A DNA stretch of 52,474 nt, from positions 1-52,474 of the forward strand of contig CANQKZ010000007.1 of assembly GCA_947624585.1 (NCBI GenBank), written 5' to 3'. Numbering within the stretch: position 1 is the first letter of the stretch; each line of letters opens with the position of its first letter. The DNA is from an uncultured Oscillospiraceae bacterium. GTDB lineage: Bacteria > Bacillota > Clostridia > Oscillospirales > Oscillospiraceae. Positions 1 to 52,474 of the stretch are shown piece after piece. Under the pieces are notes generated by a model, which saw nothing but the letters and a program-made list of their open reading frames with translations, made no database searches and had not been told where the DNA came from. Position numbers and translations under genes: made by a program.

Positions 1-19
1 AGATTTTTCGCCAGATCAA

Positions 20-178
20 TACTAATACTCAACTAAAACCAGCCATTCGCGGCGGTCTTTTTCGCGCCATACTTCGTCAGGGGTCTTGGAAATACACAAA
101 GTATTCCCCGCGCCCCCTTCCTCGTCTGACGCGAAAAATCCTCGCCGCTCGGTGTCTGCTTTTAGTCGAGTATTAGTA
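20..178. repeat. MITE-like element, copy 1
   Basis: A 159-bp unit bounded by 19-bp terminal inverted repeats, TACTAATACTCAACTAAAA at 20-38 and its inverted counterpart with one change at 160-178. The interior is itself imperfectly palindromic: CTTTTTCGCG near 56 faces CGCGAAAAA near 131, and GGAAATAC faces GTATTCC around 90-110. It carries no credible reading frame. A second copy enters at 52366 and shares both the end sequence and the interior. This is the profile of a non-autonomous miniature transposable element. The mobilising transposase is not in the window. Confidence 0.75.
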
Positions 179-192
179 TAAGGCAAAAAATT

Positions 193-238
193 GCGGGAAT
201 ACTTTGTGTATTTCAAAATTTTTTGACGAAATATGGCG
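193..238 (-). repeat. Inverted partial copy of the MITE core
   Basis: Read on the minus strand, this stretch repeats the internal part of the neighbouring element: CCATATTTCGTCA followed by GAAATACACAAAGTATTCCC, matching positions 66-110 with a few changes. It lies just outside the right terminal repeat of copy 1. The left 350 bases are therefore a nest of related repeats rather than a single insertion. Confidence 0.6.
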
Positions 239-284
239 GAAAATATGCCGCCAAGATCGGTGCGGCGACTTGTTCAGAGGTTCC
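235..284 (-). repeat. Short dispersed repeat, copy A
   Basis: On the minus strand it begins GGAACCTCTGAACAAGTCG and continues through CCGCACCGATCTTGGCGGCA. Near-identical copies lie at 2318-2378 and 41581-41630. Only one terminal arm is present here; the other end runs into the inverted MITE-core fragment. The GGAACCTCTGAA end resembles the terminal repeats of some insertion sequences, but I cannot assign a family. Confidence 0.65.
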
Positions 285-357
285 GTAATTGGTAAAGGGC
301 TTCGTCCGCCCCGGCGGGCAAAGGATCGAATACACGCAGAGAGGATAAATCGAGACA

Positions 358-2307
358 ATGGCAGAGCAGAGAAAAAAAGCGCCCGGGCGCAAGAGCGACA
401 CGGGATTTGTGGCGCTGGTATCCGGCGTCATCGTTCTGGCCGTCATCTTGGCGGCCATCCTGGGCACCGGCATCTACGTGGCGGCCCGGAAGACGGTCTT
501 CCCCAACATCACGGTGGCCGGTGTGGATGTGGGCGGCATGAGCTACGAGCAGGCCAGGAGCACGCTCCTGAGCTCCTCCATCGGCATCCCCACGGGCATC
601 AAGGCCACGGCGGTCCTCACCGCCAGCGAGAGCGTATCCATCACCAGCGACGAGGCGGGGCTGACCCTGCCCATCACCGAGACGGTGGACCTGGCCTACG
701 CCTACGGCAGGAACGGAAATTTCTTCAAAAACCTCGGCTCCTTCATTGGCTGTCTCGCCCAGCCCCATGAGGTGTACTCCGAGCGGGAGATGAACGAGTC
801 CGGCGTCCGGGCCAAGATCGCCCAGGCGGCCCAGGCGGCCAACCACACTGCCCAGGAGCCGGGGTATCAGATCACCGACAAAGAGGTGTTCGTCACCCTG
901 GGCGCCTCCGGGTACACGGTGGATGAGGAGGGCGTATTCCGGTTCATCCGCGACACGCTCCTGTCCGGCGTCTCCCGGACCACGGAGGAGTTCTCCGAGG
1001 CCGCCACGGCCTCCCCCTCCGACAACGCCCCGGACCTGGAGGCCATCTACGCCCAGGTCTACTCCGAGCCCGTGGACGCCACCCTGGACCCGTTCACCGG
1101 CGCCATCACGGAGCCCGTCAACGGCGTCAGCTTCGATTTGGAGGCGGCCCGCCAGCTCATCGACCGGGCCGCGCCCGGGGAGACGGTGCGCATCCCCCTG
1201 GTGTTCACGGAGCCCGAGGTCACCAGCGTCAGCGTGGAGGACCTCTACTTCCGGGACAAGCTGGCGGAGAAGGACACCACCCTGGCCACCAGCTCCGCGA
1301 ACCGCATCACCAACATCACTCTGGCGGCGGCGGCCATCAACGGCTTCGTCATGCAGCCGGGCGAGGAGTTTGACTACAACAAGGTGGTGGGCCAGCGCAC
1401 CGCCGAGAAGGGCTACAAGCCCGCCGGGGCCTACGTGGGCGGCAAGCACGTGGACTCCGTGGGCGGCGGCATCTGCCAGGTCAGCTCCACCATCTACTAC
1501 TGCACCCTCATGGCCGATCTGGAGGTCACCCAGCGCACCAACCACGGCTACACCGTCAGCTACCTGCCCGCCGGACTGGACGCCACCGTCAGCTGGCCCA
1601 ACCTCAATTACAAATTCAGGAACAACACCAACTACCCGGTGAAGATCGTCTGCTGGGTGGAGAACAAGGCCCTCTACGTGGAGCTGTGGGGCACAAAGGA
1701 GAACGACCACCGGGTGGAGCTGGAGTCCAACATCATCTCCCGGAAGAGCTACGAGACGGTGGAGAAGGTGGACAACAGCCTGAAGCCCGGCGAGCGGAAG
1801 ACCGAGAACAGCGGCCAGAACGGCCTCACCTCCGAGGCGTACAAGCTCATCTACGACGGGGACGGCAACCTCATCAGCCGGACCCTGATCTCCAGGGACA
1901 CCTACAAGCCCATGACCAAGATCGTCCTGGTGGGCCCCAGCCAGACCTCCTCCGGCAACACCTCCGGCGGCACCACCTCGGGCGGCACGACTTCCGGCGG
2001 CATGACGACCGGCGGCGATACGACGGGCGTGGGCGAACCCGCTCCCCCTTCCCAGGGCGACGCCCCGGCGGAGGGCGAAACGCCCACCGGCGCCGAGACT
2101 CCCACGGGCGCCGACACCCCCACGGACGGCAATGACACCCCCTCAGACACCTCCACGCCTCCCGCTGACGGCGGGGACGCGATCGTGGACCCCTTCGCCC
2201 CGGCGGGAGAGGACACCGGCGCGGACACGGAGGATCAGACCGCCGTGGAACTCCCCGACATCGTGGACCCCTTCGCGGACGCCTGGGGAACGGCTGCGGG
2301 CGACTGA
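358..2307 (+). CDS. VanW-domain membrane-anchored surface protein
   Basis: A 649-residue protein that probably acts at the cell wall. A short basic N-terminus leads into one membrane segment (about 17-42), so the rest is outside the cell. Next come peptidoglycan-binding-like modules (about 45-290), the VanW domain (about 300-425, with the signature GGGICQVSST at 369-378), and a G5-like segment (about 455-525). The last 120 residues are low-complexity Gly/Thr/Pro/Asp repeats typical of a wall-spanning tail. A Shine-Dalgarno AGAGAGG lies upstream of the ATG. VanW proteins are common in Clostridia and are usually unrelated to vancomycin resistance; no vanHAX genes are nearby. The exact function is unknown. 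Confidence 0.88.
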   Translation: MAEQRKKAPGRKSDTGFVALVSGVIVLAVILAAILGTGIYVAARKTVFPNITVAGVDVGGMSYEQARSTLLSSSIGIPTGIKATAVLTASESVSITSDEAGLTLPITETVDLAYAYGRNGNFFKNLGSFIGCLAQPHEVYSEREMNESGVRAKIAQAAQAANHTAQEPGYQITDKEVFVTLGASGYTVDEEGVFRFIRDTLLSGVSRTTEEFSEAATASPSDNAPDLEAIYAQVYSEPVDATLDPFTGAITEPVNGVSFDLEAARQLIDRAAPGETVRIPLVFTEPEVTSVSVEDLYFRDKLAEKDTTLATSSANRITNITLAAAAINGFVMQPGEEFDYNKVVGQRTAEKGYKPAGAYVGGKHVDSVGGGICQVSSTIYYCTLMADLEVTQRTNHGYTVSYLPAGLDATVSWPNLNYKFRNNTNYPVKIVCWVENKALYVELWGTKENDHRVELESNIISRKSYETVEKVDNSLKPGERKTENSGQNGLTSEAYKLIYDGDGNLISRTLISRDTYKPMTKIVLVGPSQTSSGNTSGGTTSGGTTSGGMTTGGDTTGVGEPAPPSQGDAPAEGETPTGAETPTGADTPTDGNDTPSDTSTPPADGGDAIVDPFAPAGEDTGADTEDQTAVELPDIVDPFADAWGTAAGD

Positions 2308-2317
2308 TACTGCATAG

Positions 2318-2378
2318 GGAACCTCTGAATAAGTCGATATGCCGCCAAGATCGGTGCGGCGACTTGTTCAGAGGTTCC
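2318..2378. repeat. Short dispersed repeat, copy B, both arms present
   Basis: A 61-bp unit whose 19-bp arms (2318-2336 and 2360-2378) are complementary at 18 of 19 positions, with a small inner hairpin GCCGC/GCGGC. This is the only copy in the window with both arms. It sits between the VanW stop codon and its likely terminator. It could be a very small MITE or a REP-like palindrome. Confidence 0.7.
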
Positions 2379-2385
2379 TTAGAAC

Positions 2386-2417
2386 AAGGGCGGCATGGCA
2401 TCAGCCACGCCGCCCTT
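2386..2417. terminator. Stem-loop between convergent genes
   Basis: AAGGGCGGC (2386-2394) pairs with GCCGCCCTT (2409-2417), and an inner TGGC/GCCA stem extends it. The hairpin lies between the VanW gene and the convergent recombinase gene. There is no clear T-run on either side, so termination is likely but not certain. Confidence 0.55.
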
Positions 2418-2486
2418 ATATCGATGATCCCGGCCCGGAGCCGCGCCCGGCTCAGATCAGAGCGGAGGCGTCAGACCCGGAGAAGG

Positions 2487-4154
2487 TCATTTCAGGCCGT
2501 TCTCGTAAGCCTCGATCATCTTCTTGAACGTGTGACCCGTACGACCGTGAAGCTCCGTCAGCACCCTGTCGGCGGTCTCCCCGGTGAAGAGGCGGATTCG
2601 GAGCCGCAGAACGCCGTTTTCGGCGGTCACCAGGATGCGGTCGATGTACCTGTCCACAAATTCTTTGGTGATGAGGCCCGAGGCCGCGTCCCGGCGGGCG
2701 TCCCGGAGGACCTGGCGGACGGTGTCGGCGCGCTTGCGCATCTCCGCCGGGGTGAGAAGGTCCGCCTCCAGCTCCCGGAGCTTCCGGGAGGCGTCCTCGA
2801 TCTCTTGGGCGCAGGCCCGGTTCATGGTGAGGAAGTCCCTGTCCTCCAGCTCCCCCATGGCGTTGAAGCTCAGAAGCTTGCTCCTCTTCCTCTCCGCCAG
2901 CTCGATTTTGGCCCGCAGCTCCTCCGCCCGCTTTTCCGTGTCCTCCCCGGCGGTGAGGGCGCCGTACATCTCCATATACTCCCCGATGAGCCCGTCCGCG
3001 TCCGCGTCGCACCGGCTGAACACCTCATAGAGCAGGGGCCTCAGCTCGTCCTCGTACAGGGCCACGGAGGGGCAGGAGCCCGCGCCGTTTTTGATCTTCC
3101 CGGCGCAGACCCACCGGGAATTTTTGTTCCCCCGCCTGTCCCGTGACTCCCGGCGGTAGTAGGGCATGCCGCAGTGGGCGCAGAAGAGCTTCCCGGTGAA
3201 GAGGTTGGGATGGTTGCACACGCCCCGCCGGTTCTTCACATCCTCGCTCCGGCGGCGCAGGACCTGGTTGGCCCGCTCCCACAGCTCCTCGGAGACGATG
3301 GCCGGGACGATCTCGCCCGTCTCGTCCCGGAACAGGACCCACTCCTCCGGCGGGAGGAATTTCTGCTTTTTGGTAAACATATCCACCACCTTCACCTTGT
3401 TGCCCGCGTACCAGCCCTTGTACTTGGGGTTGGCGATCATGCCGGACATGGTGGAGTGGGCGATTTTTTTGCCGTTCAGGTTCCGGTAGCCCTTCTCCCA
3501 GAAAAGCGTCTCCAGCCGCTTCATGCTGTACTGGCCCGTGGCGTAGAGGTCAAAGAGCTCCCGCACCATGGCCGCCTCGCTCTCGTCCACCGTGAGCCGC
3601 CCCCGGTCCTTCCTGTAGCCGAAGATGCGGCTGTTGCCCAGGACCACGCTCTGCCTGATGGCCTGCTGATGGCCGAATTTCACACGGGAGGACAGCTTGC
3701 GCAGCTCGTCCTGGGCGATGGAGGACATGATGGACAGGCGAAGCTCCGAGTCCTCGTCGAAGGTGTTGATGTTGTCGTTCTGGAAAAAGACCCCAACCCC
3801 GTCCGACAGGAGCTGGCGGGTGAACCGGATGGAATCCAGGGTGTTTCTGGCGAAGCGGGAGATCTCCTTTGTGATGATGAGGTCAAATTTCCCCTCCGCC
3901 GCGTCGGCGATCATGCGGTTGAAGTTCTCCCGCCGCCGGGTGGAGATGCCGGACAGGCCCTCGTCCACGTACCCCGGAACGAACTCCCAGGCCCGGTTGC
4001 GGCGGATCAGGTCCTCGTAGTAGCCGATCTGGTTCCCCAGGGAGTTGAGCTGTTCGTCCGACTCCGACGACACCCGCGCGTAGTAGGTGACCCGGAGGGG
4101 CAGGTCGTAGACCGATTTCGTCCTGAGCTGTTGACGCACAAAATGAAGTTCCAT
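2487..4154 (-). CDS. Large serine recombinase
   Basis: A 555-residue site-specific recombinase of the large serine family, used by phages and conjugative transposons to integrate and excise. The resolvase domain (about 20-175) opens with YYARVSS; Ser29 is the expected nucleophile. A recombinase domain follows (about 195-290), then a zinc ribbon with CAHC and later paired cysteines (about 320-375), a coiled coil (about 415-470) and a tail. The length is normal, so it looks intact. The ATG follows GAGGAGG. No phage structural, conjugation or excisionase genes are adjacent, so it may be the remnant of a lost element or a lone integrase. Its attachment sites are not evident. Confidence 0.93.
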   Translation of the reverse strand: MELHFVRQQLRTKSVYDLPLRVTYYARVSSESDEQLNSLGNQIGYYEDLIRRNRAWEFVPGYVDEGLSGISTRRRENFNRMIADAAEGKFDLIITKEISRFARNTLDSIRFTRQLLSDGVGVFFQNDNINTFDEDSELRLSIMSSIAQDELRKLSSRVKFGHQQAIRQSVVLGNSRIFGYRKDRGRLTVDESEAAMVRELFDLYATGQYSMKRLETLFWEKGYRNLNGKKIAHSTMSGMIANPKYKGWYAGNKVKVVDMFTKKQKFLPPEEWVLFRDETGEIVPAIVSEELWERANQVLRRRSEDVKNRRGVCNHPNLFTGKLFCAHCGMPYYRRESRDRRGNKNSRWVCAGKIKNGAGSCPSVALYEDELRPLLYEVFSRCDADADGLIGEYMEMYGALTAGEDTEKRAEELRAKIELAERKRSKLLSFNAMGELEDRDFLTMNRACAQEIEDASRKLRELEADLLTPAEMRKRADTVRQVLRDARRDAASGLITKEFVDRYIDRILVTAENGVLRLRIRLFTGETADRVLTELHGRTGHTFKKMIEAYENGLK

Positions 4155-4183
4155 ATGCGCCTCCTCGATAGATTTACGTTATT

Positions 4184-4212
4184 ATATTACCACGCGAAAA
4201 GATAATAATCAA
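4184..4212 (-). promoter_or_regulatory. Predicted sigma-A promoter of the serine recombinase
   Basis: On the minus strand, TTGATT (4207-4212), a 17-bp spacer and TAATAT (4184-4189) lie about 30 bases ahead of the recombinase start codon. An overlapping TATAAT shifted by three bases is an alternative -10. Confidence 0.55.
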
Positions 4213-4310
4213 CCGATGGGGGAATTTACCTTACCTCCGCCAAAAAAACGGATTTTTTCTGTATCTTTTCGCGCCTCAACGGCTCTAACAGATGTCAGGA
4301 GGTGACGGCG

Positions 4311-4805
4311 GTGGAGGAGTTTGAGCGGATATTTGAACAATACGCGCCGGTGGTCTACCGGTTCCTGCTGTCCCACTGCGGGGACGCGGAGCTGGCGGAG
4401 GAGCTGACCGGGGAGACGTTCTACCGGGCGTATCTGGCCGTGGGCTCCTTCCGGGGGGAATGCCGTGTGGAGACGTGGCTGTGTAAAATCGCCCGGAACG
4501 CCCTATCGAAGGAGCGGCGGCGGCGCGGGAGGCTTGCCGAGGCGGACCCGGAGACGCCGGACCCCTCGGCGGACCTGTTCGCCCGGTTCGCGGACCGGGA
4601 GCAGGCCCTCCGCATCCACCGGCACCTGCACGCCCTGCCGGAGCCATACCGGGAGGTGTTCACCCTGCGGGTCTTCGGGGAGCTGCCCTTCCGGGACATC
4701 GCCGGTATCTTCGGGAAAACCGAGTCCTGGGCCAAGGTCACCTACTACCGGGCCAGGGACAAGCTTATTGCCAGATTGGAGGAGGAAAATGGAAATCAAC
4801 TGTAA
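4311..4805 (+). CDS. ECF-type RNA polymerase sigma factor
   Basis: A 164-residue sigma-70 family regulator of the extracytoplasmic-function group. Region 2 begins at FERIFEQYAPVVYRFL and includes the -10 recognition segment near GETFYRAYLAVGSFRGE. Region 4 (about 105-160) carries the helix-turn-helix around LPFRDIAGIFGKTESWAKVTYYRARDK-like sequence. The Shine-Dalgarno AGGAGG at 4297-4302 is best spaced for the GTG at 4311; a GTG at 4302 is the alternative. The next gene starts 17 bases before this one ends and encodes a zinc-finger anti-sigma factor, so the two form a regulatory pair. The inducing signal and regulon cannot be read from the sequence. Confidence 0.9.
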   Translation: MEEFERIFEQYAPVVYRFLLSHCGDAELAEELTGETFYRAYLAVGSFRGECRVETWLCKIARNALSKERRRRGRLAEADPETPDPSADLFARFADREQALRIHRHLHALPEPYREVFTLRVFGELPFRDIAGIFGKTESWAKVTYYRARDKLIARLEEENGNQL

Positions 4806-5526
4806 CATCGCCGGGGACCTGCTGGCCCCCTACCTGGACGGCACCTGTTCCCAGGACACCCGGAAGCTCCTGGAAGCCCACCTGGCGGAGTGCGCCGCCT
4901 GCCGGGAGAAGCTTCGCCGGATGCGGGGGGAGGATGAGGAGATGCCGGAGGAGGCCCTGGTTTCTGCGGAGGAGATCCGCCGGAATCTCACCGCCTACGC
5001 CAAAAGGGTCGCCCGGAGGCGGGCGGTCATCGCCATCGCGTCGGCGGCGCTGGGCATACTCGCCGTGTGCATCCTGACGCTGGCGGGGCTGGCGGTCCAG
5101 GATATGCGCCGGACGGCCCTTCCGCCGGTCTACAGCGTCCCGCCGGAGGTCACGGAGGACCCGGACGCGGACATCGGCGGCAGCGCCTGGGACCCCTCCC
5201 GCTGGGAGGGCGTGTACGACCTGACTACGGGGCCCCTGGAGACAACCGCCGGGGAGGTGGGAGAGTTCGTGCTCTTCACCAACAACGCGGCCGTCGCCGT
5301 GGAGATCACCGGCGCGGACAGGGAGGTGTACCTGTGGAACGTTGAGAACCCGGAGCACCCCATCCGATTCTCCCAGGCCGCGCCCCACGTCTTCGAGGGC
5401 CTGTCCGCCGCCTGGCGCTACCGGGTCACCGTGGACGCCCCGGAGAGCACCCCCGTCACCGTCACTGACGGGCGGGTGGTCAGCTTCTGGGCCAGCCTCA
5501 GGAGGGTGATCGGGGAAATTTTTTAG
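4789..5526 (+). CDS. Zinc-finger transmembrane anti-sigma factor
   Basis: A 245-residue membrane protein predicted to hold the upstream ECF sigma factor inactive. The N-terminal cytoplasmic domain has the ZAS pattern with Cys5, His31, Cys35 and Cys38 (HX3CX2C). One membrane helix covers about 79-103, and the rest is an extracytoplasmic domain with no family I can name. GGAGGAA immediately precedes the ATG at 4789, inside the end of the sigma gene, which implies translational coupling. A longer in-frame opening upstream is only a shadow of the sigma gene. In this family, a signal sensed outside the cell leads to release of the sigma factor. Confidence 0.88.
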   Translation: MEINCNIAGDLLAPYLDGTCSQDTRKLLEAHLAECAACREKLRRMRGEDEEMPEEALVSAEEIRRNLTAYAKRVARRRAVIAIASAALGILAVCILTLAGLAVQDMRRTALPPVYSVPPEVTEDPDADIGGSAWDPSRWEGVYDLTTGPLETTAGEVGEFVLFTNNAAVAVEITGADREVYLWNVENPEHPIRFSQAAPHVFEGLSAAWRYRVTVDAPESTPVTVTDGRVVSFWASLRRVIGEIF

Positions 5527-5545
5527 AAATTGAACTTGAAGTTTA

Positions 5546-5574
5546 ATGACAAACGGGAAAAAGTGTGCTATACT
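5546..5574 (+). promoter_or_regulatory. Predicted promoter of the leader ORF/XRE unit
   Basis: ATGACA (5546-5551), a 17-bp spacer and TATACT (5569-5574) give a good sigma-A match in an AT-rich patch just after the anti-sigma gene. It lies 31 bases ahead of the small open frame at 5606. Confidence 0.6.
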
Positions 5575-5605
5575 GCACTCAATTCTACCGAAAGGAACGA
5601 CGACG

Positions 5606-5704
5606 ATGCTGAAGCTCTTCGCACTCTGGAATCAGCGCCCTCAGGCCATGTACCCGGTATATGGTTTCGATTTCACGCGCCCGGATCCGGATAAGCGAAG
5701 GTGA
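5606..5704 (+). CDS. Possible 32-aa leader peptide
   Basis: A 32-codon frame starting MLKLFALWNQRPQAM and ending PDKRR. It has an AAGGA motif 10 bases upstream and a good promoter 31 bases upstream. A stem-loop (5728-5757) follows and then the XRE gene. That order resembles a regulatory leader peptide, but nothing in the peptide proves it is translated, and I do not recognise it. Its function is unknown. Confidence 0.35.
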   Translation: MLKLFALWNQRPQAMYPVYGFDFTRPDPDKRR

Positions 5705-5727
5705 GTTCCCTTCACCGCCTTTGAGAA

Positions 5728-5757
5728 GGCCGCTTGTCCCCCAGGGGGCGGGCGGTC
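5728..5757 (+). other. Stem-loop in the XRE leader
   Basis: GGCCGC (5728-5733) can pair with GCGGTC (5752-5757), and inside it CCCCC pairs with GGGGG. TCTATTTTATAC follows, then the XRE Shine-Dalgarno. It could be a weak terminator or attenuator; the T-run is poor. Confidence 0.4.
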
Positions 5758-5783
5758 TATTTTATACAAAGGAGGTGAAAACA

Positions 5784-6026
5784 ATGTCGCACATCCCCAC
5801 CGTGGACCTGGTCCGCACGGGCGAGAACATCGTAAGGCTCCGCAAGGCGGCGGGGCTCTCGGTCCGGGACCTCCAGCTGGCCCTGGGCTTCGCCTCGCCC
5901 CAGGCCATCTACAAGTGGCAGAAGGGCGTCTGCCTGCCCACCGTGGACAACCTCCTCATCCTGGCGGAGCTCCTGCGGGTGACCATCGACGACATCCTCA
6001 TCGTCAATTTCCTCATCTGCGCCTGA
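5784..6026 (+). CDS. Small XRE-family DNA-binding regulator
   Basis: An 80-residue protein that is almost entirely a lambda-repressor-like helix-turn-helix (about 12-72): GENIVRLRKAAGLSVRDLQ forms the first helices and the recognition helix follows around SPQAIYKWQKG. AAGGAGGTG lies seven bases before the ATG, which fixes the start; the upstream in-frame extension has no ribosome site. Such single-domain XRE proteins are widespread in Clostridia genomes and their targets are usually unknown. It lies about 60 bases left of the DUF3987 unit but outside its inverted repeats, so a link to that element is only a possibility. Confidence 0.85.
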   Translation: MSHIPTVDLVRTGENIVRLRKAAGLSVRDLQLALGFASPQAIYKWQKGVCLPTVDNLLILAELLRVTIDDILIVNFLICA

Positions 6027-6086
6027 CCCCCCCTCCCGGCGGCCCGGCGCGGCCTTGCAACGGGGTTGATTTCGGAGAGGTCCCCC

Positions 6087-6263
6087 TTAATTTCAAGAAA
6101 ATTTCCTTAATTTCAAACGAAAATCCTTAATTTCAAAGAAAATTCCTTAATTTCAAAGCCCCCAAAACCCCAAAACCCTTGCGGCGCAAGGAGTTTGCCC
6201 TTAATTTCAAAATTTCAGGCCTTTTTGGCCTTTTAAAACGGTTACAGCTTTGTAACTATTTGA
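6087..6263 (+). repeat. Left 177-bp inverted repeat with iterons
   Basis: TTAATTTCAA starts at 6087, 6107, 6127 and 6147, an exact 20-bp period, and once more at 6201. Between them lies the hairpin CCTTGC-GGC-GCAAGG (6177-6191). Then come two direct copies of GGCCTTTT (6218-6234) and the palindrome GTTACA-GCTT-TGTAAC (6241-6256). Evenly spaced short repeats next to palindromes are typical of a protein-binding origin or a transposon end. Confidence 0.9.
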
Positions 6264-6278
6264 AATCAGCGCGAAGAG

Positions 6279-7814
6279 TCACCGGCTTTTCAGGGACAAC
6301 GTGGCCTCCACGGGGACGAGCCTGGGGTTGACCACGAAGTATTTGGTGGACCTGCCGCCCAGGGGGCGGACGGTGGCCTCGCGGATATAGCCCCTGTCCT
6401 CCAACTCCCCCAGGGCCGCGCCGAACTCCCTGGTGGTGGGGAAACGGCCGGAGCATCTCCTGTACAGCTCCCGGCGGAGGCCGTAGATCCAGCCCTCCCG
6501 GTCCAGCAGCTCCGCGATGTACCTGGCGTCCTGCTCCAGGGCGGACGTCTCCTCCGCGTCGTACACCTTCTCCGCCTCCTTTCCCAGATACAGCGCGAAA
6601 AGGGCGGCGCAGCTCATAGTCGCCACGCTTATGGGCGTCCGGGTGGGGTCGCCGCTGACAGTACAGGTGTGGAGGATGGCCGCGATGCGCACCATGGCCC
6701 CGATCAGCTTCCCGCCCCAGTCGCGCATATTGGCCCAGGGGCCGGAAAGCTTGCGCTCTATATGGTCCTGCATCTCAAGACGTATCTCCTGGGCTTCGGG
6801 ACTCAGGGTGACGGTCCCCCTCCAGGGGGCGGTCAGGAGAAAGCGGACGAGCCCCCGGTAGTCCTCCTTCAACTCCTGTGGGACCGGGTCCGGGTTCGAC
6901 TTCCTTCGCCCCAGGGCCGTGGGGCACTTCACATACAGGAACCGGGCGGTGAGGCCCCGGCCCCGGAACTGGCTGTTCCCCGTCACCTCCCGCAGGACCG
7001 TGGGCTGGACCGTCAGCATCACCGTCAGGCGCGGGTCCTTCACCTGATTGACGCCCCGCCCGATGCGGTCCACCACGATCTCGTCCCCCGCGTGGGCCTT
7101 GAGATACACGTCCAGATTCCCCACGGATTCGTACCGTCCGGCGGCTATGTAGCTGAAAATGCCCCCCTCCGACGACGCCAGGGTGACGCACCCGCCCTGG
7201 GAGTCCATCAGGTCCACCAGCTTTTCCGGCGTGGCATCGTCCACCAGAAGACGGCAGGGCGCCTTGGGCTGAAAGGCCGCCATCTCCTCCGCCGCCTTGC
7301 GCAGCTTCTCCGACGCCCGTTCAAACTCCGGCGTCCCCGGCGCGGTGGAGGCCACGCCGCGCTGCTCGTTCTGGACGCACTTTTCCAGCGCCGCCCGCAT
7401 CCCCGCCGACCAGGCCACGTCCCCCGCCTCCAGCTCCCGGACCTCCCGCTCATACTCCCGCACCGGGTCCAGAAGGGCCGAGAGCACCGCGCTCTTCCGC
7501 TCCCCCGGCTCCGCCACCGCCATGGTAAACAGACACAGCGGCTCCCGCCAGTCCGGCGTCACCTCCACCGTGTACTTCGACTGGGCCGCCGTGGCCAGCA
7601 CCCCCAGGGACAGAAGCCCCGCCATCCGTATGTCCGTCTGCGTCGACTCCGCCAGGGCCGTCACGTACTTATACACCGGCTCGGGCAGCGAGTCCGCCGG
7701 GAAATCCGGCTCCTCCTCCTTTTTGAACTTCATGGGCACGGGCCAGGGAAGCTCCGCCACCCCCCGCAGGTCCCAGTCCAGAGTCGCCAGGTATTCCTCA
7801 TTATATCGCTCCAT
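6279..7814 (-). CDS. DUF3987 family protein (P-loop, helicase/primase-associated type)
   Basis: A 511-residue protein of the DUF3987 family, seen in plasmids, phages and integrated elements beside replication functions. A degenerate Walker A, AEPGERKS, lies at 101-108; PG-x-RKS is the form this family uses. The diagnostic middle follows: LLVDDATPEKLVDLM, SSEGGIFSYIAAGRY, NLDVYLKAHAGD and RGRGLTARFLY. The C-terminus (about 425-495) looks like a winged helix and could bind the iterons. AAGGAGGG precedes the ATG, and a strong promoter lies upstream. The gene is alone between 177-bp inverted repeats, with its stop codon 15 bases from the left one. A role in DNA replication or mobility of the unit is inferred, not shown. 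Confidence 0.82.
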   Translation of the reverse strand: MERYNEEYLATLDWDLRGVAELPWPVPMKFKKEEEPDFPADSLPEPVYKYVTALAESTQTDIRMAGLLSLGVLATAAQSKYTVEVTPDWREPLCLFTMAVAEPGERKSAVLSALLDPVREYEREVRELEAGDVAWSAGMRAALEKCVQNEQRGVASTAPGTPEFERASEKLRKAAEEMAAFQPKAPCRLLVDDATPEKLVDLMDSQGGCVTLASSEGGIFSYIAAGRYESVGNLDVYLKAHAGDEIVVDRIGRGVNQVKDPRLTVMLTVQPTVLREVTGNSQFRGRGLTARFLYVKCPTALGRRKSNPDPVPQELKEDYRGLVRFLLTAPWRGTVTLSPEAQEIRLEMQDHIERKLSGPWANMRDWGGKLIGAMVRIAAILHTCTVSGDPTRTPISVATMSCAALFALYLGKEAEKVYDAEETSALEQDARYIAELLDREGWIYGLRRELYRRCSGRFPTTREFGAALGELEDRGYIREATVRPLGGRSTKYFVVNPRLVPVEATLSLKSR

Positions 7815-7864
7815 ACTTACGTTCCCTCCTTATCTAAGTTTTATGAAGCTTTTTGATGGTTCGT

Positions 7865-7893
7865 ATTATAGCACAGTCGGAAGGAAAAAGCAA
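7865..7893 (-). promoter_or_regulatory. Promoter of the DUF3987 gene
   Basis: On the minus strand, TTGCTT (7888-7893), 17 bp and a perfect TATAAT (7865-7870). The promoter lies between the right inverted repeat and the start codon, so proteins bound to the repeat could regulate it. Confidence 0.75.
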
Positions 7894-7932
7894 GCCCTAT
7901 TTTGAATTATTTTAAAGCTTTCCCCTAGACGC

Positions 7933-8109
7933 TCAAATAGTTACAAAGTTGTAACCGTTTGAAAACGCCAAAAACGCCTGAAATTTTGAAATTAAGGGCA
8001 AACTCCTTGCGCCGCAAGGGTTTCCGGGTTTTGAGGGCTTTGAAATTAAGGAATTTTCTTTGAAATTAAGGATTTTCCTTTGAAATTAAGGAATTTTTCT
8101 TGAAATTAA
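7933..8109 (-). repeat. Right 177-bp inverted repeat with iterons
   Basis: The reverse complement of the left repeat with about nine differences. All five TTAATTTCAA boxes, the CCTTGC/GCAAGG hairpin and the GTTACA/TGTAAC palindrome are kept. The paired GGCCTTTT boxes of the left arm are both GGCGTTTT here, so the two boxes have changed together. Confidence 0.9.
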
Positions 8110-8123
8110 CGAAGCCGGGGCTG

Positions 8124-8163
8124 AAAAAAAGCGGACTGTCGCGAGAACAGTCCGTTTATTTTT
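8124..8163. terminator. Bidirectional rho-independent terminator
   Basis: CGGACTGT (8132-8139) and ACAGTCCG (8147-8154) form a perfect 8-bp stem. Seven A residues precede it (T-run for the minus strand) and TTTATTTTT follows. It ends the minus-strand phosphoribosyltransferase gene and lies 14 bases outside the DUF3987 unit. Confidence 0.88.
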
Positions 8164-8181
8164 ACTTCGCCGGGATGGCGG

Positions 8182-8817
8182 TCAGATTTTGGAGTATCCG
8201 AAGGTGTTCACCACCGCGTCGACGGGCTCGCCGTGTTTGCACATGGGGCACTCCGAGGGGGAGTAGGACACGTAGTCGGGGATGGTGTTGGTGTCGAAGA
8301 GGGAGACGACGGGCAGACCCTCCACGTTGTCCAGGGCGGCGTAGATGGCCGCCGCGCCCACCACGCGGCCCCCGTAGTACTCCACGCTCTGGCGGCCCAG
8401 AAGCGCCGTCTTGCCGGTGGTCATGGAGCAGGCCAGGATGAGCACGTGCTTGCCCTCCAGCATGAACCGGGCGTTGTCCCGGAAGATCAGCTTCCCGCCG
8501 CTGTCCAGCTCGCCCTTGACGATGTAGATGTTGCTCCCCTCGCTGAGGGACCGGCCCCCCGCCTTTGTCAGCTCCTTCGCCAGACACGTCCCGATGACGC
8601 TGGTGCCGTCCATGCACAGGACGGAGTCCACCGGGAAGCGGCCCTTCACCTTTTCGCACAGCCTGTGGGCCACGGCCTCCGCCCCCTTCAGGCTGTATTT
8701 CTGGGCGGTCACGTCGATAAAGTAGTTGATATGGCTGTTTTTGGTGGCGAAATGGCCTCTTGCCGCCAACAGCGGCTGTCCGCCGATCTTAGCGAGGGTA
8801 AAGAACCTGGGTTCCAT
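8182..8817 (-). CDS. Orotate phosphoribosyltransferase-like protein
   Basis: A 211-residue type I phosphoribosyltransferase fold. The segment HVLILACSMTTGKTALLGR occupies the place of the PRPP-binding loop, but the usual pair of acidic residues before TTG is replaced by Ala-Cys. The C-terminus has a CPMC motif followed by HGEPVD, as in OPRT proteins that end with a short cysteine motif. The start chosen (8817) follows AAGGAGG, and the promoter at 8915-8943 rules out the longer frame beginning at 8943. No pyrimidine genes are adjacent. The altered loop leaves the substrate open: true PyrE, a salvage enzyme or a non-catalytic paralogue are all possible. Confidence 0.7.
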   Translation of the reverse strand: MEPRFFTLAKIGGQPLLAARGHFATKNSHINYFIDVTAQKYSLKGAEAVAHRLCEKVKGRFPVDSVLCMDGTSVIGTCLAKELTKAGGRSLSEGSNIYIVKGELDSGGKLIFRDNARFMLEGKHVLILACSMTTGKTALLGRQSVEYYGGRVVGAAAIYAALDNVEGLPVVSLFDTNTIPDYVSYSPSECPMCKHGEPVDAVVNTFGYSKI

Positions 8818-8914
8818 AGCGTTTGCCTCCTTGCCTTTGGTTCGTTTCACGATTTTTCCAAAAAACGGCGCGCCCGGCCCCTTCCGCCGGTCCCGCGCCG
8901 GTTCCATTCGCCTT

Positions 8915-8943
8915 ATTATAACAGGTTTTGAAGCATTTGGCAA
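8915..8943 (-). promoter_or_regulatory. Promoter of the phosphoribosyltransferase gene
   Basis: On the minus strand, TTGCCA (8938-8943), 17 bp and TATAAT (8915-8920). It leaves a leader of about 90 nt before the ATG at 8817. Confidence 0.75.
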
Positions 8944-9015
8944 CAGGAAATTTTCATTTACCCGCGCTCTCCCCTCCCCCGCCCGCCGAATGCCGGATTT
9001 GCATCGATCCGGAGC

Positions 9016-9050
9016 GGAAAAAATCCGGGGAAGCCCGAAAACCTCCCCGG
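9016..9050 (-). terminator. Terminator of the arabinan-locus ATPase gene
   Basis: On the minus strand CCGGGGAGG pairs with CTTCCCCGG (9025-9050) around an 8-base loop and is followed by ATTTTTTCC. It lies about 55 bases past the ATPase stop codon. Confidence 0.85.
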
Positions 9051-9105
9051 TGGTTTGCGTGTATCCAAATTGCCCGGTATGTGGCGGGACACTGGCAGAG
9101 AGGCA

Positions 9106-10278
<1,173 letters not shown>

Positions 10279-10348
10279 GGTTAACCCTCCTGAATTTATC
10301 AAAGTTTTTATTTACTACCATATATCTAAAAGGGGTTGGCCCCTGTTG

Positions 10349-12283
10349 TCAACACTTGAGCCGGACCCAGACCGTCATCTCCCCCGGCCTCCGGTTGCCC
10401 CAGAAGCAGTAGGGGACGAAGCGCAACCGGCAGGGCCGTTTGTCCGGCGGCCTTGTGCTGTAAAGCCCGGCCTCCCACGTATCGCGGGTCCCCAGGGCCT
10501 CCACCCGCACGCACCCGCTCAAAAGCGACAGCTCGAACTCCTCGGTCAGCGGCTCCTCCGGGTCGATGGCAAGAGCCGACAGGCCGGGGCCGTTGTCGGC
10601 CTCCTCCAGGCAGTAGACCAGCGGCCCGCGTTTGACCGCCGCTTTCCCGGCGTCCGCCGTAACTCTTGGGTCGGCGTAGACCAGCTTTGGGCGCATCTCG
10701 AAGGAAAAATCGATCTCCACCTTCTCCCCGGACAGCTCCAGGGCGGCGTAGCCCCGGCAATATTCCGGCTTGGCCGGCTCGTCGTTCACGGTGAAGCTCG
10801 TGGACTCGGCGTATTCCGGCACCCGGATGAGGAACCGGCCCTTCATCGGGCCCCGCGCCCAGATCCTGACATTGACAACCCCCTCCTGGGGAAAGACGGA
10901 GCGGACGTTCACGACGACATCGGTATCTCCCAGCCGCGTCCTGTAGATGCCGCCGATGAACAGGTTGAGCCGAAGCTCATCCTCCCCCCGGAAGAGGACG
11001 TATTCGCCCAGGGAGGCGATGGTCCTGGCGATATTGGGCGGACAGCAGGCGCATCCGAACCACTTCCGCCGCCTCGGCTCCACGTGGGCCTTGTCGGTGG
11101 CGGGCTTGTGGAAGCCGGGCACCACCTCCAGGGGATTCACATAGAAGAAGCTCTTCCCGTCCATGGCCGTCCCCGCCAGCACCGTGTTGTAGAGGGCCAG
11201 CTCGGCGGTGTCCATGTACCGGGCCTCCCCGGTGACGCGGGCCATGCGCTTGCAGAACATGGCGAGGGCGGCGGACGCGCAGCTCTCGGCGTAGGCAGAG
11301 TCGTTGGGCAGGTCGAAATCGGCGGTGAACCGCTCCAGCGTCCCGGAGCTGCCCACCCCTCCGGTGATGTACATCCGGCGCTGGGTCACATTTTCATAGA
11401 GCCTCTCGCAGGCGTCCAGCAGTCCCCGGTCCCGGTAACTCCCCGCCAGGTCCGCCATGGCGGACAGCAGGTACAGCGCCCGGACCGCGTGGCCCTCCAC
11501 CGTCTTCTGCTCCCGGACCGGGGCCTGGGCCTGCCCGTACTCGGGGATGTAGGGGTTCCGGTCGTGCCACACGTCGATGAACCGGGGCAGGGAGGACTCG
11601 CGGCTGAGGTAATCCGTGGTCCCGCGCCTGTTTACGAAGTCGTAGGCCATCCGCCGGTACCGTTCCCGCCCGGTGGCCTCGTAGAGACGCATCAGCGCCA
11701 GCTCGATCTCCTCGTGGCCGGGGACCGCGTCCTCATATTCCGGGGTGTGGAACACCTGGCAGATGAGGTCCGCGAAGCGGCACATGGCCTTCAGGAATCT
11801 GTCCTTCCCGGTGACGTTGTAATAGGCCACGGCGGCCTCGATGAAGTGCCCGGCGGTGTAAAGCTCGTGGCCCTCCTTCAGGTTACAGAACTGGCGGCCC
11901 GGGTAGAGGGTGGAGAAGTAGCTGTTCAGGTACCCGTTCTCCCTCTGGGCCTTTATGACCAGGTCGATCATCTCATCCGCCGTCCGCTCCAGCTCCCGGT
12001 CCGGTTTGAAGCTCAGGGAGTAGGCCACGGCCTCCAGCCACTTGGCCAGGTCCGTGTCCTGGAAGACGAAGCCCTCGAATCTCCCCTCCTCCAGTCCCGC
12101 CGCGATGCGCAGATTCCTCACGCACCGGCTGGGCGGCGCACCCGGGACCCGGTCGCACAGGGAGTCCAGCTGGTAGGGGATCATCTCCTCCGTCACGAGC
12201 CTCAGCCGCTCGTTCCAGAAGCTGTCGTCGATCTTCAAATCCTTCAGCGGTATGGCCGACAGCGTCTTTTCAAACTCAGCCAT
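10349..12283 (-). CDS. GH127 beta-L-arabinofuranosidase
   Basis: A 644-residue glycoside hydrolase family 127 enzyme (HypBA1 type), expected to release beta-linked L-arabinofuranose. The zinc-bound catalytic site is visible: Glu333 and Cys335 in YAESCAS, and Cys413-Cys414 in FGCACCPPNI, matching Glu338, Cys340, Cys417 and Cys418 of HypBA1, where Cys417 is the nucleophile. The length is normal for an intact enzyme. There is no signal peptide, so it acts in the cytoplasm on imported sugar. AAAGGTGGTGAT precedes the ATG. It lies 36 bases behind GH51 and probably shares its transcript. Confidence 0.93.
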   Translation of the reverse strand: MAEFEKTLSAIPLKDLKIDDSFWNERLRLVTEEMIPYQLDSLCDRVPGAPPSRCVRNLRIAAGLEEGRFEGFVFQDTDLAKWLEAVAYSLSFKPDRELERTADEMIDLVIKAQRENGYLNSYFSTLYPGRQFCNLKEGHELYTAGHFIEAAVAYYNVTGKDRFLKAMCRFADLICQVFHTPEYEDAVPGHEEIELALMRLYEATGRERYRRMAYDFVNRRGTTDYLSRESSLPRFIDVWHDRNPYIPEYGQAQAPVREQKTVEGHAVRALYLLSAMADLAGSYRDRGLLDACERLYENVTQRRMYITGGVGSSGTLERFTADFDLPNDSAYAESCASAALAMFCKRMARVTGEARYMDTAELALYNTVLAGTAMDGKSFFYVNPLEVVPGFHKPATDKAHVEPRRRKWFGCACCPPNIARTIASLGEYVLFRGEDELRLNLFIGGIYRTRLGDTDVVVNVRSVFPQEGVVNVRIWARGPMKGRFLIRVPEYAESTSFTVNDEPAKPEYCRGYAALELSGEKVEIDFSFEMRPKLVYADPRVTADAGKAAVKRGPLVYCLEEADNGPGLSALAIDPEEPLTEEFELSLLSGCVRVEALGTRDTWEAGLYSTRPPDKRPCRLRFVPYCFWGNRRPGEMTVWVRLKC

Positions 12284-12319
12284 CCATCTATCACCACCTT
12301 TAACGGGTCGGGTGTCAAT

Positions 12320-13831
12320 TTATCTGCCGATCCTCAGCTCCGCCACGCTGGCGGCGGGGAGCTCCACCGTGAAGCCCCTGTCGTCCCCCGCCACATTGAA
12401 GTCCCTCTCCCGGACCTTATCCGGGTCGTCGAAGGTGTTGTGGTCGTGTACGTCGCCGGAGGCCACGATCCTGGACTCCTCCACGGTCCCGTAGGGGCCG
12501 CCGGACAGCTCCACGCGCACCGTCTCGGCCTCGGTCATGGAGAGATTTGCCAGCGTCACCGTGACGACGCCCCGCCCGTCCACGGAGACGGACTCGGAGA
12601 TCTGGGGGACCGGCGCCTCGCCCACGCCCACGGCCTTCACGCCGGTGAGTTTGCTCTCCACCAGGTCCGCGCCCTGGTGGCGGCGGTACATATGCATCAC
12701 GTGGTAGGTGGGTGTCCGCAGCATCCGGGGGCCCTCGGTGAGGATCACCGACTGGAGCACGTTGACCATTTGCGCAAGACACGCCATCTTCACCCGGTCG
12801 GAGTGCTTGTTGAATATGTTGAGGGTGACGGCGGCGATGAGCGCGTCCCGCACCGTGTTCTGCTGGTAGAGGAAGCCCGGATTTGTGCCCGGCTCCACGT
12901 CGTACCACGCGCCCCACTCGTCCACCACCATGCCGATCTTCTTCTCGGGGTCGTATTTGTCCATGACCTTGCCGTGCTGGCGGATGAGGTCGTCCATGTA
13001 CAGGGCTTTTTTCAGAGTCGTGTAGAAAACCTTCTCGTCAAAATCCAGCGCCGGGCCCTTGTGCATCCATCCGCCCGGGTGGACGTAGTAGTGGAGGCTC
13101 AGCCCGTCCATGAAGCCGTGGGCCTCCTCCGGCTGGGGGAATTTGAAGCAGGTGCGAAGCACCCCCTCGGTCCAGTCCGCGTCGTCCACGTTGGCGCCGC
13201 AGGCGATCTTTTTGAGCTTGGCGGTCTTGTCGTAATGCCGCACGTAGGTCTGGTATCTTCTGTAAAGGTTCCCGTAGTACTCCGGCGTCATATTGCCGCC
13301 GCAGCCCCAGTTTTCGTTGCCCACGCCGAAGTAGTCGACTCTCCAGGGCTCGGGATGTCCGTTCCTGGCCCGCAGGTCCGCCATGGGGGAGACGCCGGGG
13401 AAGGTCATGTACTCCACCCACTCGCTCATCTCCCGGACGGTGCCGGAGCCCACGTTGCCGTTGACGTATGTCTTGCACCCGATCTGGCGGCAGAGCTCGA
13501 AATACTCGTGGGTGCCGAAGGAGTTGTCCTCGGTGACGCCGCCCCAGTGGGTGTTGATCATCTTTTTCCTGTTTTCCTTGGGGCCGATGCCGTCCTTCCA
13601 GTGGTACTCGTCGGCGAAGCACCCGCCGGGCCAGCGGAGGACCGGGACCTTCAGCTCCCGCAGGGCCTCCACCACGTCGGTGCGCATTCCGTTGACGTTG
13701 GGGATGTCCGAATCCTCCCCCACGTACAGCCCCTCATAGACGCACCGGCCCAGATGCTCGGAGAAGTGGCCGTAGATCTCCGGCTCGATGCGGCTCAGGA
13801 CGTGATTTTCGTTGATTTTCAGAACTGCCAT
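12320..13831 (-). CDS. GH51 alpha-L-arabinofuranosidase
   Basis: A 503-residue family 51 enzyme that removes alpha-L-arabinofuranosyl ends from arabino-oligosaccharides. Glu173 in VGNENWG is the acid/base and Glu305 in [10 protein letters not shown] the nucleophile. A C-terminal beta domain follows. There is no signal peptide, so it is cytoplasmic, as usual for GH51. The ATG at 13831 follows GAGGAAA with good spacing; ten residues of upstream frame are excluded. The gene is first of a group with GH127 and the transport ATPase, downstream of a strong hairpin that separates it from the lipoprotein genes. Confidence 0.95.
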
Positions 13832-13923
13832 ATCATTTTCCTCATTTTGCCGGACCCACATCCGGTTTTTAAGCGAAGCGGTGCCGTCGCTTTTCCAAGG
13901 ACACGGGACGCGCTCGCGTCTTT

Positions 13924-13953
13924 GGAAAAGCGGGGCTTCCGGGGAAGCCCCGC
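13924..13953 (-). terminator. Hairpin terminator/attenuator before GH51
   Basis: A perfect 11-bp stem, GCGGGGCTTCC (13930-13940) with GGAAGCCCCGC (13943-13953); on the minus strand it is followed by TTTTCC. A second, longer pairing, GCTTTTCCAA with TTGGAAAAGC, surrounds 13890-13930. It may terminate or partly attenuate transcription, so the lipoproteins upstream would be made in larger amounts than the enzymes downstream. Confidence 0.65.
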
Positions 13954-13986
13954 AAGGTTCGGCTTATTTTCTTGCCGTTTTCAGAC

Positions 13987-15636
13987 TTACGCGACGGCCA
14001 GGATCTCCACGTAGGCGTGGTCGGTGGTCACATGGACGTAGCAGGGATCGTCGGCGGTCAGGGTGGACTTGACCAGAGCGCCCTCGGTCATGGTGGTGCC
14101 GTCGGCGCCCACGAAGGTCATGTTCAGGGTGATGTCGCCGCCCTCACGGGTGATGACGGCGGTGACCTCGGCGTCGCCCATCAGGTTCAGCCATCCGGCC
14201 CAGTCGTCGCCCCAGGAGGTCTCAAAGGCCCCGCTGTAGGCCTCATCGCCCCAGCCGTAGGCGTCGGCGCGGACGACGGCGTACTCCTTGTAGCCCTCGA
14301 AGTTGTCGGCGCTGGCCACCTTGTCGGTGGTGACGGCGGTGTTGGTGAAGGCCAGGACGAAGTTATCCCAGTTGTTAGCAAGGTCGGAGTAGTTGTTGAG
14401 CTTCATGGTGACGGTGGCGCCGTCAGCGACCTCGAAGCCGTCGGAGGTGTCGCTCCAGAAGCCAGCGTCGCGGGCCACGGTGCCCAGCGCGTCGATGGCG
14501 CTGGGGTCAGCGGCGATCTCGGGGAGCACGGGAGCGGCGGGCTCTTCGGGCTCGGAGCCGTCGCCGTCCACGGGGCCGTCATAGGTGGGCTCCTCGGTGG
14601 AGGCGGGAACGGTGCCCTGCTGATAGAGGGAGAGGACCTGGCCGGGGGTCAGAGCCTCGTCATAGACGTACAGCTCGTCGATGAAGCCCTTGTAGAGGGT
14701 ATCCCAGAAGTTGATGCCGATGTAGCCCTCAACGCCGTCGCCCATGAAGATCTCGGGGGCGAAGCCCTGATAGTACTTGTTCTCGGCGTTGGCGTCGAAC
14801 TTCAGCTCGCCGTTCAGATAGAACTGGCAGCCCACGCGCTCGCCCATGGGGGCGTTGGTGGCCTCGTCCACGTACTGGTAGCGGCCGCCGTCCACCACGA
14901 AGGTGAGGAGCGCCCACTCCTTCTTGCCGACGGTCTGTCCGTCGAGGGCGCCGGTCCAAGGCCACACGCCGCCGTCGATCTGGTCGGCGCTGACGGAGGA
15001 GTTGCGGTTCCAGACGATGGGGTACAGAGTCTCATCCCAGCTGCCGCGGGTCACGTTGAACCAGGAGACAGTGGTGTTGGCGGCATCATGGCCGGGGTTG
15101 CGGCCCATGGTGACGGAGGGGGTGAAGTTGGAAAGACGGGAGGCGTTGTACCAGAAGGACACGGTATAGGTGTCGTCGGTGGGGGGCACCAGGTTGTCGA
15201 GCCGGACGCCGTACTTGCCGTCCAGATAGAGGGCCTTGCCCACGGGGCCGCCGTCGGCCAGCATGATCTCATGGACGCTGGGGTTCAGGTCGTAGGTGGC
15301 GCCGTCGTTGGGGCTGTCATCGGCCTTGACGTCCTGGAACACGGCGGTGAGGCCGGTGGTGTCCTCAAAGCTCCAGTAGTTCAGCGGAGTCTCGGGGAGA
15401 GCCTCGGGCTCCACGGGGGCGGGCTCCACAGTCCCGGCATCCTCGCCGGTGCCGTCTCCGGCGGTTCCGTCGTCAGCGGGAGGGGTGGTGGTGTCGCCGG
15501 TGGTGTCGGATGTATCGCTGGGGGTGGTGGTGTCGCCGGTGGAGCCGCCGTCGGTGGTGGTCTTGTCATCGCCGCCGCAGGAAACGAGGCAGAACACCAT
15601 GACAAGCGCCAGCATAAGTGCTATAAGCTTTTTCAT
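13987..15636 (-). CDS. LamG-like lipoprotein, probable glycan-binding surface protein
   Basis: A 549-residue secreted lipoprotein: signal peptide, then the lipobox LVSC near residue 20. A Thr/Asp/Gly-rich linker (about 21-85) leads to a concanavalin/LamG-type jelly roll (about 85-345, containing LNYWSFED, YTVSFWYNASR and GFIDELYVYDEAL, the usual LamG end). A second Pro/Glu-rich linker joins a C-terminal beta-rich domain of about 180 residues that I cannot name. No hydrolase catalytic pattern is seen, so binding of arabinan at the cell surface is the likely role. AAGGAG precedes the ATG. It lies 67 bases behind the solute-binding protein and is probably cotranscribed with it. Confidence 0.8.
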   Translation of the reverse strand: MKKLIALMLALVMVFCLVSCGGDDKTTTDGGSTGDTTTPSDTSDTTGDTTTPPADDGTAGDGTGEDAGTVEPAPVEPEALPETPLNYWSFEDTTGLTAVFQDVKADDSPNDGATYDLNPSVHEIMLADGGPVGKALYLDGKYGVRLDNLVPPTDDTYTVSFWYNASRLSNFTPSVTMGRNPGHDAANTTVSWFNVTRGSWDETLYPIVWNRNSSVSADQIDGGVWPWTGALDGQTVGKKEWALLTFVVDGGRYQYVDEATNAPMGERVGCQFYLNGELKFDANAENKYYQGFAPEIFMGDGVEGYIGINFWDTLYKGFIDELYVYDEALTPGQVLSLYQQGTVPASTEEPTYDGPVDGDGSEPEEPAAPVLPEIAADPSAIDALGTVARDAGFWSDTSDGFEVADGATVTMKLNNYSDLANNWDNFVLAFTNTAVTTDKVASADNFEGYKEYAVVRADAYGWGDEAYSGAFETSWGDDWAGWLNLMGDAEVTAVITREGGDITLNMTFVGADGTTMTEGALVKSTLTADDPCYVHVTTDHAYVEILAVA

Positions 15637-15703
15637 TGTAGTCTCCTTCCGAAAGATAGGAAATTTGAGTATTTATTTCATCCGCAGCGCGGACAAAACC
15701 GGT

Positions 15704-17302
15704 TTACTTGCCCTCGAACTCGTCGACGATCTGCTGATAGAAGGCGGTCTCGTCCTCGCTCATCACGTTGTAGAGGGAGTTGGGCCCGAAGTAGTCCACC
15801 ATGGCCTTGGCGTGGTAGTAGTCGGCGTTGCGCTGGGCCTCGTCCTTGTAGTCGGCGGCCATGCCCCGGCCCTGGTCAACGATGTCGTGGATGCCGATCT
15901 TGTTGAAGTACTCATCGCAGAAGTTCCAGTAACCGGCGATGTTGGTCCAGCCGAAGGAGATGGGCTGCATGCAGGAGGCGAAGTAGTCGCGCCACAGCTG
16001 CTTGTGCTCGTCGTCCATGCCCGCGCAGTAGACGTTGTTGATGTACTCGTCCCAGATGCCCTCATCCTTGGTGATGGGCACGGGCATGACGTCGTTCTTC
16101 AGGGGCACGCCGGAGGCGTTGGTGTTGTTCACGTCGGCGAAGATCTCGTTGCGGGTGTGCCAGCCGTCCACGCCGAAGGACAGGAACTTCAGAAGCTCAT
16201 ATGCCTCGCGGGGATACTTGGTGCCGGAGGAAACTCCGCCGTAGTCGATGGTGGCGATGGAGTGATGGCCCGCGTCGGCGTCCGCCTCGGAGACGGCGGG
16301 GATGACGTAGGGGACGATGTCAAGGCCGGGGTTGGCCTCCAGGAAGGCGGGGGCGTTCCAGGAGCTCTGGAAGGTCCAGAACGCCTCGGAGAACACGGCC
16401 ACGTGTCCGGTCTGGCCGAACCACAGCTCCCAGTCGCCGGTCCAGTCTTCATTCTCCTGGGTCTCACGGGCGGGGGCCACATAGCCGCCCAGCTTCAGGT
16501 CGGAAAACTCCTGCTCGCCCACAGCCCAGGCGGACAGGTCGAAGGTCTTGCCGTTGAAGCCGAACTCGCCGATGTACTGCTGTCCGGCGGCGATGCCGTA
16601 GTAGGAGTCAAGGCGGTTGTAAACGCCCAGGCCATAGTACTTCATGCCGTCCACGTCGGTGTGGCCGGTGGCGTTCTTGATGATGTCCACCATCTCGCTC
16701 CAGGTCCAGTTCTGGTTGGGGATGGGCAGGTTCAGAGTCTTCAGAACGTTCCGGTCAATGAGGATGATGCCGGGGAAGAACTTGAAGGGCACGCCATAGC
16801 GCTGGCCGCCCTCCAGGTGGAAGGTGCCGAGCTGCGCGTCGTTGACGGTGTCAGCCAGGTTCTTTGTCTCGTTGTCGGAGTTCCAGTAGCCGGAGATGTC
16901 CAGCAGCAGGCCGTTGGACAGGGCGTAGTCGGCGTCGGAGTACATGATCACGTCCGGCGTGGTGCCGTTCTGGACCATGGCGGCCAGGGCGTTGGTGTAG
17001 TCGTCGCCCACGGCGGCGTAGGACACGCTGACTTTGATGTTGGGATAGATCTCCATGAAGCGCTGGGCCAGCAGCTCGTCGACCTCCTTCTGGTCGAAGC
17101 TGTGGACGCTCAGGGTGATCTCCTCGGTGGTCATGTCGGTGGCTTTCTTGTACTTGTAGCCGTTGATCTCAACTTCCTCGTACTCGTTGGAAACGGTGGT
17201 CGCGCCCTCGTAACCGCCGCTGCCGCCGTCCTCACCGCACCCCGCCAGGATGCCGACCAGCATCAGGCAGGCCAGAGTGAGCGCCAATATCTTCTTTTTC
17301 AT
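15704..17302 (-). CDS. Extracellular solute-binding lipoprotein of a sugar ABC importer
   Basis: A 532-residue substrate-binding protein of the family 1 (MalE-like) type. The signal peptide ends in the lipobox LAGC, so the protein is tethered outside the membrane. The typical SBP features are present: VHSFDQKEVDELLAQRF, an early TTPDVIMYSD hinge strand, and aromatic-rich ligand-site segments. GGAGG lies five bases before the ATG at 17302; a TTG 12 bases upstream is less likely. It follows the second permease pair, separated by a 178-base leader. With the LamG lipoprotein behind it, it probably delivers arabinan-derived oligosaccharides. The exact ligand is not readable from sequence. Confidence 0.92.
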   Translation of the reverse strand: MKKKILALTLACLMLVGILAGCGEDGGSGGYEGATTVSNEYEEVEINGYKYKKATDMTTEEITLSVHSFDQKEVDELLAQRFMEIYPNIKVSVSYAAVGDDYTNALAAMVQNGTTPDVIMYSDADYALSNGLLLDISGYWNSDNETKNLADTVNDAQLGTFHLEGGQRYGVPFKFFPGIILIDRNVLKTLNLPIPNQNWTWSEMVDIIKNATGHTDVDGMKYYGLGVYNRLDSYYGIAAGQQYIGEFGFNGKTFDLSAWAVGEQEFSDLKLGGYVAPARETQENEDWTGDWELWFGQTGHVAVFSEAFWTFQSSWNAPAFLEANPGLDIVPYVIPAVSEADADAGHHSIATIDYGGVSSGTKYPREAYELLKFLSFGVDGWHTRNEIFADVNNTNASGVPLKNDVMPVPITKDEGIWDEYINNVYCAGMDDEHKQLWRDYFASCMQPISFGWTNIAGYWNFCDEYFNKIGIHDIVDQGRGMAADYKDEAQRNADYYHAKAMVDYFGPNSLYNVMSEDETAFYQQIVDEFEGK

Positions 17303-17480
17303 AAATGCCTCCAATGTTTTTTATTTTGACAGGCTCCGCGCCTGTACAATACATCTTTTATACCATAGGATACGGGGAAATATTTTACGAGCTTGTTAAT
17401 ATCTTTTAACATTTTCGTAAATCTCCCCTTCCCCCCGAGGCGGGGACCGGCCTCGGTCCCCGTCCGGGGCGGGATGGATC
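17303..17480 (-). other. Leader between permease and solute-binding protein genes
   Basis: On the minus strand it begins with a GC stem, CGGGGACC (17441-17448) with GGTCCCCG (17455-17462), just behind the permease stop. An AT-rich stretch with a TATAAA box near 17355 follows, and then a small hairpin ACAGGC/GCCTGT (17329-17345) before the ribosome site. I see no convincing -35 box. The hairpin may protect or process the message, and a separate promoter for the binding protein is possible. Confidence 0.45.
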
Positions 17481-18518
17481 TTATTCGCCCGTGATACCGG
17501 CGCGGTCGATGGACTCAACGAACTGCTTCTGAAGCACGAAGTACAGGAGCATCAGCGGCAGGACGGTGAGCATGGTTCCCGCCATATTGATGGACTCATT
17601 GAGGCTCGTGGCGCCGCTGACGGCGGTGGATGAGTAGGTGGAGTAGTTGCTGGCGAAGTTCTGGAGCTGGAGCACCAGGGAGGTCATGCCCTGTCCGGCG
17701 ATGCCGCGTACGTAGAGGTTGGTCAGGTACGACTCGTTCCAGTACCACACGAAGGAGAACAGCGCCACGGTGATGAAGGCGGGCTTGGCGCTGGGCAGGG
17801 CCACCTTGTAGAAGGACTCAAAGTAGCCCGCGCCGTCGATCTTGGACGCCTCGATCAGGACCTTGGGGATCTGGCGGAAGAACTGCCAGAAGATGAGGAT
17901 GAAGATGGGGGCGTTGATGCCCTGGCCCACCATGGAGGGCAGGATGAAGGCCCAGATGGTGTTGAGGATGCCAAGCTTGGAGTAGAGCACGTAGGTGGGG
18001 ATCATGGTGACCTGGCTGGGAAGGACGAAGCTCAGGATGATGATGCCCATGCAGATGTTGTGGCCCCGGAAGTTGAACCGGGCCAGGCCGTAGCCGATGA
18101 TGGAGCAGGAGATCAGGTTGCAGATGGTGGGAACGCCCGCGATGATGATGCTCTGCCCCAGGGAGCTCCAGAATTTCATGCTGGCCGCCGCCTGCTTGTA
18201 GTTGCTCAGGTTCAGGGAGCTGGGCAGCCACTTGATGGAGGAGTCCAGAAGGTCGTCCAGAGTCATGAAGCTGGTGGAGACCATGTGGAGGATGGGATAG
18301 AGGTAGATGAAGCCGATGCAGATGAGCAGGGCGTAGACCATGAAGAGCTTCAAAAAGCCCTCTCTGTCCTTGGTGCCCATGAGAAAGCGGCGGACCTTGT
18401 CCTTTGTGATGTTCTTATACCAGGGCTTCTTGCTGTAGGTGTGCTCAGTAGTCCTCTCTTGACGTGGTGCGCGAGGTGATCTTGCCCTGCGCTCTCTGAC
18501 GCTCAATACGTTTTGCAT
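17481..18518 (-). CDS. Sugar ABC transporter permease (MalG type)
   Basis: A 345-residue inner-membrane permease with six expected membrane helices starting near LFMVYALLICIGFIYLYPIL. The EAA loop that docks the ATPase reads EASKIDGAGYFESFYKVALP. The start at 18518 has a strong AAAGGAGG site but lies inside the preceding permease gene, giving a 74-base overlap; the first 40 residues are basic and poorly conserved in character. A later start is possible. It pairs with the upstream MalF-type permease and the downstream solute-binding lipoprotein. Confidence 0.88.
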   Translation of the reverse strand: MQNVLSVRERRARSPRAPRQERTTEHTYSKKPWYKNITKDKVRRFLMGTKDREGFLKLFMVYALLICIGFIYLYPILHMVSTSFMTLDDLLDSSIKWLPSSLNLSNYKQAAASMKFWSSLGQSIIIAGVPTICNLISCSIIGYGLARFNFRGHNICMGIIILSFVLPSQVTMIPTYVLYSKLGILNTIWAFILPSMVGQGINAPIFILIFWQFFRQIPKVLIEASKIDGAGYFESFYKVALPSAKPAFITVALFSFVWYWNESYLTNLYVRGIAGQGMTSLVLQLQNFASNYSTYSSTAVSGATSLNESINMAGTMLTVLPLMLLYFVLQKQFVESIDRAGITGE

Positions 18519-19527
18519 TGCGAACGTTCCTCCTTTCGATCTTTTTACGGTCACGGGCCTCACGCTTCTGGGCCTTCTTGGCGCGCTTGACCTGCTTCTC
18601 ATAGGCGCCCTTGCGGGTCATGAGCAGGAGGGCGAAGAGGCCGACGATGAGCAGGACGACCACGGTGTACAGCCATGCCATGGCCGCCGCGTATCCGTAG
18701 CCCTTCTCCTTGGTGCCGGAGACCATGGAGGTCTGGATGAGCCCGATGATGGGGTTGGTGGAGTTGCTGGAGATGAAGATGACGGTGTAGACCACGTTCA
18801 GGAGGATGAGGGACTTGATGTTGGGAAGGGTGATCTTCCAGAAGCACTCCCACCCGGAGCCGCCGTCGATCTTGGCGGCCTCATACATGGACTTGTCGAT
18901 CTTCTGCAAGCCGGAAAGGAAGATCAGGATCTGGACGCCGGAATACCACAGCGTCGTGATCATGTTGTTGAAGAGGTCCGAGATGGGGTCCGCCAGCATG
19001 GACGGGAGGACCCCCGAGATGGCCGAGGTGATGGCGTTCATGTCGATGGCCGAGACGCTGCCCGCGCCCTCCTCGGTGAGCATCCCCAGGATAGGCCCGG
19101 AGACGATGATGACGGGCAGGAAGAAGATGAGCCGGAAAAACCCCTTTCCCTTGATCTTCATGTTCAGCATCATGGCGATGATCAGGGCGAACACCACGAT
19201 GATGGGCACCGACAGGATGGTGCTTGTGATGTAATCCACCAGCTGCACCAGGAAGTCCGGGTCAGAAAGGAGGATCTGGGTGAAGTTCCCGAACTTCTGG
19301 AAGGTGTACACCAGGCCCTGCGGGGTGTTCCTGATGTTGTTCAGCGAGTACCACAGGCTCGCGCCCAGGGGGTAGGCCATGAAGACGGCGGCGCCGATGA
19401 ACCAGGGGATCATGAAGATGTATCCCTTTCGGGCGTCCCTCTTCTCCAGCTTGCCGGACCGCAGGTGTTTGAGTCTGTTTCTGATCTCTTTTTTGTCCTT
19501 GCGGGTCATTTTTTTCGTTTCTTCCAT
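18445..19527 (-). CDS. Sugar ABC transporter permease (MalF/UgpA type)
   Basis: A permease of about 360 residues with membrane helices from residue 38 on and the EAA loop YEAAKIDGGSGWECFWKITLP. The C-terminus has an unusual basic tail (many Lys/Arg over 50 residues), which overlaps the next gene. The ATG at 19527 follows AGGTGA; a GTG at 19533 overlapping the stop of the DUF5696 gene is the alternative. Either way translation is coupled to the gene upstream. It forms the second permease pair of the locus. Confidence 0.9.
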   Translation of the reverse strand: MEETKKMTRKDKKEIRNRLKHLRSGKLEKRDARKGYIFMIPWFIGAAVFMAYPLGASLWYSLNNIRNTPQGLVYTFQKFGNFTQILLSDPDFLVQLVDYITSTILSVPIIVVFALIIAMMLNMKIKGKGFFRLIFFLPVIIVSGPILGMLTEEGAGSVSAIDMNAITSAISGVLPSMLADPISDLFNNMITTLWYSGVQILIFLSGLQKIDKSMYEAAKIDGGSGWECFWKITLPNIKSLILLNVVYTVIFISSNSTNPIIGLIQTSMVSGTKEKGYGYAAAMAWLYTVVVLLIVGLFALLLMTRKGAYEKQVKRAKKAQKREARDRKKIERRNVRNAKRIERQRAQGKITSRTTSREDY

Positions 19528-19529
19528 CG

Positions 19530-21800
19530 TCACTCACCTACCTTATAGGACAGGGCGTCCACGGTCACGCCGTCGGCGGAGAGGGCCGATGCGGTGTAGT
19601 TCACGTAGATCCTGACTCCGTTTTCATATGTGACACGGACCAGGCCGTTGTCAAGGACTTCGTGGTCAAGGATGCAGGATGTGCCGACGAGCTCGGACAG
19701 GGCCCGCAGCTCCCGGTCATACTGGGCGATGGTCTCCCGGTAGCTGTCGAACTCCAGGGAGTAGAGGTTGGCGGAGTTGGTGTAGATGAGCTTGGAGGAA
19801 TCCTCCGCCGTCACGTAGAAGGAGGGATAGGCCCCGGACTCCACCATCTTCAGGAAGTTCTCGGTCTTGTTGGCCTCAAAGTTCACGTAGTTTGAGTAGA
19901 TGGGGACCACGCCCTTGAGGACCATGGACAGGAACGGGATCTCCTGGTCGATGTACAGGTAATCGGAGGACTCCAGCGGCATATCCAGCATGGCGTCGGC
20001 GTACTTCCACATGTACTGGTTGGGCGTCTCCAGCACCAGGTTCATGTTGGCGTCCACCTCGGACACCGCGTCCAGGAACATATCCATGGTGTCGGTGCGG
20101 GAGTAGTAGTTGCCCTTGTAGCTGTAGCAGAACAGGTTCCCGGTGATGCCGGTGACGGCCATGTTGCGGATGTTGTCCCTGAGGGCGTCCTGCGCCAGGT
20201 CGGCCAGATTCTCGCCGGCCCGGTCGGGCATCAGGTAATAGAAGGAGTCGTAGACCTGGCCGTTGACCTCCTTCTCGAAGGTCCGCTTGTTCAGCTTCTT
20301 CATGGCGCTGTAGGTGCCGGAATTGGTGGAGGCGTTGATGGTCAGGGCGTCGTCCAGAAGGTAGATGGTGTTGCCCTGCTCCGCCTCGCTGAGGATGAGC
20401 TTGGTGAGAGCGGAGGTGCCGCCGATGTCGGAGTCGGCCTTGTACTTTGTGATGGGCGTGTCATAGAGGCCGCCCTTCTGCCAGCCCCGGTAGACGGTGA
20501 GCACGTTGGCCACGCCCTCCCGCCGGAGCTCGGCGTAGATGTCCTCCAGCTGGTCGGTGGTGGTCATGGGGACGCCGGTGGTGCCCATGAGGAACTCCTC
20601 CCGCTCGCTGCCCAGCACGTCCACGCGGGTGTTGTAGCTGAGGTTGCGCTTCTCAAGCCTGCCGGTGCCGAGAAGGTAATTCCTGTAAGCGTTTGCCATT
20701 CCGGCGTAATCCGCGTCCTCCCCGGACAGGAGGCAGTAGCGGATCTGCAAATCGGAGTGGATCCTGTCGGCCTCCACCGTCAGGGCGGTGTTGGCGGTGC
20801 TGGAGTTGGAGAGGGGCTGGTTGTACACGTCCCTCAGAAGGAACCGGGCGTAGATGCGGTTGTAGTTGATGCGCGCGCCGTTGGGCTGGGCCTCGATGGT
20901 GGCCCGCTCGTCGCCGCTCTCCACGATGCCCAGGTACGCGAACTGATCGTCCGTATGGGCCATGCCGAACACGGGGGCCAGGACGGGGTTGGCGTCCACC
21001 ACCGTCTCATACCGCTCCCACAGGGTGGAGGTGCTGACGAGATCGGTGATGCCCACGTCGGTGCCGTAGATGAGCCCGGAGAATCCGCTGGCGTAGCGGC
21101 CCTCCTTGTCGTTGAGGTAGATGAGGGCGCCGTTGCCGTCGGGGATCATCATGTAGCCGTCCTGCTCGCCGAGGTACGTGTACCCCAGGAACGGGAAGAC
21201 GCTGACGGTGTAGATGTAGTTGCCCTCCTTGTTCTCCTGGATGGTCTCCTCGGGGACCCGGACCACCAGCTCGTCGCCGATGAGGCTGACCTCCACCCCC
21301 AGGGCGAAGCCGTACTGGTCGAAGCTGATCTCCGCGTAGATGCCGTTGTCGGTGTACCACGTGGTGATCTTGTTCTCGGTGGTGTTCATATTGATCTTGT
21401 CGGCGTATTTTGTGGTCTTTTCAATGGTGCTGAGGACGATGCCGCTCTTCATGGTGCCGGTCCAGTCGGCGTTGCTCTTGCCGTCGTCCTTCTCGTCGGA
21501 GACGGTGGACTCCATGACGGCCCCGGTCCTCTTGTCCTCCAGCTTGATGGAGAAGCGCGGCTCGTAGTAGTACAGCTTGTAGTGGTCGTTCTCCGCCACC
21601 GGGACGTAATCCGTCTTGGCCGCGTCCTCCACCAGGCCCTTCACGGCGGGCTTGGGACTTGTGTGGACGCGGTTTGTGGAGACGATCTTATCCGTCCGGC
21701 TGCCCAGGACGATGAGCGTCACCGCGATGGCGGCCAGCACCAGGACCACAGCCAGGATCACCGCGAGCCAAACGATTTTTTTACGCTTTTTAGTAGCCAA
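19530..21800 (-). CDS. DUF5696 membrane-anchored extracellular protein
   Basis: A 756-residue protein recognised as DUF5696. A basic start and one membrane helix (about 10-32) anchor a large outer domain. The first half is beta-rich (SIKLEDKRTGAVME and EISFDQYGFALGVEVSLIGD); the second half has segments such as VLTVYRGWQKGGLYD and SDYLYIDQEIPFLSMVLKG that look like a TIM-barrel carbohydrate-active fold. The start is a TTG with GAGGGGGTG upstream, overlapping the NHL/Yip1 gene by 11 bases. It sits between two permease pairs. A glycan-processing or sensing role is inferred from context only; no catalytic residues are proved. Confidence 0.82.
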   Translation of the reverse strand: MATKKRKKIVWLAVILAVVLVLAAIAVTLIVLGSRTDKIVSTNRVHTSPKPAVKGLVEDAAKTDYVPVAENDHYKLYYYEPRFSIKLEDKRTGAVMESTVSDEKDDGKSNADWTGTMKSGIVLSTIEKTTKYADKINMNTTENKITTWYTDNGIYAEISFDQYGFALGVEVSLIGDELVVRVPEETIQENKEGNYIYTVSVFPFLGYTYLGEQDGYMMIPDGNGALIYLNDKEGRYASGFSGLIYGTDVGITDLVSTSTLWERYETVVDANPVLAPVFGMAHTDDQFAYLGIVESGDERATIEAQPNGARINYNRIYARFLLRDVYNQPLSNSSTANTALTVEADRIHSDLQIRYCLLSGEDADYAGMANAYRNYLLGTGRLEKRNLSYNTRVDVLGSEREEFLMGTTGVPMTTTDQLEDIYAELRREGVANVLTVYRGWQKGGLYDTPITKYKADSDIGGTSALTKLILSEAEQGNTIYLLDDALTINASTNSGTYSAMKKLNKRTFEKEVNGQVYDSFYYLMPDRAGENLADLAQDALRDNIRNMAVTGITGNLFCYSYKGNYYSRTDTMDMFLDAVSEVDANMNLVLETPNQYMWKYADAMLDMPLESSDYLYIDQEIPFLSMVLKGVVPIYSNYVNFEANKTENFLKMVESGAYPSFYVTAEDSSKLIYTNSANLYSLEFDSYRETIAQYDRELRALSELVGTSCILDHEVLDNGLVRVTYENGVRIYVNYTASALSADGVTVDALSYKVGE

Positions 21801-23844
21801 GTCTGTACACCCCCTCGCCTGCGATCGCTACAATGAAGTCGAATACCTGTGCCCAAAGGACGTAGATGATGAAGATCAGAAGCGCCAGGATGAGCGCCGT
21901 GAACGCCGTCAGGAAGATGACCTTCACGGTTTCCTTGGCGGAGAAGTTGTTGACCTCCTTAAGTCCTATGACCGCGATCACCGCGATCCAGATGTAGATG
22001 ACGATCTCCAGCATATTGGTGAGGAAGATCTCGTTCATCGTCAGGATGTGGCTGAGGGCGTAGACCACGGGCATCAGGATGATGTAGGGGACCAGGCTGT
22101 AGCAGAAGAAGGTGTAGATCTTCTTCACGGTGCCTTCGCCCTCGTTGATGGTGCACACAAGGTATGTGCAGGCGGTGAGCGCCGCCATCACGGCCAGGAT
22201 CATGCCCACGTCGCTGAGAATCTCGTACCGGCCCTCCATGACGGTCTTCATCAGGAACCCGCAGGTGTACTTCATGACCACGTACTCCACCATGAAGATG
22301 AGCAGGAGGAAGGAGGACACCAGCCAGTTGGCCCGGCCCTCGGCGGCGATGCCGTAGGCCCCGTCATTGGGCTTGCGGATGTAGTACCCGGCGTAGAACA
22401 GATTGGACATGAAGCTGTTCTGTTTCAGCTTCCGGATGGCCCGCCGGGGCTTGCGGAGGATGTGGTTCCTCTTGTCCATGGCCTTGATGACCTTGTAGGC
22501 GATGAACAGGAGCACGCACAGGAGGATGGCGGTCATGATGTTGTTCTTCAGCCACACGTTCCGAAGCTCCCAGTAGGCGTCGGAGTACCCGTCATAGTCC
22601 TTGGCGAGACGCGCGTACCGGAGCGCCGCGGTGTAGTTCTCCTCCTGGAAGTAGCTGCGGCCCATGGCCTTGTTGGCGTAGTCGAACATGGAGTTCATGC
22701 GGAGCACCTGGGACAGGGGCTCCTTGGCCTCGGTGTAGCGGCCCTTGGAGTAGAGGTACAGGGCGTTGTGCAGGAGGTTGGTGAACTCCGTGGGCTCGTA
22801 GATCTGCACCTGGGCCATATCGGAGTCCAGCACGTAGATGCGGTCCTCGGTGTCCAGGGCGATGCCGCTGACCATCTTCGAGAGGCCCACGCGCTGGGTG
22901 TCGTCGTTGGGTCCGCCGAAGGTGAAGAGCATCTCGCCCTCGTTGTTGTACTCGAAGATGTACCCCTGCTGGTCCGCCACGTAGACGTTGTCGTGGTTGC
23001 CCGCCACCACCGCCACGGGGGTGTCGGCGTAGGTCCCGTCGGTGTTGTGGATCATGTTGGTTCCGGCGATGTTCAGCCTCTTGAGGGTGTCGTTCTGATT
23101 GCCGCGTGTGACGGTGTAGATGAGGCCCTTGGAGTCGATGCCGAGGTTCGTGGGCGTCGCCGGGATGTTGCTGACCATCTTGGCCCGCTGGGCGTCGGTG
23201 AGGATGGCCCGGTAGATGATGGTCATGATGTCGGTGGTGGTGTAGTTGGTGCCGAAGTAGCCCAGGAAGGTGCCTCCCTCGGTGGGGGAGATCTCAACGA
23301 TGCCGTTGGTGTTGGATTCGCACACGATGAACATGATCCCGGCGTCGTTGACCACGATCTTGATGGGCTGGAAGCCCATGGCGTCGCCGTACAGGGGGCT
23401 GGTGGGCTTGCCGTACCGCTGGATCACGTTCCCCTGCTGGTCGAAGACGAAGATCATCTGGGCGTCCCGGTCGGCCACGTAGATGTTGCCGTTGTCGGTG
23501 ACGAACACGCCCCTGGGGCTCACCAGGGTCCCCTCGCCCACCGTCTTGATGAGCTCGCCGTCCAGGGTGCCCACCACGATGCGGGCGTTGCCGGTGTCGG
23601 CTATGTACATATGTCCGTCGGAGGCGATGCAGATGTCGCTGGGGGCCGTGAGGGTGACCTCCTCGCCAAACTTGGTGATGGTCGCGTATGCCAGATACGC
23701 CGTCTGGGTCTGGCGGATCTGTCCGTAGCCGTTGATGGTGTAGGTGACGTAGGGCGTGTCCGCCATGGCCGCCATGGGAAGGAACAGGGCGGCCGCCATC
23801 ACCAGCACCAGAGCCAGGACGGAAAGTCTTTTCAGCTTTCTCAT
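21790..23844 (-). CDS. NHL-repeat/Yip1-domain membrane protein
   Basis: A 684-residue protein with an unusual domain order. A signal peptide (1-28) is followed by an extracellular NHL beta-propeller (about 60-340; repeats such as PSDICIASDGHMYIADTGN and SPRGVFVTDNGNIYVADRD). A short TPR-like helical part comes next (about 350-410), then one membrane helix (about 425-445), a cytoplasmic basic stretch and a C-terminal multi-pass Yip1-like domain (about 500-684). The gene overlaps DUF5696 by 11 bases and follows a permease gene by 12, so it belongs to the transport operon. It may organise or monitor the transporter; that is inference. The biochemical role is unknown. Confidence 0.82.
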   Translation of the reverse strand: MRKLKRLSVLALVLVMAAALFLPMAAMADTPYVTYTINGYGQIRQTQTAYLAYATITKFGEEVTLTAPSDICIASDGHMYIADTGNARIVVGTLDGELIKTVGEGTLVSPRGVFVTDNGNIYVADRDAQMIFVFDQQGNVIQRYGKPTSPLYGDAMGFQPIKIVVNDAGIMFIVCESNTNGIVEISPTEGGTFLGYFGTNYTTTDIMTIIYRAILTDAQRAKMVSNIPATPTNLGIDSKGLIYTVTRGNQNDTLKRLNIAGTNMIHNTDGTYADTPVAVVAGNHDNVYVADQQGYIFEYNNEGEMLFTFGGPNDDTQRVGLSKMVSGIALDTEDRIYVLDSDMAQVQIYEPTEFTNLLHNALYLYSKGRYTEAKEPLSQVLRMNSMFDYANKAMGRSYFQEENYTAALRYARLAKDYDGYSDAYWELRNVWLKNNIMTAILLCVLLFIAYKVIKAMDKRNHILRKPRRAIRKLKQNSFMSNLFYAGYYIRKPNDGAYGIAAEGRANWLVSSFLLLIFMVEYVVMKYTCGFLMKTVMEGRYEILSDVGMILAVMAALTACTYLVCTINEGEGTVKKIYTFFCYSLVPYIILMPVVYALSHILTMNEIFLTNMLEIVIYIWIAVIAVIGLKEVNNFSAKETVKVIFLTAFTALILALLIFIIYVLWAQVFDFIVAIAGEGVYRLGY

Positions 23845-23856
23845 CTTCCGCCCCCC

Positions 23857-24723
23857 TTACTTAATGCCGGAGCTGGCCATGGTGTTCATAACCTTATTCT
23901 GGAGAATGATGAAGAGGATAAGGTTAGGAAGGAACATGATCAGCGACGCGGCGGCGCCCATGCCCTGGCCGGCAACGGAGTTGTTGGCGTTGACAAGGGT
24001 GTTCATGTAGAAGGTCAGGGTCTTCATGCTGTCGTCGTTGAAGTAGTAGTTGGAGGTCTCCATGTTGGTCCAGACCTGCTGGAACACCAGGATGGAGGCG
24101 GTGGCGATGGCGGGCTTGATCATGGGAAGGATGACCTTCAGGTACACGTCAAGGTCCGTGGCGCCGTCCATATACGCGGCCTCCAGCAGGGAGTCGGGCA
24201 CCTGGTCCACGAACTGCTTCACCAGGAACAGGGCCACGGGCATGGCCACCAGCGGGAGCACGTGGGCCCAGACGCTGTCCACCAGGCCCAGCTTGCAGAC
24301 CACCAGGAACCGGGGGATCAGCACGGCGGTGGAGACGAACATGATGGCGATCTGGTTGATCTGCGCCAGCATATTCCGGCCCTTGAACTTGATCTTGGAC
24401 AGGGCGAAGGCCGACATGGTGGTCAGCAGCAGCGACAGCCCCACCGTGAGGGCGGTGACCAGCACGCTGTTGAACACGTAACGGCTCAGCGGGATGCCGC
24501 TGGTGTTGGAGAACTTCATGAGCTTTGTGAAGTTGTCCAGCGTGGCGTTCTTCACAAAGAAGGTGGGCGGGAACGCGAAGAGCTCCTCCATGGGCTTGAA
24601 CGCATGGTTTATGATGAAGATGATGGGCATTCCCATGAAGATGACCAGGGGCAGGATGATCAGGATGATCTTGAGCTGCCCGGGCTCAAACTTTTTCGGG
24701 TTAATTTTCTTCCCCTTGTTCAT
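23857..24723 (-). CDS. Carbohydrate ABC transporter permease (MalG type)
   Basis: A 288-residue permease with six predicted membrane helices beginning at [20 protein letters not shown]. The EAA loop reads [30 protein letters not shown] precedes the ATG, and the gene overlaps the upstream permease by 23 bases. It completes the first permease pair, which serves the 989-residue binding protein upstream. Confidence 0.92.
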
Positions 24724-25708
24724 CGTCGGGTCCTCCTTTCTTTCCGTATGGATCTTTCTCGGTCAGAAGTACATTGGCCGCCTTGCTGAAGATCTGGACG
24801 ATCAGCAGCAGCACGACGGACAGCGCCGCCGCGTACCCCATCTCATACCGGGCGAAGCCGTAGTCCTCGATGTGGTTGACCAGCAGCTGGGACGCATACC
24901 CCGGCGAGGGGTTGCCCACCAGCATCGACGTGATCATGCCGTTCTGGAAGGCGTTCACGATGGACATGACGGCGGCGAAGAGCATCTGGGGCTTCATCTG
25001 GGGGATGGTGATGTAGATCATCTCCTGGAAGCGGTTGGAGATGCCGTCGATGGACGCCGCCTCATAGAGGGATTCGTCGTTGTTGAGGATACCGGCGATC
25101 ATGGAGAGGAATCCGATGCCCATGGAGGACCACAGTCCGATGACGATGACGATGGGCAGGAGGAACCTGGTGTCCGTCAGCCATATGATGGGCTCCGTGA
25201 TGACGCCCAGCTCCATGAGCCAGCTGTTGAGAAGGCCCGCCTGGTCGCCGGAGAAGATGACCTTCCAGAGGACCGTCATGGCCACGCCCGTGGTCATGCT
25301 GGGGGAGTAGAGGATCAGGGCGAAGACGGTGCGGACGGGCTTCGTCAGGTTGCACAGCGCCCAGGCCAGCACGAAGGAGAGGACGTAGCCGCCGATACCG
25401 ACGACCACCGCGTACACCACCGTGTTGGGGAGGACGTTCTTCATGAACACCTCGTCGTTTGTGAGGATGGTGATGTAGTTTAAGAACCCCACGAACTTCG
25501 GGAACTGGATGGCGTTGAAGTTTGTGAAGGACAGGATCACCGCCAGGATGACGGGGACCAGGATGAAGATGGAGAAGATCAGCGCGTAGGGCCCTATGAA
25601 CGCCCAGCCGTGCCAGTTGTTCTCCCGGCGCGATATTTTGTTCTTCTTTTTCTTCTTCGGCGCCGCCTCCACGGCGGGCGCCCGCTTTACCAAAGTGTCA
25701 GTTGCCAC
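24701..25708 (-). CDS. Sugar ABC transporter permease (MalF/UgpA type)
   Basis: A 335-residue permease. A Lys-rich cytoplasmic N-terminus precedes helices starting at [20 protein letters not shown]. The EAA loop reads [22 protein letters not shown]. The start is GTG with GAGGAGGTG about eight bases upstream. Only 14 bases separate it from the binding-protein gene, so the two are cotranscribed. Confidence 0.92.
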
Positions 25709-25722
25709 GAACGATCACCTCC

Positions 25723-28692
25723 TCAATTTCTTCCGAGGATCCCCTTGATGCTCTGGATGCTGGGGATCACATAGGGTTCAATGGTGTTTCCGTCGCTGTC
25801 GGTGTATCCGAACTCCTCCAGCTTCCGGTCGATCTCGCGGTTGATGGTCTTCACGGCGGTGTCGATGCGGCTCTGGGCCGTCTCGCCGTCCACCACGATG
25901 GAGTTGAAGGCGTTGGACATCTCGCGCTCCAGCATATAGGTGCCGGGCACGCGGGCCACGTCCACCACGTTCTTCATGAACTCCAGGATCACGGCCTTGT
26001 GGGCGTTGTCCACGGGCAGCCGCGCGAAAGCCTCGGTGTTGGCGGTGGTCCACATATACTCGTCGCCGTAGGTGATCTGCATGGTCTGGCCGAACTGGGC
26101 CTGGACATCGGAGGAGGACCACCACTTGATGAACTCCCACGCCTTGTCCTCCCGCTCCCGGTCGGACTTGAAGATGACGGTGGACTCGGCGCACCCGCAG
26201 GTGGCGCGGTTTACGGTCCCGTCGGGCTGCTCCGTGCCGGGGACGATGGAGATGTCCCAGGAGCCCGCAAGCTCGGGCGCCGCGTTGGCGATCAGGTTGT
26301 AGGTGCCGTAGTCGCAGATGCCGATGGGGATGTCGCCGTTGCGGAAGTGCTGGTAGAAGTTGGAGATATCCACCGGCAGGTCATAGACGGTGAAGAGGTC
26401 CGTGAGGGTGGTGAAGCCGTTGACCGACGCCTCGCTTCCAAGGGTGGTGCCCTCCTGGGCGGTGCCGGAGTAGAGGGCTCCGCCGTTCTGGACGATCAGG
26501 GGCGTGGTGCCGTGGAAGTTTCGCATGGCGGCCATACCGGCGGTGGGATAGTAGAAGTTCAGCCCGCGCATCTGGAGCTCGGGGAGCATATCGACGACGT
26601 CCTCCATGGTGTCGGGCACCTGGAGCCCCAACTTCTCCAGCACGTCGGTGCGGTAGACCAGGACCCAGAAGTTCATGGTCTCCGGCATGGAGTAGACGGA
26701 GTTTCCGATGGTGCCGGTGAGGAAGAAGCCCGGCTCATAGGGGGCCGCCGTCTCGCGGAAGTCGTCGTAGCGGGCCATGTCCACCAGAGCCCCGCGGACG
26801 GCCAGCTCATAGGGGACGGTGTAGTTGATGCCGGTGGCCACGTCCGGCGCTGTGCCGGAGGAGTTGGCCAGCACCAGCTTGTACTGGTCGGGCATGATGG
26901 AGATGTCCACGTCGATGCCCGTCCTGGCGGTGAAGTCGGAGTCGATCATCTTCTGCATCACCTGGACGTACTGGCTGGACCGGTTGACCCAGACCTGCAG
27001 GTGATCCGGGTCCGCGTTGGAGGCGGAGTAGGACTGGTCGGTGAAGGAGGCGAAGAACCGCTTCACATCCATCCAGCTGGACTTGAAGAAGTTCGGGAGC
27101 TTGGGAAGCTCCGCCCCGTCCTGATAGAGCCAGACGCGGTCGATGGCGATGGCGTTCTCAAGAAGCGAATCGATGGTGTTTGCCAGATACTGGTTGACGG
27201 AGTTGGTGCTGGAGCTGAGCTCGCCGATGCGGTAGGGGATCTCGTCGGGGTTCTCGGCTAAGGAGATCAGCTGCTGGGCGGCGATGACCATGGAGGACAT
27301 GACGGCCACGTTCTTGCCCTTCTTGGTGAAGTGCCGGGCGCTCTCCTCCAGCTCCAGGAGCCTGTTGGCGTAGCCCATCAGGGTGTCCTCAAGGCCCGGT
27401 ATGTAGCGGGAGAGCCGCAGGTCGCGGTACTTGTCGGAGTTGGTGCCCGCCACCTTGGTGATCTCCAGGGCCAGGTCGTTGACCCCCGCCATGATCTCCT
27501 CCACTCCCTCCAGCACGTAGCAGATGGGGTCCAGGGAGATGGTGAAGGACAGGGTGTGGTGTCCCGCGTCCAGATAGACGGACAGGTCGTTTCCGTCGGC
27601 GTCCTCGAAGGTGTAGATCTTGTATTTGCTGGTGTACTTCATCTCGTGGCTCTGGAAAGCGGTGTTGGGGATGGCCCCGTCCACGCGCACATCCATGAAC
27701 ACCGGGAAGTCGTTCTTGTCGGACTGGCGGTAGTTCATAGCCAGCCGGTACCACCCGGCGGAGGGGGCGTCGAACTCGTAGGTGACGGTCTGTCCGGCGT
27801 CGTTGAAGGAGTCGGAGTCGATGGTATTCAGCACGGACTCGGAGACCTCATAGGGGTTGACGGAGGAATCGAACTCGGCCAGCCCGTGAACGGAGGAATC
27901 GTTGGTGGAGGCGTACGCCTCGCCCTCCAGGGCGATGAGGGCGCTGCCCTCGGCGGCGTTGGAGCCGGAGTAGGCGGGCACGGCCTCGGGGGCTGTCAGG
28001 GTCAGGCGGTTGAGCAGGAAGTTCCCGCTCTTCACGTCGAAGCGGAAGATGTGCTCCCCGGCCTCCAGCTCCAGGAGCAGGGGGGCGGAGTGGCGGTAGG
28101 AGCTGTCGCGGAAATAACGGCTCTCCCACTGGATGGCCTTGTCGGGGACCGTGACCACCTCGTCGCCGTAGCGGTCATAGCTCTTCTCGCTCCGGGGCAC
28201 CCAGGTGGATTCCAGCTCCACGTTGCGGCACTCGTAGAAGGGGTAGGCTCCGTCCACCTGCATGGAGAACTCGATGGGGAGGATGGAGTCGTCATAGGAG
28301 AGGTAGTCAAATTGCAGGGCGTAAAGGCCGTTCTGGGGCGCGGAAACGGCGATCTCCACCGTGTCCCCCGCCGTCACGTCCAGGACCTGTCCGCCGCCCA
28401 CAAGGTCCCTGCCCTCGGTCTCGGAGGCCGTGGTCGCCCCGGACGCGGGGGCCGCGAAGGCGAAGACCGGGTCGCCGCTATAGGCCGGTGCCTTGTATCC
28501 CGCGCTCACTTTGGTGTAGTTGTTGGAGATCCGTTCGCTGACGAACTGCGCGTCGTAGGTTGCGGATGTGCCGCCCGGGTCGGACGACGCGCCCGCAAAG
28601 GCGGTCACACCTGGCGTCAGCAGCAGCAACGCCGCCGCCAGCGTCAGGGAGAGACCGCATTTGAGTGTTTTGCTTATTTTCCTGTCCCTCAT
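25723..28692 (-). CDS. Multidomain extracellular solute-binding protein (989 aa)
   Basis: A secreted protein more than twice the usual size of a binding protein. A signal peptide (about 1-33) is followed by two beta-rich modules (about 45-245 and 255-415; segments LYALQFDYLSYDDS and WYRLAMNYRQSDKN) that resemble carbohydrate-binding jelly rolls. A helical linker (about 420-540) leads to a complete SBP family 1 domain (about 565-960, with TAPDVATGINYTVPYELA and KAWEFIKWWSSSDVQAQFG). There is no lipobox, so it is soluble or held by other contacts. AAGGAGG precedes the ATG. It heads the operon, driven by the promoter at 28889-28917. The fusion could hold a polysaccharide while presenting the released oligosaccharides to the permeases; this is inference. 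Confidence 0.88.
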   Translation of the reverse strand: MRDRKISKTLKCGLSLTLAAALLLLTPGVTAFAGASSDPGGTSATYDAQFVSERISNNYTKVSAGYKAPAYSGDPVFAFAAPASGATTASETEGRDLVGGGQVLDVTAGDTVEIAVSAPQNGLYALQFDYLSYDDSILPIEFSMQVDGAYPFYECRNVELESTWVPRSEKSYDRYGDEVVTVPDKAIQWESRYFRDSSYRHSAPLLLELEAGEHIFRFDVKSGNFLLNRLTLTAPEAVPAYSGSNAAEGSALIALEGEAYASTNDSSVHGLAEFDSSVNPYEVSESVLNTIDSDSFNDAGQTVTYEFDAPSAGWYRLAMNYRQSDKNDFPVFMDVRVDGAIPNTAFQSHEMKYTSKYKIYTFEDADGNDLSVYLDAGHHTLSFTISLDPICYVLEGVEEIMAGVNDLALEITKVAGTNSDKYRDLRLSRYIPGLEDTLMGYANRLLELEESARHFTKKGKNVAVMSSMVIAAQQLISLAENPDEIPYRIGELSSSTNSVNQYLANTIDSLLENAIAIDRVWLYQDGAELPKLPNFFKSSWMDVKRFFASFTDQSYSASNADPDHLQVWVNRSSQYVQVMQKMIDSDFTARTGIDVDISIMPDQYKLVLANSSGTAPDVATGINYTVPYELAVRGALVDMARYDDFRETAAPYEPGFFLTGTIGNSVYSMPETMNFWVLVYRTDVLEKLGLQVPDTMEDVVDMLPELQMRGLNFYYPTAGMAAMRNFHGTTPLIVQNGGALYSGTAQEGTTLGSEASVNGFTTLTDLFTVYDLPVDISNFYQHFRNGDIPIGICDYGTYNLIANAAPELAGSWDISIVPGTEQPDGTVNRATCGCAESTVIFKSDREREDKAWEFIKWWSSSDVQAQFGQTMQITYGDEYMWTTANTEAFARLPVDNAHKAVILEFMKNVVDVARVPGTYMLEREMSNAFNSIVVDGETAQSRIDTAVKTINREIDRKLEEFGYTDSDGNTIEPYVIPSIQSIKGILGRN

Positions 28693-28766
28693 GATGTCCT
28701 CCTTGTTCCCGCCCGACGGCTGGGGGCCGCCGAAGCGTTATTTCTTTATTCACATGGCGCTAATGC

Positions 28767-28812
28767 GCATCATGGCGGGGTCCCCGCCATGAAAACGAGG
28801 GGGATCCCCCTC
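28767..28812. promoter_or_regulatory. Two strong palindromes in the operon leader
   Basis: CATGGCGGGG-T-CCCCGCCATG (28771-28791) and the 16-bp perfect palindrome GAGGGGGATCCCCCTC (28797-28812) lie in the leader of the large transport operon, 80-120 bases before its start codon. A smaller GCGC/GCGC hairpin sits beside them. They may fold in the message and affect its stability or translation. Confidence 0.6.
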
Positions 28813-28822
28813 GGGCATATCG

Positions 28823-28858
28823 CGTGTCATGTTCTGCCAACGTGTCATGTTCTGCCAA
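28823..28858. repeat. Tandem 18-bp repeat, candidate operator
   Basis: Two perfect adjacent copies of CGTGTCATGTTCTGCCAA (28823-28840 and 28841-28858), ending in a CCAATTGG palindrome. They lie about 30 bases downstream of the minus-strand -10 box. Head-to-tail repeats at this place are typical of AraC-type or other activator/repressor binding, but no regulator gene is in the locus. Confidence 0.65.
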
Positions 28859-28888
28859 TTGGAACAATTGTTAAAAATTCTTTAAATA

Positions 28889-28917
28889 ATTTTACTACCC
28901 CAAATTGGCAAAGTCAA
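28889..28917 (-). promoter_or_regulatory. Promoter of the arabinan transport operon
   Basis: On the minus strand, TTGACT (28912-28917), 17 bp and TAAAAT (28889-28894). The leader to the ATG at 28692 is about 190 nt and contains the tandem repeat and two palindromes. Confidence 0.75.
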
Positions 28918-28920
28918 GAC

Positions 28921-28948
28921 TTGACAGCGAGAAAATTTGTGCTATTTT
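28921..28948 (+). promoter_or_regulatory. Promoter of the divergent GH43 gene
   Basis: TTGACA (28921-28926), 16 bp and TATTTT (28943-28948). Its -35 box and that of the divergent operon form the palindrome GTCAAGACTTGAC (28913-28925), so the two promoters are back to back and may be controlled together. The leader to the ATG at 29094 is about 140 nt with no other clear feature. Confidence 0.6.
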
Positions 28949-29093
28949 ATCTGTATACGGGGGCCAAGAAAGGGTTTTTCATCAAATTGACCAACCAAAG
29001 AATCCCCTGATTTAAAAGGATTTGTAAAAATTCGTTCTCTAATTAGCGCTCTACATTATTCAAATTGACAATTTTTTACGAAAGGACGACGAT

Positions 29094-30410
29094 ATGAAAG
29101 CTCCCTTTTTATTAAATGAATACAATGTCCGAATAAACGCCGCCGCCGGGGCCCACGACCCCGGGATGATGTGGGACCCGGTGACGAAGCGGTACTACGA
29201 CTACTGCACGGACGCCTGGGGCCCCGTTCTGGGCGTGCGGGATACCATCGGCATCCCGGTCCGGTCCTCGGAGGACCTGGTGACCTTCACCTATCACGGG
29301 AGCGTGCTGTCGAAAGACGCCGTCCGGCAGGGCCGGGACAACGGACGCTTCCCCGCGACCCGCGCCTTCTGGGCGCCCTTTGTGGAGTACACCGGCGCGG
29401 AGTACAGGATGTACTACTCCGCCACCCGCGCCTTCGGAAGCTCCGAGTCCCGCGTCTGGCTGGCGGTGTCGGACTCCCCCCTGGGCCCCTTCGAGAACCG
29501 GGGCGTCGTGGCGGACACCTGGGGCACCGACGACACGTACCCCAACGCCATCGACCCCCACGTGGTCCGGGACGGCGGGCGGGCGTACCTCGTCTACGGC
29601 TCCTTCTTCGGGGGCATCCACATCAAAGAGCTGGACCCGGCCACGGGCCTGCCCCTGGACGGGGACCCGAAAGCCCTCGGCAAATGTATCTCCCGGAAGT
29701 CCGACCCCGTGGTGATGGACGGCCCGGAGGGGGCCTCGGCGGTCTTTGTGCCGGAGACGGGGTATTTCTACCTCTTCCAGTCCTACGGCTGGCTGGGGGA
29801 CACCTACGACATCCGGGTAGGCCGGTCCCGCGCCGTCGCGGGGCCGTATCTGGACCGGCGGGGCCGGGACCTTGCGGGGGAGACTCTGGGTGAGAAGCTG
29901 GCGGGCAGCTACCGGTTCCCCGCCTCCGCCCCGGCCCACGGGGAGCTGGAGAAAAACTGGGAGTGGGGCGGCCTCCGGGGCCCGGGCCACGGCGTGCCCT
30001 TCTTCGACCCCAACCGGAACGCCTGGTTCTTCGTCCACCACATCCGGGACGGCGCGGCGGTGAACCGAAAGACGGAGCGGGACGGCCGGGAAACCTACCG
30101 CCGCTTCTATATGTGCGTCCGCCCCATGTACTTTACGGACGGCTGGCCCGCCCTCTCCCCCGAGCCCTTCGGCGGCCAGGACCTGACGCCGGTAGACCCC
30201 AGGCCGGGAAAATGGGAGATTATACATTATAATTATTATGACAACCGCCAAATGACCTCCCGCCCGGAATACGTCTCCGCCGACTCCCCCCTTCCTCGGA
30301 CCTGCGTCTTCCACCGGGGATACGACCTGGAAAACGGCGGCGAGTGCCTGTGCCTGACGGGGTACGACCCGGAGGGCAATGCCGTGTGGGGCAAATACCT
30401 GGGGGAGTGA
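29094..30410 (+). CDS. GH43 arabinan-degrading hydrolase
   Basis: A 438-residue family 43 five-bladed beta-propeller enzyme of the endo-arabinanase/arabinosidase type. The expected catalytic acids are visible: Asp22 in GAHDPGMMWD (base), Asp154 in NAIDPHVV (modulator) and Glu212 in GPEGASAVF (acid). A C-terminal beta domain follows from about residue 350. There is no signal peptide, so it probably cuts imported arabino-oligosaccharides in the cytoplasm. GAAAGGACGACGAT precedes the ATG. It is divergent from the transport operon and shares its control region; a strong terminator follows. Confidence 0.9.
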   Translation: MKAPFLLNEYNVRINAAAGAHDPGMMWDPVTKRYYDYCTDAWGPVLGVRDTIGIPVRSSEDLVTFTYHGSVLSKDAVRQGRDNGRFPATRAFWAPFVEYTGAEYRMYYSATRAFGSSESRVWLAVSDSPLGPFENRGVVADTWGTDDTYPNAIDPHVVRDGGRAYLVYGSFFGGIHIKELDPATGLPLDGDPKALGKCISRKSDPVVMDGPEGASAVFVPETGYFYLFQSYGWLGDTYDIRVGRSRAVAGPYLDRRGRDLAGETLGEKLAGSYRFPASAPAHGELEKNWEWGGLRGPGHGVPFFDPNRNAWFFVHHIRDGAAVNRKTERDGRETYRRFYMCVRPMYFTDGWPALSPEPFGGQDLTPVDPRPGKWEIIHYNYYDNRQMTSRPEYVSADSPLPRTCVFHRGYDLENGGECLCLTGYDPEGNAVWGKYLGE

Positions 30411-30432
30411 CGTACAACTCCATACACGCGGC

Positions 30433-30460
30433 AAAGCCGCCCGGCGTCCGGGCGGCTTTT
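30433..30460. terminator. Bidirectional terminator between GH43 and addA
   Basis: AAAGCCGCCCGG (30433-30444) and CCGGGCGGCTTT (30448-30459) form a perfect 12-bp stem with a 3-base loop; A and T runs are built into the stem ends. It separates the convergent GH43 and addA genes. Confidence 0.88.
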
Positions 30461-30491
30461 GGTATGCTGTTTTCCCATGCGCGCGGCGCCG

Positions 30492-33400
30492 TCACACCTC
30501 CATGAATTTCCCCGCCGTCAGGTAGCAGAGGATCCTCCGCTCCACGGGCTTTTGGAGGACCCGCTCCATGGCGAGGGCGTAGGCGTCCAGCTGGCCCGCG
30601 TAGTAGGCGCTCTTCTCCCCGATGGTTTCGTCGGTGACGTAATCGGTCTTGAAGTCGATGACCGTCAGCCTCCCGCCGGTCTCCGCGCAGCAGTCCACCA
30701 CGCCCTGCATCAGCACCTTCTCGCCGGGGGCGAAGCCGGGGATGCGGTCCGAGTCCATGAGCAGGGAGAATTTCAGCTCCCGGTGGAGCTTCTCCGCCCC
30801 CAGCATCAGCTGGCCCGGGCGGGTGCGGAAGAACCGGGCGATGAGCTCCGGGCGCACCGCCCCGGCCTGCTCCCGGGTGAGGATGTTCATCCGGCAGAGC
30901 CTGTCGATCTCCTCCTTCACCCCCTGGACCGTGCGGCATTTTCCGTAGTCGGCGTACTGCATCACCATGTGGGCGGCGGTGCCCCGCTCCGCCGGGGTGA
31001 GGCCCGAGGAGCCGCCCATGAAGGCGGGCCGCTCCGGGGGCTCGATGGGCAGCTCCTCCTCGGGCTCCGGGGCGAGGCTCATCGCCTCCTCCGCCGCCGC
31101 GTCGGTGCGGTCCGTGCCCTTCAGCTCCGTGGCCGTCACCTTGGAGGGCATGGATGCCGCCGCCAGGTGGGGGTAGACGTACTCGAGCCTCGCCCGCAGC
31201 TCCTCCGGCACGGCGGCGGCCTCCCGGGCCTCCCCCTCCGGGGGCGCTCCGGCGGCGTTCCCGGCGTTCAGCAGGTCCTCGGGCGTCACAAGGCGCATCT
31301 CCCAGGGGCTCCCGCTGACGGCGCACGGGGCGCAGTCCAGGCCGAAGCGGATGGCCTCGCTCTCGGGCCGTCTCAGGGCGGCGGACAGGATCCAGTCGGC
31401 GGGGCAGGACATGGCGGACAGGAGCTGCGCCGGCACCGGCAGGTCCATCCCGGCAAGCTTCCCCACCGCCTTTCCCGCGTCCGGGTAGGTGCACAGCAGG
31501 ATGAGGCGCTCCCGGGGCCTGGTCATGGCCACGTAGAGGATGCGCAGTTCCTCCGACAGCGTCTCCCGCCGGACCCGCCGGGCCACGGCGCGGCGGGCGA
31601 TCGTGTTGTACTCGATCCTCCGCTCCGTGTCCACCCGCTTGGGGCCCGGACCCAGCTCCGGGTGGATGAGCAGGCGGGAGCGCAGGTCCTCGTTGTTGAT
31701 CCGGTGGGTGAGGCCCCCCAGGATCACCACGGGAAATTCCAGCCCCTTGGACTTGTGGGTGCTCATGAGGGTGACGGTGTTCTCCGCACCCCCCGATACC
31801 GTCTCCGGCCCGTCGCCCCTGGCCCGGAGACGCCGGACCCAGGTCATGAAGCCGAAGAGGCCCCGGATCCCGGCCCCCTCGCAGGAGCGGGCCTGCTCCA
31901 AGAGGAGCATCAGGTTCTCCCGCCGCTCCTGGCCGGAGGGCATGGCGCTGACCACGGCGAAGAGCCGCGTCCTGGTGTACAGCGCCCACAGCATCTCGTC
32001 CGCCGTGGTGTCCGGCGCCAGGGCGCGAAGCTCCTCCAGGTCCCCCATGAAGTCCGAGCACCGCTCGTCCGTCTCCGCCGCCTTGCACAGGGCGCTGTAG
32101 AAATCCCCCGCCCGGTCGCAGAGGCGTATCTCCGCCAGCTCCTCGGCGGTGAACCCGTACACCGGGCACCGGAGCACCGTGATCAGCGGTATGTCCTGCC
32201 GGGGGTTGTCGATCACCGACAGCATGGACAGCGCCAGGGAGACCTCGTACTCCGAGAAGAAATCCACGGGCTGGGAGCTCAAAAGGGGCACCCCCTCACG
32301 GGCGAACACCCGCTGCCACTCCGCCTGGACGTTCCGGGGCGAGCGCAGGAGGACGGCGATGTCCCCGTAGTCAAGGGCCCTCTCCCGGCCCCCGGAGGCG
32401 ACGCGCATGGAGCCCACCAGTGCCTTGACCCGCAGGACCGCCGCCATGGCCTCCGCCTCCACCTTGCCGGGGGAGTCCTCCCCGTCGCCGTCGGCATTCT
32501 CCTTCCCGGACGCCTTCTTCCCCTTCCCCGGCTCCGTGGGGGGCCCGACGCTCACAAGGTCCAGCTCCACCCTGGGCTCCGGCCCGTCCTCCGCGCCCTC
32601 CGGCGGGTAGAGCCGCTCCCGCGGGCCGTAGTCCAGGTCCCCCAGCTCCCGGCTCATGATGTTCTCGAAGATGAAGTTGACCCCCTCCAAAATCTTCGGT
32701 TTGGAGCGGAAGTTTCTGGAAAGCACCACCTTCCGGGGCTCCCCCTCCCCCGCCGACGCCGCGTCGGCGAAAGCGCCGTAGTGGCCCAGGAAGATGGTGG
32801 GGTCGGCGAGCCGGAACCGGTAGATGGACTGCTTCACGTCCCCCACGGTGAAGATGTTCCGGCCCTCCCGGGACACGCGGTCGAAGATCGTCTCCTGGAT
32901 CCGGTTCACGTCCTGGTACTCGTCCACCATGATCTCCGCGAACCGCCGGGAGATCTCCAGCGCCGCCTCCGAGGGGCCGCCGGTCTTCGGGTCGGTCAGG
33001 AGCTTCAGCGTCAGGTGCTCCTGGTCGGAGAAGTCCAGCACCCCCCGCTTGCGCTTCAGCTCCGCAAAGCGGCCGTCGAATTTCAGCACCGTCTCCAGAA
33101 GGGACCGCATCACCGGCGCCATGGCCCGCATATCCTCCAGGGCCTTATCGGAGCTGTCCCAGTAGATGTCAGCGAGCTTCTTCGCCCACTCCCTGCAGGC
33201 GTTGCGAAGTCCGATCTCCCGCTCGAACCCCGGCGCGGCGGAGGCGCGGGGGAACTCCACCCCCGCCAGCGCCTCCCGCGTCCTGTCCCAGCCGGTGTCC
33301 AGGGCCTCGCTCAGCTCCGAAAGCCCCTGAACGGTGACCGCGATGGACTTTCCGTACCCCCGCATGAATTTGGCATCGCCCGCGCACCCGGTAAGCACGT

Positions 33401-34088
33401 CCCGGAGCGTCCCCAGCCACCACCCGGCGGCGGTCTTCGTCTCCTCCATCAGCGACCGGCCCCAGACCGTCTCCCCCGCGTCACGCACGTCCGCAAGCTC
33501 CAGCTGCGCCAGCTGCTCCCGCACCCATTTTTCCGGCGAGGGGTGGCTCAGAAGCTTTGTGTGGGTGTCCAGAATCACCCGCGCCAGGGCCGAGTCGTCC
33601 CGGCCCGCGCCCATGATGTCCGCCAGGGCCTCAAACTCCGGGTCCTCCGACCCGTAGAGCTCGTCCAGCAGGTCGTTCAGCGCCGTCTCCTTTAAATTGG
33701 AGGACTCCTTCTCGTCCGCGATGCGGAAATCCGGCGGCAGTCTCAGCCTGTGGGCGTACTCCCGCAGAAGCGACCCGCAGAAGCCGTGGATCGTCTCGAT
33801 GTGGGCCCGGCCCAGAAGTCCCGCCTGGCGGCGAAGGCGCAGATTGGCCGGTTCCGCCGCGATGCGGTCGAAGATGGCGTCCATGATCCTGCTCCTCAGC
33901 TCCGAGGCGGCGGCGTTGGTGAAGGTGATGACCAGGAAACGGTCGATGTCCTCCCCCTCGTCCACCTTCCGCAGAAGCCGCTCCACCAGCACCCGCGTCT
34001 TGCCGCTCCCGGCGGCGGCGGAGACGAGAAGTCTCCCGCCCTCGTTCTCAATGGCCTCTCTCTGCTCCGGCGTAGGTCCGAATCCCAT
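30492..34088 (-). CDS. addA: AddA helicase-nuclease subunit
   Basis: A 1,198-residue subunit of the RecBCD-like AddAB complex, which resects double-strand breaks for RecA loading. Walker A AAAGSGKT is at 24-31, with later UvrD-type motifs including TFTNAAASEL, STHKSKGLEFPVV and LYVAMTRPRERL. The C-terminal RecB-family nuclease shows GVVDCC and VIDFKTDYV. The start ATG overlaps the addB stop as TGATG, which implies coupled translation. A much longer frame open upstream lies inside addB and is not real. The gene ends just before the terminator at 30433. Confidence 0.96.
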   Translation of the reverse strand: MGFGPTPEQREAIENEGGRLLVSAAAGSGKTRVLVERLLRKVDEGEDIDRFLVITFTNAAASELRSRIMDAIFDRIAAEPANLRLRRQAGLLGRAHIETIHGFCGSLLREYAHRLRLPPDFRIADEKESSNLKETALNDLLDELYGSEDPEFEALADIMGAGRDDSALARVILDTHTKLLSHPSPEKWVREQLAQLELADVRDAGETVWGRSLMEETKTAAGWWLGTLRDVLTGCAGDAKFMRGYGKSIAVTVQGLSELSEALDTGWDRTREALAGVEFPRASAAPGFEREIGLRNACREWAKKLADIYWDSSDKALEDMRAMAPVMRSLLETVLKFDGRFAELKRKRGVLDFSDQEHLTLKLLTDPKTGGPSEAALEISRRFAEIMVDEYQDVNRIQETIFDRVSREGRNIFTVGDVKQSIYRFRLADPTIFLGHYGAFADAASAGEGEPRKVVLSRNFRSKPKILEGVNFIFENIMSRELGDLDYGPRERLYPPEGAEDGPEPRVELDLVSVGPPTEPGKGKKASGKENADGDGEDSPGKVEAEAMAAVLRVKALVGSMRVASGGRERALDYGDIAVLLRSPRNVQAEWQRVFAREGVPLLSSQPVDFFSEYEVSLALSMLSVIDNPRQDIPLITVLRCPVYGFTAEELAEIRLCDRAGDFYSALCKAAETDERCSDFMGDLEELRALAPDTTADEMLWALYTRTRLFAVVSAMPSGQERRENLMLLLEQARSCEGAGIRGLFGFMTWVRRLRARGDGPETVSGGAENTVTLMSTHKSKGLEFPVVILGGLTHRINNEDLRSRLLIHPELGPGPKRVDTERRIEYNTIARRAVARRVRRETLSEELRILYVAMTRPRERLILLCTYPDAGKAVGKLAGMDLPVPAQLLSAMSCPADWILSAALRRPESEAIRFGLDCAPCAVSGSPWEMRLVTPEDLLNAGNAAGAPPEGEAREAAAVPEELRARLEYVYPHLAAASMPSKVTATELKGTDRTDAAAEEAMSLAPEPEEELPIEPPERPAFMGGSSGLTPAERGTAAHMVMQYADYGKCRTVQGVKEEIDRLCRMNILTREQAGAVRPELIARFFRTRPGQLMLGAEKLHRELKFSLLMDSDRIPGFAPGEKVLMQGVVDCCAETGGRLTVIDFKTDYVTDETIGEKSAYYAGQLDAYALAMERVLQKPVERRILCYLTAGKFMEV

Positions 34089-37000
34089 CACGCGCCGCCT
34101 CCTTCTTCCTGCTTCCCGCCCTCCGGCGGTCTGTTGGCCTGTTCCCTGTCCAGAAGGTCCCAGAACTCCGTGTTTTTCAGCTTGTAGAACCGCCTGTAGC
34201 TCTCCCCGGCCTCGCCGTCGGCGAAGCGGCAGGCGTCGTAGTATTTGCAGTACTGGCAGGCGGTGTCCGTCAGATTGCGCATGAAGGGATTGGCCGCGAT
34301 GGACCCCCGGCGCACCTCCTGGGCCATATCCCGAACGAGCCTGTCCACGAGCCTGCCCAGCCTGCCCAGCTGCTCCGCGCTTGCCAGGGCCCCGGTGAGC
34401 TCCCCTGTTTTGGCGGAGACGGTCACCGGCAGGCGCCGGATCTCGCCCCGCTCCATGGCGCCGATGACCTCCGGGTCCATGAGCACAAGGCCCGAGTACC
34501 GCAGGTTTTTCTCCCGCAGGGCCTCCAGCTCGTCGTCCGTAAGGTCCGTGGGATTGGACACAAAGGCGTCCCGCGCCGGGGAATAGAGCACCCCGGCGGG
34601 CACGATCTCCCGGCCCCCGTACCGCTCGCCCCCCTCCCGCTCCAAGGCAAAGAGGTAGATGAGCATCTGCAAGCCGATCCCGTAGAGGAGGTCCGAAAGC
34701 TCCATCCTCTTTTTTCCCGTCTTGTAGTCCACCACCCGGAGGTACAGCTTCCCGCCGTGCTCCCAGCCGTCCACCCGGTCCACGGCGCCGACAACGGCGT
34801 CCCCGTCCTCGGTCCGCACCGGCGGCAGGTCCGCCCCGTCGGCGAAGCGGAGCTCGAAGTCCAGGGGCACGAAGTCGGAGCGGGACAGCTCCTCCCGCAT
34901 GGTCCGGGCCACCTCCCCCGCCGTCTCCGTGAGACGCCCGAAGAGGTATTTGAACCGCCCGCTCTTGTGCTCCATGCCCCCCAGCCGCGTCTCCACATAC
35001 TCCGCCGAGGCCCGCTCCACCTCCGCCCGGACGAACTCCTCCGTCACGGCGGGGGATCTGAACCCGTCCTCCTGCCCGCTGGCCGCCCGGGCCACCCGCT
35101 CCAAAACGAAGTGCATGAAGGTCCCGGCCTCCGGCGCGTCCAACGCCGCCTCGCCCCTGGGCTTCGCCCGGAGGCCGTACTGGAGGAAGTAGGCGTACCG
35201 GCAGGAGTAGAACCGGTCGATCTGGGAGGCCGACACCCGCAGCCTCTTTCCGTAGAGCCGCCGGGCCGTCTCCCCGGTGAGGCTCCCCCGCCGGACATCG
35301 GCGGCCCGCCGCACGGCCTCCAGCCGCCGGTCCCACTCCGGCCGCTCCTCAAACCAGCTCCGCGCCGCCGCGTCCCCGGAGGCCGCCAGCTCGAAGCAGG
35401 GCTCCACCGCCGCCGACCAGACCTCCGCCCCCGGCGTAAGCTCCGTCAGATGCAGAAGCTTCCCGGCTCTCGCCGCGATGTAGGACTTGCGCTTCGTGTC
35501 GGGATACGTGAACGTCAGGCTCTCCGTGGGCACCGTCAGCGACACGTACACCCCGGAAAGCTCCCGCGCAAGGCTGTCCTCCCGGTCGTCCAGGGTGTCG
35601 ATGCCGAGCTTCCGGAGCTCCTCCCGCTCCGCGTCGGAGAACACCCCGCCCCCGGCGGCGCCGACGGGCAGCGCCCCGTCCACGGCCCCCAGGACGATGA
35701 GGTGCCGGATGCCTCTGGCCCGCAGCCGGTTCATGTCCCCGGCCCGGACGCTGTCCACCGAGGAGGGGATCACCCCCACCTTGTACTGGGCCAGCACCAG
35801 CTTCAGAAGCCGTATGAACTCGTCCCCCGCGATCTCCGTCTCCCCCAGGATGGCCGCGAACTGCTCCAGCGCCCGCACCAGCGTCCGCCACAGCTGCCGG
35901 TACTCCTGGGCAAGGTCCGCCCGGCCCGCCCGCTTCAGCTCCCGGGCCTTTCTCTCCAATTTCACATACAGCTCCGTCCGCTCCAAAAATGCGTACACCG
36001 CCCGGACCTTCCCCAGGGCGTCCGGGAACCGCTCCAGCGATCCCGCCAGCTCCAGCACCGGCGACGACACCGCCTCCCGGCATTCGTTCACCCGCCGCAG
36101 CGTCTCCCGGTCCGCGTCGGTGAGGGTGTCGGAGTACCCCTCCGGCTTCATGTCCCACACCCGCCGCCAGGCGCTCTCGCCCCGGACGTTCCACCGGAGC
36201 ACGTAGTTCTCCAGAAGGTCCTGTTCCTCCGGGTCAAGCCCCGTAAGGCCCGTTTTCAGGTATTTGAACACGCTCTGGTAGTCCCAGCCGTTCACGAGGA
36301 TGTCCAGCGCCCCCAAAAGCATCGCCATAGCGGGCTTTTCCAGGATGTCGCTCTTCTCGGTGCTGGTGACGGGGACGCCGTATTTGGCGAACATCCCCTC
36401 CAATATCGCCGCGTACTCGGAGAACACCGGCGACACCACGGCGATGTCCCGGAACCGGGCCCCGCCCCGGACCAGCTCCAGGGCCCGCGCCGCCGCCACG
36501 GCGCATTCCTCCGAAAGGCTCCCGGCGGCGTAGATCCGCACGGAATCGCACTCCCCCTCGTAGGGCGGCGCGGAGTAGTCGAGTAAGGCCCCCTCCAGAA
36601 AATCCAGGGCCGGTTCGTGACTTTTCTCCCTTTTGAAGTGTATTATCTCCGAGGGCACCCCGCTGTCCTTCGCCATCAGCAGGAGCTTGTGCCCGGTCCG
36701 CACGGGGAGGCGGAAGGTGAGGTCCGTGTCCGCCAGGTCCTCCGCCCCCAGGGCCACAGTGACGTCCGCCCCCTTTTTCAGAAGCTCCTCGACGACCCGC
36801 AGCTCCTGATGGGTGAAGTCGGTGAACCCGTCGATCCACACCCCGCCATCGGAGCCCACGGAGCTGTCCCCGATCTGGTCGGCCAGCCGCTCCAGATCGT
36901 CCCTGGCGTCGCAGCCGCTGTGCTCCTTCACCGTCTCGAACCGCTCGAAGATCACGGCCAGGTCCGACAGCTTCCCCGCCAGCGTCCCCTCCGCCCGTCC

Positions 37001-37417
37001 GGCGGCCTCCGAGAGCTTGTCCGTCCCGGCCCGGGCGGACTTGAGCTCGTCGTAGGCGGTGAGGAGCGTCTTCACAAAGTCCGGCCTCCGGCCCCCCACG
37101 TCGTAGACCCGAAGCCCCGCGCTCACGGACATATACGCCAGGCTCATGGCCAGCATCCGCCCCCCGGCGTCCAGGGTGGGCCGGGCGAGGCCCCCCGTCT
37201 CGGCGAACACGCGGGAGGCAAGGCGCGTGAAGCTCAGCACCTCCGAATGGAGGCACACGGTGTCCGACAGCGCCGCCAGCGCCCTCTCGCAGTCGTGGGA
37301 GTACTGCTCCGGCACGATGAGCACGCCCCCGCGCCCCTCCCGCGCCAGCTCCGTAAGCTCCCTCAAAATATGGGACGTCTTGCCGCTCCCGGCCCGCCCC
37401 AGGTAAAGTCTCAGCAT
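34088..37417 (-). CDS. addB: AddB helicase-nuclease subunit
   Basis: A 1,109-residue partner of AddA. The N-terminus carries Walker A GRAGSGKT (7-14). The C-terminal nuclease domain has GAVDRVDG and VVDYKTGKK. The four cysteines of the AddB iron-sulfur cluster are present: one in FYSCRYAYF and three in CQYCKYYDAC near the end, in the CX2CX5C spacing. GGAGGG lies before the ATG at 37417; the 15 upstream codons are excluded. A strong promoter lies about 90 bases upstream. The pair forms a two-gene operon. Confidence 0.96.
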   Translation of the reverse strand: MLRLYLGRAGSGKTSHILRELTELAREGRGGVLIVPEQYSHDCERALAALSDTVCLHSEVLSFTRLASRVFAETGGLARPTLDAGGRMLAMSLAYMSVSAGLRVYDVGGRRPDFVKTLLTAYDELKSARAGTDKLSEAAGRAEGTLAGKLSDLAVIFERFETVKEHSGCDARDDLERLADQIGDSSVGSDGGVWIDGFTDFTHQELRVVEELLKKGADVTVALGAEDLADTDLTFRLPVRTGHKLLLMAKDSGVPSEIIHFKREKSHEPALDFLEGALLDYSAPPYEGECDSVRIYAAGSLSEECAVAAARALELVRGGARFRDIAVVSPVFSEYAAILEGMFAKYGVPVTSTEKSDILEKPAMAMLLGALDILVNGWDYQSVFKYLKTGLTGLDPEEQDLLENYVLRWNVRGESAWRRVWDMKPEGYSDTLTDADRETLRRVNECREAVSSPVLELAGSLERFPDALGKVRAVYAFLERTELYVKLERKARELKRAGRADLAQEYRQLWRTLVRALEQFAAILGETEIAGDEFIRLLKLVLAQYKVGVIPSSVDSVRAGDMNRLRARGIRHLIVLGAVDGALPVGAAGGGVFSDAEREELRKLGIDTLDDREDSLARELSGVYVSLTVPTESLTFTYPDTKRKSYIAARAGKLLHLTELTPGAEVWSAAVEPCFELAASGDAAARSWFEERPEWDRRLEAVRRAADVRRGSLTGETARRLYGKRLRVSASQIDRFYSCRYAYFLQYGLRAKPRGEAALDAPEAGTFMHFVLERVARAASGQEDGFRSPAVTEEFVRAEVERASAEYVETRLGGMEHKSGRFKYLFGRLTETAGEVARTMREELSRSDFVPLDFELRFADGADLPPVRTEDGDAVVGAVDRVDGWEHGGKLYLRVVDYKTGKKRMELSDLLYGIGLQMLIYLFALEREGGERYGGREIVPAGVLYSPARDAFVSNPTDLTDDELEALREKNLRYSGLVLMDPEVIGAMERGEIRRLPVTVSAKTGELTGALASAEQLGRLGRLVDRLVRDMAQEVRRGSIAANPFMRNLTDTACQYCKYYDACRFADGEAGESYRRFYKLKNTEFWDLLDREQANRPPEGGKQEEGGGA

Positions 37418-37504
37418 AGGCCCTCCGAAAAAAATCACACTTTCGATGCGGTTTTGATGCAATCGGGGGATAGAATCATTTCGCGCCGTCCCCCGTCTCC
37501 CCCC

Positions 37505-37533
37505 ATTATACCACCGTCCCCCGGATTTTTCAA
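37505..37533 (-). promoter_or_regulatory. Promoter of the addBA operon
   Basis: On the minus strand, TTGAAA (37528-37533), 17 bp and TATAAT (37505-37510). On the opposite strand a TATAAT at 37587-37592 probably serves the divergent lipoprotein gene, although its -35 box is poor: the TTGACA at 37557 is 24 bases away. Confidence 0.75.
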
Positions 37534-37664
37534 TTTGTTCACGTTTTTTGGTCCGGTTGACAGTTTCATTTTCGCGCGGGATGGTATATAATGTTCTTTA
37601 CGGCAAACCGCCGCGGGAAGGCGGACAGCCGAAAATATGCGAGATGAACGGAGGGCGCGGGAAA

Positions 37665-37937
37665 ATGAGGCTTCAAAGAGGTATTGCCCTTGTGATAACG
37701 GCCGCCGTGGCGCTGTCTCTCTCCCTCGCCTCCTGCAAGCGGAACGAGGACAGCTGGAAGTGGCGGCGGGAGCGGGAGGAGGAGCTTAAGCTCCGGGAGG
37801 AGCTGGCGGCCCAGGAGGAGAAGCGCAAGCGGGACGAGGCCCTGGACCTCCTGGAGAACCCCCCGGAGGAGGAAAAGCCCACGGAGCCCTACGTCTACCG
37901 CCCCTACATCTGGCCCGAGGAGGAGCTGGTGGACTAA
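37665..37937 (+). CDS. N-terminal part of a frameshifted deacetylase-like lipoprotein
   Basis: A 90-residue frame with a lipoprotein signal peptide (lipobox LASC near residue 24) and a charged, Glu/Lys/Arg-rich coiled segment ending at IWPEEELVD and a TAA stop. GGAGGG precedes the ATG. Dropping the T at 37935 turns GAC-TAA-GGG into GAC-AAG-GGC and joins this frame to the next as VDKGTVEHLMFHM. The two pieces are therefore almost certainly one gene broken by a single inserted base, real or from sequencing. On its own this piece would make only a lipid anchor. Confidence 0.7.
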   Translation: MRLQRGIALVITAAVALSLSLASCKRNEDSWKWRREREEELKLREELAAQEEKRKRDEALDLLENPPEEEKPTEPYVYRPYIWPEEELVD

Positions 37938-37944
37938 GGGCACG

Positions 37945-39000
37945 GTGGAGCACCTGATGTTCCACATGATCATCGCCTACCCGGAGCTTGCCTTCGACGG
38001 GGACGACTACCAGAGCAGCTTTGACGCCATGACCGTCACGGTCTCGGAGTTTAACAAAATTCTGGAAAGCCTCTATGAGAACGACTACATCCTCGTAAAC
38101 CTCAACACCGTCTGGACCGAACGGACGGTGGGCCAGAACCGGCGGCGGATGGAGCACAACACCCTGCGCCTGCCCAAGGGGAAAAAGCCCCTGGTCATCT
38201 CCATCGACGACCCCTGCTACTACGAAAATTACACCGGTCAGGGCTTCATGGAGAAGCTGGTCCTCACCGACACCGGCGAGATCGCCGCCTTCGGCCACGA
38301 CCCGGACGGACACCAGGTGATCTCCCGGGAGCTGGACATCATCCCGGCTCTCGACAAGTTCGTCAAGGAGCACCCGGACTTCTCCTTCAACGGGGCCAAG
38401 GCGTGCCTGTCCCTCACGGGCTACGAGGGCATCTTCGGCTACCGCACCAACACCTACAGCACCGGCATGACCCCGGAGCAGGAGGCGTTCCGGGCCTCCG
38501 AGATCGAGGCGGTGAAGCCCATCATAGAGCAGCTCATCGAGACGGGCTGGTACTTCGGCTGCCACACCTGGGGCCACATCAACCTGTCCAACAGGAAATA
38601 CGACGCGGACGCCGTGAAACGCGACCTGGACCGCTGGTACCGGGACGTGGGGGACCTCGTCGGCAACACCGTCATCTACCTCTACCCCAACGGCGCCAAG
38701 CCCGACGGCGGCGACGACTGGCATAAGACCGGCGATATGTTCAAATTCCTCCAAAGCGAGGGCTTCCGCATCTTCTGCTCCATGGGCAGCGAGTCCTTCG
38801 CCACCGAGAAGGCGGACATCTCCGCCGTCATCTGCGACCGCCTCCACGCCGACGGCACCACCCTGCGCAACTACCGCGACAGATACCTGCACCTCTACGA
38901 CGCTAAAGAGGTCTTCGACTACGAAAACCGCCCCGACTACGGCTACGACTTCGGCGAGGACGAGCCGGAGACGGACGCCCCCGCCGGCACGGCACAATGA
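37945..39000 (+). CDS. Polysaccharide deacetylase-like domain (downstream part of broken gene)
   Basis: A 351-residue frame from a GTG with no ribosome site of its own. It resembles the NodB/polysaccharide deacetylase barrel: KKPLVISIDDPCYY for the first metal-binding acidic pair, GWYFGCHTWGHINL for the HxxxH-like metal motif, and VIYLYPNGAKPDGG for the later conserved strand. With the preceding 90 residues it would make a secreted lipoprotein that modifies wall or capsule glycan. The LTA-synthase-like gene 18 bases downstream fits a cell-envelope role. As sequenced, the protein lacks an export signal. Confidence 0.75.
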   Translation: MEHLMFHMIIAYPELAFDGDDYQSSFDAMTVTVSEFNKILESLYENDYILVNLNTVWTERTVGQNRRRMEHNTLRLPKGKKPLVISIDDPCYYENYTGQGFMEKLVLTDTGEIAAFGHDPDGHQVISRELDIIPALDKFVKEHPDFSFNGAKACLSLTGYEGIFGYRTNTYSTGMTPEQEAFRASEIEAVKPIIEQLIETGWYFGCHTWGHINLSNRKYDADAVKRDLDRWYRDVGDLVGNTVIYLYPNGAKPDGGDDWHKTGDMFKFLQSEGFRIFCSMGSESFATEKADISAVICDRLHADGTTLRNYRDRYLHLYDAKEVFDYENRPDYGYDFGEDEPETDAPAGTAQ

Positions 39001-39018
39001 CAGATTGGAGTACGCCCA

Positions 39019-41580
39019 ATGGACAAGGAAAACGATTTTGACCCCCGCCCCGGGGAGGACCTGGATTTCAGTTCGGACTTCCCCCACGGCTTTGATTTCG
39101 ATTTTGACCACATGGACCCGGACGCGGACCTGACCGGCGACTACGGCACGCCCTACGCCGACGATCCCCCGGCCCCCGCCGTCCGCGCCGCCTCCCGCCA
39201 GAGCGGCACGGGTCCCATGAGCGGGGCCGGCGACCGTAAGGCCGCCAATCCCCGGCAGGCGGCCAACGCCCGGCAGGCATCCGGTGCCCGGCAGGGGTAC
39301 CGCCCCGGCGGCGGCTCCCCGGACCGGTCCTCCGGTGGCTCGGACCGGGGCGGAAGCGGACATCCCCCCACGGGGCGCGGCGGCAGGTCCCACAGGAAGG
39401 GCTCTCCCCTGCTCTCCGCCCTCTTCTTCCCCTGCGCCCTTCTGTACCACGAGCTCCTTTTGCGGGCCTTCGACCGGGACGTGCGCTTCTTTTCGGCGGG
39501 GCTCCTGCCCACCCTGCTCTTCTCCCTGTCCACGGGCTTTCTGGTGTTCGCGGCGCTGGACCTGATCCCGGCGAAAAGGTTCTCCCGTGCCGCCGGGGGC
39601 GTGCTGATGTTCCTCACCATCGTGGTCCTGTGCGCCGAGCGGGGCATCAAGGGCTTCTTCTCCATGTACTACGGCGTTCTCGCCGCCATGAGCACCGCCG
39701 GGGACGCGGTCACCAACTTCGCCGAGGACACGAAGCTCGTGATCCTGAACCTGATCCCCTTCATCCTCCTTGCGCTGGTCCCCTTCGTGCTGTACATCCT
39801 TTTCCGAAAAACCGTCCTCCGGGACCGGGGCCAGATCTGGCTCACACGGGTGCTGGCGCTGTTTCTGGCGGCCATGTGCTTCCTCTTCGGCTTCATGTTC
39901 TCCAACATCGGCGAGATGAAGCCCTACTACACCTACGACTTCACCACCAACAACGGCATCCCCTCCTTCGGCCTCGTGACCAGCGTCCGGCTGGAGCTCC
40001 AGTACGCCCTCTTCGGCGCGCCGGAGCAGGACCTGTCGGACTTCATCCAGGACGACGACGAGCTCACCGGCGACACAGGCAGCACCGGCTCCGAAGGCCA
40101 GACCGGCGGCGATACCGGCTCCGAGGGCCAGACCGGCGGCGACACCGGCTCCGAGGGCCAGACCGGAACCGACACCGGCACCGAGGGCCAGACAGGCACC
40201 GAGGGCACGGTCCCCCCTGTCCCCGTGGAGTACGGCTTCAACGAGCTGCCCATCGACTTTGACGCCCTGGCCTCCTCCGCCTCCGACAAGACACTCCGCT
40301 CCATGCACGAGTACTTCGGCTCCCTGACCCCCTCGCGGCAGAACGAGTACACCGGCCTTTTCAAGGGCAAGAACCTCATTCTCCTGTGCGCCGAGTCCTT
40401 CGACGACTACGCCGTGGACCCGGAGCTTACCCCCACCCTCTACCGCCTGACACAGCGGGAGGGCTTCGTATTCACCAACTTCTACCAGCCCGACTGGACC
40501 CTGTCCACCTGCGGCGGCGAATTTTCGGTGACCACCGGCGTCATCCCCAACTGGGTGGGCAAGTCCGACTCCGCCCGCACCTCCATCGGCAACGCCATGC
40601 CCACGACTCTTGGCAATATGTTCCGGGCCATAGGCTACAGCACCCCCGCCTGGCACAACGGGGAGTACACCTACTACAGCCGGGACAAGTACCTGACCAC
40701 CTACGGCTACGACTACGCCGGTGAGGACGGCGGCGGCCTGGACCTGCCCACGGACAACTGGCCCCGCTCCGACAAGGAGCTCATCGAGGCCACCTGCGAC
40801 AGCTACATCAACGAATACCTCCGGACCGGCAAGCCCTTCCACGCCTACTACATGACCATCTCCGGCCACGGCGCCTGGACCTTCGCCCGCAACCACCGGG
40901 CCGCCCAGTACCGGGACCTGGTGGAGGCCCGGTTCCCGGACCTGTCCGAGCCGTGCCAGGCGTACATCGCCTCCAGCATCGACCTGGACCGGGCCCTGGA
41001 GGTGCTGGTAAAGAAGCTGGAGGACGCCGGTATCGCCGACGACACCCTGATCGTGCTGTGCGCCGACCACTACCCCTACTTCCTGGCCACCGGCAACAAC
41101 AACCAGAACGACCCCACCGACTACTACAACGAGCTCAACCGCTATTTCGGCAAGCCCGAGGACTCGGAGCTGGTCACAAGCCGGTATAAGAACACCCTGC
41201 TCATGTGGTCCGCCTCCATCCCCCGCACGGTGGTGGACACCCCCTGCTACTCCTGCGACATCCTGCCCACCGTGGCGAACCTCTTCGGGCTGGAGTACGA
41301 CTCCCGCCTCTACACGGGCCGGGACATCTTCGCCACCAACTACGAGGCGGACAAGTTCTCCACCTGTATGCCCCTGGTGATCTTCGCCAACAACAAGCGC
41401 CAGGGCAACAGTTGGATCACCGCCGCCGGGACCTACGAGGCCAGCACCGGCGTCTTCACCCCCAACCCCGGCGTCACCGTGGACGACTCCTACGTGTCCA
41501 GGGTCAAGGACCTGGTCAGCGGGAAGCTTCGGATGTCCAAGCTCATCATCACCGAGGACTACTACAGAGAGGTGTACTGA
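39019..41580 (+). CDS. LTA-synthase-family membrane sulfatase-fold protein
   Basis: An 853-residue membrane phosphoglycerol-transferase-like protein. A hydrophilic Asp- then Arg/Gly-rich N-terminus (about 1-130) precedes several membrane helices (about 131-310). A repeat-rich linker with GDTGSEGQT units (about 351-395) joins the extracellular alkaline-phosphatase-fold domain. Its active-site pattern matches LtaS: Glu459 in CAES, Thr497 in LSTCGGEF, and Asp683-His684 in CADHYPY. It probably adds glycerol-phosphate to a lipid or envelope polymer, though the long N-terminus is unusual. It is likely cotranscribed with the deacetylase-like gene. Confidence 0.88.
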   Translation: MDKENDFDPRPGEDLDFSSDFPHGFDFDFDHMDPDADLTGDYGTPYADDPPAPAVRAASRQSGTGPMSGAGDRKAANPRQAANARQASGARQGYRPGGGSPDRSSGGSDRGGSGHPPTGRGGRSHRKGSPLLSALFFPCALLYHELLLRAFDRDVRFFSAGLLPTLLFSLSTGFLVFAALDLIPAKRFSRAAGGVLMFLTIVVLCAERGIKGFFSMYYGVLAAMSTAGDAVTNFAEDTKLVILNLIPFILLALVPFVLYILFRKTVLRDRGQIWLTRVLALFLAAMCFLFGFMFSNIGEMKPYYTYDFTTNNGIPSFGLVTSVRLELQYALFGAPEQDLSDFIQDDDELTGDTGSTGSEGQTGGDTGSEGQTGGDTGSEGQTGTDTGTEGQTGTEGTVPPVPVEYGFNELPIDFDALASSASDKTLRSMHEYFGSLTPSRQNEYTGLFKGKNLILLCAESFDDYAVDPELTPTLYRLTQREGFVFTNFYQPDWTLSTCGGEFSVTTGVIPNWVGKSDSARTSIGNAMPTTLGNMFRAIGYSTPAWHNGEYTYYSRDKYLTTYGYDYAGEDGGGLDLPTDNWPRSDKELIEATCDSYINEYLRTGKPFHAYYMTISGHGAWTFARNHRAAQYRDLVEARFPDLSEPCQAYIASSIDLDRALEVLVKKLEDAGIADDTLIVLCADHYPYFLATGNNNQNDPTDYYNELNRYFGKPEDSELVTSRYKNTLLMWSASIPRTVVDTPCYSCDILPTVANLFGLEYDSRLYTGRDIFATNYEADKFSTCMPLVIFANNKRQGNSWITAAGTYEASTGVFTPNPGVTVDDSYVSRVKDLVSGKLRMSKLIITEDYYREVY
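40069..40206 (+). repeat. In-frame minisatellite in the LTA-synthase-like gene
   Basis: About four to five copies of a 27-bp unit that encodes GDTGSEGQT and close variants. The unit length is a multiple of three, so copy-number changes would keep the frame and only vary the linker length between the membrane and catalytic domains. Confidence 0.8.
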
Positions 41581-41630
41581 GGAACCTCTGAACAAATCGC
41601 CGCACCGATCTTGACGGCAGATTTTCCGGC
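41581..41630 (+). repeat. Short dispersed repeat, copy C
   Basis: It begins at the base after the stop codon of the LTA-synthase-like gene: GGAACCTCTGAACAAATCG followed by CCGCACCGATCTTGACGGCA. It matches the reverse of copy A over about 50 bp with few changes. Only one arm is present. It lies just upstream of the OLE promoter. Confidence 0.68.
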
Positions 41631-41666
41631 GGGGCAAACTTTTTATAAAAAACCCGTTTTCCCCAC

Positions 41667-41695
41667 TTGAAAAAGGAGCGGAAACACGGTATAAT
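41667..41695 (+). promoter_or_regulatory. Promoter of the OLE RNA operon
   Basis: TTGAAA (41667-41672), 17 bp and a perfect TATAAT (41690-41695). The expected start of transcription, about 41702, coincides with the 5' strand of the terminal helix of the RNA. Confidence 0.8.
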
Positions 41696-41701
41696 CGGAT
41701 A

Positions 41702-42346
41702 TCGGCGGCGCAGTATCCTAGTCGGAGCTGACGTCTCCTAAGAAGGGCCTAAAAATCCTTTGAAGGGCACATCGTTGAAGCCTCTTGTGTCTGCTTGGAA
41801 CGCCCAGTTCCGGGTGGGTGCTGGAGGGAGGCGCAAATTGCGTCTGCATCTTCAGGGCGACCGCTAATGGCATGGCGGCCCCGACCCTGCTGGTGTGGAG
41901 ACCCGGATCCGTGGTCAGGCGTACTCCCGATCGCGGTACGCGACCTGATTACGGCCCGGGGTTTAAACCTGTATTGCGGTGCGACTAAAGGGTGTGAGAC
42001 TTTTGACTCGACCTGTGCTGTGTGCAGAGTAGCCTGCCTTGAGTGGGTCTTGCGGATAGGGGAGCTACGCGCGTGACGCCCCGGCCAGGGCATCACGCGA
42101 TATCCTCTTGAAATATTTCCTGCAAAAGAGGCTAAAGAGACGTTTCGTTTCGCCATGGAAAACATCTAGGCTGTCCATCGGGCAGACGGGGGATTGCAGT
42201 GCGGTCTCAGTGGCGATCGGGTGACCGGTCTGGCGACTGCCGGAGCGGCGCTTTAAAGGGAAACCGCCCTCACGGCAACGGAGGGCAGCGCCGGGGGAAA
42301 GCCTACCCGACCTAAGCCGCAAGATTTATCCCGTCTGCCGCCGTCG
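41702..42346 (+). ncRNA. ole: OLE RNA (ornate, large, extremophilic RNA)
   Basis: About 645 bases with no credible reading frame, directly after a strong promoter and ahead of a gene whose product matches the OLE-associated membrane protein OapA, followed by dxs and tlyA. That is the recognised setting of OLE RNA, which is about 600 nt long in Bacillus halodurans. The ends pair: CGGCGGC (41703-41709) with GCCGCCG (42337-42343). The interior has many short complementary stretches. OLE acts as a ribonucleoprotein at the membrane with OapA and is linked to tolerance of cold, alcohol and magnesium stress. I assign it from context and structure, without a covariance-model search. Confidence 0.82.
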
Positions 42347-42379
42347 TTATTTAAAAAGGACTTTGTCCTTTTTAAATAA
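42347..42379 (+). terminator. AT-rich hairpin at the OLE 3' end
   Basis: TTATTTAAAAAGGAC (42347-42361) and GTCCTTTTTAAATAA (42365-42379) form a perfect 15-bp stem with a TTT loop. The T-rich 3' arm is followed by a G-run, so it may be a processing or partial termination signal rather than a classic terminator. It marks the end of OLE RNA. Confidence 0.6.
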
Positions 42380-42398
42380 GGGGGAACGTGCGGAAACA

Positions 42399-42428
42399 TT
42401 TTTATGAATTTTGCGAAATTCATAAAAA
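42399..42428 (+). other. Second AT-rich hairpin
   Basis: TTTTTATGAATTT (42399-42411) pairs perfectly with AAATTCATAAAAA (42416-42428) around a TGCG tetraloop. It lies between the OLE RNA and oapA. Confidence 0.65.
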
Positions 42429-42490
42429 CATTTCCTGCTGTCACGCGGCGCGCGCCGCCGGGGGCGGCACACTTGCGTGACAAGAGGGAA

Positions 42491-42519
42491 TTTTTCCAAG
42501 GCGCATGTCCTTGGAAAAA
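42491..42519 (+). other. Third AT-rich hairpin
   Basis: TTTTTCCAAGG (42491-42501) pairs with CCTTGGAAAAA (42509-42519) across a 7-base loop. Between the second and third hairpins, TGTCACGC and GCGTGACA enclose a GC-rich segment (about 42439-42481). The whole 42347-42520 leader is therefore a chain of hairpins ahead of oapA. Confidence 0.65.
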
Positions 42520-42570
42520 TTATTTGAATATATTTGCCGCGCCGCGGCATTTTTTTGTAAGGGTGGAATT

Positions 42571-43128
42571 ATGAAAAAGAAAATGGACCCCAAGTGGCTT
42601 GTGGAGATCGTGGCGCTGTCCGTCACCGTGTCCATGGTGTTCTCCCTGACCTCCTCGGAGATTCTGGACGGGGCCGGGTACATCGTGTCGCTGGTCCTTC
42701 TCTTCGCCTTCATCGCCCTGGGCATCCTCTTCGACATCGTCGGCGTGGCGGTGACCTCGGCCACCGAGACGCCCTTCCACGCCATGGCCTCCCACAAGGA
42801 GCGGGGCGCCCGGGAGGCGCTGCGGCTTCTCCGGAAGGCTGAGCGCGTCAGCTCCATCTGCAACGACGTGGTGGGCGACATCTCCGGCATCATCTCCGGC
42901 GCCACGGCGGCCACCATAGCCGGGAACTTCGCCCGGGATTTCAGCCTCAGCTCCGTGGTCATCTCCCTTTTGGTCACCGGCATCGTGTCGGGGCTGACCA
43001 TCGGAGGCAAGGCCGTGGGCAAGACCGTGGCACTGGCCCGCAACACACAGATCATCTTCACGGTGGGAAAGCTCCTGTCCTTCCTGCCCCATTTCAACGT
43101 CAGCGGCAAAAGCAAAAAGAAAAAATAA
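42571..43128 (+). CDS. oapA: OLE-associated membrane protein OapA
   Basis: A 185-residue membrane protein with about four hydrophobic segments (VEIVALSVTVSMVFSL, GYIVSLVLLFAFIALGILF, IISGATAATIAGNF and VVISLLVTGIVSGLTIG) and a strongly basic C-terminus ending GKSKKKK. OapA forms the OLE ribonucleoprotein at the membrane. The stretch with TETPFHAMASHKERG followed by LRLLRKAERVSSICNDVVGDI recalls the DUF21/CNNM core of magnesium-linked transporters; this is my inference. AAGGGTGGA precedes the ATG, and the upstream open frame crosses a hairpin and is excluded. It lies 21 bases ahead of dxs, in the usual OLE gene order. Confidence 0.85.
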   Translation: MKKKMDPKWLVEIVALSVTVSMVFSLTSSEILDGAGYIVSLVLLFAFIALGILFDIVGVAVTSATETPFHAMASHKERGAREALRLLRKAERVSSICNDVVGDISGIISGATAATIAGNFARDFSLSSVVISLLVTGIVSGLTIGGKAVGKTVALARNTQIIFTVGKLLSFLPHFNVSGKSKKKK

Positions 43129-43148
43129 CTCCATGGCGGTAGATTTCA

Positions 43149-45035
43149 GTGAGCGTACTTGACAAGATCTCCTCCCCGGAGGATGTGAAGCGTCTTCATG
43201 AGGCGGAGCTTACGGAGCTCTGCCGAGAGCTTCGGGAAACGGTGATCGGCACCACGGCGAAAACAGGCGGGCACTTAAGCTCCAACCTGGGCGTGGTGGA
43301 ACTGACCGTCGCCATCCACCGGGTCTTCGACACGTCCCGCGACCGTCTCCTCTTCGACGTGGGACACCAGAGCTACATCCACAAGCTCCTGACGGGGCGC
43401 AGGGACGATTTCGGCACTCTGCGGTCCTTCGGGGGCGTTTCCGGCTTTCCAAAGCCCTCCGAGTCGGTGCACGACGCCTTCGTAGCGGGCCACGCCTCCT
43501 CGGCGGTGTCCACGGGCCTGGGCATGGCCCGGGCGCGGACACTCCTCCACGAGGATTACAACGTCATCGCCGTGGTGGGCGACGGGGCCCTCACGGGGGG
43601 GCTCACCTACGAGGGGCTGTGCGACGCCGGGGCCAGCCCGGAGCCCTTCATCGTGGTCCTCAACGACAACGGTATGTCCATCGACAAGAACGTGGGCGGC
43701 ATGGCCCTGTACCTGTCGCGCCTGCGCCTGCGCCACGGGTACGTGGCCTTCAAAAACGCCTACCGCCGGTTCATGAAGCGCTTCTCCGGGGGCCGGTGGC
43801 TCTACAGCATCCTCCACCGGGTGAAGCAGACGGTGAAGGAGGCCATCTTCCACTGCTCCGTCTTCGAGGATATGGGCTTCGTGTACATCGGCCCCGTGGA
43901 CGGGCACAACATCAAATCCCTCACCGCCGCGTTGAAGATCGCCCGGGACGCCGGGGGCCCGGCTCTCGTCCATGTGATCACCACCAAGGGCAAGGGCTAC
44001 CCCTACGCCGAGGCCAACCCCGACGCCTTCCACGGCGTCCGGGGCTTCGACCCGGCCACCGGCGCCATCCCCGCCTCCGGGGAGTCCTTCTCCACCGTGT
44101 TCGGAGACGAGCTGTGCGACCTGGCGGCCACGGATGAGCGGGTCTTCGCCGTCACCGCCGCCATGCCCTCCGGCACCGGCCTTTCGGAATTTGCCCGCCG
44201 GTACCCGGGCCGCTTCTTCGACGTGGGCATCTGCGAGGGCCACGCCGCCTCCATGTCCGGCGGAGCCGCCCACCGGGGGTGCGTCCCCGTGTTCGCGGTG
44301 TATTCCACATTTTTGCAAAGAAGCTACGACATGATCCTCCAGGACATCGCCATGGGCCGGGAGCACGTGGTCCTGGCGGTGGACCGGGCGGGCCTCTCCG
44401 GCGAGGACGGGGAGACGCACCAGGGGAGCATGGACGTGAGCTTCCTCACCTCCGTCCCCAACATGACCGTCTGGTCCCCCGCCAGCTTCGCGGAGCTGCG
44501 GGAGATGCTCCGGCAGGCTGTCCGGCGCGAGACAGGCCCCGTGGCGGTCCGCTACCCCAAGGGCGGCGAGGGCGAGTACACCCTGGGCGGCGCGGCCCCG
44601 GTCCGGCTCGTCCGGGAGGGACGGGATTTCACCCTGGTCACCTACGGCATCAGCGTCAACACGGCGCTCCGCGCCTCCGAGCTTCTGGAAAAGCGCGGCG
44701 TCGAGGTGGAGATCGTCAAGCTGGGCCGCATAAAGCCCATGGATTTTGGGCCCATCGAGGCTTCCGTCCGCCGCACGGGGAGGCTCCTGGTGCTGGAGGA
44801 GGCCGTCGCCACGGGGTGCCTGGGCCAGCAGATCGCGGCGGAGCTGGCCGCCCGGGGCGTCCCGGCGAAGACGCTGATCTTGAAAAATCTGGGCGACCGC
44901 TTCATCCCCCACGGCAGGGTGGAGGAGCTGCGCCGCCTGTGCGGCATCGACGAAGAGAGCGTGGCGGAGGCCATAGAGGCAGATCTGGGGATCGTTTCGG
45001 ATACGGGGGAGACAGATGGCAAAGACGAGACTTGA
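43149..45035 (+). CDS. dxs: 1-deoxy-D-xylulose-5-phosphate synthase
   Basis: A 628-residue thiamine-diphosphate enzyme that makes DXP from pyruvate and glyceraldehyde 3-phosphate, the first step of the MEP isoprenoid pathway. The ThDP motif GDGALTGG begins at residue 144 with the downstream NDN near 173; DVGHQSYIHKLLTGR and FVAGHASSAVSTGLG give the active-site histidines. The C-terminal transketolase domain ends normally. The start is a GTG with only a weak ribosome site, but the N-terminus SVLDKISSPEDVKRL is as expected. It overlaps tlyA by 20 bases, part of the OLE operon. Confidence 0.96.
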   Translation: MSVLDKISSPEDVKRLHEAELTELCRELRETVIGTTAKTGGHLSSNLGVVELTVAIHRVFDTSRDRLLFDVGHQSYIHKLLTGRRDDFGTLRSFGGVSGFPKPSESVHDAFVAGHASSAVSTGLGMARARTLLHEDYNVIAVVGDGALTGGLTYEGLCDAGASPEPFIVVLNDNGMSIDKNVGGMALYLSRLRLRHGYVAFKNAYRRFMKRFSGGRWLYSILHRVKQTVKEAIFHCSVFEDMGFVYIGPVDGHNIKSLTAALKIARDAGGPALVHVITTKGKGYPYAEANPDAFHGVRGFDPATGAIPASGESFSTVFGDELCDLAATDERVFAVTAAMPSGTGLSEFARRYPGRFFDVGICEGHAASMSGGAAHRGCVPVFAVYSTFLQRSYDMILQDIAMGREHVVLAVDRAGLSGEDGETHQGSMDVSFLTSVPNMTVWSPASFAELREMLRQAVRRETGPVAVRYPKGGEGEYTLGGAAPVRLVREGRDFTLVTYGISVNTALRASELLEKRGVEVEIVKLGRIKPMDFGPIEASVRRTGRLLVLEEAVATGCLGQQIAAELAARGVPAKTLILKNLGDRFIPHGRVEELRRLCGIDEESVAEAIEADLGIVSDTGETDGKDET

Positions 45036-45813
45036 CGTGCTCTTAGTGGAGCGGGGACTGTGCGAAAGCCGGGAGAAAGCCCGGGCTGTCATCATGGCCG
45101 GGGAGGTCTATGTCAACGGCCAGCGCTCCGACAAGCCGGGGAACGCCTACGCGGCCGACGTGCCCATCGAGGTGCGGGGCGGCGGGCTCAAATACGTCTC
45201 CCGGGGCGGCTACAAGCTGGAGCGGGCCCTGGACTATTTCGGCGGCGACCCCGAGGGCCGCGTCTGCCTGGACTGCGGCGCCTCCACCGGCGGGTTCACG
45301 GACCTCATGCTCCAGCGCGGCGCCCGGAAGGTCTACTCCGTGGACGTGGGCTACGGACAGCTGGCCTGGAGCGTCCGGTCCGACCCCCGGGTGGTAGTCA
45401 TGGAGCGGACCAACGCCCGGTATCTGACGCCGGAGATGTTCCCGGAGCGGCCCAGCCTCGCCTCCGTGGACGTGAGCTTCATCTCCCTCGCCCTCATCCT
45501 GCCCGCCGTCCGCTCGGTGCTGACGGAGGACGGGGAGGTCTTCTGCCTCATCAAGCCCCAGTTCGAGGCGGGGCGCGAAAAGGTGGGCAAGAAGGGCGTG
45601 GTCCGGGAGCCGGAGACACACGTCGAGGTGCTGGAGGCGTTTCTCACGAACGCCGGAGACGCCGGATTTTACGCGGAAAATATCACCTGGTCCCCCATCA
45701 GGGGGCCGGAGGGAAATATCGAGTACCTGGGACATCTTGTCAGCGCCCCCTGTGCGCTCCGCGCCGACATCCGCGCTGTGGTGGCCCAGTCCCATGAGGT
45801 TTTGAAGCGGTGA
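45016..45813 (+). CDS. tlyA: TlyA-family rRNA 2'-O-methyltransferase
   Basis: A 265-residue protein with an N-terminal S4 RNA-binding domain (about 1-60, RLDVLLVERGLCESREKA) and an FtsJ-like methyltransferase domain, with the SAM motif CLDCGASTGGFTDLML and the later VSFISL and LIKPQFE segments. Family members methylate 16S and/or 23S rRNA; the old name hemolysin A is misleading. The gene overlaps dxs by 20 bases, and its stop overlaps the nadK start as TGATG. Confidence 0.93.
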   Translation: MAKTRLDVLLVERGLCESREKARAVIMAGEVYVNGQRSDKPGNAYAADVPIEVRGGGLKYVSRGGYKLERALDYFGGDPEGRVCLDCGASTGGFTDLMLQRGARKVYSVDVGYGQLAWSVRSDPRVVVMERTNARYLTPEMFPERPSLASVDVSFISLALILPAVRSVLTEDGEVFCLIKPQFEAGREKVGKKGVVREPETHVEVLEAFLTNAGDAGFYAENITWSPIRGPEGNIEYLGHLVSAPCALRADIRAVVAQSHEVLKR

Positions 45814-46631
45814 TGGACAAGATCATACTTTTCGCCAACCCCACGCGGGACCCGGAGCTTTCGTACCTGGAGCAGGTCCGCTCCATGGCCGGAGAGCTTG
45901 GGATCGAATGCGCCGTGGGGAGTCTGCCCTGCGAGCTGGACGGCCTCGCCGACGGGGCGCGGATGGCCGTCACCTTCGGGGGCGACGGGGCCATATTGCG
46001 GGCCGCCAGGGCCCTTTGCGGCATGGAGATCCCCATTCTGGGCGTCAACCTGGGCCACAAGGGCTTCATGGCGGAGCTGGAGGCCCGGGAGACGGAGCTG
46101 GTCCGCCGCGCGTTGGAGGGCCGATACACCCTGGAGTCCCGCATGATGGCCGACGTGGCCGTTTTCCGGGAGGGCCGCGCCGTCTACCGGGACTTCGCCC
46201 TCAACGAGGCGGTGGCGGGGGGCGTGGCGCGGGTCGTCGGCGTCAACGTCTACGGCGACGGACGCCGGATCATGGGCTTCGACGGGGACGGGGTCATCGT
46301 CTCCACCCCCACCGGGTCCACCGCCTATTCCCTGTCCGCCGGGGGGCCCGTCGTGGAGCCCACGGCCCAGAGCCTCATCGTCACGCCGGTGTGCCCCCAC
46401 ATCCTCAGCGCCCGCAGCTACGTGCTGGCCCCGGAGCGCACCGTCACCGTGGAGCTGACGCGCCTGGGCAAGAAGACCGCCTACCTGTCCGTGGACGGCG
46501 GCGAGAGCGTCCCCCTTCAGGACGGGGACCGGATCGACGTCCGCCGCTCCCCCACCGTCACCCGCCTTGTGCGCGTCACGGGCCGGAGCTTTTACGAAAA
46601 GGTCAGCAGCAAGCTGGGGGAGATGCCATGA
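45813..46631 (+). CDS. nadK: NAD kinase
   Basis: A 272-residue NAD/polyphosphate kinase that makes NADP. The GGDG motif appears in TFGGDGAILRAAR, followed by the conserved FALNEAV and TPTGSTAYSLSAGG. The ATG chosen overlaps the tlyA stop; a GTG three bases upstream is possible. Its own stop overlaps the argR start (ATGA), so the four genes are tightly coupled. Confidence 0.95.
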   Translation: MDKIILFANPTRDPELSYLEQVRSMAGELGIECAVGSLPCELDGLADGARMAVTFGGDGAILRAARALCGMEIPILGVNLGHKGFMAELEARETELVRRALEGRYTLESRMMADVAVFREGRAVYRDFALNEAVAGGVARVVGVNVYGDGRRIMGFDGDGVIVSTPTGSTAYSLSAGGPVVEPTAQSLIVTPVCPHILSARSYVLAPERTVTVELTRLGKKTAYLSVDGGESVPLQDGDRIDVRRSPTVTRLVRVTGRSFYEKVSSKLGEMP

Positions 46632-47071
46632 ACGAACGCCAGGAAAAGATCGTGGAGATCGTCTCCCGGGGCTCCGTCGGCACCCAGGCGGAGCTGATGG
46701 CGGCCCTGGAGAAGGAGGGCTTCCACGCCGCCCAGGCCACCCTGTCCCGGGACATCAAGGCCCTCCGCCTCACCCGCGAGCGCACCCCCCAGGGCCGGAC
46801 CCGCTACGTCCTCCCCCGGGAACGGGCCGTGGACACCGAGGCGCGTCTGCGCGCCATCTTCGCCCAGTGCGTCACTGAGATCGACCGGGCCCAGAATCTG
46901 GTGGTCATCAAGACCCTCCCGGGCCTTGCCTCCGCCGCCTGCGCCGCCATCGACAAGATGTCCATCCGCACCTTAGTGGGCACCATCGCCGGGGACGACA
47001 CCGCCTTTCTCGCCATGCGGGACGACGACGCCGCCGAGGACCTGCTTCGCCGGATGCGGAAGATCCTCTAA
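46628..47071 (+). CDS. argR: Arginine repressor ArgR/AhrC
   Basis: A 147-residue regulator with an N-terminal winged helix (about 1-70, with ATLSRDIKALRL as the recognition region) and a C-terminal oligomerisation and arginine-binding domain containing GTIAGDDTAF. In Firmicutes it represses arginine synthesis and activates catabolism. It is the last gene of the OLE operon here; recN, often next in this gene order, is replaced by a flippase gene. Confidence 0.95.
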   Translation: MNERQEKIVEIVSRGSVGTQAELMAALEKEGFHAAQATLSRDIKALRLTRERTPQGRTRYVLPRERAVDTEARLRAIFAQCVTEIDRAQNLVVIKTLPGLASAACAAIDKMSIRTLVGTIAGDDTAFLAMRDDDAAEDLLRRMRKIL

Positions 47072-47085
47072 CGGCAATAAAAGGC

Positions 47086-47114
47086 TTGATTTTTCCCGTT
47101 GAACGGTGTAAAAT
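47086..47114 (+). promoter_or_regulatory. Predicted promoter of the spoVB-like gene
   Basis: TTGATT (47086-47091), 17 bp and TAAAAT (47109-47114), just after the argR stop, with a leader of about 70 nt. Confidence 0.65.
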
Positions 47115-47191
47115 GGCGTGGCCGTGAATAGATTTGGTTGGGGACAGGTCCGCACGCGGGCGATCCCACTTTATTGAGAGGAACGATTCAT

Positions 47192-48805
47192 TTGGCTGAA
47201 CCGAAAAAAGCAAACTACCTGACCGGCGCGGCGATTTTGGCGGGCACGGTTGCCCTGACGAAGGTCATCGGCTTCATCTACAAGATCCCCCTGTTCAACA
47301 TCCTGGGGGACGCGGGAGCGGGCCACTTCAATGTGATGTACTACATCTACAACCTGCTCCTCACCGTCTCCACCGCCGGCGTGCCCGTGGCGCTGTCCCG
47401 GCTCATCTCCGCCGCCCGGGCGTCCTCCAGGCCCCTGCAGGCCAAACGGTACTACACCGTGGGGCTCATAGCCTTCGGCGTCATCGGCCTTATCGGCTCC
47501 GCCGTGATGTTCGTCTTCGCCCCCCAGTTCGCGGACTTCATGGAGGACAGCCAGGTGGTCCTGGGCGTCCGGCTCCTTTCCCCCGCCGTGTTTTTCGCCT
47601 GCATCGTCTCCGTGCTCCGGGGGTACGCCCAGGGCCACAACGATATGCGCCCCACCGCCGTCAGCCAGATCATGGAGGTGCTGTGCAAGCTGATCTTCGG
47701 CCTCGCCATCGCCTGGTATCTGAAGGCCATGGGGTACCCCGTCAACATCATCGCCGCCGGGGCCATCGTGGGCGTCACCATCGGACTGGGGCTGGCGGTG
47801 CCCACCCTCTCGGTGATGTGCCGCCGGATCGCGGCCTCCAGCCCCGCCACGCTGAATCTGGATCAGCCCATGAGCCGGGGGGACACCTTCAAGCAGATTT
47901 TGAAGGTCAGCATCCCCATCACCCTGAGTTCGTCGGTCTTGAACATCATCAATCTGGTGGACACCTCCCTGGTGCGGGGCAGGCTGGCCTCCGGGGCGGG
48001 ATTTTCCCCCGACCAGGTGGATATACTCTACGGGGTGTACTCCAAGGGCATGACCCTCTTCAACCTGCCCTCCTCCTTCATCACGCCCATCGCCGTGTCG
48101 GTGGTGCCCATCATCGCCGCCGCCGTGGCCACCCACAGCCACGCGGAAGCCAAGGTGACCATGGAATCCAGCATGAAGCTGACGAACCTCCTGGCCATGC
48201 CCGCCGCCGTGGGACTGGCCGTGCTGGCCCGGCCCATCTTCAACGTGCTGTTCCCCGGCTCCAACGAGAACGGACCCATGCTGCTCAGTATGCTGGGCAT
48301 CGCCTCCTACTTCGTGTGTACCTACCTCATCACCAACGGCATCCTCCAGTCCACGGGCCACGAGAAGCTGGCTCTGCTGTCCTTCCCCATCGGGGGCGCG
48401 GTGAAGATCGGCGTCAACTACATCCTGGTGGGCACGCCCTCCGTCAACATCGCCGGGGCCCCCATCGGCACCGTCTGCTGCTACACGGTGATCACGGTGC
48501 TGAACATCCTCTTCATGACCGCGAAGCTCCGGGAGCGGCCCAATTATCTGAAGATCACCCTCCGTCCCCTGCTCTGCGCTCTGCTGATGGGCGCGGCGGC
48601 CTGGGCCGTGGAGGGGCTGGGAGAGCGGTTCCTCCTGCCCGTCGTCGGCGGCAGGCTGGGCGGCATCCTGTGCCTGGGACTCGCCATCGGCGTGGCCGTG
48701 ATCCTCTACGCCGTGCTCATCCTCGCGCTCCGGGCTGTGACAAAGGAGGACATTTTGCTCCTTCCAAAGGGCGCTAAACTGGCGAAATTGCTGAAATTGA
48801 GCTAA
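47192..48805 (+). CDS. spoVB: SpoVB/MurJ-like polysaccharide flippase
   Basis: A 537-residue MATE/MVF-superfamily membrane protein with about 14 helices, starting ANYLTGAAILAGTVALTKVIGFIYKIPLFNILG, a hallmark segment of Firmicute SpoVB proteins (shown in part). It is expected to flip lipid-linked wall precursors during growth or cortex formation. The best start is the TTG at 47192, with GAGAGGA upstream; a longer frame from 47138 would add a non-hydrophobic stretch across the leader. It has its own promoter. Confidence 0.88.
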   Translation: MAEPKKANYLTGAAILAGTVALTKVIGFIYKIPLFNILGDAGAGHFNVMYYIYNLLLTVSTAGVPVALSRLISAARASSRPLQAKRYYTVGLIAFGVIGLIGSAVMFVFAPQFADFMEDSQVVLGVRLLSPAVFFACIVSVLRGYAQGHNDMRPTAVSQIMEVLCKLIFGLAIAWYLKAMGYPVNIIAAGAIVGVTIGLGLAVPTLSVMCRRIAASSPATLNLDQPMSRGDTFKQILKVSIPITLSSSVLNIINLVDTSLVRGRLASGAGFSPDQVDILYGVYSKGMTLFNLPSSFITPIAVSVVPIIAAAVATHSHAEAKVTMESSMKLTNLLAMPAAVGLAVLARPIFNVLFPGSNENGPMLLSMLGIASYFVCTYLITNGILQSTGHEKLALLSFPIGGAVKIGVNYILVGTPSVNIAGAPIGTVCCYTVITVLNILFMTAKLRERPNYLKITLRPLLCALLMGAAAWAVEGLGERFLLPVVGGRLGGILCLGLAIGVAVILYAVLILALRAVTKEDILLLPKGAKLAKLLKLS

Positions 48806-48849
48806 AATCTTCGATTTATTCATTTTATGCTTGCAGTTGAGGGAAAAGT

Positions 48850-49650
48850 ATGATAGATTTTGAATACAAAAGCTTCTACGGCGTGTCGGACCTGCGGCGC
48901 GTCGTCAAGATCCTGCGCGGCGAGGGCGGCTGCCCCTGGGACCGGGAGCAGACCCACGAGTCCATCCGCCGGGAGTTCATCGAGGAGGTCTACGAGGCCG
49001 TGGAGGCCATCGACGAGCAAAGCCCCGAGCATCTCCGGGAGGAGCTGGGGGACGTGCTCTTGCAGGTGGTGTTCCACGCGGACATCGAGGAGGACGCGGG
49101 CCGCTTCGACCTCGATGGCGTGGCCGACGGCGTCTGCAAGAAGCTGATCCTCCGCCACCCCCACGTGTTCGGGAACGTCCATGTGGCCGACTCCGCCGAA
49201 GTCCTGCAAAATTGGGACAAAATAAAGCGGGTGGAGAAGCGCCAGGCCACCGTCACCAGCTCCCTGGAGAGCGTGGCCAAGAGCCTTCCGGCCCTCTGGC
49301 GGGCCGAGAAGATCCAGAAGAAGGCCGCCAAGGCCGGCTTCGACTGGGACAGCGCCGAGGGGGCTTTGGACAAGATCGACGAGGAGGCGCGCGAGCTCCG
49401 CGCCGCCGTGGCCGCCGGGATCAACGCCGAAGAGGAGCTGGGGGACCTGCTCTTCTCCTGCGTCAACGCCGCCCGGTTCATAAAGTCCGACCCGGAGGAG
49501 GCTCTGCGCGGCGCCTGCGACAAGTTCATCCGGCGCTTTTCCAAATTGGAGTCCGCCGCCCTGGCCCGGGGACAGAAATTGGAGGACATGACCCTCGCGC
49601 AGATGGACGAACTCTGGGATCGGGTCAAGGCCGGGGAAAATCAGATTTAA
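48850..49650 (+). CDS. mazG: Nucleoside triphosphate pyrophosphohydrolase MazG
   Basis: A 266-residue enzyme with two MazG domains, which hydrolyses NTPs and dNTPs to monophosphates and clears damaged nucleotides. The first domain begins GGCPWDREQTHESIRREFIEE and continues with ELGDVLLQ; the second has DEEARELRAAV and EEELGDLLFS. These provide the acidic metal-binding helices. GAGGGAAAAG precedes the ATG. It lies 44 bases behind the flippase gene. Confidence 0.94.
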   Translation: MIDFEYKSFYGVSDLRRVVKILRGEGGCPWDREQTHESIRREFIEEVYEAVEAIDEQSPEHLREELGDVLLQVVFHADIEEDAGRFDLDGVADGVCKKLILRHPHVFGNVHVADSAEVLQNWDKIKRVEKRQATVTSSLESVAKSLPALWRAEKIQKKAAKAGFDWDSAEGALDKIDEEARELRAAVAAGINAEEELGDLLFSCVNAARFIKSDPEEALRGACDKFIRRFSKLESAALARGQKLEDMTLAQMDELWDRVKAGENQI

Positions 49651-49669
49651 AGAGTGCGGCACTCTTTAA
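49647..49669. other. Perfect 11-bp inverted repeat at the mazG stop
   Basis: TTAAAGAGTGC (49647-49657) and GCACTCTTTAA (49659-49669) are separated by one G. The TAA stop of mazG is inside. It may be an operator for the HU gene or a weak terminator. Confidence 0.55.
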
Positions 49670-49725
49670 GATATATTTATACACTAAATTTTTCCGCGAG
49701 GGAAAACTCAGGAGGAAAGAAGAAA

Positions 49726-50001
49726 ATGAACAAGACAGAACTCATCGCCGTCGTTGCCGAAAAGACCGGGCTTTCCAAAAAGGACTCCGACAAGGCCGTC
49801 AACGCCATGCTCGACTCCATCGTTGAGGCCATGAAGGCCGGTGAAAAGGTCAACCTGGTGGGCTTTGGCGCCTTTGAGGTCAAAAGCCGCGCCGCCCGCA
49901 TCGGCCGCAACCCCCAGACCCTGGAAGAAATCGCCATCCCCGCCACCCGCGTCCCTCAGTTCAAGGCCGGTAAGGTTCTCAAGGAGACGATCGCCGAGTG
50001 A
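49726..50001 (+). CDS. hup: HU-family DNA-binding protein
   Basis: A 91-residue nucleoid protein: helices KTELIAVVAEKTGLSKKD and ample Lys, then the hallmark GFGAFEVKSRAARIGRNPQT arm that inserts in the DNA minor groove. AGGAGGAAAG precedes the ATG. It bends and compacts DNA and supports replication and recombination. An AT-rich stretch (49670-49700) upstream probably carries its promoter. Confidence 0.97.
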   Translation: MNKTELIAVVAEKTGLSKKDSDKAVNAMLDSIVEAMKAGEKVNLVGFGAFEVKSRAARIGRNPQTLEEIAIPATRVPQFKAGKVLKETIAE

Positions 50002-50072
50002 TCTTCCGCTCGGGACAGGATCAAAGTGAGGAGAGAGTCGGACGAAAGCGCCAGACTCCCTCCAAAGGCTAT

Positions 50073-50090
50073 GCCCCGGGCACCCGGGGC
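50073..50090. terminator. GC-rich hairpin between HU and rqcP
   Basis: GCCCCGGG (50073-50080) and CCCGGGGC (50083-50090). TGATTTCATTT follows, a poor T-run. It may separate the HU transcript from rqcP. Confidence 0.5.
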
Positions 50091-50144
50091 TGATTTCATT
50101 TACCGGTATACGATAGTATCCCATAAAATGGCATCGGAGGCATT

Positions 50145-50387
50145 ATGAGGTTAGACAAGTATCTGAAGGTATCCCGCCTCATCAAGCGCCGGACCGTGGC
50201 GGCGGAGGCGGCGGACGGCGGCAGGATATCGGTAAACGGCGTCACCGCCAAGCCCTCCAAAGAGGTCAAGGTGGGGGACATCATCGAAATTAGCTTCGGC
50301 GCCCGCCGGGTGAAGGTGGAGGTCACCTCCATTCAGGAGACGGTCAGAAAGGACGACGCCGCGTCCATGTACAGAGAGATCCAGTGA
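50145..50387 (+). CDS. rqcP: RqcP-type S4-domain ribosome-rescue protein
   Basis: An 80-residue protein that is a single S4 RNA-binding domain: MRLDKYLKVSRLIKRRTVA, then GRISVNGVTAKPSKEVKVGD. Such proteins (RqcP/YabO, Hsp15-like) bind the stalled 50S-peptidyl-tRNA complex and help RqcH add C-terminal alanine tails. GGAGGCATT precedes the ATG. In many Firmicutes it lies near mazG and HU genes, as here. Confidence 0.9.
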   Translation: MRLDKYLKVSRLIKRRTVAAEAADGGRISVNGVTAKPSKEVKVGDIIEISFGARRVKVEVTSIQETVRKDDAASMYREIQ

Positions 50388-50435
50388 GGCGTCCCGGACG
50401 GACGCCGCCCTGGGACGGGATTCGGGGGAGGAACC

Positions 50436-51776
50436 ATGAAAAACTTCAAGTGGGATAAAAAGTATCTATATTGGGGCGTGACGGCCTTCTGCGTGGTGGT
50501 GGCCAGCATCGCCTTCTTCTGGCTTCTGAACACCTGGGACGGCGTCCGCAGGACCGTGGGGCTGATGATCTCGGCCCTGACGCCGGTGATCTACGGCTTC
50601 TGCATCGCCTACCTTCTGAACAAGGTGCTGGCGATGTTTGAAAACCGGGTCTTCAAAAAGCTGTGCGCCCGGCTCTTCAAAAAGGACCCGGTGAAGGCCC
50701 GGAAGGCCGCCCGCATTTTCGCCATCATCGTGACGCTCCTGGTGGCCCTGGGCCTCATCGCGGGGCTTCTGGCCATCGTCCTGCCGGAGATCTACTACAG
50801 CGTGGTGACCATCGTCTCCAACTCCCAGAACTACTTAAACAGCGCCATCCGGTGGCTGGAGACAGTCTTCGACGGCTACGCCCTGGAGCCCGTGGCGGTG
50901 GAGTGGATCAACACCATCTCCCAGAAGATCGTCAGCTGGCTGGAAAATGAGGTCCTGCCCCAGATCACCACCCTCATCACCAGCATCACCGGCGGCGTCA
51001 TCTCCGTCATCGGCACCCTGGTGGACCTGTTCATCGGCATCATCATCTCCATCTACGTGATGTACAACAAGGAGGTCTTCGCCGCCCAGGCCAAGAAGAT
51101 CACCTACGCCATATTCCGGGTCCGCACCGCCAACATCATCATGTCGGAGATGGACTTCATCAACGACGCTTTCGGCAACTACATCGTGGGCACGGTCATC
51201 GACTCGCTGATCGTGGGCGTCATCAACTACTTATTCATGGCCATCGCGGGCATCCCCTACGTGGCCCTGGTCACCATCATCGTGGCGGTCACCAACCTGA
51301 TCCCCGTGTTCGGCCCCTTCATCGGCGCCGTCCCGGCGACGCTCCTGATCCTTCTGGAAAATCCGACCAAGGCGCTGATCTTCGTGATCTTCACCGTGGT
51401 CCTCCAGCAGATCGACGGCCAGATCCTCAAGCCCCGCATCCACTCCTCCCGCACGGGCCTTTCTGGCTTCTGGATCATGTTCGCCATTCTCTTCTTCGGC
51501 GGCCTCTTCGGCATTCTGGGCATGGTCATCGGCGTCCCCGTGACCACGGTCCTCTACAATATGCTCCGCCGCCTCAACAACCGCAGTCTCCGCGCCCGCG
51601 CCCTGCCGGAGGACACCACCTTCTACAGCGGCCTTTCGTCCATCGACCCGGACACCCTCGCGCCCGCCTACGCCCAGCCCGAGCCCGAGACCCCCTCCGA
51701 GGCCCGCAAGGCCGCCTCCAGGGTCAAGGAAAAGCTCACCTCCCTCAAAAAGCCCGGCGGGAAGGGCAAAAAATGA
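50436..51776 (+). CDS. AI-2E family transporter (PF01594-type permease)
   Basis: A 446-residue membrane protein with about eight helices, starting YLYWGVTAFCVVVASIAFFWLL. The conserved end of the family is present: TNLIPVFGPFIGAVPA, LQQIDGQILKPRI and GLSGFWIMFAILFFGGLFG. The C-terminal 70 residues are cytoplasmic, charged and variable. The family was named for autoinducer-2 export in one member, but most members have other or unknown substrates. GGGAGGAACC precedes the ATG; a strong terminator follows. Confidence 0.9.
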   Translation: MKNFKWDKKYLYWGVTAFCVVVASIAFFWLLNTWDGVRRTVGLMISALTPVIYGFCIAYLLNKVLAMFENRVFKKLCARLFKKDPVKARKAARIFAIIVTLLVALGLIAGLLAIVLPEIYYSVVTIVSNSQNYLNSAIRWLETVFDGYALEPVAVEWINTISQKIVSWLENEVLPQITTLITSITGGVISVIGTLVDLFIGIIISIYVMYNKEVFAAQAKKITYAIFRVRTANIIMSEMDFINDAFGNYIVGTVIDSLIVGVINYLFMAIAGIPYVALVTIIVAVTNLIPVFGPFIGAVPATLLILLENPTKALIFVIFTVVLQQIDGQILKPRIHSSRTGLSGFWIMFAILFFGGLFGILGMVIGVPVTTVLYNMLRRLNNRSLRARALPEDTTFYSGLSSIDPDTLAPAYAQPEPETPSEARKAASRVKEKLTSLKKPGGKGKK

Positions 51777-51790
51777 CCAGAAAAATCAAA

Positions 51791-51825
51791 AGGGACGGCA
51801 CGGAACTCCGCGCCGTCCTTTTTTT
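51791..51825 (+). terminator. Rho-independent terminator after the AI-2E-family gene
   Basis: GGGACGGCACGG (from 51792) pairs with CCGCGCCGTCC (to 51818) around a short loop, followed by CCTTTTTTT. A strong terminator for the rqcP-permease transcript. Confidence 0.9.
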
Positions 51826-51991
51826 ATTGGAGCCACGTTTTGGGCCGCTTGAGGCAGCGGGTCTGATACTCCCTGTTCACAGTCTCCACATCCCGCTCCG
51901 TGATCTCCTCCGGCGAAAAGCGGTTTTTGTGGCACAGCCGCAGGGACGGGTGGTGTGCGATCGTCAGTCTTTCCTTCTCACCGGCACCCAT
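51824..51991 (-). CDS. Small hypothetical ORF overlapping the GyrI-like remnant
   Basis: A 55-codon frame (MGAGEKERLTIAHHPSLRL at the start, TRCLKRPKTWLQ at the end). Its composition looks protein-like and it covers the otherwise empty stretch between the terminator and the GyrI-like remnant. The only GGAGG is 16 bases upstream of the ATG, too far for a good start. It could be a real small protein, the end of another frame, or chance. I do not recognise it. Confidence 0.25.
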   Translation of the reverse strand: MGAGEKERLTIAHHPSLRLCHKNRFSPEEITERDVETVNREYQTRCLKRPKTWLQ

Positions 51992-52365
51992 ATTTCGCTG
52001 GCGTAATCCTCCGAGGACGTGTTGCCGTCGGTGTACGCCTCGATGTCCATCTCCAGCGTGGGCTTCCAGCCGGATGTGGGGAAGAACTCCGAGACGACGC
52101 GCCGCCAGAGGTCCTGGATGGCGCCGGGCATGGGGCCGAGGCACGGGAACACGGCCCAGGTCCCGCCGGGAACGGTGCTCCGGCGAAAGCCCTCGGGCGC
52201 AGCCGCGTCCGCCTTGCACGGCACGGCCACGGAGTAGTCGAAGGTCTCTCCCCCGCCCCCGCTCCGGCAGATGCCGAGGATGTACGTCCTGTCGGAGGCC
52301 AGCTCCAGCAGCTTCTCCAGCGTGCCGTCGGCTCCGCACCTGTCCCAGAACTCCGGGATGGTCCT
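51964..52365 (-). pseudogene. GyrI-like/AraC effector-binding domain, truncated by MITE
   Basis: About 130 residues of a GyrI-like small-molecule-binding domain: TIPEFWDRCGADGTLEKLLEL, AVPCKADAAAPEGF, PGGTWAVFPCLGPMPGAIQ and SSEDYASEIWVPV near the end (each shown in part). In AraC-type regulators this is the C-terminal half, after the helix-turn-helix. Here the upstream part stops at the MITE end (TAATACTAATA at about 52365), and the only start is a TTG inside the MITE. The rest of the gene, if it survives, lies beyond the window. It is probably a regulator or drug-binding protein inactivated by insertion. Confidence 0.7.
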
Positions 52366-52474
52366 AATACTAATATTCAATCAAAATAAGACATTCACGA
52401 CGGTCTTTTTTCGCGTCAAGCTTCGTCATACGGCTTGGAAATACATACAGTATTCCCGGCGCCGCCTTCCTCGC
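52366..52474. repeat. MITE-like element, copy 2 (cut by the window end)
   Basis: AATACTAATATTCAATCAAAA followed by CGACGGTCTTTTTTCGCG and TTGGAAATACATACAGTATTCC matches copy 1 from position 18 onward at roughly 80% over the visible 109 bases. The right end is outside the window. It directly joins the truncated GyrI-like gene. Confidence 0.75.

Follow-up and report, generated by a model that had tools for sequence, protein, structure and literature searches.

The closest described systems to the locus we analyse here are SaPI Rep and SCCmec Cch2, in which, according to the available part of PMC7581432, a C-terminal domain of the protein binds iterons located just downstream of its own gene. 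The protein family of concern in the present study, DUF3987, is still of unknown function in Pfam and is named a helicase by PHROGs and in published work; the available portions of two papers describe it as a predicted helicase (PMC5862659) and use the domain as a marker for finding PICMI satellites (PMC10803314). The main texts of both papers lack the term iteron, and we did not find in print, in the open-licence literature, a rule that associates iterons with DUF3987 genes.

The stretch of DNA that we analysed, hereafter the window, comprises 52,474 nt from an uncultured Oscillospiraceae bacterium (GCA_947624585.1, contig CANQKZ010000007.1, positions 1-52,474, forward strand). Two inverted arms of 177 nt each, at 6087-6263 and 7933-8109, are 95% complementary and lie 1669 nt apart on either side of an intact DUF3987 gene, as an earlier note on this DNA had described for 177-bp inverted arms around a single gene. 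Each arm contains a direct repeat with 20-bp spacing, namely an iteron of 13 bp, TTTGAAATTAAGG, recurring with a 20-bp period. Read inward, the order is four 13-bp iterons (the outermost imperfect), a hairpin (e.g., AAACCCTTGCGGCGCAAGGAGTTT), a fifth iteron, ATTTCA and a second hairpin (GGTTACA..TTTGTAAC). The iterons of the left arm are at 6085-6097 (1 mismatch), 6105-6117, 6125-6137, 6145-6157 and 6199-6211, with hairpins at 6173-6196 and 6240-6257, and those of the inverted right arm are at 7985-7997, 8039-8051, 8059-8071, 8079-8091 and 8099-8111 (degenerate), with hairpins at 8000-8023 and 7939-7956. The 3.28-Mb genome contains 22 exact copies of the 13-mer, all of them in the six arms, and an 8-mer is found five times on either side of the DUF3987 gene as compared to a shuffle mean of 2.1; these two results lead us to conclude that the arrays are not due to chance. 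A reversed control pattern of the 13-mer gave a single match in the genome at up to one mismatch. In five of the arms the iteron cores are 97% identical and the spacers 77%, which supports the proposal that the arms are kept alike; the sixth, the right arm on contig C11, is out of register with one repeat missing, and the spacer value becomes 61-67% if it is included. No RNA family was matched by the repeats of four loci at the gathering threshold, and scans of a genome-contig collection gave no pattern match and, among 34 candidate stretches, no relative that could be confirmed. The window also holds near-identical short repeats at 243-287, 2337-2381 and 41581-41628, and its two ends, 18-124 and 52366-52473, are one repeat at 81%.

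The DUF3987 gene (YfjI-type; 6279..7814, minus strand) encodes a putative AAA+ initiator or helicase of 511 aa with no internal stop. Its product belongs to PF13148 (E=2.2e-88, 297 bits against a cut-off of 27, residues 59-419) and to phrog_2373, DNA helicase, with a conserved helicase core, and gave no NCBIfam match at E<=0.001. No primase domain was found within the 511-aa protein, in which only 58 residues precede PF13148, nor a primase gene among the scanned window neighbours. The gene was also said to have its own promoter, and this was confirmed: on the minus strand at 7865..7893, between the right arm and the start codon, lies TTGCTT-17-TATAAT with an extended -10, TGCTATAAT, where TATAAT occupies 7865-7870 and TTGCTT, 17 bp upstream, 7888-7893. 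This promoter can be aligned with those of two related species, G015 and G024, in which TTGC...TGTGCTATAAT is kept. A strict consensus promoter scan did not list it, TTGCTT agreeing with TTGACA at three of six positions, and instead listed another weak site that overlaps the right arm, with 0.6 sites expected by chance.

An AlphaFold2 model of the protein (pLDDT 88.8, pTM 0.76) predicts an MCM-like AAA+ fold plus a winged helix. The latter is read from the C-terminal order helix-strand-helix-helix-strand-strand, with helices at 425-440, 447-453 and 461-473 and strands at 444-446, 477-482 and 490-495; the domain, at residues about 425-496 (6327..6542, minus strand), is the predicted reader of the iterons. 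Foldseek returned 14 PDB matches at E<=0.001 (best E 2.5e-5), consisting of 13 MCM-complex chains, which from the entry titles we take to be MCM subunits, and one Cdc6/Orc1 entry; the structural match to MCM is weak, with TM 0.3-0.4 and rmsd 6-22 A. For viral DUF3987 proteins the best structural match has E=2.2e-23, and a search by sequence for a relative of solved structure found none at E<=1. On this predicted model and weak MCM match, the protein would have the make-up of the SaPI Rep-like initiators, an AAA+ helicase with a C-terminal DNA-binding domain.

The arms are not confined to the unit in the window, given that four further copies, 84-93% identical, are present on two other contigs of the same genome. 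The six arms form three inverted pairs, in the window and on contigs C13 and C11 (gene names on the latter two were read from translations). On C13 the pair flanks leuC-leuD, and on C11 it encloses about 700 bp (L010 3326-4030) between a relA/spoT-like gene and dtd. No gene was recognised in this interior, and the idea that it is a decayed DUF3987 gene was ruled out, there being no significant tblastn similarity. No recognised replication gene stands beside the arms outside the window. At their outer ends the C13 and C11 arms adjoin a second repeat of about 350 bp, repeat B. Copies of B that are 275 nt or longer number at least 44 in the genome (a lower bound), and in at least seven places two of them are neighbours in inverted orientation; B looks like a large MITE-like family. 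Examples are L009 2954-3328, 5896-6273 and 6947-7288, and the outer end is palindromic. In five of six pairs of joined B+A copies the arm (A) is better conserved than B, and the C11 pair shows the opposite.

Three inverted arm pairs in a single genome might suggest a minimal mobile element that ends at the 177-bp arms and in which DUF3987 is the sole protein driving movement, as had been proposed. We consider this improbable. The unit gave no match to a transposase or nuclease family among Pfam and PHROGs profiles, no target-site duplication was seen by eye at the arm ends, and we do not take the unit for an insertion sequence. What the other pairs enclose is likewise at odds with such an element, being either some 700 bp in which no gene was recognised or leuC-leuD, which is not arm cargo: in 23 of the 27 relatives whose fetched locus includes leuD and leuB, no more than 132 nt separate the two genes, and among the four exceptions G016 has a B...B' pair between them, 76-84% identical to the C13 pair, with no arm. 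On this spacing and this site we reject a cargo transposon made up of arms around leuC-leuD. Of the 28 relatives whose fetched locus includes both relA and dtd, 15 have a gap of no more than 40 nt between them, and in the others it reaches up to 1327 nt. Together the gaps at the two loci indicate that it was in this bacterium's own lineage that the arms came to lie in intergenic DNA, within stretches that contain B. The suggestion of recent activity in the earlier note thus holds insofar as the arms multiplied within the lineage, but they did so as intergenic pieces joined to repeat B. The genome search for the arm that it recommended recovered the four additional copies at home; the other 33 genomes of the genus gave matches of no more than 25-51 nt, for the most part to the hairpin. 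A number of genus genomes (L014-L030, e.g., L014 1501-1534) contain the arms' hairpin CCCTTGCGSCGCAAGG, often upstream of what is apparently the same leader, TTGACATTGG...ACAGTCTTCATTATGTAAGTG.

Relatives of the window protein occur in six of 34 genomes of the genus, its own included, and were not found in the other 28, many of which are incomplete drafts. In G015 and G024, which belong to other species of the genus, the orthologues are 61% identical over the matched part and the gene stands alone, at a locus different from that in the window. Both the change of locus and the patchy occurrence would suit a mobile element; the G015 arm, on the other hand, is single-copy in its genome. Upstream of the G015 and G024 genes are the same promoter and the same kind of hairpin, and an iteron, here TTTGTCA, is present upstream of the gene and inverted downstream, in few copies and with the downstream side degenerate. 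From this we conclude that the layout was kept and the iteron changed, the two-sided arrangement being present in three species and degenerate downstream in two of them. No empty site of the window unit was found in the relatives, as had been proposed for comparison, because the flanking genes (the sigma/anti-sigma pair and the downstream gene) occur there but never together within 1.5 kb, and the loci reach only 1.5 kb to each side. A weak helix-turn-helix hit near a phosphoribosyltransferase-like gene in G019 proved to be a longer, different protein.

Alternatively, the unit might be the relic of a dead prophage or satellite, a leftover helicase gene and origin whose arms multiplied passively through repeat recombination. 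Its relatives are of phage and satellite type, elsewhere in the genome the arms are joined to the abundant repeat B, and 1.9 kb from the left arm is a large serine recombinase gene, a phage-type integrase (2487-4154, minus strand; phrog_95, E=1.2e-107). Between this integrase and the unit lies an ECF sigma/anti-sigma pair, and the same pair occurs in relatives without the integrase; the downstream neighbour is a phosphoribosyltransferase-like gene (a label from reading, with no Pfam hit). A relic, however, would not be expected to have an intact gene with a dN/dS of 0.11 between G015 and G024 and of 0.28-0.29 against the window (where synonymous sites are near saturation), a conserved promoter, iteron cores more conserved than their spacers and a two-sided layout in three species, and we regard this explanation as unlikely.

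In the bacterial family as a whole, relatives at E<=1e-30 are present in 27 of 400 genomes. By eye, a short iteron array with an inverted counterpart often lies directly after the DUF3987 stop codon, and its repeat differs by lineage: TGGACA, TGGAAATGAT, AATACAGTA, TAGCAAAAG, GGGCCAAAA, TTGACAG and TATTTTGAG are examples. To the 28 of 33 genome loci used (L069, L111, L112, L115 and L117 were omitted as fragments, broken or truncated) were added the best 80 of 95 confirmed viral-contig loci; dropping three loci without a stop left 105, and taking one per 90%-identity group left 66. One 6-mer is present at least five times in 16 of these 66 DUF3987 3' regions, as compared to one of 138 control gene ends. 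One 6-mer is present at least four times, and at least twice per orientation, in 22 of the 66 (6 of 138 controls). Shuffling gave p<=0.01 for 19 of 66 3' regions, none of 59 upstream regions and four of 138 controls, and p<0.05 for 28, 3 and 22, respectively; the remaining 38 of the 66 do not reach p<0.05, and the iteron rule for DUF3987 genes is not universal. The k-mer statistic demands two G or C per word, and the window itself for that reason scores only z=1.8 in it.

Arrays were found in four of seven named records, namely phage NatCom_43819, Streptococcus phage Javan191, a Streptomyces plasmid and Bartonella pBT01, and in none of the three Drexlerviridae loci inspected. The Streptomyces plasmid, circular and of 18.45 kb, carries a primase/polymerase gene and a YfjI gene followed by eight TCTGTCA/TGACAGA sites, five in one orientation and three in the other; in pBT01, TTTTGAAGG-type repeats come after the DUF3987 gene. 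In G025 and G016 a CHC2 zinc-finger (DnaG-type primase) gene stands immediately before the DUF3987 gene, with phage-type integrase genes within a few kb, and in G025 a match to DNA-packaging gp3 comes after the iterons. On this context the two loci that were checked (L073 7293-14588, which includes the gp3-like gene, and L074) look like small integrated islands, perhaps satellites. They agree better than the window does with the make-up of PICI/PICMI phage satellites, in which an integrase, a regulator and a replication gene share one island. The presence of iterons beside DUF3987 genes in phages, plasmids and islands supports the proposed tie of the family to replication. Many phage loci have an AT-rich stretch between oppositely oriented half-arrays, an arrangement that is absent from the unit in the window, whose arrays lie 1.7 kb apart with the gene between them; the iteron period also differs, at 20 bp in the window as compared to about 9-10 bp, judged by eye, in the phage loci. 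SaPI origins, too, have an AT-rich stretch between oppositely oriented iterons. Among eight long DUF3987 proteins, three have an NrS-1 polymerase-like domain and the other five match no primase family. We also note tandem peptide repeats (SVSSVSS, SRMSRMS, THETHETHE) in the C-terminal tails of DUF3987 proteins on the viral contigs L193, L194, L197, L199 and L200, where iterons may lie inside the coding sequence.

Comparison of loci points to the C-terminal domain as the part of the protein that would read these repeats. For instance, in two pairs chosen by eye, L098 and L097 have ATPases 82% and winged helices 31% identical and their iterons are unrelated (TGGAAA-type as opposed to AATACAG-type), while L098 and L106, with ATPases 50% and winged helices 55% identical, have the TGGAAA-type iteron in common. 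Over 58 loci (the 66 less eight actinophage-like loci whose C-terminus was judged not alignable), iteron similarity correlates at 0.51 with winged-helix identity and 0.48 with ATPase identity; in partial Mantel tests the values are 0.22 for the winged helix given the ATPase, reached by none of 2000 permutations, and 0.09 for the ATPase given the winged helix, correlations that are modest and come from loci related by descent. Two pairs depart from the trend: the winged helices of L102 and L066 are 67% identical and their 6-mer similarity is 0, with iterons (TTGACAG, TGGACA) that are partly alike, and L096 and L099 have winged helices 68% identical and an iteron similarity of 0, a score explained by repeated words that are one base apart. 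As far as sequence comparison can tell, then, it is with the C-terminal winged helix, and not with the ATPase, that the iteron tends to change. Together with the lineage-specific iterons beside DUF3987 genes, this association lends support to the idea, raised in the earlier note, that the DUF3987 protein recognises the repeats, and we regard iteron binding by this protein as well supported.

We think it probable that the unit is an orphan replication initiator together with its origin, of phage or plasmid descent. The DUF3987 protein would be an MCM-like AAA+ helicase descended from the replication genes of phages, satellites or plasmids; its C-terminal winged helix would bind the 13-bp iterons, TTTGAAATTAAGG, at their 20-bp period, after which the ATPase ring would melt the DNA and be loaded onto it, a mechanism that has been put forward for SaPI Rep and SCCmec Cch2. 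This chromosomal clade has inverted iterons on each side of the gene, unlike those relatives in which a single array follows it. With the arms that were copied into two other regions of the genome, the protein would have six clusters of sites. Since the promoter lies just inside the upstream array, binding of the iterons might also autoregulate the DUF3987 gene. For the window unit we infer DNA binding, helicase activity, origin firing and autoregulation; it may still fire, or may now do no more than regulate itself.

The position of the promoter just inside an arm would equally suit a role in regulation or defence, in which a DNA-binding ATPase acts on arms that are operators or decoys, for instance by titrating the initiator of an invading phage. 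Two further arm loci stand near the leu and relA-dtd genes, and satellites and their phages do exploit iterons (PMC7145576, in the part available; see also PMC8263062). On the other side, no viral contig contains two adjacent iterons of the exact window pattern, PADLOC gave no defence hit and the helicase core is conserved, and we give this explanation little credence. A rather doubtful variant of the origin reading is that of a domesticated second origin, which would still fire from its two-sided arms and, when induced, over-replicate the DNA around it or give rise to a circular by-product; its DNA specificity would change through joint replacement of winged helix and iterons, and the two other arm pairs would be extra firing or titration sites.

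Our findings suggest that the origins of DUF3987 replicons lie directly after the gene, and which domain reads them; as winged helix and iteron tend to change together, such origins could be predictable from sequence. The window unit further suggests that an initiator-origin pair can persist alone on the chromosome, with iterons on both sides, in three species, and one may ask what benefit a lone pair of this kind brings to its host.

Compared with the known systems, the unit shares the family PF13148, a predicted replication helicase, with the DUF3987/YfjI helicases of phages, PICMI satellites and AEP primase fusions, but those proteins carry or accompany a primase, whereas the window protein is alone (PMC5862659, PMC10803314, in the sections available). 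Like PLE RepA/ori of the Vibrio phage satellites it would be a cognate initiator-iteron pair of a chromosomal parasite; PLE RepA, however, is a RepA_N protein, with no predicted helicase or primase activity in the accessible text of PMC7145576. With SCCmec Cch2 the likeness is that the isolated C-terminal domain of a helicase binds direct repeats 3' of the gene, and the differences are another helicase family, a partner polymerase-primase operon and three 5-nt iterons. SaPI Rep/ori, as presented in the same available part of PMC7581432, is likewise an initiator helicase whose C-terminal domain recognises iterons directly 3' of its own gene; SaPIbov1 Rep is DUF927-related and SaPI5 Rep of Primase_Cterm/D5 type, as opposed to the DUF3987 protein of the window, and SaPIs also encode a primase, in contrast to the lone chromosomal gene flanked by two arrays here. 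As in SaPI Rep-like systems, iterons adjoin the putative initiator gene, in the window on either side, and the unit most likely works in the manner of SaPI Rep and its ori, with a helicase of another family.
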